DNA of 34,571 nt from Crenothrix polyspora (GTDB taxonomy: Bacteria > Pseudomonadota > Gammaproteobacteria > Methylococcales > Methylomonadaceae): NCBI RefSeq assembly GCF_900163755.1, contig NZ_FUKI01000166.1, positions 1-34,571 on the forward strand. The letters run 5' to 3'. Within the stretch, counting starts at the first letter, position 1, and each line of letters starts with the position of its first letter. The translations under genes and the position numbers were made by a program. Of the stretch, positions 1 through 34,571 are shown piece after piece. The notes under the pieces were generated by a model that saw only the letters and a list, made by a program, of their open reading frames with translations, ran no database searches and was not told where the DNA came from.

Positions 1-180
1 GGATGCTCGGATAAAATTGAAAAAGCTTTATCCGACACTTAAAGAGTGACTAAGTACTAGCTAGTACATCAAATCATATAAAAACAGGATAATAAAAATC
101 TTCAAATCATGAATGAAACGCTGTTGTGTACTACATCAAGTTAATATTTAAATCCTGTTGATTTACAATTTGGTGTACTA
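1..180 (+). mobile_element. Right end of an insertion sequence (IS630/Tc1-like suspected)
   Basis: Bases 2-49 read in one frame as DARIKLKKLYPTLKE and a stop, which resembles the C-terminal end of a transposase of the IS630 type; this is recall, not a search. The following 130 bases are non-coding and AT-rich. They contain a 14-bp palindrome (54-67, GTACTAGCTAGTAC) and three related motifs: TAGTACATCAAAT near 63, and its near-complement near 128-139 and 169-180, where the strand ends in GGTGTACTA. The coding frame of the phosphoesterase resumes directly after the TA at 179-180. IS630/Tc1 elements insert at and duplicate TA, so the boundary fits. The left end lies outside the window. Confidence 0.45.
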
Positions 181-182
181 GC

Positions 183-3100
183 TCTATTACAGGTAGAGCA
201 TTTTATCTTCGTATAGGAACAGCATCTACAGCGCATTCACCTGGTACTTTTGATTGGATTCGAGTTACTGGAGACAACACTGTAACAAAACCCATCATTA
301 GCGCAAGCCCTACAAACCTTTTATTTGGCCAACAACCCGTAGGCCAGCTAGCCAAGAAAACCGTTACCTTAAGCAACACCGGTACGGGTACATTGGATAT
401 TGGTGCGCTAACCTTCAACAGTGGCAATGTTGATTTTAAGTTTGTTGATACCAATGATTGTAACAACGCGCACCTGGTACAAAATGCCAGTTGCCAATTT
501 ACAGTTGCTTTTAATCCGACTACAGCGGGGTTAAAAGATGGTTATATCGACATACCCAGCAACGGCGCTACTGGGCGAGATTTACAGATTGGTTTAACCG
601 GAGAAGGTATTGCGGTTGATTTAAGTTTGTCTGTTACAAAATCACCACGCCCATTAGTGGCAGGTCAAGTTGGTCTCTATACTTTTGAAATTATAAATAT
701 TGGAAGAGTCCCAGCAACCGGAGTGTCATTTAAAGCTGATGCCCCAGCCGTTTTGCTTCCATCGTCTACAGCTACTCAAAAATTACCTATTAACTGTCAA
801 AACCCAACAAACTCTATTGTTTGCAATATGGGTAATATTGCTCCGAATGCTACAGTTAAACTTGAACTACTGCTTAAAACACCTGCGATTAAATTTGGTG
901 TTCAAGATAGTCCAAGCCAGAAATTTAGTGTCACTGCTACAGAAAGTGATTCAGATAAAACTAATAATCAAGTAACAACATTTACACAAACTTATCTTGC
1001 AGGAAAAGGCTTAGATTGGGAGTTTCAAGCCAAGCGTTTGGCACAAGAAACACCAACCAAGGCTTTACCTGGATGTGCATATAAGCCTATACCTGGAGGC
1101 CCTATTGCATTTAATACAACCGGAACAATCAATACCGATGGAAATCCGCGTGTCATTGGTAATGCTATGCCGATAGACTACGTTTTTGTCCTAATGTTGG
1201 AAAACCGTTCGTTCGATAGTTACTTTGGTCGCTTTCCGGAGTATTTGAAGAAAGTTCGTGGGAAAACGGCGGCGACTGATATTCGCGTCAAGCCATTTAT
1301 TAACGAGTATTCAAAAGATGGCGTGGATGTTCCAGGCACGCCTTATGATGAATTGTCAACATCAGGCGAAATAAACGCGGCTGATGCTGACTTATCATTA
1401 AATGCTAACACCCGCCGCAATGCACCTTACAACCCTGACGAGGCAGGTAAAGCACCTACTAATAAATTACAGAAACATTACTGGAAGCATCATTCTTTAG
1501 CAATACAGGCTGAGAATGGTGGTTCTGGATTGTGCGTGTCCGATACGGCGCATGACTGGTGGGCAGCGCATTTGCAATGGGATCGCGGCAGAATGGATGG
1601 ATTTTATCAATCCAACCATAATTATTGGGAAGGTGGCTCTGCGTATGTAGGTAAAAAAGATTCGTTATTGTTGGATGGTGAGCGTGCAATGCTGTATTAC
1701 GACGACCGCGATATTCCATTTTATTATTGGCTCGCAGATAACTTTGCCATTGGTGATCGTTACTTCAGCTCGTTATTAGGGCCAACTTGGGTGAATCGGG
1801 ATTATTTGTATGCCGGTACCAGTCGTGGGTTAACTTCTAATAATTCTGATAATTTTTACAAGACAATTGGTTCGGATAATCCCGGTCAGATAGGCAGTAC
1901 AGTAGTATGCTCAGCTAACGAAAAAGAATGTCCTAGTATAACGGCGGGGTCACAAAAACCTGATCCAGCTGTTCAAATTTATCCAACAACCGGCACTAAA
2001 CTAAACTACATCGCTGATTTGATGAAAGCAAGAAGCTTAAAAATCAGCTATTGGCTGAATGATCTTGAGGGTAATGTGTCAACATTAAACGGTCTCCAAA
2101 TGCCCCCAAAAGTTGGTGCTTGGACAGGAAAAGACGCTGTTTCTGATGACAATGTACGTTCTCTGAATAAGGCATCGTATGATATGACCTACACAAATCC
2201 AAACAATGTTCGGATATATGGCGGTATGACATTTAAGTCTACTAATCGACCCACCACTCTCAGAATGTCTGATCCAGGGTTTGAATTTGCACTAAAAGGA
2301 GAAGCCGATACAAGAAAGGCAAGAAATGCGATAAAACCAAATCAGCCAGCTCCGTATTCACATATTGCTCATGTTAATTTGATTGATCCAAAAATGTTGG
2401 AAGACATAAATGGCGAAGATGAACATCCACCTGGAGTACCTGCAAAAGGGCAAGCACTCGTTCATCGGGTGGTTGCGGCATTAATGGCTAATCCAGAAGT
2501 TTGGAAACGGAGCGTTTTATTTATTACCTATGACGAACATGGTGGTTTTTATGACCATGTAGAGCCACCACCTGCTTGTGAACCTGACAATTTACGGCCT
2601 AAATGGACAGGTCGTTATGGTGGCAAGCCTACTGCACTACGTCAAGTGTGCTTAGCTAGTGACGGCAGTCCAATAGACAAGTGCAATACTATCGATAGCA
2701 GCGATCCAAATTATGGTGGTGGCTTCAACCGTTACGGCGTACGTGTGCCGCTTATGGTGGTGTCACCTTGGGCTAAGCATAACCATGTATCGCACCAAAC
2801 TTACGATCACACCAGCATTCTTCGCTTTATTGAAGCACGCTTTGGTTTGCCTGCTTTGACTGATCGAGATGCTAATGCTGACCCTATGCTAGACTTTTTT
2901 GATTTCACCAACAGTGCTAACAAACTCACTGGCAAAGTGAGTACTTGGGGGAAAGAGGTGCTTCCTTCTAAATATCCCAATCAAAATCCAAATGGTGGCG
3001 TGACTAATGCTGATATTCTGAATTCAACGGTGCCCGATATATGCAAAGCAACAACGTGGTTTTCACCCGATGGTACACATTTTGGTAACAGTGTTTATCC

Positions 3101-3194
3101 AGCGCGAGATTGGTCGGATGGTATTGCGCCTCCCGCATCTTATCTCTCGGATAAAAGCACCAAAGGTATAGCCGAAGCCAACGTGCGCCGCTAA
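183..3194 (+). CDS. Phosphoesterase (phospholipase C / acid phosphatase family), 5'-truncated by the IS
   Basis: The C-terminal two thirds is a PF04185 phosphoesterase, which hydrolyses phosphate esters and is usually exported. Seen (numbering from the TTG at 393): the metal-site motif VLMLENRSFDSYFG near residues 267-280, the block GDRYFSSLLGPTWVNRDYL, the FITYDEHGGFYDHVEPP motif near 710, and the late SHQTYDHTSILRFIEARFG block. The N-terminal part looks like an ASH-type beta-sandwich (SPTNLLFGQQPVG, then a DLSLSVTK domain), common in secreted proteins. The frame stays open upstream of 393 back to the IS border at about 180, with no ATG and no signal peptide, so the original 5' end has been removed. 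A TTG at 393 or an in-frame ATG near 828 could restart translation, but neither has an obvious ribosome site. The catalytic domain is intact; export and expression are doubtful. Confidence 0.8.
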   Translation, partial: SITGRAFYLRIGTASTAHSPGTFDWIRVTGDNTVTKPIISASPTNLLFGQQPVGQLAKKTVTLSNTGTGTLDIGALTFNSGNVDFKFVDTNDCNNAHLVQNASCQFTVAFNPTTAGLKDGYIDIPSNGATGRDLQIGLTGEGIAVDLSLSVTKSPRPLVAGQVGLYTFEIINIGRVPATGVSFKADAPAVLLPSSTATQKLPINCQNPTNSIVCNMGNIAPNATVKLELLLKTPAIKFGVQDSPSQKFSVTATESDSDKTNNQVTTFTQTYLAGKGLDWEFQAKRLAQETPTKALPGCAYKPIPGGPIAFNTTGTINTDGNPRVIGNAMPIDYVFVLMLENRSFDSYFGRFPEYLKKVRGKTAATDIRVKPFINEYSKDGVDVPGTPYDELSTSGEINAADADLSLNANTRRNAPYNPDEAGKAPTNKLQKHYWKHHSLAIQAENGGSGLCVSDTAHDWWAAHLQWDRGRMDGFYQSNHNYWEGGSAYVGKKDSLLLDGERAMLYYDDRDIPFYYWLADNFAIGDRYFSSLLGPTWVNRDYLYAGTSRGLTSNNSDNFYKTIGSDNPGQIGSTVVCSANEKECPSITAGSQKPDPAVQIYPTTGTKLNYIADLMKARSLKISYWLNDLEGNVSTLNGLQMPPKVGAWTGKDAVSDDNVRSLNKASYDMTYTNPNNVRIYGGMTFKSTNRPTTLRMSDPGFEFALKGEADTRKARNAIKPNQPAPYSHIAHVNLIDPKMLEDINGEDEHPPGVPAKGQALVHRVVAALMANPEVWKRSVLFITYDEHGGFYDHVEPPPACEPDNLRPKWTGRYGGKPTALRQVCLASDGSPIDKCNTIDSSDPNYGGGFNRYGVRVPLMVVSPWAKHNHVSHQTYDHTSILRFIEARFGLPALTDRDANADPMLDFFDFTNSANKLTGKVSTWGKEVLPSKYPNQNPNGGVTNADILNSTVPDICKATTWFSPDGTHFGNSVYPARDWSDGIAPPASYLSDKSTKGIAEANVRR

Positions 3195-3206
3195 AGCTGC
3201 ATTACA

Positions 3207-3241
3207 CCCCGTTGCCAAACAGTGTTTGGCAACGGGGTTTT
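3207..3241 (+). terminator. Perfect palindrome followed by T4, copy A of the GTTGCCAAACA repeat
   Basis: CCCCGTTGCCAAACA, a single G, then the exact reverse complement TGTTTGGCAACGGGG and TTTT. The 15-bp perfect stem with a T run, 13 bases after the phosphoesterase stop, looks like a rho-independent terminator. The core (3211-3233) is also a repeat found at 4148, 5330 and, decayed, near 6112 and 6754. Confidence 0.7.
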
Positions 3242-3252
3242 AGCCAGGTAGA

Positions 3253-3275
3253 TCGGGCATGTTTTTTATGCCCGA
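3253..3275. repeat. Hairpin TCGGGCAT / ATGCCCGA
   Basis: Perfect 8-bp arms around a T-rich 7-base loop, in the gap between the phosphoesterase terminator and the first TA module. No coding sequence was seen between 3242 and 3499. Function unknown; it may be a second terminator or a fragment of an interspersed repeat. Confidence 0.4.
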
Positions 3276-3390
3276 CATTTACGGTGTTTTTAACGATTAC
3301 GGCCTTTGGGCTTACTTATTGTTTGCTCATCGGACACTGCTGATGGGCAGCGATAAAGCTGTTGCCCAACCTACGCTCTGTCATTAAACG

Positions 3391-3424
3391 AACTGCCCTT
3401 GGGTAACTTTTGGGCGGTTTTTTT
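3391..3424 (+). terminator. Terminator-like hairpin upstream of the first TA module
   Basis: AACTGCCC at 3391-3398 pairs with GGGCGGTTT at 3412-3420, with one G-T pair, and runs into a T tract ending at 3424. It would insulate the TA module starting at 3500 from upstream reading. Confidence 0.5.
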
Positions 3425-3499
3425 GTTTAGGGTACTTATTAAAAAACATTGTCCACGTTACAATTGCCGGTAAAACTACCCAACTTGGAGAATCATCCA

Positions 3500-3724
3500 A
3501 TGTCCACCACAACCGAAATTCTCTTACAGCAAGCCATACAACTTCCGGTTAATGATCGTGCAGCCTTAATTGAGGGACTTATTGTTAGCTTAGATAAACC
3601 AGACCCTTCACTGGATTCCTTATGGCTAAAAGAAGCCGAAAGCCGTCTTGATGCCTACCGTTCAGGTGAAATTGATGCTATTGATGCCGAGCAAGTGTTT
3701 ACTGAGCTGGGTAAACGCATTTGA
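3500..3724 (+). CDS. Antitoxin, addiction-module component family (module 1)
   Basis: A 74-residue protein of the PF09720 / TIGR02574 type (short unstable antitoxins paired with ParE/RelE toxins). Seen: the N-terminal ILLQQAIQLPVNDRAALIEGL helix region and the acidic C-terminal half with the LWLKEAESRLDAYRSGEI motif typical of the family. The start is the ATG at 3500 because GGAG lies 9 bases upstream (3487-3490); a longer in-frame TTG start at 3449 has no support. Its stop overlaps the toxin start by 4 bases (TTGA), so the two are co-translated. It is expected to bind and neutralise the toxin and to repress the operon. It is a paralogue of the gene at 4229. Confidence 0.85.
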   Translation: MSTTTEILLQQAIQLPVNDRAALIEGLIVSLDKPDPSLDSLWLKEAESRLDAYRSGEIDAIDAEQVFTELGKRI

Positions 3725-4014
3725 AAGTCAGATTTTTACGTCCCGCAAGCAGGGAGCTTAGTGAAGCTGTGCGGTATTACAACGCACAAAAAGTGCGATT
3801 GGGCGAAGAGTTTCGTGACGAAGCCTTTGAAACAATAGGCCGCATCAAGGAATTCCCGCTGGCATGGCATCCTTTAAGTGAAACCATTAGACGATGTCAG
3901 ATGCGTCGTTTCCCATATGGGTTAATTTACGAGCCTTCCGAGTCTGAAATTGTCATCATTGCCGTTGCTCATATTCATCAAGAACCTGAGTATTGGCGAA
4001 TTCGGAGGCAATAA
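3721..4014 (+). CDS. ParE/RelE-family toxin (module 1)
   Basis: A 97-residue protein of the RelE/ParE superfamily (PF05016). Seen: N-terminal KVRFLRPASRELSEAVRYYN, the mid-protein ETIRRCQMRRFPYGLIYE strand pair typical of ParE-like folds, and a C-terminal VAHIHQEPEYW strand. The start is a TTG at 3721 overlapping the antitoxin stop. Whether it attacks gyrase (ParE-like) or ribosome-bound mRNA (RelE-like) cannot be told from sequence. No truncation is seen. It is colinear over its length with the toxin at 4450, so the two modules are tandem paralogues that have diverged. Confidence 0.85.
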   Translation: MKVRFLRPASRELSEAVRYYNAQKVRLGEEFRDEAFETIGRIKEFPLAWHPLSETIRRCQMRRFPYGLIYEPSESEIVIIAVAHIHQEPEYWRIRRQ

Positions 4015-4067
4015 AACACCCCAACTTCCCATCATTCAATTAACTGTCCTTGAGTCAAAACTCGTAA

Positions 4068-4092
4068 GGTGGTTTCGCGCCAGTAAACCACC
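4068..4092. repeat. REP-like hairpin GGTGGTTT / AAACCACC, copy 1
   Basis: Perfect 8-bp arms around CGCGCCAGT, set in a longer block (about 4048-4110) that reads CTCGTAAGGTGGTTTCGCGC. A matching copy lies at 34288-34313 in another intergenic region, so this is an interspersed repeat and not part of the TA module. Confidence 0.6.
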
Positions 4093-4147
4093 ACAATCCG
4101 ATACGCCTGGTTATGAGTGAACGGTAGTACCATAAGATAAGCCACCC

Positions 4148-4170
4148 GTTGCCAAACAGTGTTTGGCAAC
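4148..4170. repeat. GTTGCCAAACA palindrome, copy B
   Basis: Perfect 11-bp arms around a single G, identical in the core to the copy at 3211-3233. It lies 58 bases before the second TA module. Here no T run follows, so a terminator role is less clear than for copy A. Confidence 0.75.
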
Positions 4171-4228
4171 GTGGTAATCTATCCACTAAAATTCGAAATC
4201 TAAATTTTGCCAAAAATAAGGTGGAAAC

Positions 4229-4453
4229 ATGTCAATTTCAACTGAAGTCATCTTGCACGATGCACTGACTTTACCCGCAGTAGAACGAGTAAAAATTATA
4301 GACCAACTCCTATCTAGCTTAGATGAAGCAGATACCCGACTAGATACAATATGGGCTGAAGAAGCTGAAACACGACTGGATGCCTTTGAGCGAGGTGAAA
4401 TCCGAAGCATTCCGCTTGAAGATATTTTGGCGCGTTACCAGAGGGCTAAATGA
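4229..4453 (+). CDS. Antitoxin, addiction-module component family (module 2)
   Basis: A 74-residue paralogue of the antitoxin at 3500 (PF09720 type). Seen: VILHDALTLPAVERVKIIDQL in the N-terminal half, then IWAEEAETRLDAFERGEI, which aligns with the same motif in module 1. The start is the ATG at 4229, with AAGGTGG about 7 bases upstream. It overlaps the toxin by 4 bases (ATGA). Role as in module 1: toxin neutraliser and probable autorepressor. The conserved length with many substitutions suggests an old duplication or separate acquisition, not a recent copy. Confidence 0.85.
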   Translation: MSISTEVILHDALTLPAVERVKIIDQLLSSLDEADTRLDTIWAEEAETRLDAFERGEIRSIPLEDILARYQRAK

Positions 4454-4746
4454 AGGTCTCCTTTCTTGAACCTGCCGAAAAGGAGTTGCAGGAAACCATT
4501 GATTATTACCAAGAGCAGCGGCAAGGCTTGGGTGATGAATTTTTAGTGGAAATCTTACTGACGCTAGAGCATATCGAAATGCACCCACAGGCGTGGCCTC
4601 AACTGTCAAAGAGAACGCGGCGCTGTCGAACTCGGCGTTTTCCTTACGGTGTTGTATATCGCTTACAGGATGACGGAATTCTTGTGGTGGCAGTTTCGCA
4701 TTTACACCGCAAACCGCTGTATTGGCTGAATCGGCTCACAGATTGA
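4450..4746 (+). CDS. ParE/RelE-family toxin (module 2)
   Basis: A 98-residue RelE/ParE-superfamily toxin, intact. Seen: KVSFLEPAEKELQETIDYYQ at the N terminus, the core RTRRCRTRRFPYGVVYRL and the C-terminal VAVSHLHRKPLYW, each matching the toxin at 3721 block by block. ATG start overlapping the antitoxin stop. The target (gyrase or mRNA) is not visible. With module 1 it forms a tandem pair of related modules, which raises the question of cross-neutralisation. Confidence 0.85.
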   Translation: MKVSFLEPAEKELQETIDYYQEQRQGLGDEFLVEILLTLEHIEMHPQAWPQLSKRTRRCRTRRFPYGVVYRLQDDGILVVAVSHLHRKPLYWLNRLTD

Positions 4747-4756
4747 AATTAGCTAA

Positions 4757-4855
4757 ATTCGTAATATTGAAATTCACCATGATGATTTATTAGCGGACTG
4801 GCAGTTGGCTGTTAACGGCAAAAAACCATTTCCAATTCGAGGTCTTGACCAATGA
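4757..4855 (+). pseudogene. C-terminal remnant of a DUF4160-type gene
   Basis: An open stretch after a TAA at 4754 reads IRNIEIHHDDLLADWQLAVN and then KKPFPIRGLDQ with a stop at 4853-4855. This resembles the C-terminal end of DUF4160 proteins, which normally sit directly upstream of a DUF2442 gene. The remnant's stop overlaps the DUF2442 ATG at 4852 by 4 bases, as in a two-gene operon. The N-terminal part of the domain is missing; the space is occupied by the toxin gene ending at 4746. Confidence 0.55.
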
Positions 4856-5100
4856 ATATTGCAGAAATTATTCCGCAAGATGATTATTTACTGTACATCA
4901 AAGCTGAAGATGGGCAAGTCGGCCTTTTTGATATAAAACCTTATCTTGATTCAGATGTTTTTGCACCGTTAAAAGACAGGGGCGAATTTGAACGTATTTA
5001 CAATGGCAAATATTTTATTGAATGGGACTGTGGGGCAGATATTTCTGCCGATACTATCCAAGCACGATGGAAAAATTTAGGATTACCTTTTGTGAGATAA
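4852..5100 (+). CDS. DUF2442 protein
   Basis: 82 residues, the usual size for DUF2442 (PF10387). Seen: YLLYIKAEDGQVGLFDIKPY, then the FAPLKDRGEFERI segment and the conserved end FIEWDCGADISADTIQARW. The biochemical role of the family is not established; it is often found next to DUF4160, and the pair has been suspected to be TA-like. Here the DUF4160 partner is only a fragment, so this gene is an orphan. The next gene starts 3 bases downstream, suggesting one transcript. Confidence 0.8.
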   Translation: MNIAEIIPQDDYLLYIKAEDGQVGLFDIKPYLDSDVFAPLKDRGEFERIYNGKYFIEWDCGADISADTIQARWKNLGLPFVR

Positions 5101-5103
5101 ATA

Positions 5104-5307
5104 ATGAAATATCGTGCGATGCTAAAACAAGTAGATGGATGGTGGATAGGTTGGCTTATTGATTTACCTGGTGTTAATGCCCAAGAAAAAAGTAAGGAGG
5201 CGTGTTTGCAATCCTTACAAATTGGTGCCCAGGATATGTTGTCAATACCGGTTACTTTTGAAGAAAACACCCTAATGGCAATTATCGAAATTCCTGAGGC
5301 GGCATAA
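5104..5307 (+). CDS. HicB-like orphan antitoxin
   Basis: 67 residues with the HicB partial RNase H-like N terminus: MKYRAMLKQVDGWWIGWLID then LPGVNAQEKSKEACLQSLQ, matching the usual Y-x-A-x-x-x-x-x-G-x-W-x-G-x-x-x-x-x-PG pattern. No DNA-binding domain follows; the protein ends after MAIIEIPEAA. No HicA toxin (short double-stranded RNA-binding type) is seen on either side. Its 3' end from 5275 on is duplicated at 6058. Probably a stranded antitoxin, or a standalone HicB-fold protein. Confidence 0.7.
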   Translation: MKYRAMLKQVDGWWIGWLIDLPGVNAQEKSKEACLQSLQIGAQDMLSIPVTFEENTLMAIIEIPEAA

Positions 5308-5367
5308 CCCGTAAGATGATTAGTTACACGTTGCCAAACAGTGTTTGGCAACGGGGTTTTAGCCAAT
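5275..5367 (+). repeat. Direct repeat, copy 1 (3' end of the HicB-like gene plus palindrome)
   Basis: Starts at ATGGCAATTATCGAAAT and runs through the gene's stop, the AAGATGATTAGTTACACG spacer and the palindrome to GGTTTTAGCCA. A second copy at 6058-6148 matches at most positions. The two flank the HigB-HigA module. Confidence 0.8.
5330..5356. repeat. GTTGCCAAACA palindrome, copy C
   Basis: Perfect 11-bp arms (5330-5352) around G, followed by GGGGTTTTAGCCA as in copy A. It lies 22 bases after the HicB-like stop and could end that transcript, although the CCCC that completes the stem in copy A is missing. Confidence 0.75.
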
Positions 5368-5374
5368 GCCAGTT

Positions 5375-5416
5375 AATATCAAAATAATTTGATAATTATC
5401 TAACTATTTTGATATT
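5375..5416 (+). promoter_or_regulatory. Nested dyad, probable operator of the HigBA module
   Basis: AATATCAAAAT (5375-5385) and its exact reverse complement ATTTTGATATT (5406-5416) flank the self-complementary GATAATTATC (5391-5400). All are centred on the same point, 5395/5396. The block ends 9 bases before the HigB start. HigA-type XRE antitoxins are known to repress their own operon at palindromes in the promoter, so this is the expected binding site. Confidence 0.65.
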
Positions 5417-5425
5417 CTTTGTCTA

Positions 5426-5749
5426 ATGAAAAAATTACGCTTTATAGGCTCCAGCTTGGATGACCTTAAAAATTTCCCCCTTGAAGCACGTCGTGAAGCA
5501 GGGTTTGAACTGGATACAGTGCAGCGTGGCAACATGCCGTCCGATTTTAAGCCGCTACTGACAGTGGGTTCTGGCGTATATGAGATACGCATACATGCAC
5601 TGGGCGAGTGGCGAATAATTTATGTCGCCAAGTTCGATGATGCCGTCTACGTACTACATGCTTTTCAAAAAAAGACCCAAAAAACCCAGCATGAAGATAT
5701 TGAGCTGGCCAAACGTCGATATAAACAACTGAGAACCTCCGATGAATGA
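5426..5749 (+). CDS. higB: HigB/Gp49-like toxin
   Basis: 107 residues of the phage-derived Gp49-like / HigB toxin family (PF05973), ribosome-dependent mRNA cutters by family knowledge. Seen: KKLRFIGSSLDDLKNFP, the core VGSGVYEIRIHALGEWRIIY, and VYVLHAFQKKTQKTQHEDIE with the lysine-rich segment usual in this family before the last helix. The toxin gene comes first and the antitoxin second, the reverse of most type II modules and normal for higBA. It overlaps the antitoxin by 8 bases. The start at 5426 follows the dyad operator closely. Confidence 0.82.
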   Translation: MKKLRFIGSSLDDLKNFPLEARREAGFELDTVQRGNMPSDFKPLLTVGSGVYEIRIHALGEWRIIYVAKFDDAVYVLHAFQKKTQKTQHEDIELAKRRYKQLRTSDE

Positions 5750-6023
5750 AGACCCTGTCATTGAATCATCCGGCAATGTGTTTACCGATCTCGGCTTTTC
5801 TCTAGAAGAAGCCACCTTGTTGGCGATGCGTGCTGAATTAATGGCCAAATTACGCGAAACCATTGCTGAAAAGGGCTGGACGCAAATTCAGGCAGCTGAA
5901 CAGCTGGGTATCGGGCAATCCCGTGTGTCTGATTTGGTGCGTGGCAAATGGGAAAAATTTAGCCTGGATATGCTGGTAACACTGGCAACACGCGTCGGTC
6001 GTCAGGTTGAGCTATCAGTCTGA
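5742..6023 (+). CDS. higA: HigA-like XRE antitoxin
   Basis: 93 residues with an XRE helix-turn-helix at about 46-70 (WTQIQAAEQLGIGQSRVSDL), followed by LVTLATRVGRQVELSV. It is of the HigA2 / COG5606 type paired with Gp49-like toxins. Start ATG at 5742 inside the end of the toxin gene. It should bind the toxin and also the dyad at 5375-5416 to repress the operon. The module appears intact, the only fully intact toxin-antitoxin pair between the DUF2442 gene and gmk. Confidence 0.82.
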   Translation: MNEDPVIESSGNVFTDLGFSLEEATLLAMRAELMAKLRETIAEKGWTQIQAAEQLGIGQSRVSDLVRGKWEKFSLDMLVTLATRVGRQVELSV

Positions 6024-6057
6024 TGGGGCATTACAAAACTATTATTGAATGCCGTGG

Positions 6058-6148
6058 ATGGCAATTATCGAAATCCCCGAGGCTGCATAACCTTCAAGAT
6101 GATTAGTTACACGCTAAGCACTGTTTGGCAACGTGGTTTTAGCCACAA
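6058..6148 (+). repeat. Direct repeat, copy 2 (duplicated HicB gene tail, decayed palindrome D)
   Basis: ATGGCAATTATCGAAAT, GATGATTAGTTACACG and CTGTTTGGCAACGTGG are shared with 5275-5367. The left palindrome arm has decayed to GCTAAGCA near 6113-6120. There is no HicB coding sequence upstream, so only the tail was copied. The spacing between copies is 783 bases and encloses the operator and higBA. Confidence 0.75.
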
Positions 6149-6157
6149 TTTAATAGG

Positions 6158-6441
6158 TCACGCTTGATAAACATCATCATGACTACCCACATTTACCAAA
6201 ATAATTTCCTTTTCAGTAATAATCATTTCCAAAGTTATACACGATAATTGAGATTAATAGATACTGAATGCAAAGCCGCCAACTTACCTTTTAATGGGTG
6301 AAGCCGTAGTGATGGATGATAAGGATTTTGAGCCAATAAAAGCAATGTTCTGCGATACGGCTCTTTTAACTCAGAATGTTGCTTGGCAAAACGCTTGGCG
6401 CATTTTTTATAACTGTCAGTAAAAACTAAGGTGTAACTCAT
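6158..6441 (-). pseudogene. RelE/StbE-type toxin, frameshifted
   Basis: The first 68 codons give MSYTLVFTDSYKKCAKRFAK through HPLKGKLAALHSVSINLNYR and then V-stop at 6235. This is a normal RelE/StbE-like toxin up to its late beta strands. Directly after the stop, another frame continues ITLEMIITEKEIILVNVGSH then DDVYQA and a stop at 6158-6160, which is the expected end of the family. Removing two bases (GT in CGTGTATAAC, about 6238-6241) restores one open frame of about 93 residues. The toxin has therefore lost its C-terminal strands and is probably inactive. It overlaps its antitoxin by 4 bases (ATGA). Confidence 0.8.
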
Positions 6442-6686
6442 TCGCCAAATAGCTCGTTAACATGCTCTTCAATGCTATTTTTACTGAATCGACCTGCTGC
6501 AACATCTTGCTGTGCTTCATAAAATGCCGCTTCCAACTCCATTTCTCGCAAATAACGGTAATGCGCCATCTTCATTACCACAAAGCTTTCCTTACCACGT
6601 ACGGTAATAACAACTTCTGGTTGGGTACTTAAGCTTTCTTCCAAACAGGCAATGCCTTTGGTTTTTAAATCGTTAGCTGTAATCAT
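6438..6686 (-). CDS. Phd/YefM-family antitoxin
   Basis: 82 residues from the ATG at 6684-6686: MITANDLKTKGIACLEESLS then TVRGKESFVVMKMAHYRYLR and the acidic tail FSKNSIEEHVNELFGE. This matches prevent-host-death type antitoxins paired with RelE/StbE toxins. AAGG sits about 8 bases upstream of this ATG, so it is preferred to the longer frame starting at 6761. It is complete and in frame, while its partner toxin is frameshifted, so it is now an antitoxin without a working toxin. It may still repress its promoter or neutralise related toxins. Confidence 0.8.
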   Translation of the reverse strand: MITANDLKTKGIACLEESLSTQPEVVITVRGKESFVVMKMAHYRYLREMELEAAFYEAQQDVAAGRFSKNSIEEHVNELFGE

Positions 6687-6753
6687 GTAAATAACCTTAT
6701 TAATCGTACGGTTAAGTATAGGGTTAGCCGAGCTATTAATCAATAAAATGACT

Positions 6754-6776
6754 GTTGCCAAGCAATGACTGGTAAC
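6754..6776. repeat. GTTGCCAAACA palindrome, decayed copy E
   Basis: GTTGCCAAGCAATGACTGGTAAC followed by GTGGTTTTAAC. The outer arms still pair (GTTGCCA with TGGTAAC, one G-T) while the centre has diverged. It lies 67 bases upstream of the Phd antitoxin. Confidence 0.55.
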
Positions 6777-6869
6777 GTGGTTTTAACAATTTTTAAATCA
6801 TGCCCCCCACCACCCAAATTTTGAGTGTAGCAATACGCTATCTCTCCACACATCAATGGTTTTCGGCAC

Positions 6870-7000
6870 ATACAGCGTTTTCACAGTTCAATAGTTACAG
6901 CGTAACCGTTCGCACTGAGCTTGTCGAAGTGTGCCGTTCATGCTTCGACAAGCTCAGCACGAACGGTGGCTGTAACTGTCCTAAGTTGAAAACGCTGTAA
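6870..7000. mobile_element. MITE-like inverted-repeat element, full copy
   Basis: The left arm starts TACAGCGTTTTCA and carries CTGAGCTTGTCGAAG. The right arm is its imperfect reverse complement, with CTTCGACAAGCTCAG and ending TTGAAAACGCTGTA. There is no coding capacity. A second copy lies at 34337, with only the left arm and centre. The right end of this copy abuts and overlaps the 3' end of the vapC remnant. Confidence 0.7.
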
Positions 7001-7347
7001 GCAATGTTTAATGCGCCTGCTATAGCCAGTAAACGTTTATCGCGTGTCTAAATTTGCACACCGTTAATACTTGCCGCTAACAGATGCGCGTCAATATAGC
7101 CAATTCCGCGCCCTATTAACTGATGCTGATCTATAAAATACAATACCTCCGCTTCATTAGCTGCGGGACAAGAAGGTAAGTTATTGAGCAAACTTAAAAT
7201 TTCCTGCGGATTTTTCAAGTTTCCACAAGCCAGTTCACCAATAACCCACGGATGAATACAAACCAAATCTGATGCCAATAAGCTCAACAATCGACTATCT
7301 ACATCACGCAAGTGGTCAATCCATAGCGAGGTATCAACTAATATCAC
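6990..7347 (-). pseudogene. vapC: VapC PIN-domain toxin with a nonsense codon
   Basis: The GTG start at 7345-7347 overlaps the vapB stop. Residues 1-99 are a PIN domain: LVDTSLWIDHL (Asp5), WVIGELACG (Glu38), GRGIGYIDAHLLA (Asp86). A TAG at 7048-7050 stands where the family has Trp in the motif W-T-R-D-K-R-L; the same frame continues TRDKRLLAIAGALNIAYS after it. The stop removes the last conserved acidic residue (the Asp of TRDKR), so the RNase site is incomplete. Beyond about 6998 the frame runs into the MITE-like element, so the natural end is also disturbed. Confidence 0.8.
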
Positions 7348-7540
7348 AGAATCGATTCACGCTGACGGGGAATATCTTGCACTTGGCTTTCGCTACCCGC
7401 TAATTTTGCGAGCCGCCTGGCGCTTTCCCGCTGAATTAAGGCATTTAAAGCCTCACGAACCAAGGCGTTTCGTTCTTGCAGGCCACTGAGCGCTTGCGCT
7501 TTTAATACGAGGGCATCGTCAAGATGTGTGTCGTTCTCAT
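7344..7540 (-). pseudogene. vapB: VapB antitoxin, frameshifted near its start
   Basis: The body LDDALVLKAQALSGLQERNA then LVREALNALIQRESARRLAK and a tail ending RESIL is a VapB antitoxin (PF09957 type). The family start M-R-T-T exists at the ATG 7538-7540 with GGAG 7 bases upstream, but it is out of frame: it gives MRTTHILTMPSY and a stop. Dropping one AC from the ACACAC run (7525-7531) joins MRTTH to LDDAL exactly. Without that, translation must start further up (ATG at 7566-7568), where no ribosome site is seen, giving an altered N terminus. Type II arrangement with vapC, 4-base overlap. Confidence 0.7.
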
Positions 7541-7767
7541 TATTCGCTCCAAAAGTTGAGTGCATCATGAAGCTCATAAAGTGTACGTTTTTTGGTTTAG
7601 TCGTGGCTGGCAGTGGAGGGCAGCAATACTTCCACGATCCAATCTGGCGCACCGCGTATGCTGCAGCAGACAAGGCGGCGGATTTATTGAGAATGAGCGG
7701 GCGACGTTTTGGCGTAAGCTATTGGCAATATAATGTTGCATTATCAGTGGTGTTGTTTTGTAAAAAT

Positions 7768-8388
7768 CTAACGGCCTGATAGTAAAGAGGACAGCAGCGT
7801 ATTTAAACGGGAATGTTGCTTAGCTAAACGTAAGCGCTGTGCAATAAGAATGCTGGTTAGTTCGCCTAATGCTTGCTCAAAAACATCATTGACAATCAAG
7901 TAATCAAATTCATTATGGTGCTGCATTTCAGTCACCGCGTCACGCATACGCCTAGCTATGGTTTGTTCGTCATCTTGAGCGCGGTTAGTGAGACGTTGAC
8001 GTAAAACGTCTGTGGAAGGTGGTAAGATAAAAATTGACACACTGTCGGGAAATATCGATCTTATTTGCTGCGCTCCTTGCCAATCAATTTCAAGAATCAC
8101 ATCTAAACCTTTAGCTAAATTGGTGGCAACGGTTTGTTGCGCCGTGCCATAAAAATTATCGAAAACCTGGGCATGCTCAACAAACGCCTGGGTTTTTAGC
8201 ATGGCTTCAAAAGTAGGCACGGAGATAAAATAATAATCCTGTCCATCTACCTCGCCAGGCCTTGCCTGACGGGTAGTATGTGAAATAGATACGGTTAGAT
8301 TATCTAAAGTATCGGCCAGTTGTTTAACTAAGCTGGTTTTGCCAGCGCCGGAGGGGGCGGCAATAATGTAGAGAGTACCTGTCGTCAT
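7768..8388 (-). CDS. gmk: Guanylate kinase
   Basis: 206 residues, the usual length. It phosphorylates GMP to GDP with ATP in the cytoplasm. Seen: P-loop APSGAGKTS at residues 10-18, GMP-binding SISHTTRQARPGEVDGQDYYF, and LEIDWQGAQQIR followed by the lid region with RMRDAVTEM. It lies 8 bases after yicC on the same strand, so the two are one operon. No internal anomaly. The pairing yicC-gmk is common in gammaproteobacteria. Confidence 0.96.
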   Translation of the reverse strand: MTTGTLYIIAAPSGAGKTSLVKQLADTLDNLTVSISHTTRQARPGEVDGQDYYFISVPTFEAMLKTQAFVEHAQVFDNFYGTAQQTVATNLAKGLDVILEIDWQGAQQIRSIFPDSVSIFILPPSTDVLRQRLTNRAQDDEQTIARRMRDAVTEMQHHNEFDYLIVNDVFEQALGELTSILIAQRLRLAKQHSRLNTLLSSLLSGR

Positions 8389-8396
8389 AAAGTGGC

Positions 8397-9263
8397 TTAT
8401 TCGATATTTTGTATTTGTTCGCGTATTTGTTCAATCAACACTTTCAGTTCGATTGAAATACGTGTCATTTCTTTATCGTTAGATTTGGAACCGATGGTAT
8501 TGGCTTCGCGGTTTAATTCTTGCATTAAAAAATCCAAGCGTCTACCGGCGGGGTCTGGTCGTGCTAACGTTCTTAATACTTCGGTAAGATGGGTGTCGAG
8601 TCTGTCGAGTTCTTCGGCAATATCCAGTTTTTGCGTCATTAACACCAGTTCTTGTTCTAAGCGGTCAAAATCTGGCTGAGCCACCAAGTCCAGTACGCGG
8701 TCGGTTAGTCGGTTACGAATTAACAAGAGTACTTCTGGCATACGTTGCTGTGCCACAAGTATCAGTTCGCGCATTTTAGTGCAACGTTCTTCAATAACTA
8801 TTTTTAGTTGAGCGCCTTCGCGCAATCGTGTTGCTACCAAGGTAATTAACGCTTGATTAACCAAGCCCATGATGCTGTCGTTCAGCACTTCACTATCGGT
8901 GTCGGGTTCTTGTTGTATGCCTGGAAACGCTAAAACATCTAATGCTGAAAAAGCCTGTGTGTTAGACATGTAACGTTCAATAGTCTGTGTCGCTTCTAAT
9001 AAAGCAATGACCGCCGCCTGATTAACCATAAAATTTTGCCCAGCTTGTACTTGTTTTTTATAACTGATAGCGCATTCAATTTTACCGCGATTAACTTTGC
9101 TGGCAATGGCTGAGCGAATATCCGTTTCAAGAAAGCGTAAGCGATCTGGGAGCTTTAACGTAATGTCACAGTAGCGGTGATTAACTGAGCGAATTTCGCA
9201 GCTAAAGGACAGATTGGCCGCTTCGGTTTCACTGCCGGAGAACGCCGTCATACTTCTTATCAT
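8397..9263 (-). CDS. yicC: YicC family endoribonuclease-like protein
   Basis: 288 residues, the family's usual length. Seen: the start MIRSMTAFS, SCEIRSVNHRYCDITLKLPD, and the C-terminal block RRLDFLMQELNREANTIGSK with a helical end. E. coli YicC has been described as an endoribonuclease acting on small RNA; that role here is by homology. The ATG at 9261-9263 is chosen because the family starts with this motif. It is divergent from the kinase at 9469 across a 205-base gap that shows no gene. Confidence 0.93.
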   Translation of the reverse strand: MIRSMTAFSGSETEAANLSFSCEIRSVNHRYCDITLKLPDRLRFLETDIRSAIASKVNRGKIECAISYKKQVQAGQNFMVNQAAVIALLEATQTIERYMSNTQAFSALDVLAFPGIQQEPDTDSEVLNDSIMGLVNQALITLVATRLREGAQLKIVIEERCTKMRELILVAQQRMPEVLLLIRNRLTDRVLDLVAQPDFDRLEQELVLMTQKLDIAEELDRLDTHLTEVLRTLARPDPAGRRLDFLMQELNREANTIGSKSNDKEMTRISIELKVLIEQIREQIQNIE

Positions 9264-9468
9264 TTTTCACCTATAATTGGAGAAGTTATTTTGTAACGAC
9301 TCGGTTTTTAGAAAAACAGAACGTGGATCGTACTGATTGTGGGGCTTTTAGCGAATTTTATTAATCACCCGTGGCGATCAGTTAAGTTAGTATTTCCGTG
9401 TTTTGATCCCGTGCAGCGGCAATGTCTGCTGAGTTGTCACGTTATTTTAATGCCAAAATAAATAAAAA

Positions 9469-10368
9469 ATGGCCGAATACTACGATCCAGAAACGTATCC
9501 CCAGCAATGGAATTATCTCCAAACGGGCATCATTATAGACCAGTATATGATCGAGCGGGAATTAGCGCACGGCGGATTTAGCTCAGTTTATTTGGCCAGG
9601 CAGTTGGCTGACCAAATGCAGGTGGTGATTAAAGAATATCTGCCCAGAAAGTTAGCTCACAGAACGTGGAATAATGAAGTGGTGGCTAACAGCGATGAAA
9701 CACTGAGTTTGTTTTTACGTGGTCGTGCCTTGTTTTTTGAGGAAGCTAAAGTCTTGGCAACGTTAAAACATACTAATATTGTCGAGGTTATTAGTTTTTT
9801 TAAAGCCAATTCTACCGTGTATATGGTAATGACCTATGACTATGGACTTACTCTCGATAAGTTGCTGAGCGGTAAACGCGTCAGCCCTTCTGTAGAGCTT
9901 TTACTGGCGGTATTTACCTCGTTGTTAGACGGTGTTGAGCATGTGCATAAACACAATCTTGTGCATTTAGACATTAAACCAGCCAATATTTTGGTACGAC
10001 CAGGGAATGAGGCGTTATTATTGGATTTTGGTGCAATTCAACGTTTTCCGAGTAAGCCGATTAGTAAAAAAAATACCGTTCTTTCACAGGGTTACTCACC
10101 GGTTGAACAGTACAATCAAAAATCTGAATTTGGTCCATGGACTGATGTGTATGCGATTGGTGCCAGTATGCGTGCGTGTTTGGATGGCAAAACGCCGATA
10201 GGCAGCACCTCGCGTATAAAAAAAGATACGCTGTCGCCGGCGGCTAGTGTGTGTCGCGGCAAGTTTCCAGAAAATTTCTTAAAAGTGATTGATTGGGCGA
10301 TGGCGGTGCATCCTGAAGACAGACCGCAATCAATTGCTGAACTCAGACAGGCACTTATCGGTATTTGA
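9469..10368 (+). CDS. Cytosolic Ser/Thr protein kinase
   Basis: 299 residues, a single Hanks-type kinase domain with no membrane segment or sensor domain. Seen: glycine loop LAHGGFSSVYLA (33-44), catalytic Lys55 in VVIKEYLP, Glu91/92 as the helix-C glutamate, the catalytic loop HLDIKPANIL (166-175; Asp168, Lys170, Asn173), DFG at 186-188 and an activation segment leading to GYSPVEQY. HLD replaces HRD, so it lacks the arginine that usually reads activation-loop phosphate. No PP2C phosphatase gene lies beside it. Upstream is yicC (divergent), downstream rph after 74 bases. Substrates are unknown. Confidence 0.9.
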   Translation: MAEYYDPETYPQQWNYLQTGIIIDQYMIERELAHGGFSSVYLARQLADQMQVVIKEYLPRKLAHRTWNNEVVANSDETLSLFLRGRALFFEEAKVLATLKHTNIVEVISFFKANSTVYMVMTYDYGLTLDKLLSGKRVSPSVELLLAVFTSLLDGVEHVHKHNLVHLDIKPANILVRPGNEALLLDFGAIQRFPSKPISKKNTVLSQGYSPVEQYNQKSEFGPWTDVYAIGASMRACLDGKTPIGSTSRIKKDTLSPAASVCRGKFPENFLKVIDWAMAVHPEDRPQSIAELRQALIGI

Positions 10369-10442
10369 TGCGTGCTAAATTGTAAGCCTGAACGCTGTCC
10401 ACTTCAGGTATACTTGCCGACTTTAATTTCAGTGGAAAAACC

Positions 10443-11174
10443 ATGAGACCTAGCGGACGCAATCCAGATCAACTCAGAGCAATAAAATTTACCTGTGGTT
10501 TTACCCGTCACGCGGAAGGGTCGGTATTGGTTGAGTTTGGTGATACCCGTGTGCTGTGTACTGCCAGTGTCGATAAAAGTGTGCCGCGCTTTTTAAAAGG
10601 TAAAGGTGAAGGCTGGATTACCGCAGAATACGGTATGTTGCCGCGCTCAACGCACAGCCGCATGGGGCGTGAAGCCAGCCAAGGTAAGCAAGGTGGCCGT
10701 ACAATGGAAATTCAACGTTTAATAGGCCGGTCTTTACGGGCGGCGGTGGATTTAAAAGCCTTGGGTGAGCATACTATAACCATAGATTGTGATGTATTAC
10801 AAGCAGATGGTGGTACACGCACCGCTGCAATTACCGGTGGCTTTGTGGCCTTATCGCTTGCTGTAAATGCTATGCTGAAGAAAAAAAGTATCAAACAAAA
10901 TCCTTTACATGGCCAAGTTGCTTCGGTGTCTGTGGGTATTTACAACGGTATACCGGTACTGGATTTGGATTATGCAGAAGACAGTAGTGCAGAAACTGAC
11001 ATGAATGTAGTGATGAATGATGGTTCGGCGTTTATTGAAATTCAGGGTACTGCGGAAGGTCATGCGTTTAAGAAATCCGAATTGGATGCAATGTTGGCGT
11101 TAGCAGAACACGGTATTGGTATCTTGCTGGAAAAACAACGTGAGGCGATAGACGGGTATCAATGCGTTTCTTAA
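10443..11174 (+). CDS. rph: Ribonuclease PH
   Basis: 243 residues, full length. A phosphorolytic 3'-5' exoribonuclease that trims tRNA 3' ends. Seen: start [50 protein letters not shown], and the phosphate-site region [18 protein letters not shown]. The C terminus is not frameshifted, unlike the known E. coli K-12 allele. It overlaps rdgB by 13 bases in another frame, indicating coupled translation. Confidence 0.96.
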
Positions 11175-11770
11175 CACAGCAAAAAATTGTTTTAGCCAGT
11201 GGAAATCGTGGCAAAGTAGCAGAATTTCAGGCACTCTTGCGCGATTGCAACATCGTGCCGCAATCTGAATTGGGTGTGGTGGAATGCGAGGAAACCGGCG
11301 CTAGTTTTGTAGAAAATGCTATCCTCAAAGCCAGAAACGCGGCGTTACAAAGTGGCTTACCTGCGTTGGCTGATGACTCTGGTTTGGTGGTCGATGTGCT
11401 CGACGGCGCACCAGGAGTTATCTCCGCACGCTACGCCGGTGTAGGCGCTACCGATCAAGACAACATTAATAAATTATTACGGGCGTTAGGCGGAGTTAAA
11501 GACAATCAGCGTACTGCACGTTTCGTGTGTGTACTGGTGTATATGCGCCATGCTGATGATCCGTGCCCTATAATTGCGCAAGCCAGTTGGGAAGGGTGTA
11601 TTGTTGACACGGCTTTGGGAGAGAACGGTTTTGGCTATGACTCTGTATTTTGGGTTGCTGAGCAGCAATGCACGGCAGCGCAATTAAGCCCTGAGATTAA
11701 AAACACACTCAGCCACCGAAGGCAAGCGCTAACGATGCTGATAACTCTTCTTAAAAACAACCGGATTTAA
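11162..11770 (+). CDS. rdgB: dITP/XTP pyrophosphatase (RdgB/HAM1)
   Basis: 202 residues. It hydrolyses non-canonical purine triphosphates (dITP, XTP) to monophosphates, cleaning the nucleotide pool. Seen: [19 protein letters not shown] (11-25 region), the signature [46 protein letters not shown] and the late SHRRQAL substrate motif. The start overlaps the rph end. The next gene begins 3 bases after its stop. Confidence 0.95.
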
Positions 11771-11773
11771 TTC

Positions 11774-12814
11774 ATGTCTGCATTGCTGCACACTGCCCAA
11801 CAATTTGCCGACGTTATCAGTGAGATAACCCCATTAGGTAATGGTCTCATTAATGACACTTATCGGGTAGTGGCAAAAACGGGTTGTTTTGTATTGCAAC
11901 GCATTAATCACCAGGTGTTTGCTTATCCTGAACAGATTATGGCAAATTTGCAGATACTGAATCAACATGTGCAGCAAAAAACAAGTGCAGATATTCAATT
12001 ACAAATTCCTGCCATTTTAACCACGCACACCGGCAAGGTGTTGTATCAGGATGAGCAGCAAGCGTATTGGCGGGCATTGACTTTTATTGCCGACAGTGAA
12101 AGTGTGGAAGCGATACGCACGCTTGCCGATGCAGAGCAAATCGGCTTTGCTTTAGGGCATTTTCATTATTTGCTCAGTGATCTTAGTGCTGAGTTACTGT
12201 ACGATACTTTGCCGGATTTCCATATTGCACCGGCCTATTTGCATCATTATCAACGCATAGCACAGCAATCAATGCTAAGGCCGGATGCGTATTGCCGCGA
12301 TTTTATTACTCAGTTTCAGGGCTTTGTCGATGATCTTGAAACGGCAAAACACCAAGGTTTATTAGCGTTACGTGTGACGCATGGCGACCCTAAAATCAAT
12401 AATTTTTTATTTGATACCCAGTCATCACGTATTATCAGTTTAATTGACCTTGATACCGTTAAGCCAGGTTTGGTGCATTACGATATCGGTGATTGTTTAC
12501 GCTCTTGCTGCCATGACACTGACAATGACAGTTTTAATTTAGACATTGCGGCGGCGATTCTAAAAAACTATTTGGCACAAGCAGGGCAATTTTTTTCGGA
12601 TTACGATTACTACTTTCTTTACCCTGCCATTCGTTTGATTCCTTTTGAATTAGGCTTGCGTTTTTACAGTGACTATCTTGACGGCAATCGCTACTTTAAG
12701 GTGACGGACAGCCAGCAAAATTTGCAGCGTGCAATAGCGCAATTTCGCTTATGTACCAGTATTATGGCGCAGGAGGCAGCAATACAGTCGCTAATCAAGC
12801 AAGCAAAAACATAG
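11774..12814 (+). CDS. APH-fold small-molecule kinase, NahK-like
   Basis: 346 residues of the phosphotransferase family (PF01636). Seen: LGNGLINDTYRVVAKTGCFV then LQRINHQVFAYPEQIMAN at the N-lobe, the catalytic loop THGDPKINNFLFD near residues 200-212, and the metal motif SLIDLDTVKPGLVHYDIGD near 221-239. D-x-K-x-x-N with IDLDTV-P-G is the pattern of N-acetylhexosamine 1-kinase (NahK) and its relatives rather than of resistance-type aminoglycoside kinases. The substrate is probably a sugar; this is inference. It follows rdgB by 3 bases and so is likely in the rph-rdgB operon. Confidence 0.75.
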   Translation: MSALLHTAQQFADVISEITPLGNGLINDTYRVVAKTGCFVLQRINHQVFAYPEQIMANLQILNQHVQQKTSADIQLQIPAILTTHTGKVLYQDEQQAYWRALTFIADSESVEAIRTLADAEQIGFALGHFHYLLSDLSAELLYDTLPDFHIAPAYLHHYQRIAQQSMLRPDAYCRDFITQFQGFVDDLETAKHQGLLALRVTHGDPKINNFLFDTQSSRIISLIDLDTVKPGLVHYDIGDCLRSCCHDTDNDSFNLDIAAAILKNYLAQAGQFFSDYDYYFLYPAIRLIPFELGLRFYSDYLDGNRYFKVTDSQQNLQRAIAQFRLCTSIMAQEAAIQSLIKQAKT

Positions 12815-13004
12815 GCTCCTGCGTGCAGCTGTGTTTGTTGTGTGTTGGCGGTTACAGATAACTGACAAGGTACAATTGGTAATTTAATTGGGTAATAGTC
12901 ATAACACAGCAGCTGGATTTACCAGATTTTTTGTTATTAACAAAGATTGAAATGCGTGTAAATGGTAGAATCTGCGCTTCATTACTTATAAATAACAGGA
13001 AATC

Positions 13005-13280
13005 ATGAGCCAAATTACGATTGAACATAACCCAAGTCCAGAGCGCTTAAAAGAGTTAGGCGTGGCCAGCTGGCCTATTTGGGAAAAAGAAATTTCAAAA
13101 TTTCCATTGGATTTTGACGAAAAAGAAACTGCGTATGTCTTGGAAGGCGAAATTATTGTCACACCAATCGGTGGCGAGCCTGTCCGTATTGTTCCAGGTG
13201 ACTTAGTGGTATTTTCAGTAGGTTTAGACAGTCTATGGGAAGTGGCAAAGCCGTTGCGTAAACATTATAATCACGGTTAA
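13005..13280 (+). CDS. Small cupin-fold protein (EutQ-like / DUF861)
   Basis: 91 residues of the cupin_3 type. Seen: ELGVASWPIWEKEISKFPLD, ETAYVLEGEIIVTPIGGEPV with the G(x)E cupin signature, and the second motif VPGDLVVFSVGLDSLWEV. The usual metal-binding histidines of the first cupin motif are largely missing, as is common in this subfamily, so enzymatic activity is uncertain. Single gene, 190 bases after the kinase, with AACAGGA about 6 bases before the ATG. No partner gene suggests a pathway. Confidence 0.8.
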   Translation: MSQITIEHNPSPERLKELGVASWPIWEKEISKFPLDFDEKETAYVLEGEIIVTPIGGEPVRIVPGDLVVFSVGLDSLWEVAKPLRKHYNHG

Positions 13281-13481
13281 TTACTGATTTTTATGTAAAT
13301 AGTGCGGATATAATGCAGTGGTTAAACCCTGTGCTGTGTTAGTGTGGCTGTTTAATAACTAACATGCTGACATAGCTTATTTACACGTATTGTATCCGCG
13401 TTATGCTTAGCGCAAGCAAGGCCGCTAACCCGTTATCGCGTAAAAAAATTTGCAATAAGACAAATAAACCAGAGGTCAACA

Positions 13482-13841
13482 ATGAACGTATTTAAATTAA
13501 TAATTACTTTTTTTCTGATGTTTAGCTTGTTTGGTAATGCTAAGGCCGCAGGCAATCCTGTGAGCGAAGATTTTACCTTGCTACTAACACTGTGTGACAA
13601 CATGGTTGAACTGGCGACACGGCAAGATGAAAAAGGTTTTATTGAAGTATCTGATGCAGCACTTAAGCTTGCCGAAGCACAAAGAAGAAATAGTTCTATG
13701 GCTTTGGATCGGGTGCGCCCTAAATTGAGATCGGCTAAAAAAGCCGTTAAATCCGGTGATTTTGATGCCAGCATTAAATTTATTGAAGAAGCCAAACAAC
13801 TGATGAAACCAACAAAAATAAGCTGGGACGGCGGTTCTTGA
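13482..13841 (+). CDS. Small secreted helical protein of unknown function
   Basis: 119 residues. A Sec signal peptide is clear: MNVFKLIITFFLMFSLF then a probable cut after AKA (about residue 22). The mature part is almost wholly helical by composition (ELATRQDEKGFIEVSDAALK and KSGDFDASIKFIEEAKQLMK), with a basic middle and an end PTKISWDGGS. No known domain is recognised. AGAGGT lies 8 bases before the ATG. It stands alone, with 200 bases of gene-free sequence before and 127 after. Periplasmic location is inferred; possible roles (small-molecule binding, chaperone-like) are only guesses. Confidence 0.7.
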   Translation: MNVFKLIITFFLMFSLFGNAKAAGNPVSEDFTLLLTLCDNMVELATRQDEKGFIEVSDAALKLAEAQRRNSSMALDRVRPKLRSAKKAVKSGDFDASIKFIEEAKQLMKPTKISWDGGS

Positions 13842-13968
13842 TGTATTGCATGCCACAGATGTCGGTTTAAATACTAAATCGAATCAGCGGTAGAAAATAA
13901 CCATTCATAGCGTGTGTTATCACAACTTGGCATTTTGGGTTAGCCCGCTATAAATGGCGTATTGTATG

Positions 13969-14997
13969 CTAATACGTAAAAATCGCTTGCTTAGACAGCG
14001 TCCCCGCAATTTCTTCCACTAATTTAGGCACCAGATAGCCGGGCAGTAACGCTTGAATGTCTTGCATAAGTGCTAAAGCTTCGTTTTTAGATACCTCAAA
14101 ATGCCCTGTTCCGGTGGCTTTGTCCAATAAATGCAGATAATACGGGATGATGCCTTGTGCAAACAGGGTCTCGCTTAGTTCGCACAGTATCTTGGCATTA
14201 TCATTCACCCCTTTTAGCAATACCGCCTGATTAAACAGCGTTATTTCGTGTTTTTTTAGAGCCAGACTAGCGCGTATTGTGTCGGCACTGAGTTCATTAG
14301 CGTGATTGCAATGGGTTACCATAACGATGTGCTTGCTACTGCGCGTGAGTAGGGCGATAAATTCATCAGTGATGCGTGCCGGTAGCACAATAGGCAGGCG
14401 GCTATGGATACGAATGCGTTTGAGGTGGGCAATGCCATCGAGCTGCTCAAATATCTGAGACAATCGGCTGTCGCTTAATAGTAAAGGATCGCCGCCGCTG
14501 AAAATCACTTCACTGATGCTGGTATCACGTTTGATATAATCGATGGCAGCCGTTTGCTTTTGTTTGCTCAGTTGTAAATCGGCGTAGGGGAAATTGCGCC
14601 GGAAGCAATATCGGCAATTAATCGCACAACTGCCAGTATTAATTAGCAGCACGCGGCCGTGGTATTTATGAATTACCCCTGCTTGTGTGCTGGCAGGTAA
14701 ATCGCCGACCGGATCATCACTGAAGCCTTGGCTAAACTGTAATTCGTCTTCAATGGGTAACACTTGGCGCAGCAGTGGGTCATGCGGATTGCCTTTTTCC
14801 ATGCAGGCAGCAAAGCCGCGCGGTACACGTAAAGCAAAGCGTTTGCTTGCGGACACAGAAACCGGTAAATCGGTAACAGATAAATTTAAAAAATCACATA
14901 AGTCTTCAATCGTATTGTAGGCTTCGGCCAGTTGCTGTTGCCAATTTTTGTGTACAAAATTGGCAGGATTTTGTTGCTTTAACATTAAGTGATTCAT
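13969..14997 (-). CDS. epmB: EF-P lysine 2,3-aminomutase EpmB
   Basis: 342 residues, a radical-SAM enzyme that converts (S)-alpha-lysine to (R)-beta-lysine for EF-P modification. Seen: the iron-sulfur motif C-x3-C-x2-C at Cys124, Cys128 and Cys131 ([16 protein letters not shown]), [30 protein letters not shown] and [15 protein letters not shown]-like C-terminal sequence. The length is shorter than catabolic lysine 2,3-aminomutases (about 415), which supports EpmB. It is divergent from efp with 72 bases between the starts, the arrangement known from E. coli. Confidence 0.93.
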
Positions 14998-15004
14998 TTT
15001 AAAG

Positions 15005-15033
15005 TTTCTATAGGTACAGGCCTACATTATAAT
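15005..15033 (+). promoter_or_regulatory. Probable efp promoter
   Basis: A consensus -10 hexamer TATAAT at 15028-15033 with a weak -35 (TTTCTA, 15005-15010) at 17-base spacing, 36 bases before the efp ATG. The -35 matches only part of TTGACA. It lies in the divergent gap with epmB. Confidence 0.5.
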
Positions 15034-15069
15034 GGGGCATATTACATTGTTTGTTGTCTTGAGGATAAA

Positions 15070-15636
15070 ATGGCCACATTTAGTACGAATGAATTTAAAG
15101 CAGGTTTAAAAGTCATGTTGGATAATGACCCTTGTTCAATTATTGAAAATGAATTTGTAAAACCTGGCAAAGGCCAAGCGTTTAGTCGGGTAAGAATTAG
15201 AAATTTAAAAACCGGCCGTGTTATCGAAAGAACCTTTAAATCCGGTGAGTCACTTGAAGGCGCTGACGTGGTTGACGTTGACATGCAATATCTGTACAAC
15301 GACGGCGAATACCGACATTTTATGCAACCGGATACTTTTGAGCAGTATCAAGCCAATGACATCATTGTCGGTGATGCTGCATTGTGGCTAAAAGACCAAG
15401 ATTCTTGTACGGTAACGTTATGGAATGATGCGCCGCTGGCGGTTACTCCTATTAACTTTGTCGAATTAAAAATTATTGAAACCGACCCTGGTGTGCGCGG
15501 CGATACCTCTGGTGGTGGCGGCAAACCAGCTAAATTGGAAACGGGCGCGGTGGTGAGAGTGCCATTATTTGTGCAAACCGATGAAGTGATTAAGGTTGAT
15601 ACCCGTACCGGTGAATATATTTCCCGCGTAAAATAA
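15070..15636 (+). CDS. efp: Elongation factor P
   Basis: 188 residues, full length. EF-P enters the ribosome between P and E sites to relieve stalling at polyproline. Seen: [17 protein letters not shown], the loop [10 protein letters not shown] with Lys34 at the position modified in E. coli, and the family signature region [20 protein letters not shown]. The ATG at 15070 is chosen because GAGG lies 6 bases upstream and the family starts here; a longer frame from 14989 is not credible. epmA starts 2 bases after its stop, so modifier and target are co-transcribed. Confidence 0.97.
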
Positions 15637-15638
15637 GC

Positions 15639-16622
15639 GTGCTTGAATCGTGGCAGCCAAGTTGTTCTGTGGCTATGTTGCGGCTACGGGCGCAGATGAT
15701 ACAACAAATACGGCAGTTTTTTTTAAAAAAAGCGGTTTTGGAAGTAGAAACACCTTTGCTATCTCATGCCGTAGGCACTGATCCGCAATTGGCATTTTTT
15801 ACCACCAGGTATTGTGCGACACCAATTGAGCAAACACTGTTTTTACAAACTTCACCCGAGTTTGCCATGAAGCGCTTGTTGGCAGCGGGCAGCGGGTCTA
15901 TCTTCCAGATTTGTAAAGCATTTAGAAACGGGGAATCAGGTCGATTTCATAACCCTGAATTTACTTTATTGGAATGGTATCGTGTCGGCTTTAATTTACC
16001 TGCGTTAATGGATGAAGTCGCTGAATTAATAAATCAGTTAGCAGTGCAGTGTCATCAAGTTTTGGCGGCAACGCAGCGTAGTAGTTATTCGTCGGTATTT
16101 AAGCAGTATACTGGCTTAGATGCGTTGCGTTTTGATTACGACGCGTATTGCCGTTACGCCCTGGGGCAACAATGCTCAGAGGCGCTCACTTTGTGCGGTG
16201 AAGATCATGTTTTATGGCTGGATTTTATTTTCAGTCATTACATTCAGCCGCATTTAGGTGAAAATCATCTGTGTATGATTTATGATTATCCTGCCTGCCA
16301 ATCATCGTTAGCGCGAATTAAACCAAACAATCCCTTGCTTGCAGAGCGTGTAGAATTGTTTATTAATGGGGTTGAGCTGGGTAACGGCTATTACGAATTA
16401 ATTGATAGCAAAGAACAAGATAAACGTTTTAACGACGAAATAGCGTTGAGATACCAACAAAAACTACCTGAAAGTATTAAGGATCAACGATTGATTGACG
16501 CATTAAACGCCGGATTACCAGAATGTTCAGGTATAGCCATAGGCCTTGATCGTTTGCTTATGGTATTATCCGACAGTCGCTCAATCGATGATGTGTTGAG
16601 CTTTCCCACACACAGAGCTTAA
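15639..16622 (+). CDS. epmA: EF-P lysine lysyltransferase EpmA (GenX/PoxA)
   Basis: 327 residues, a truncated class II lysyl-tRNA synthetase paralogue without anticodon domain, which attaches beta-lysine to Lys34 of EF-P. Seen: VLEVETPLLSHAVGTDPQLA, motif 2 FRNGESGRFHNPEFTLLEWY and motif 3 GIAIGLDRLLMVLS, plus the family end IDDVLSFPTHRA. GTG start 2 bases after efp. With epmB across the divergent promoter, both known lysylation enzymes sit next to the substrate gene. The hydroxylase EpmC is not in this window. Confidence 0.95.
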   Translation: MLESWQPSCSVAMLRLRAQMIQQIRQFFLKKAVLEVETPLLSHAVGTDPQLAFFTTRYCATPIEQTLFLQTSPEFAMKRLLAAGSGSIFQICKAFRNGESGRFHNPEFTLLEWYRVGFNLPALMDEVAELINQLAVQCHQVLAATQRSSYSSVFKQYTGLDALRFDYDAYCRYALGQQCSEALTLCGEDHVLWLDFIFSHYIQPHLGENHLCMIYDYPACQSSLARIKPNNPLLAERVELFINGVELGNGYYELIDSKEQDKRFNDEIALRYQQKLPESIKDQRLIDALNAGLPECSGIAIGLDRLLMVLSDSRSIDDVLSFPTHRA

Positions 16623-16691
16623 GCTGAATATAATGTTTGCAGTGCTATACTCATGCCCGTTTCGGGGCTGGAAATCATCTCTTGTTTTTAA

Positions 16692-19172
16692 ATGCCGACT
16701 ATGAAATCAAATATCTTTGCCCGCGTGTTGCTGCTGTGCTTATTTGTTTCTCAAGCGGTTAAAAGTGAGGACGAATTTTTTGTAAAAGATATTAAAATTA
16801 ATGGCTTGAAACGCATTTCTCAAGGTGCTGTTTTTAATTATCTGCCGATTAATGTCGGTGAGCGTTTTTCTTTGGAAAATGCGGGGCCGGCGATTAAAGC
16901 GTTATTTAAAACCGGTTTTTTTAAAGATGTCGCTTTAGAAAGAGACGGTTCAACCTTAGTTATTAATGTGATTGAGCGTCCATCTATCGCAAAAATTCTC
17001 ATTGAAGGTAATAAAGACCTCAGCAAAGAGGACTTAACAAAAGCTTTAGATAAAATTGGTTTGTCCGAAGGTAAGGTGTTCGATAGGCAAGTGTTAGATA
17101 AAGTACAATTGGAGTTAAATCGCCAATATTTAAGTCACGGTAAGTACGGTTTAAAAATTAAAACCGAAGTGGCTGATCTGACCCGTAATCGCGTGGGGAT
17201 TAATATTAAAATCTCCGAAGGCCGCGTTACTAAAATTAAGCAAATTAATATTGTAGGTAATACGGTTTTTGATGACAAATTATTACTGAGAAACTTTGAG
17301 CTTAGCACGTCTAATTTGTTGTCGTTTTATACTAAAAATGATCAGTATTCCAAGCAAAAACTGTCAGCGGATTTAGAAACTTTACGTTCATATTATTTGG
17401 ATCGTGGCTATATCAATTTTTCTATAGACTCCACGCAAGTTGCTATTACACCAGATAAAAAAGATATTTACGTGACCATCAACGTCAAGGAAGGCGCGGT
17501 GTTTAACGTGGAAAAAGTAAAATTAACCGGTAATTTGGTGGTTAAGCCCGATGAGATGATTAAACTGGTTGGTATTGGCCCTGAGGAAGTATTTTCCAGA
17601 AAAGCCGCCACCGAAACTCAAAAAGCCTTGCAAGATCGTTTAGGTGATGAGGGCTATGCGTTTGCTAATGTCAATATGATACCGGAGATTAACGACGTTA
17701 AAAAAACGGTGGATATGACATTTTTTGTTGATCCTGGTAAACGTGTTTATGTTCGTAAAATTAACATGAAGGGCAATACTAAAACCCGTGATGAAGTGTT
17801 GCGCCGCGAAATGCGTCAGATGGAATCCAGTTGGGCATCTGGTTCAAAAATTGAGCGCTCCAAAACGCGCTTAGAACGTTTGGGTTATTTTGAATCTGTT
17901 AATGTGGAAACGCCGCCTGTGCCAGGTACAGCCGATCAGATCGATGTCAATTATACCGTGACTGAAAAAGCCTCAGGTAATTTGTCGGCTGGGGTGGGCT
18001 TTTCGCAAACACAAGGGATTGTACTGAATGCCAACGTCTCGCAAGATAACGTGTTTGGGTCGGGTAAGCGGGTTAATGTGGCATTTAATAACAGTAATTA
18101 CGCTACCAACTATCAATTTGGTTTTTTTAACCCCTACTTTACTCCAGATGGTATTAGTTTGGGTTACAACCTAGGCTATTCAAAACGTAATGCAGGACAA
18201 GTCAATATTGCCAATTATTCTACGGATGTGTTTAATGGTGGTGTGGATTTGGGAATTCCGTTAAATGAATTTGATCAGTTACGTTTTGGTTTTGATGTTA
18301 AGCACACCACGCTTAAGCTGCCTAATTCGTCTAGCTATGATTGTTTTGGCAGTATCCAGTGCGGTAACAGAGTGTCATCGGAAGCGCTGGGTTATATTGA
18401 ACCAACATCTGATGATTATATTGATCATGTTACCTTATCAAATACATCCAGAGAAATTAGTGATTTTGTAGGGGAGGAAGGTAATAAATTTTTAACTTTT
18501 TCACCTTCGATAGGCTGGACGCATGATACATTAAATCGCGCCATATTTCCTACCAAGGGTGGGCAGCAACGTTTTTCTGCGTTAGCAACTATACCTGGTA
18601 GCGATTTACAGTTTTATAAAGTCAGCTATAAACATCAGTTGTATTTGCCTTTGGCAAGGGACTTAACATTAAGGTTACAGGCCGAGATAGCGCACGGTGA
18701 TGGTTACGGTAATACCAGTGGCTTACCCTTTTTTGAAAACTATTTTGGTGGTGGTACCGGTTCTGTACGCGGTTTTAGGAATAATACTTTGGGGCCTAGA
18801 GGGCATATTACTACCGACACACTCAGGCAAGAAAATCCGAATAGTCCGCTTTTAAATAGCTATACGTTTAATTCTAGCCAAACGGGCAGGCCATTAGGTG
18901 GCTCAAATAAACTGATTGCCAGTGCGGAATTATTTTTTCCCGTACCGTTTTTTGCTGAGACTAAGTCGGTTCGGTTAGGCACTTTTTTGGATGCGGGTCG
19001 TATTCAAAATGGTTTTGGACTTAATAATATGAAATATTCTGCTGGCGTGACCGGCGAATGGCTATCACCATTTGGTGCGCTATCGGTCAGTTTTGCTTAC
19101 CCTATTAATGCCGATAAAGATCGGGGTGATCAGACGCAGCCGTTTCAATTTAACTTTGGTCAAAACTTTTAA
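16692..19172 (+). CDS. bamA: Outer-membrane protein assembly factor BamA
   Basis: 826 residues. It inserts beta-barrel proteins into the outer membrane. Seen: a signal peptide (hydrophobic RVLLLCLFVSQAV, probable cut near residue 25), POTRA repeats over about residues 27-425 with typical IxGN motifs (IEGNKDLSKEDL, INIVGNTVFDDKLLLR, INMKGNTKTRDEVLRREM), then the Omp85 barrel with GTGSVRGFRNNTLGPRG near residue 690 and a final phenylalanine. An alternative ATG three codons later (16701) would also fit the signal peptide. It follows epmA by 69 bases, not the usual rseP. Confidence 0.96.
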   Translation: MPTMKSNIFARVLLLCLFVSQAVKSEDEFFVKDIKINGLKRISQGAVFNYLPINVGERFSLENAGPAIKALFKTGFFKDVALERDGSTLVINVIERPSIAKILIEGNKDLSKEDLTKALDKIGLSEGKVFDRQVLDKVQLELNRQYLSHGKYGLKIKTEVADLTRNRVGINIKISEGRVTKIKQINIVGNTVFDDKLLLRNFELSTSNLLSFYTKNDQYSKQKLSADLETLRSYYLDRGYINFSIDSTQVAITPDKKDIYVTINVKEGAVFNVEKVKLTGNLVVKPDEMIKLVGIGPEEVFSRKAATETQKALQDRLGDEGYAFANVNMIPEINDVKKTVDMTFFVDPGKRVYVRKINMKGNTKTRDEVLRREMRQMESSWASGSKIERSKTRLERLGYFESVNVETPPVPGTADQIDVNYTVTEKASGNLSAGVGFSQTQGIVLNANVSQDNVFGSGKRVNVAFNNSNYATNYQFGFFNPYFTPDGISLGYNLGYSKRNAGQVNIANYSTDVFNGGVDLGIPLNEFDQLRFGFDVKHTTLKLPNSSSYDCFGSIQCGNRVSSEALGYIEPTSDDYIDHVTLSNTSREISDFVGEEGNKFLTFSPSIGWTHDTLNRAIFPTKGGQQRFSALATIPGSDLQFYKVSYKHQLYLPLARDLTLRLQAEIAHGDGYGNTSGLPFFENYFGGGTGSVRGFRNNTLGPRGHITTDTLRQENPNSPLLNSYTFNSSQTGRPLGGSNKLIASAELFFPVPFFAETKSVRLGTFLDAGRIQNGFGLNNMKYSAGVTGEWLSPFGALSVSFAYPINADKDRGDQTQPFQFNFGQNF

Positions 19173-19261
19173 GCAGTGTATATATAGTCACCTGCCTTAT
19201 CTAATATTTTAAGCTCATCAATCACATTTTAATTTAATTATCTTTGGAGAATCATTTAACA

Positions 19262-19768
19262 ATGAAAACAAAAATTGCTTTATTTTTAGGCTTGGGTTTG
19301 GCGCTAACGGCAACTGCCAGTGTTGCTGAGTTAAAAATTGGTGTCGTTAATATCAATGCTGTGCTTGAAAAATCAACACAATTTGAAGAAGCTAAGCGCC
19401 GCATGGATCAAAAATTTTTACCGCGTAAAAAACAATTGGAAGCACAGCAAACTGAAATTCAAGGCATGGATGAAAAATTATCCAAAGATGCTTCCGTGAT
19501 GGGTGATGCGGAACGCCGTAAGATGGAAAAAGAAATTCAAGGTAAAGTACGTGATGCCAAAAGACAGCAACAAGAGTTTATGGAAGACTTTAATGCCAGT
19601 CGCAACGAAGAATTAGGCAAAGTACAGCGTCATATTCTTGAGGCTATCCGTGCTATTGCTAAAGATGATAAATTCGATTTATTATTGACAGAAGGTGTTA
19701 TTTATTCAAATCAAGATATTGATGTGACTGCACAAGTTCAGAAAAAATTGTCTAGTATGCCAAAATAA
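19262..19768 (+). CDS. skp: Periplasmic chaperone Skp/OmpH
   Basis: 168 residues. It holds unfolded outer-membrane proteins in the periplasm and delivers them to BamA, whose gene lies just upstream. Seen: signal peptide [20 protein letters not shown] with a cut after VA, the first strand [13 protein letters not shown], a long charged helical hairpin (about residues 45-130) with many Lys/Glu/Gln, and the end strand [14 protein letters not shown]. The ATG at 19262 is chosen for the signal peptide; GGAG lies 12 bases upstream. Confidence 0.93.
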
Positions 19769-19817
19769 TGGTGGTAGCTTTTTTGTTTTTGAACGCACAC
19801 ATAATACGATAACCCAT

Positions 19818-20267
19818 ATGTCTATCAAGCTGGATATTTTACAAATTCAAGCCTTCTTGTCACACCGCTATCCGTTTTTATTAATTGATAGAGTGCTTGA
19901 ATGTGAGCCAGGAGTACGACTTCTGGGATTAAAAAATGTTACTTACAATGAACCCTATTTTCAAGGTCATTTTCCACAAAAACCTATCATGCCGGGTGTA
20001 TTGATTCTGGAGGCTTTGGCGCAATCTACCGGATTATTGGCATCGGAGACAGCCGGTGACGAATTGGCTGGAATGATTTATTACTTAGTTGGCATTGATA
20101 AGGCTAAATTTAAAAGACCGGTGGTACCCGGTGATCAGTTGATGCTAGAAGCTAAGTTTGTTAAAAGCAAACGCAATATTTGGGCATTTGAATGCCGTGC
20201 GGAAGTGGATGGTGAGTTTGTTGCCAGCGCGGAAATTCGCTGTGCTGCCGTGGTACAATCGCTTTGA
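19818..20267 (+). CDS. fabZ: 3-hydroxyacyl-[ACP] dehydratase FabZ
   Basis: 149 residues. Dehydrates 3-hydroxyacyl-ACP in fatty acid synthesis and competes with LpxA for the same substrate pool. Seen: [19 protein letters not shown], and the active-site block [20 protein letters not shown] with the catalytic His and Glu, then [12 protein letters not shown]. It follows skp by 49 bases; the lpxD gene usually found between them is absent. It overlaps lpxA by 4 bases. Confidence 0.96.
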
Positions 20268-21034
20268 TTCATCCAGCGGCTATCATCAATCGCACTGCTG
20301 AATTGGCCAGTGATGTCAGTGTTGGTGCGTTTTCAGTGATAGGCGCTGATGTTGAAATTGGTGCCGGCACTGTGATAGGGCCGCATGTGATCATCAATGG
20401 ACCTACGCTTATTGGTGAGTATAACCATATTTACCAATTTAGCTCTATTGGTGAAGACCCACAAGATAAAAAATACGATCATGAAATAACCCGATTGGTG
20501 ATTGGTGATAGAAATATCATTCGTGAGTTTTCTTCTATGCACAGAGGCACGATACAAGATCACAGCGTTACTCACATTGGCAATGACAATCTGTTTATGG
20601 CTTATACCCATGTTGCGCATGATTGTGTGATTGGTAATCATGTAATTATGGCCAATGGCGCATCGTTAGCGGGACATGTGCATCTGAATAGCCATGCTAT
20701 TTTGGGTGGTTTTACTTTAGTGCATCAATTTACCAAGATAGGTCAGTACAGCTTTGCAGCGATGGGCAGTGCGATTACTCAAGACATTCCGCCTTTTGTA
20801 ATGGTGGGTGGTAAACCGACTAAGCCACACGGTATTAATTCTGTCGGTATGGAGCGCAATGGCATTTCTGCTGAAGATATACGTTTGATTCGTAAAGCTT
20901 ATAAAATGATTTATAAAATGAATCTGCGTTTAGAAGATGCGATTGATCAAATGGAAGATCTGGCGGGAGATAGCAAAGAATTATCTGATATGGTGAGTTT
21001 TCTGCGTAATGTCAGCCGGGGTATTTTGCGCTAG
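20264..21034 (+). CDS. lpxA: UDP-N-acetylglucosamine acyltransferase LpxA
   Basis: 256 residues, full length. First step of lipid A synthesis: moves a 3-hydroxyacyl chain from ACP to UDP-GlcNAc. Seen: hexapeptide repeats ([20 protein letters not shown]), the [12 protein letters not shown] motif, the catalytic-His region [19 protein letters not shown] and the C-terminal helical domain. The start is a TTG at 20264 inside the fabZ end (TTGA overlap); no ATG fits. Its stop shares one base with the rnhB start. Confidence 0.96.
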
Positions 21035-21606
21035 TGGCTACGATTGCAGGTGTTGATGAAGCGGGACGTGGGCCTTTGGCGGGTGCTGTGGTTGCGGCAG
21101 CAGTGATCTTAAATCCTCAAAGGCCAATCGTCGGTTTAGCGGATTCTAAAATACTGAGTGAAAATAAGCGTGAAGCCTTGTATTCGCTTATTATTGATTG
21201 CACGTTAAGTTGGTGTATTGCTTCAGCCAGTGTTGAGGAAATTGATGAGCTTAATATCTTGCAAGCTACTTTATTGGCTATGCAACGCGCGGTACACGGC
21301 TTGTCTATTCAACCGGATGAAGTGCTGGTGGATGGTAATCGGCTGCCCAGGTTGTCTATGCCGGCTCAGGCAATTGTTAAAGGTGATAGTAAGATTCAGG
21401 CTATCAGTGCCGCGTCTATTTTAGCCAAAGTAACGCGGGATAGAATGATGGTGGATTGCCATAAAGCTTATCCTGATTTTGCTTTTCATTTGCATAAAGG
21501 TTATGGCACTAAGCACCATTTGGCGGAGCTTGAGCAGTTTGGTTATTTGCCAGTACACCGGAAAACCTTTGCGCCAATCAAGCATATGTTGGGTGCGCAG
21601 AAATGA
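21034..21606 (+). CDS. rnhB: Ribonuclease HII
   Basis: 190 residues. Cuts RNA in RNA-DNA hybrids and removes single ribonucleotides. Seen: [20 protein letters not shown] with the catalytic Asp-Glu pair, [22 protein letters not shown] and [14 protein letters not shown], with the final [11 protein letters not shown] motif. GTG start sharing its first base with the lpxA stop. In most gammaproteobacteria lpxB separates the two; here they are directly fused end to end. Confidence 0.95.
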
Positions 21607-21649
21607 ACGATACCATAGTTTTCATTATGCTCGATTCATCTTATCAAAT

Positions 21650-22894
21650 TTAATCGTCCACTAATTCCGTCCAGCTACAACGTTCTTTAATCAGCTTGCT
21701 GGTTCTCACATTACCAATTCCCTTGGCAATTAAGGCAATGACGCGGTCGTCTTTGCCATAACCAACGTGGGCGCTTAACGGGTTGGCCAATTTTCCCAGG
21801 CCAAACGCATCAAAAATACTGGCGACGTTGATATTAACGTTGGTCACGTCTATACACAATCTTGAATCCATGTATTTTTCGGTAAAGCCTTGCGGGATGG
21901 CGTAGCTGAGCAAATCGTTTGGGTCGCTGAAGGCAATGATTGGGGTTTTTTTCAGCATCCGCAGAGGGTATTTAGCGCCATTTGTTTGGCAATACGCCGC
22001 TTTCTGGTCGCTGATGTCCGGCAGTTTTCGTCCTAATTGCAACATAGGCAATTGGTTGGACATCATGTAAATCGGAATTTCCTTGTTTTGCAGCGCTTCA
22101 CGGAAATCGGCATCTCGATCCGGCAATATCGTTGCAATGCGCTGCATGCCATCAATGGTAATACGGCTGCCCAGGCTGTGCGAGACAATCGCGTATTGGT
22201 CGTTGCGGATATTATCGGCTGCACCGTCATCATTAAACGAACAGGCAGCGCTGATACCGGTGGGTAGGCTATCCCAGCGGCTTTTGGTCATCCAGCAAAA
22301 TGATTGCGTGAACGATTTTAAAATATCGCTTCGGCTTTCACCTAAATAAATAATAGGATCGGGGCCGGTATCGTTGGAAAACTTTTTCATCATGTCGTTA
22401 ATGGCCGCTCGGCGGAAAGAATATTCCCCTGAGTTGTCATAAGCCAGCACTTCTTTTTGTCTGGCAGTAATTGCCGACCACGTCAGTTCATAGAACAACA
22501 ATTCTTTATTGCGGTCTTTACTGAGCAAGCGTGAAATTTTTAAGTTACCCAGATTTTTACGGGTATCGTTGCGGTCGGTTAGGGTGATGTTTTTTTGTTG
22601 ACTGGACATGACCGGTAAATTGAGTTCACGTCCTAGCTTTTCTAAAAACTCAGTTGCATAACCAGGCAAATGGTCGCCCACACCATGTATCATCAGCACT
22701 TTCATCTTGCCGTGTCTGCTGTCTAAATGCGGCGCAAGGCCAGCAAATGCTTTGCCCCAAATTTCACAGACACGGGTATCTTCGGATCGCTGTTTTTCCA
22801 ATACGGTTTCAACAATGCTTTTGCCAAAACTGGCACAGCCTGATAAATGGCTAATGCTGAGTGCTAATAACAAAGGCTTAATAAGCTGTTTCAT
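21650..22894 (-). CDS. Lipoprotein with alpha/beta-hydrolase motifs
   Basis: 414 residues from the ATG at 22892-22894. A lipoprotein signal is clear: MKQLIKPLLLALSISHLSGC with lipobox L-S-G-C at residues 16-19, then ASFGKS, so outer-membrane sorting is likely. An oxyanion-type motif VLMIHGVGDHLPGYATEF lies near residue 65, and a nucleophile elbow IVSHSLGSRIT (S-H-S-L-G, Ser as G-x-S-x-G variant) near 245. A late histidine in LSAHVGYGKDDRV could complete a triad. Related to lipase-like or esterase-like proteins, but no named family is recognised. Convergent with rnhB, 43 bases away. Confidence 0.7.
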   Translation of the reverse strand: MKQLIKPLLLALSISHLSGCASFGKSIVETVLEKQRSEDTRVCEIWGKAFAGLAPHLDSRHGKMKVLMIHGVGDHLPGYATEFLEKLGRELNLPVMSSQQKNITLTDRNDTRKNLGNLKISRLLSKDRNKELLFYELTWSAITARQKEVLAYDNSGEYSFRRAAINDMMKKFSNDTGPDPIIYLGESRSDILKSFTQSFCWMTKSRWDSLPTGISAACSFNDDGAADNIRNDQYAIVSHSLGSRITIDGMQRIATILPDRDADFREALQNKEIPIYMMSNQLPMLQLGRKLPDISDQKAAYCQTNGAKYPLRMLKKTPIIAFSDPNDLLSYAIPQGFTEKYMDSRLCIDVTNVNINVASIFDAFGLGKLANPLSAHVGYGKDDRVIALIAKGIGNVRTSKLIKERCSWTELVDD

Positions 22895-22946
22895 GATTTT
22901 ATGATGTGAATTTTGGGTTATCAACTTAAACGGGGACAAAGTGTAG

Positions 22947-22975
22947 GTTGGGTTGAACGCTTTTCTCAACCCAAC
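22947..22975. repeat. Perfect hairpin GTTGGGTTGA / TCAACCCAAC
   Basis: 10-bp perfect arms around a 9-base loop in the 199-base gap between the lipoprotein gene and the plsC-like gene. A GTAGGTTGGGTTGA...CAACCCAACATG form is seen in many bacterial intergenic repeats. No T run follows on the minus strand. Confidence 0.55.
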
Positions 22976-22996
22976 ATGACCAAGACGTTATTTATA

Positions 22997-23024
22997 TTGG
23001 GCTGTCAAACAGTAGGCAGCCCAA
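22997..23024. repeat. Hairpin TTGGGCTG / CAGCCCAA
   Basis: 8-bp perfect arms with a 12-base loop, 21 bases from the previous hairpin and downstream of the plsC-like gene read on the minus strand. May serve as its transcript end, although no T run is seen. Confidence 0.4.
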
Positions 23025-23093
23025 CTTACTTGAGCATTATTATTGTTGTCCCGTGTTAAGTGCGTAGCCGAATTTTTAGAGCCAACATAATAA

Positions 23094-23849
23094 TTATGCG
23101 TTGATTTCTTGTAAGTTTTGGCGAATCCAGGCTTCGGTTTCGGCATTAATATCAGTGGCTTTACGGCCTTGGGTTTCAATGATGGGGCCAATTTTGACTT
23201 TAATAACACCAGGGTATTTATAAAAACTGTAGCGTGGCCAAAAATTTCCGGCATTATGGACGATGGGAAGAATAGGACAAGCGGTTTGTTGTGCCAGCAA
23301 CGCCGCGCCAGCGGTAAATTTACCCACTGTTTTAGGTGCAGCACGCGTGCCTTCTGGAAAAACAAGTAGCCATAAGCCATTATTTAAACGCTGTGCGCCT
23401 TGCTCTAATAAGGCGCGTAATGATGCGCGTTGTTTTTTTCGGTTAATAATGATGAACTTAAGCGTGAGTAAAGACCAGCCCCAAACCGGTAATAGCAATA
23501 ATTCACGCTTGATAACGACAGAATGGGGTGGTAAAAGACACCATAAGGCCACTGATTCCCAGGCAGATTGATGATTACTGATGACGATGGTGGGTCGTTG
23601 TGTATTCAGATTTTCTAAGCCTTCTACGGTATAAGTGAGTCCGCAAAAAATACGCAGCATCCATAAAATAAGAAAACACCAGGCACGGCCGATATACCAG
23701 CGAAATTGATAAGATACCATACCCCCTCCGATAAGTAACACGCCGATAATAATGGACGTTATAAATATGCCAATAAACAGCGAGGTTGAGCCTAACAGGT
23801 TTTTGGGTCTCGTGTCTTCTGGGGACGCTGGAGGTGTAGATGGCATCAT
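23094..23849 (-). CDS. plsC: 1-acylglycerol-3-phosphate acyltransferase-like protein (copy 2 of tandem)
   Basis: 251 residues of the PlsC family, membrane-bound, expected to acylate lysophosphatidate. Seen: N-terminal membrane segments (about residues 20-45 and 50-72), motif I as NHQSAWE (H-x4-E instead of H-x4-D), IINRKKQRASL, motif III FPEGTRAAP and motif IV-like ILPIVHNAG. It closely resembles the gene at 23915 from RPKNLLGS to the C terminus, so it is a tandem duplicate. The substitution of Glu for Asp is shared by both and known from related proteobacterial members. Confidence 0.85.
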   Translation of the reverse strand: MMPSTPPASPEDTRPKNLLGSTSLFIGIFITSIIIGVLLIGGGMVSYQFRWYIGRAWCFLILWMLRIFCGLTYTVEGLENLNTQRPTIVISNHQSAWESVALWCLLPPHSVVIKRELLLLPVWGWSLLTLKFIIINRKKQRASLRALLEQGAQRLNNGLWLLVFPEGTRAAPKTVGKFTAGAALLAQQTACPILPIVHNAGNFWPRYSFYKYPGVIKVKIGPIIETQGRKATDINAETEAWIRQNLQEINA

Positions 23850-23914
23850 ATTAACTTATTAAAAATACTGCAATTAGGGTCAGAAAGAGGTGTATTGATT
23901 TTTTTCCATCATGG

Positions 23915-24679
23915 CTAGTCGGGTGATGATGCGGTGATGTTTTGTAAATTGCGGCGTATCCACGCTTCTGCCTCGGCGTTGATGTCTTGGGCTTTGCGAT
24001 TTTTGGTTTCAATCATTGTGCCAATTTTTACTTTAATAACCCCAGGGTATTTATAAAAACTGTAACGTGGCCAAAAATCACCGGCATTATGAACCAGTGG
24101 AATAACCGGATAGCCGGTTTTTTGTGCGAGCATAGCGCCGCCGATATTAAATTTATTAACTGTACCAGGGGCAGAGCGCGTACCTTCTGGAAAAATTAAT
24201 ACACTCAGGCCTTCGTTTAGGTAACGCGTGCCTTGTTCCAGTAAAGACTTTAACGAAGCCCGTTGGTTTTTGCGGTTAATGACGATGGATTTGAGCGTCA
24301 GTAAAGACCAGCCCCAGATAGGAAAGTACAGTAATTCTTTTTTGATAACCACAGAGTGCGGCGGTAAAAATACTCGCAAGGCCAAGGTTTCCCAAGCGGA
24401 TTGGTGATTGCTAAAAAAGATGACCGGTTGTTTGGGATCAATATTTTCCAAGCCTTCCACTTCAAAGCTAAGACCGCAACATACACGAGTAAACCAGCCG
24501 ATAATCAGACACCACAGTCTTCCGATATACCACCTATAGGCGAAATTAAAAATAAGTCCTGTAATCAATAAGATGCCAATGACCGTAGCGGTTGTAAAAA
24601 TACCGATAAACAGTAGGATTGAACCGATTAGATTTTTGGGTCTAAAATCTTCTTGTGCTGAGGTGTCTTGCTGCGTCAT
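23915..24679 (-). CDS. plsC: 1-acylglycerol-3-phosphate acyltransferase-like protein (copy 1 of tandem)
   Basis: 254 residues from the ATG at 24677-24679. Seen: RPKNLIGSILLFIGIFTTAT leading into membrane segments, motif I NHQSAWETL, IVINRKNQRASLKSLLEQGT, FPEGTRSAPGTVNKF and VIPLVHNAGDFWPRYSFYKY. Its start lies inside gmhB, giving an overlap of 38 bases and hence coupled translation. The position after gmhB matches the plsC/lptA-like gene of the Pseudomonas glyQ-glyS-gmhB cluster, so this copy is the likely ancestral one. Confidence 0.87.
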   Translation of the reverse strand: MTQQDTSAQEDFRPKNLIGSILLFIGIFTTATVIGILLITGLIFNFAYRWYIGRLWCLIIGWFTRVCCGLSFEVEGLENIDPKQPVIFFSNHQSAWETLALRVFLPPHSVVIKKELLYFPIWGWSLLTLKSIVINRKNQRASLKSLLEQGTRYLNEGLSVLIFPEGTRSAPGTVNKFNIGGAMLAQKTGYPVIPLVHNAGDFWPRYSFYKYPGVIKVKIGTMIETKNRKAQDINAEAEAWIRRNLQNITASSPD

Positions 24680-25187
24680 ATAAATTATCAAAAATTCCAA
24701 TGTTAAGGTCAGGATGATGTGCCAGGGTTGTTACACCCTTGCCAGTTTTTACTAAAATCGGTGTCGCCCCTGCCGCGTAGGCTGCTTGAATGTCACGGTA
24801 AGAGTCGCCGATAAACACGGTGTCTTTCAGGTCGATTTGTTTTTCTTGTGCGAATTGCTCCAATAAGCCAGGTTTGGGTTTTCGGCACGGGCAACCACTG
24901 TCTGGTCCGTGTGGGCAGATATAAATCACATCAATATGCCCGCCTTTTTCAATGGCCATCCGCTGCATTTTGGTATGGATGGCTTGCAGGGTGTTGTTGT
25001 CTAATAAACCACGCGCTATGCCGGATTGGTTGGTGATAACTACCACCTTAAACCCGTGTTGATTAAGCAGGGCAATGGCTTCTAAGCTACCGGCTATCGG
25101 CAGCCATTCGTCTGGCGATTTAATGAAGTGGTCGGAATCTTCGTTAATGACACCGTCACGGTCTAACAAAATGTAAGGCTGTGGCAT
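24642..25187 (-). CDS. gmhB: D-glycero-beta-D-manno-heptose-1,7-bisphosphate 7-phosphatase
   Basis: 181 residues of the HAD histidinol-phosphatase type. Removes the 7-phosphate in ADP-heptose synthesis for LPS core. Seen: YILLDRDGVINEDSDHFIKS with the nucleophile Asp pair, VVITNQSGIARGLL, the zinc loop CPHGPDSGCPCRKPKPGLL and FIGDSYRDIQAAYAAGA. ATG at 25185-25187, 9 bases after the upstream gene's stop. It overlaps the plsC-like gene by 38 bases. Confidence 0.94.
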   Translation of the reverse strand: MPQPYILLDRDGVINEDSDHFIKSPDEWLPIAGSLEAIALLNQHGFKVVVITNQSGIARGLLDNNTLQAIHTKMQRMAIEKGGHIDVIYICPHGPDSGCPCRKPKPGLLEQFAQEKQIDLKDTVFIGDSYRDIQAAYAAGATPILVKTGKGVTTLAHHPDLNIGIFDNLYDAARHLSTRRF

Positions 25188-25196
25188 GGTGGATTC

Positions 25197-26147
25197 TTAA
25201 TCCCACGGATCGTAATTGGGCCGCGTATCTGCCGAATTATCACCGTCTTCGTAGATGGGTTGATTGGGGTCTTCGCTGGCAATGGGTATTAAGGCATCAT
25301 GGCTTGGGTGCTTTAGCAGGGCTTGTTTAATTTTTTGGGTGACGACATGGGCAAATGCGTCAGCTGTATAGGGTTTTTTATCTTTCGGTGCTAGGTTAGC
25401 ATCATCAAATAAAATTTTTCCAGTGCGGTCAATCCAAATCGCCGGTGTTTTCTGAAAATTGAGCACATCAATGCCTTGCTCTGTACTGACGCTTGCTTGC
25501 TGCGTCTTTCGATCAATACCAACCATGAGGATAACATGGTCGCCTTTTTTTAAACGGGGTGCTGTATTGGAACGACGGGATGGTTGAAGGAGTAGTTCAT
25601 TGCCGTCATTGAGGCGTAGAATGACTTTACTGTTTTTATTGATAGCGTATTTTTTGGCAGCTTGCTGGAACGTCTTGTCTACTTGAAGGTTGTAGAAAAA
25701 ATGATTGGCTGAACCGGTGTAAGTGTAGATGAGCGTGTCTTGATTATTCTTTCTGAGGAAAAAATCCACGCGTTTACTGGATTGGAAGCTGTCTTCTATC
25801 GCCGTATCGCTAAGACCTTTAGTGTGTAGCGTTAAGGTATTGCTGTTATCTATGAGGCTACCTTTTATGATACGTGCAATCTCAAAGCTAAAAAAACTAT
25901 ACGGTTGTTCAATTTGTTTGGGTTGGGTTGTGTGTGATAGGCGTACGGTGATATCGGTTACCGTGCCTTCAAAAATGAGCTGGGCATTGTTTACTTGTTT
26001 CGATAAGATATTGGCTTGATAAATATTAATGCTTTGCAGCGGGTAGTCTGTTGCGTGGGCATTTCCAAAGCCAAAATACAATAGAGCGGCACACAGGCCA
26101 AACAGCCGGTGTGCTTTGTGTAGGTTTTTTTCAGGCGTTGCCAACAT
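25197..26147 (-). CDS. Secreted protein of unknown function
   Basis: 316 residues. The N terminus (RLFGLCAALLYFGFGNAHA, about residues 14-32) is a Sec signal with a probable cut before TDYPLQ. The mature part has beta-rich segments (NAQLIFEGTVTDITVRL, VILRLNDGNELLLQPSRRS), a middle HVILMVGIDRKTQQASV and an acidic end DDNSADTRPNYDPWD-like. The early VEGTVTDI-like part resembles extracellular beta-barrel or OB-like strands but no family is recognised. It sits 3 bases after glyS and 9 before gmhB, a position held in Pseudomonas by a different secreted protein gene. Function unknown. Confidence 0.7.
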   Translation of the reverse strand: MLATPEKNLHKAHRLFGLCAALLYFGFGNAHATDYPLQSINIYQANILSKQVNNAQLIFEGTVTDITVRLSHTTQPKQIEQPYSFFSFEIARIIKGSLIDNSNTLTLHTKGLSDTAIEDSFQSSKRVDFFLRKNNQDTLIYTYTGSANHFFYNLQVDKTFQQAAKKYAINKNSKVILRLNDGNELLLQPSRRSNTAPRLKKGDHVILMVGIDRKTQQASVSTEQGIDVLNFQKTPAIWIDRTGKILFDDANLAPKDKKPYTADAFAHVVTQKIKQALLKHPSHDALIPIASEDPNQPIYEDGDNSADTRPNYDPWD

Positions 26148-26150
26148 TAA

Positions 26151-28220
26151 TTACGATTGCAATTTAGCAATATCCGCACACGTTAAAAACTGTTCAGACA
26201 GCATTGACAGCAACCCTAGGCGTTTGGCACGTAACGCTAAATCATCTGTCATTACCATCACGTTATCAAAAAAAGCATCCACTGGTTCTTTCAGTTGTGA
26301 CAAACGATCCAGCGTGGCTTGGTAATCCTGCTTGGCCAATAGGGGGGCAATATCACTGGCGGCCGCTTGTGCGGCGACCAGTAATTGTTGCTCGACAGCT
26401 TCCGGCAACCCAATCAGATTGTCAGTGATGGCGGCATCGGATTTTTTCAGGATATTGCGGATACGTTTGTTGGCAGCGGCCAGGCTTTCCGCTTCTGGCC
26501 GTAGCCGGAATGCTTGCACGGCTTGTAAGCGCTGCATAAAATCCAAGGGTTCAGTAGGATTCACTGCGCTGACTGCATCGAATTCATCGGCAGTGTAATC
26601 TTGATCCAAACAATAGCCTTTCAAGCGATCAAATATGAAGGTGATTACCGCACTTTGGGTGTCGGCTCGCACAAAGCTGTGTGTGTACAAGCCCAGAGAA
26701 AAATCGCATAATTCAGGGATATTTAGTACCAGCTTGTTTTCAATAATCGTCCGTAATACCCCTAAAGCGGCACGCCGTAACGCATACGGGTCTTTGTCAC
26801 CAGTGGGAATTAAACTGGCACTGAAAATGCCGGTCAAGGTGTCAATTTTTTCAGCAATGGCAATAATTTGCCCGATTTGACTGCTAGCAGTCGGGCTGCC
26901 GGATTGTTTGGGGAAATAATGCTCTTCAATCGCAAAGGCAACTTCTTTGGGTTCGTTATCTGCCAGGGCGTAATAGCGTCCCATAATGCCTTGCAGGTTG
27001 CCAAATTCGCCGACCATATTGGTCATTAAATCGGCTTTGGCCAGTAGTGCGGCACGTTTGGCCAGTGCAACATCGGCATTGAGTTTGTTAGCAATGAATT
27101 CAGCCAGTTTGCTGACACGCTCGGATTTTTCCGCCACCGTCCCCAGTTTTTCTTGGAACACCACGTTAGACAAGCTGGCAACATGATCCGCTAGGCTTGA
27201 TTTGCGATCTTGATTCCAGAAAAATTCTGCATCGGTCAGGCGCGGGGTAATTACCCGTTCGTTGCCTTGCTGGATGGATTCGGGACGGGTGCTTTCAATA
27301 TTGCTGAAGGTGATGAAGTAAGGTCGCAAGCTTCCGTCGGTATTTTTGACCGGAAAATATTTCTGGTTGGTTTGCATGGTGGTAATCAATACTTCGGCGG
27401 GTAACGCCAAAAAGCGCGGGTCAAACGTGCCAGTAATGGGTACGGGCCATTCGTTTAGCGCGGCAATTTCTTCCAGCAAATCTTCTTCTATATGGGCAAT
27501 GCCGCCTACCGCACTGGCGGCTTTTTGCGCGGCGTTTTTAATAATGGCTTTACGCAGCCCCACTTCAGCAATCACTTTACCGTGTTTGTACAAGGTATCG
27601 GCATACAGCGCAGCATTGCTAATAACGATTTGTTGTGGTGCGTGAAAACGGTGGCCTTGAGTAGTCAAGCCGGTTTTTAAGCCTAAAATGTCGGTGTTGA
27701 TGACCGCATCGCCATACGACAATACCGCCCAGTGTACCGGTCTTACAAATTCTGTCGTTGAGTTGCCCCAGCGCATCCGCTTGGCAATAGGCAGCGCTGC
27801 TATGCTCTGGCGGATAATGTCGGGAATCAGGTTTTCGGTGGCCTGACCCTTGACGACTTCGGTAAAGCTCAGCCATTCGCCTTTGTCGGTTTTTAAGCGC
27901 CCCAGTTGCTCGAAGCGGGTGTTGCAGCTTACTGCAAAACCAAGCGCGGCTTTGCTGGGTGTGCCGTCTGGTGCAAACGCAGCTTGAATGGCGGGGCCGC
28001 GTTTTTCCACGGTTTTGTCCGGTTGCGTGGCCGACAGGTTTTCTATAAACACCGCCAAGCGTCTGGGTGTGGCATAGGCTTTGCTGGTGGTAAAGTTGAG
28101 TTCAGCGGCAGTTAGGCTGTGTAAAATGCTCTCTAGTAAGGCGTTGCTGAGTTTTAGCAAAGTTTTGGGCGGCAGTTCTTCTGAGCCTAATTCAAATAAT
28201 AAGTGTTTGCTGGTCGTCAT
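26151..28220 (-). CDS. glyS: Glycyl-tRNA synthetase beta subunit
   Basis: 689 residues, the normal length. Together with GlyQ forms the alpha2beta2 enzyme that charges tRNA-Gly. Seen: start MTTSKHLLFELGSEELPPKT, KRMRWGNSTTEFVRPVHWAV, TTMQTNQKYFPV, RLTDAEFFWNQDRKSSL, and PTGDKDPYALRRAALGVLR. It follows glyQ by 1 base. No break is seen. Confidence 0.97.
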   Translation of the reverse strand: MTTSKHLLFELGSEELPPKTLLKLSNALLESILHSLTAAELNFTTSKAYATPRRLAVFIENLSATQPDKTVEKRGPAIQAAFAPDGTPSKAALGFAVSCNTRFEQLGRLKTDKGEWLSFTEVVKGQATENLIPDIIRQSIAALPIAKRMRWGNSTTEFVRPVHWAVLSYGDAVINTDILGLKTGLTTQGHRFHAPQQIVISNAALYADTLYKHGKVIAEVGLRKAIIKNAAQKAASAVGGIAHIEEDLLEEIAALNEWPVPITGTFDPRFLALPAEVLITTMQTNQKYFPVKNTDGSLRPYFITFSNIESTRPESIQQGNERVITPRLTDAEFFWNQDRKSSLADHVASLSNVVFQEKLGTVAEKSERVSKLAEFIANKLNADVALAKRAALLAKADLMTNMVGEFGNLQGIMGRYYALADNEPKEVAFAIEEHYFPKQSGSPTASSQIGQIIAIAEKIDTLTGIFSASLIPTGDKDPYALRRAALGVLRTIIENKLVLNIPELCDFSLGLYTHSFVRADTQSAVITFIFDRLKGYCLDQDYTADEFDAVSAVNPTEPLDFMQRLQAVQAFRLRPEAESLAAANKRIRNILKKSDAAITDNLIGLPEAVEQQLLVAAQAAASDIAPLLAKQDYQATLDRLSQLKEPVDAFFDNVMVMTDDLALRAKRLGLLSMLSEQFLTCADIAKLQS

Positions 28221-28221
28221 T

Positions 28222-29136
28222 TTAGTTTTCCTGCGTGTTCAGCATGGGGAAGCCTAGCGATTCTCGCCGCGCATAATACGCTTCAGCCACGGCACGGGAC
28301 AAGGTCCTAACCCGTAAAATATAACGCTGGCGCTCGGTAACCGAAATGGCATGACGCGCATCCAGCAAATTAAAGGTGTGCGAGGCTTTTAGCACCATTT
28401 CGTAAGCTGGTAACGGCAGGTTGAGTTCAATCAGTTTTTGGCACTCTTGTTCGTAGGTATCAAAACAGGAGAATAAAAACGGCACATTGGCATGGTCAAA
28501 ATTAAACGCCGACATTTCCACTTCGTTTTGGTGGAAGACATCGCCGTAGGTGACGACACCGTGACGGGTTTTTGTCCACACCAGATCATAAACGCTTTTA
28601 ACGCCTTGCAAGTACATAGCCAGACGTTCTAAGCCGTAAGTGATTTCACCGGTTACAGGACGGCACTCTAAGCCACCGACTTGCTGAAAATAAGTAAACT
28701 GGGTGACTTCCATGCCGTTGAGCCACACTTCCCAGCCCAGACCCCAAGCACCCAGGGTAGGTGATTCCCAGTTGTCTTCGACAAAGCGGATATCATGTTC
28801 CAGCAGATCAAATCCCAAATGCCGTAGCGAACCTAAATAGAGTTCTTGAATATTATCAGGCGAAGGCTTGAGCATGACCTGATACTGGTAGTAATGTTGT
28901 AAACGGTTAGGGTTTTCACCAAAGCGGCCATCAGTAGGGCGGCGTGAGGGTTGTACATAAGCGGTATTCCATGGCTCAGGGCCGATGGCGCGTAAAAAAG
29001 TGGCGGGATGGAAGGTTCCAGCCCCCACTTCCTGATCTAAAGGTTGTAATAAAATACAGCCTTGATGTGACCAGTATTCTTGTAAGGCTAGAATAAGTCC
29101 TTGAAAAGTAGATGAATCGTTGTTGGCACTCGGCAC
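28222..29136 (-). CDS. glyQ: Glycyl-tRNA synthetase alpha subunit
   Basis: 304 residues from the GTG at 29134-29136, close to the 303 of E. coli. Seen: [80 protein letters not shown] and [21 protein letters not shown] frame open up to a TTG at 29193 is rejected because a TATAAT -10 lies at 29173-29178 inside it. A GTG at 29143-29145 is an alternative start. First gene of the glyQ-glyS run, divergent from glgP. Confidence 0.95.
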
Positions 29137-29172
29137 GGCAATCACACTTGTTTGGCAAATAAATTGGAGGCA

Positions 29173-29178
29173 ATTATA
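29173..29178 (-). promoter_or_regulatory. Probable -10 of the glyQ promoter
   Basis: Consensus TATAAT on the minus strand (written ATTATA on plus), 37 bases before the chosen glyQ start. No good -35 at 17 bases is seen, so the call rests on the -10 alone. Confidence 0.35.
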
Positions 29179-29355
29179 GCGTAAATACCTCAATGGATGT
29201 TTTAAAAGTCTGTGCCTAATGCGGCGAGACCGGTGAATAATCAGTTTTAGCGTAACTGAAATGTTATTGGTAGATTAAGTACAATAATATTGAGTAAGTC
29301 GGTAAAATAGCATTATTATTACCAATTATTAGCTTTCTTTGAGAATTAAACCGAT

Positions 29356-31854
29356 ATGACAGATAAATCGCCTAAAAAAACAATATTAAAATCTAAAGTG
29401 ACTCCCTTACCGCCTTTAGGTATGGAATCTAAGCACTTAGTCAGTGATTTCAAGCGTAATTACAATTACCGCTTGGGTCGAGATGAACAAAGTCAATCGC
29501 CTTTTTACGCTTACGAGGCTTTATCATTTGCTGTCAATGATCGCTTAATTGAACGCTGGAAAAAAACCCATAACGCGTATGAAAGAGCAGATTGCAAAAA
29601 GGCTTATTATTTGTCGATGGAGTTTTTAATGGGGCGCACTTTAAGCAATGCTATGCTTAATTTGGGTGTTGATGACGTGGCGAACAAGGCCATGTATAAA
29701 GTTGGCTTGGAAATGGAAGAGTTGTTGGAAAGCGAGCCTGATGCCGGTTTAGGTAATGGTGGTTTAGGACGTTTAGCGGCGTGTTTTATTGATAGTTGCG
29801 CCACTTTGCGTTTACCGGTAACTGGCTATGGGTTACGTTATGAGTACGGTATGTTTTCTCAGCAAATTGTTAACGGTGAGCAAATCGAAAAACCTGATCA
29901 TTGGTTACGTAATGGCAATATTTGGGAGCTTGAGCGTCCTGAATACACGCAGCGCATTAAATTTGGTGGTCGTACCGAAACCCACACCGATGAGCAAGGT
30001 AATACCTGTGTCTGTTGGGTTGATACCCACGATATACTGGCTGTGCCTTATGACACGCCGATTCCAGGTTATCGTAACGGTACAGTCAATACCTTACGAT
30101 TATGGAAAGCGCAAGCTACCGAAGAATTTGATTTGGCCGAGTTTAACGCAGGTGACTACGCCGAGGCGGTTGCGGCTAAAAATACCGCTGAAAATATCAC
30201 CATGGTGTTATACCCAAATGATGCTAATGAAAACGGTAAAGCCTTACGTTTGCGTCAGCAATATTTGTTAGCGTCTGCTAGTTTACAGGATGTGATCGCT
30301 AATTGGGTGAGTGGGCATGGTAATGATTTTTCTCAGTTTGCTGCTAAAAATTGTTTCCAATTAAACGACACCCATCCCAGTATCTCCGTTGCAGAATTAA
30401 TGCGCTTGTTAATTGACGGACAAGGATTAAGCTGGGACGATGCCTGGAAAATTACTTGTAGCACAATGGCGTATACCAATCATACTTTGCTGCCAGAAGC
30501 TTTGGAACGCTGGTCGGTTAATTTATTCCGGCAGTTATTGCCCCGTCTCATGGAGATTATCTTTGAGATTAATGCGAATTTCTTGGAAGAAGTGTCCGCG
30601 CATTGGCCGGGTGATCATGAGCGTTTAGCGCGGATGTCGCTGGTTGAAGAAGGTCATGAACAACATTTTAGAATGGCGTATTTGGCCATTGTGGGCAGTT
30701 ATTCGGTTAATGGTGTGGCGGCGCTGCATTCCAAATTGTTACAACAAGGCTTGTTCCGTGATTTTTATGAGTTGTGGCCAGAAAAATTCAACAATAAAAC
30801 CAATGGGGTTACACCACGGCGCTGGTTGGCGGGCTGCAATCCAGAATTAGCCAGTTTGATTACTGACACCATAGGTGATGGCTGGATAACCGATTTGTCA
30901 TTACTGAAAAAATTGGAAGCTTTTGCCGACGATCAAGACTTTCATAAGCGCTGGCAAGATGTACAGCAAAATGCCAAACAACGTTTGGTGGATTACAAAA
31001 AAATCGAGCATGGGATTGAGTTAAACGTAGATGCTTTGTTTGATGTGCAGGTTAAGCGCATCCATGAATACAAGCGCCAATTACTTAACGTATTGCATGT
31101 TATTCACTTGTATGATCGCATTAAACGTGGCGATACCGTTAATTGGACAGATCGCTGTGTGTTGATTGGTGGCAAGGCTGCACCAGGCTATTTTATGGCC
31201 AAGCGTATTATCAAGTTTATTAATAACGTTGCTCATGTGATCAATAACGACCCTGAGGTGGGTAGTAAATTAAAGCTGATTTTTTTAGCTAATTACCGCG
31301 TGTCGGCGATGGAAAAAATTTGCCCTGGTGCGGATTTGTCTGAGCAGATTTCTACCGCAGGCAAAGAAGCCTCTGGCACGGGCAATATGAAGTTTATGAT
31401 GAATGGTGCGATGACGATTGGTACGCTAGACGGTGCGAATATCGAAATGCGTGAAGAAGTCGGCGATGATAATTTCTTTTTGTTTGGTCTGACTGAAGAG
31501 CAAGTGCAAGCGCAGAGCCAGCACTACGATCCGGTTGTTATTATTAACCAAGATGACGATTTACAGCGTGTAATGAATCTGATTGAGTGCGGGCATTTTA
31601 ATCAGTTTGAACCAGGAATGTTTGATGTGATTAAAGATTCACTGAAAAATCCGCACGATCCGTGGATGACGATTGCCGATTTCCGTAGCTTTGTTGATGC
31701 GCAAAAACGTGTTGAAGTGGCGTATCAAGATAAACAGCGGTGGACGCGGATGAGCATTTTAAATTGTGCCGCCAGTGGTAAGTTTTCTACCGATCGTACC
31801 ATCAGTGATTACAACAATGATATCTGGAAATTGACACCGGTTAACGTTAACTGA
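29356..31854 (+). CDS. glgP: Glycogen phosphorylase
   Basis: 832 residues, full length for the GT35 family. Releases glucose 1-phosphate from glycogen ends. Seen: YYLSMEFLMGRTLSNAMLNL, GLGNGGLGRLAACFIDS, QLNDTHPSISVAELMR, VKRIHEYKRQLLNVLHV and the PLP-lysine block EASGTGNMKFMMNGAMTIGT near residue 675. N-terminal extension of about 20 basic residues is as in related enzymes. No glg neighbours are found here; the stop shares a base with the trmL start. Confidence 0.97.
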   Translation: MTDKSPKKTILKSKVTPLPPLGMESKHLVSDFKRNYNYRLGRDEQSQSPFYAYEALSFAVNDRLIERWKKTHNAYERADCKKAYYLSMEFLMGRTLSNAMLNLGVDDVANKAMYKVGLEMEELLESEPDAGLGNGGLGRLAACFIDSCATLRLPVTGYGLRYEYGMFSQQIVNGEQIEKPDHWLRNGNIWELERPEYTQRIKFGGRTETHTDEQGNTCVCWVDTHDILAVPYDTPIPGYRNGTVNTLRLWKAQATEEFDLAEFNAGDYAEAVAAKNTAENITMVLYPNDANENGKALRLRQQYLLASASLQDVIANWVSGHGNDFSQFAAKNCFQLNDTHPSISVAELMRLLIDGQGLSWDDAWKITCSTMAYTNHTLLPEALERWSVNLFRQLLPRLMEIIFEINANFLEEVSAHWPGDHERLARMSLVEEGHEQHFRMAYLAIVGSYSVNGVAALHSKLLQQGLFRDFYELWPEKFNNKTNGVTPRRWLAGCNPELASLITDTIGDGWITDLSLLKKLEAFADDQDFHKRWQDVQQNAKQRLVDYKKIEHGIELNVDALFDVQVKRIHEYKRQLLNVLHVIHLYDRIKRGDTVNWTDRCVLIGGKAAPGYFMAKRIIKFINNVAHVINNDPEVGSKLKLIFLANYRVSAMEKICPGADLSEQISTAGKEASGTGNMKFMMNGAMTIGTLDGANIEMREEVGDDNFFLFGLTEEQVQAQSQHYDPVVIINQDDDLQRVMNLIECGHFNQFEPGMFDVIKDSLKNPHDPWMTIADFRSFVDAQKRVEVAYQDKQRWTRMSILNCAASGKFSTDRTISDYNNDIWKLTPVNVN

Positions 31855-32324
31855 TGCTGCATGTTGTTTTGTATGAGCCAGAAATTCCAGCTAACACGGG
31901 CAATATTATCCGGTTGTGTGCTAATGCAGGGGCGCAGTTACATTTGATTAAACCGTTGGGGTTTGAGCTGGATGATAAGCGTTTGCGCCGTGCGGGTCTT
32001 GATTACCATGAATGGGTTTGTGTGAAACAACACGCTTCACTGGCAAGTTTTATTGCCAGTGAAGCGCCGCAGCGCTTGTTTGCTTTAACTACCAAAGGCC
32101 AACACCTTGTTAGCGATACACTGTTTCAGCAGGGTGATGCGTTGTTGTTTGGCCCTGAAACGCGCGGCTTACCTGCTGAGGTGTTGGCAGGTATCGGTAC
32201 AGATAACTGTTTGTATTTACCGATGCGGGCGGAAAGTCGCAGCTTGAATTTATCCAACACGGTGGCTATTGTTTTGTACGAGGCGTGGCGGCAAATTGAA
32301 TTTGTGGGCGCATTGCTAAAATAA
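31854..32324 (+). CDS. trmL: tRNA (cytidine/uridine-34-2'-O)-methyltransferase TrmL
   Basis: 156 residues of the SPOUT family. Methylates the wobble ribose of tRNA-Leu isoacceptors. Seen: LYEPEIPANTGNIIRLCANA, HLIKPLGFELDDKRLRRAGL, LLFGPETRGLPAEVL and the knot end YLPMRAESRSLNLSNTVAIV. ATG overlapping the glgP stop (TGATG), so translation is likely coupled although the functions are unrelated. Confidence 0.95.
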   Translation: MLHVVLYEPEIPANTGNIIRLCANAGAQLHLIKPLGFELDDKRLRRAGLDYHEWVCVKQHASLASFIASEAPQRLFALTTKGQHLVSDTLFQQGDALLFGPETRGLPAEVLAGIGTDNCLYLPMRAESRSLNLSNTVAIVLYEAWRQIEFVGALLK

Positions 32325-32465
32325 CCCAGCGGTAAGGATAGCATTGAACCTACAGTCTGGCTGGCGGTCAGTTGTAATGCTATTTTCTAGTTAGCGTCGT
32401 TGATTACTTAAAGAGTGTTCCGATGCCTGGATTTTCAATGCAATGAACGATTATCTGTGTATGAC

Positions 32466-32906
32466 ATGTTTATGAAATTTAAATTAATTATTTTTATGGC
32501 TCTTATTATGACAACTCAAGCCAATGCATCGGCAGTGCTTAAATTGCCGCCGTGTGTCAATAGTCCTAATTGTGTGTCGAGTCAGGCGAATCCATTGGAT
32601 GAACGGCATTATATTGCGCCGTTTAAAATCAGTGGTACGCCAGCAGCGGCTTGGTTAGCGTTAAGAAAAGCTATACAAAAGCAAGATCGCACCACCATTA
32701 CTCACGATACCGATACCAGTTTACACGCGACAGCGGTCAGCTTGGTTTTTAGTTTTGTTGATGATGTGGATATTATTTTGGATGTTAATGCAGGATTAAT
32801 TCATATTCGCTCGGCATCGCGGGTAGGGCACAGCGACTTTGGTGTTAATCGCAGACGGATTGAAGCGCTGCGAACACAATTACGTAAGGCTAATGTTGTC
32901 GAGTGA
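32466..32906 (+). CDS. DUF1499 exported protein
   Basis: 146 residues from the ATG at 32466 (a second ATG at 32472). Signal peptide KFKLIIFMALIMTTQANA with a cut before SAVLKL. Seen: LPPCVNSPNCVSSQANPLDE, the family entry motif with two cysteines, and the end SASRVGHSDFGVNRRRIEAL, the most conserved part of DUF1499 (PF07386). The family has no agreed function. A longer GTG start at 32415 would mask the signal peptide and is rejected. Single gene, 141 bases after trmL. Confidence 0.85.
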   Translation: MFMKFKLIIFMALIMTTQANASAVLKLPPCVNSPNCVSSQANPLDERHYIAPFKISGTPAAAWLALRKAIQKQDRTTITHDTDTSLHATAVSLVFSFVDDVDIILDVNAGLIHIRSASRVGHSDFGVNRRRIEALRTQLRKANVVE

Positions 32907-32961
32907 TTAACAACTGTATTGGGCTAATACGTAGCAATAGTAGGTAATATTGAGTACACGC

Positions 32962-34026
32962 TTAAGACAGATGTTTGGATTTAAGCAGTAATTTTATTAT
33001 ATGCTTGTGGCCATTTTTAGTTGATGCCATTAATGCTGTTTGGCCATGACTGTTTTTAATATTGGCCGGTACGCCGCTGGCAATTAATAATCTAACTGTC
33101 CGAAGATTGCCTTTTTCTGCGGCTTCTACCAAGGCATCTCCACTTAACTCAATGCCTAATCGAGATAAGTTTAAGTGACTAGCGGCTCTGTCGCGTGCTG
33201 CTGCTTCTTGTGCGTCGATGATGGGCTGTAGCGGCCCAGAGATTTTAGTGTCATTAATTCGAGACAGTTTGCGTTTGTTGGGTTGTAAATAATTTTGTTT
33301 GGCCAACGCAAGTTGTTTTTGCAAATTGTCTGGATGGTGCTGATACAAATGATGGGCTTTAGGGTTTGGTAATATTTTATTCGGTGAAGCTGTTTGTACT
33401 AAAATGGGCTTAGTAACAGCTTTTTGTTTAAGTGCGTGCTGAATCGTGAGATCAATATTTTTAGCCGCTGTTAAGATAACAGGCTTTTCATTAGAGGGCT
33501 TGTTATTTTTTTGTAACGTGTTGGCTGATTTTTCTCCTACTGAAAGCTGTTTGTGATCGGTTTTGTGTGTGTGGTATACACTATTTTTAGTGGGTGTCGG
33601 GCTAGAATCGAGTTGCGTTTTAGTAATGACCGGTTTTTTCGCTGCGGTGGCAGACAGCATAAGTGCTGGTTTGAGTTGTGTTACGGTAGTGGATTTTATT
33701 AAAGGCTTTTCTTGTGTTGCTTGTGCATAAGTTGTCGTTTTTTCAGTGCTGTGCATTTCAGAGTGAAGAACAGTAGTGTTATGTACATATTTAGGTGAGG
33801 ACTTTTCGCTATTCATTGTCCATATTCCGCCTATGCCTAGCATGAGCGTAACTAAGCTTGCAGGCAGTATTTTTTGCAGGGCGTTAAATTCTTTAGGTGC
33901 ACAAATATTAAGTTTTAGATGACAGTCGTGGCATTCAAACTTTTTATTATCTTCAATAATCAGTATCTCGTTAGTGCTTGCTTTATTACAAAGACCAACA
34001 TTTGTACATTTTCCGTAAAGTGGCAT
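32962..34026 (-). CDS. Membrane protein with Cys-rich N terminus and C-terminal ankyrin repeats
   Basis: 354 residues. Seen in order: a Cys4 candidate zinc ribbon (Cys7, Cys13, Cys32, Cys35; CTNVGLCNK and FECHDCHLKL), one hydrophobic segment at about 52-69 (ILPASLVTLMLGIGGIW), a long Lys/Thr/Pro-rich low-complexity linker (about 75-265), and at about 290-350 two ankyrin repeats (GDALVEAAEKGNLRTVRLLI, ASGVPANIKNSHGQTALMAS, NGHKHIIKLLL). With a cytosolic zinc ribbon, the ankyrin end would face the periplasm; topology is inference. No named family known to me combines these parts. The ATG at 34024-34026 has AGGAGA 6 bases upstream. Confidence 0.75.
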   Translation of the reverse strand: MPLYGKCTNVGLCNKASTNEILIIEDNKKFECHDCHLKLNICAPKEFNALQKILPASLVTLMLGIGGIWTMNSEKSSPKYVHNTTVLHSEMHSTEKTTTYAQATQEKPLIKSTTVTQLKPALMLSATAAKKPVITKTQLDSSPTPTKNSVYHTHKTDHKQLSVGEKSANTLQKNNKPSNEKPVILTAAKNIDLTIQHALKQKAVTKPILVQTASPNKILPNPKAHHLYQHHPDNLQKQLALAKQNYLQPNKRKLSRINDTKISGPLQPIIDAQEAAARDRAASHLNLSRLGIELSGDALVEAAEKGNLRTVRLLIASGVPANIKNSHGQTALMASTKNGHKHIIKLLLKSKHLS

Positions 34027-34287
34027 CTAATCTCCTGTCTTTTCAATTAATGGCTTATTTACCGACAGTGACTACTGTGTGGCTGTAATTGTTCATTTTG
34101 GCTCTGTTTATAATAGCAATATTTCAGCGTTTTATGGTTTATTGTTTGGCAGAAAAAATGTTTTTATTTGAAAAATGGTTATCCACTAAAAATGGGGCAG
34201 GGTGTAATAGTGCGGGCGTAGCTTGGGGCAACTGACTACCAGTATTTAGTCAACTTTATTTTGTTGGGTGTTGCAAGGTTCTTGTCG

Positions 34288-34313
34288 GGTGGTTTCGCCG
34301 CCAGCAAACCGCC
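34288..34313. repeat. REP-like hairpin GGTGGTTT / AAACCGCC, copy 2
   Basis: Counterpart of 4068-4092: the same GGTGGTTTCG arm and CCAG loop, with a G-T pair in the right arm. Lies in the gene-free stretch upstream of the ankyrin gene. Confidence 0.6.
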
Positions 34314-34336
34314 AATCAACACGTATACCCATGTGT

Positions 34337-34415
34337 TACAGCGTTTTCACAGTTCAATAGTTACAGCGTAACCGTTCGTGCTGAGCTTGTCGAAGTGTGC
34401 CGTTCATGCTTCGAC
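34337..34415. mobile_element. MITE-like element, truncated copy
   Basis: TACAGCGTTTTCACAGTTCA through AGTTACAGCGTAACCGTTCG and CTGAGCTTGTCGAAGTGTGC to CATGCTTCGAC, matching the element at 6870-7000 nearly base for base. The right arm is missing; unrelated sequence begins at about 34416. The rest of the 545-base gap 34027-34571 shows no clear gene. Confidence 0.7.
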
Positions 34416-34434
34416 CCGACATTCCGCACCCCCC

Positions 34435-34571
34435 CTACCCAGAATTTGCATATAATTTAACATACCGATTTCCAAGCAAGTTAATCAGTTGATGGTGATA
34501 TTCATTGCAGTTCAGTATGACTTCCCGACAACTATCGACTAGCAGGACATGGATACCGGTAAAGAACTGGA
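34435..34571 (-). other. Open frame running off the right edge
   Basis: 44 codons open to the window edge, ending REVILNCNEYHHQLINLLGN then RYVKLYANSG and a stop at 34435-34437. Could be the C-terminal end of a gene or chance. No family recognised. Confidence 0.15.

Follow-up and report, generated by a model that had tools for sequence, protein, structure and literature searches.

Array features

The window, meaning the whole stretch of 34,571 nucleotides from Crenothrix polyspora analyzed here, contains an array of toxin–antitoxin modules in the order two Unstab_antitox/ParE pairs, DUF2442–hicB, higBA, a YafQ/Phd-like pair, and a VapBC-like pair. Five copies of one palindrome lie between the modules, all in a single orientation. 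A search of genome contigs returned three stretches, from two congeners: C. polyspora RSM_CP2 (G001) and a draft labeled Methylobacter tundripaludum (G002). The features of the array are as follows.

3211–3233, + strand: palindrome copy 1 (GTTGCC...GGCAAC), with GGGGTTTTAGCC on its right
4108–4146, + strand: left flank of palindrome 2, with 30–35-base matches to left flanks in L030 and L031
4148–4170, + strand: palindrome copy 2
4229–4746, + strand: Unstab_antitox/ParE module (second of two); block 4148–4764 is 94% identical in G001, in changed order
4852–5100, + strand: DUF2442 ORF; its last codons (from ∼5068) are the 3′ end of a HicA-like gene
5104–5307, + strand: HicB-like (UPF0150-like) ORF, first copy; Pfam match below cut-off; 96% identical to a G001 protein beside a HicA-like ORF
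5275–5367, + strand: direct repeat, first copy (last hicB codons, spacer, palindrome 3)
5330–5352, + strand: palindrome copy 3
5375–5416, no strand: dyad before higB with two 21-base arms, probable HigA operator
5426–5749, + strand: HigB-type toxin (Gp49, PF05973; Pfam 5.2e-28)
5742–6023, + strand: HigA-type antitoxin (HTH_37, PF13744; Pfam 1.4e-20)
6038–6057, + strand: putative relic of a HicA-like gene (inside part), 19/20 identical to G001
6058–6148, + strand: direct repeat, second copy (last hicB codons, spacer, palindrome 4)
6113–6132, + strand: palindrome copy 4, left arm without three bases
6235–6761, − strand: YafQ-like toxin and Phd/YefM-like antitoxin; block 6120–6781 is 94% identical in G001, in changed order
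6754–6776, + strand: palindrome copy 5
7048–7589, − strand: VapC-like (PIN, below cut-off) and VapB; block 6754–7566 is found in G001, in changed order

The higBA genes overlap and have the layout of type II HigBA pairs, in which the gene of a RelE-fold HigB/Gp49 toxin precedes that of an HTH antitoxin, here Gp49 and then HTH_37. The NCBIfam HigA and upstrm_HI1419 models gave matches below cut-off only. Thirty-four columns of the dyad align with the equivalent place before higBA in another genome, G027. In that genome (L034:2826–3410) higA is intact, no higB ORF of at least 55 aa is listed, and the higB sequence has an in-frame stop when compared with the window. A plasmid collection yielded one record, covering 8% of the query and lying inside higB, and the viral contigs held no match to the query. 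HigBA is an ordinary module, of predicted toxin–antitoxin function, between two worn hicAB units.

The names HicA and HicB denote sub-threshold Pfam matches. In G001, HicA (PF07927) scored 20.0 bits against a cut-off of 27 and the UPF0150-like HicB 18.9 against 27.3; the HicB-like ORF of the window scored 16.3 bits, and NCBIfam gave no match for HicA or HicB. The likeness to type II HicAB pairs is that a HicA-like gene is followed by a UPF0150-like gene in G001; the difference is that hicA is broken in both window copies and that the assignments fall below cut-off. In the YafQ/Phd pair, both Pfam matches of the window were likewise below cut-off, and the YafQ of G001 was above it.

The direct repeat around higBA

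The preliminary description had placed higB, higA, and the dyad between two copies of a direct repeat, and this was borne out. Positions 5275–5330 and 6058–6113 share 89% identity over 56 bases, and the alignment, which continues as far as 5365 and 6145, contains 10 mismatches and a single 3-base gap in total; its score of 117 compares with a best of 33 after shuffling of the 93-base query and the whole window (60 times). The palindrome described as part of both copies is present in each, although damaged in the second, and it is not tied to the repeat pair, as it occurs five times in the window.

The second copy had been described as the 3′ tail of hicB alone, which does not hold. Directly before this tail, 6038–6057 agrees at 19 of 20 bases with the inside of the G001 HicA-like ORF and is collinear with the hicB tail; no pair among 5000 shuffled ones reached this score. 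The HicA-like ORF of G001 stands directly before the hicB homolog and the pieces in the window keep that order, with ∼265 bases of hicA and hicB absent between stump and tail (counted by hand on the G001 sequence); the stump itself is only 20 bases long. Given the hicA piece and the order of pieces in G001, we read the second copy as a hicAB pair that suffered a deletion rather than as a tail that was copied; 6038–6148 would be what is left of a second hicAB after an internal deletion.

The repeat does bracket HigBA, and only the hicB 3′ end is found in both copies, as the earlier proposal would have it: HigBA would be a mobile unit that inserted by hicB and copied the 3′ end of that gene as a target duplication. 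A target duplication should consist of like copies with no older remains alongside, and here a hicA stump adjoins the second copy. Moreover, across 55 tail positions there is one difference between the first tail and G001 hicB, against six between the two tails and five between the second tail and G001. A tail copied from the first within the lineage is expected to be closer to the first, so this distance counts against copying; since a relic changes faster than a gene, the outlying position of the second tail says little by itself. The higBA block of G027 (69% identity, 5377–6015) matches neither the hicB tail nor the palindrome, and palindromes flank other modules as well. We therefore consider insertion with duplication of the target end very improbable. 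The direct repeat is best explained by gene decay, apparently of a second copy of the neighboring gene pair, of which a worn end remains. A relative in which a second hicB had eroded to its tail was the finding named at the outset as speaking against insertion; the relic in the window comes close to this, not a relative, because none with two full hicB copies at the corresponding place was seen.

The first hicAB unit is worn at its other end. The block common to the window and G001 begins at 5068, within the DUF2442 ORF, which ends in the last codons of hicA. As a separate observation, the DUF2442 block is fused in frame with the last codons of the HicA-like gene over 4766–5100. Positions 4766–5071 are 76% identical to a DUF2442 gene of G002, in which they form a separate block with both ends outside palindromes, and the end of the G002 protein differs from that of the fused ORF. 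Another genome, G016, has a truncated hicA and a shortened hicB without a palindrome of this kind.

Module order and palindrome flanks among congeners

Four blocks of the window recur on G001 contig C321 in the order 5068–5360, 6754–7566, 6120–6781, and 4148–4764, each oriented as in the window, followed by MazE/MazF and then a higA fragment. The idea that the repeats delimit units able to recombine keeps some support: in G001, vapBC comes next after the hicAB–palindrome unit and higBA is absent from between them, a higA fragment stands elsewhere in the same array, and flanks swap partners at palindromes. Palindromes make up 4.7% of the region, and five of the eight ends of the four module blocks fall in them; the other three fall outside. 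Adding four other blocks of at least 100 bases, all eight ends of which lie outside, gives five of 16 (binomial 7e-4); this value is rough because block ends are interdependent and a contig stops at one of them (5814), and the count includes the G027 block and leaves out the G002 DUF2442 block (4766–5071) and further matches.

We compared the flanks of 13 palindrome sites from the three genomes with the palindrome itself masked. Left flanks fell into three groups at nine of the 13 sites and right flanks into three groups at seven, with some links resting on 30–38 bases (left of palindrome 2; right of a G002 site). The six sites with both flanks grouped had six different pairings. When left flanks were compared with inverted right flanks across the 13 sites, none exceeded the shuffled maximum. 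G002 shares flanks with the window, not the re-ordered module set. The evidence for re-sorting comes from three genomes, all drafts, with those of the window and G001 fragmented; since the G001 junction sites differ in sequence, misjoining at one identical repeat is unlikely.

The left flank of palindrome 2 (4108–4146) corresponds to the 3′ end of a G001 gene, HEAT-like by a sub-threshold name, and to relics of that gene in G002. In each of the three genomes such 3′ ends lie to the left of palindromes (4108–4146; L030:2386–2760; L031:2030–2209 and 3220–3450), a further instance of the end of a gene remaining next to a palindrome. In a search for an empty site, the last ∼800 bases of the phosphoesterase gene upstream of the array had no DNA match in G001, G002, G115, or G016. 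The 1.5 kb beside gmk in G001 had no match to the array, so the G001 array lies elsewhere or farther off.

Origin of the array and nature of the palindrome

The palindrome is 23–25 bases long, with arms of 9–11 bases about a short centre. A model search of the window's own genome found only the five array sites at E ≤ 0.1 (150 of 3812 first-look candidates scored), unlike the many dispersed copies of a REP element, and a pattern search allowing up to three mismatches found only three perfect copies. Within two mismatches, the palindrome occurred in four of 151 family genomes: the window's own, the congeners G001 and G002, and G115. A looser palindrome, CGTTnCCA...TGGnAACG (mainly CGTTCCCA...TGGGAACG), was found in 16 of the 61 genomes searched, 14 of them besides the window's own and G001. 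We fetched 18 looser sites and scanned 33 of 43 nearby proteins, the scan covering palindrome sites only; six site-spanning ORFs, one small ORF between two sites, and three ORFs farther off were left out by hand, and three other site-spanning ORFs were kept. For G011, G046, and G010, no toxin–antitoxin family appeared among the 25 of 32 neighbor families shown, and we rejected the looser palindromes as markers of toxin–antitoxin genes.

We think it likely that the locus is a decaying array containing two hicAB–palindrome units, whose stumps form the direct repeat, and that it has been re-sorted by exchange at short palindromes. The array would consist of decaying toxin–antitoxin modules, several of them bounded by one 23–25-base palindrome in a single orientation, and two of its units would originally have been hicAB plus palindrome. 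The first unit would have lost most of hicA, with the DUF2442 gene becoming fused to the last hicA codons; the second would have lost ∼265 bases from inside hicA to the end of hicB, and HigBA now precedes the stump. The direct repeat would then be the two surviving hicAB 3′ ends. Modules may have been re-joined now and then by homologous or slippage exchange between the short palindromes, with decay and breaks elsewhere following, and the palindromes may also serve as weak terminators at module ends. The aligned sequences themselves show the HicA-like stump, the outlying position of the second tail and, among congeners, flanks that have changed partners at palindromes; the order of events in the array is one that we infer. 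Occasional exchange at short repeats, whether homologous or by slippage, together with decay is the likeliest process, and outward signs of cassette mobility can follow from these two alone.

A dedicated site-specific recombinase that excises and inserts the modules as cassettes, in the manner of integrons or dif modules but with the palindromes as a different site, is possible, if rather unlikely. It would fit the orientation of the palindromes, which by the better-scoring strand is uniform within each contig (5/5, 5/5, and 2/2), the re-pairing of flanks at the palindrome, and the 9–11-base arms on either side of a short centre. However, several breakpoints are located away from palindromes, and exchange between identical stretches of 25–37 bases may proceed without a special enzyme. 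Nor do the palindromes resemble known sites. No attC-like RYYYAAC/GTTRRRY pair 30–150 bases apart was found on either strand of 3150–7700, where 1.23 were expected by chance, and the palindromes match dif (the Escherichia coli sequence) at only 10–13 of 28 positions. The best dif match in the array, at ∼6781–6808 beside palindrome 5, reached 19/28, within the shuffled range (up to 20). The genome has 12 TIGR02249 matches, none on the contig of the array (C2, which ends 3.2 kb left of palindrome 1); the sole match over cut-off is on contig C52. That contig carries an integron with canonical attC sites near its integron integrase gene (L092:5214–6221 and 8846–10155). An undescribed oriented cassette system of Crenothrix-type methanotrophs, collecting toxin–antitoxin modules by means of a remote recombinase whose site is unlike attC or dif, strikes us as improbable.

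More weight, though still doubtful, can be given to the palindromes being ordinary transcription terminators or dispersed intergenic repeats, the changes in module order having causes of their own. As RNA, palindrome 3 forms a stable fold (z −2.96), the looser palindrome occurs in 16 of the 61 genomes with no toxin–antitoxin family among the neighbor families shown for three of them, and many breakpoints are not at palindromes. On the other hand, a terminator scan listed none of the five, all five sites found in this genome lie in the array, and the flank re-pairing is centered on the palindrome. Stem covariation makes no case for an RNA function, as none of five measures clearly beat the shuffles (38 to 74 of 500 as high), and the two sub-threshold Rfam matches were both away from the palindromes.

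Several known systems share traits with the array. The plasmid dif (pdif) modules of Acinetobacter, which depend on XerCD, are described in PMC13141974 as small modules, often toxin–antitoxin pairs including higBA, that lie between short recombination sites in varying configurations. The array resembles them in having small toxin–antitoxin modules between short sites and in varied order; it differs in that the palindromes are unlike dif and are known, in one orientation, from the sequence of draft-genome contigs. Sedentary chromosomal integrons hold cassettes as oriented units with a hairpin-forming 3′ site, their order changed by recombination. Oriented units, a hairpin-forming site at the 3′ end, and re-ordering are likewise seen here, whereas the array has no RYYYAAC...GTTRRRY pair and the genome's own integron sits on another contig. 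Palindromes of the REP, REPIN, or MITE kinds are also short and lie between genes, but those of the array number five in their genome, in one array and one orientation. On six G115 contigs (C161, C184, C210, C227, C275, and C372), related palindromes are paired ∼100 bases apart, like a small mobile element. We found no paper on such a toxin–antitoxin/palindrome array.

The interest of the locus lies in toxin–antitoxin modules that have been shuffled, often at a single short palindrome and without change of orientation, in a genome whose true integron uses different sites. Should exchange at the palindrome prove real, attC and dif would be joined by a further kind of module-shuffling site; otherwise the array would show clearly how short repeats and decay can mimic the mobility of cassettes.

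Two smaller pieces were noted at the right of the array. An element at 6873–6997, with ends CAGCGTTTTC/GAAAACGCTG and TA on both sides, interrupts the vapBC block; in G001 the site is uninterrupted and has a single TA. The left part of the element recurs as a 79-base copy at 34337, and related stretches occur in G001, G002, G016, and G115; from its look, we take it to be a small element of the IS630/mariner type. Farther right, 7566–7661, presumably Uma2-like, matches L030 1979–2074, where it lies within a longer ORF.
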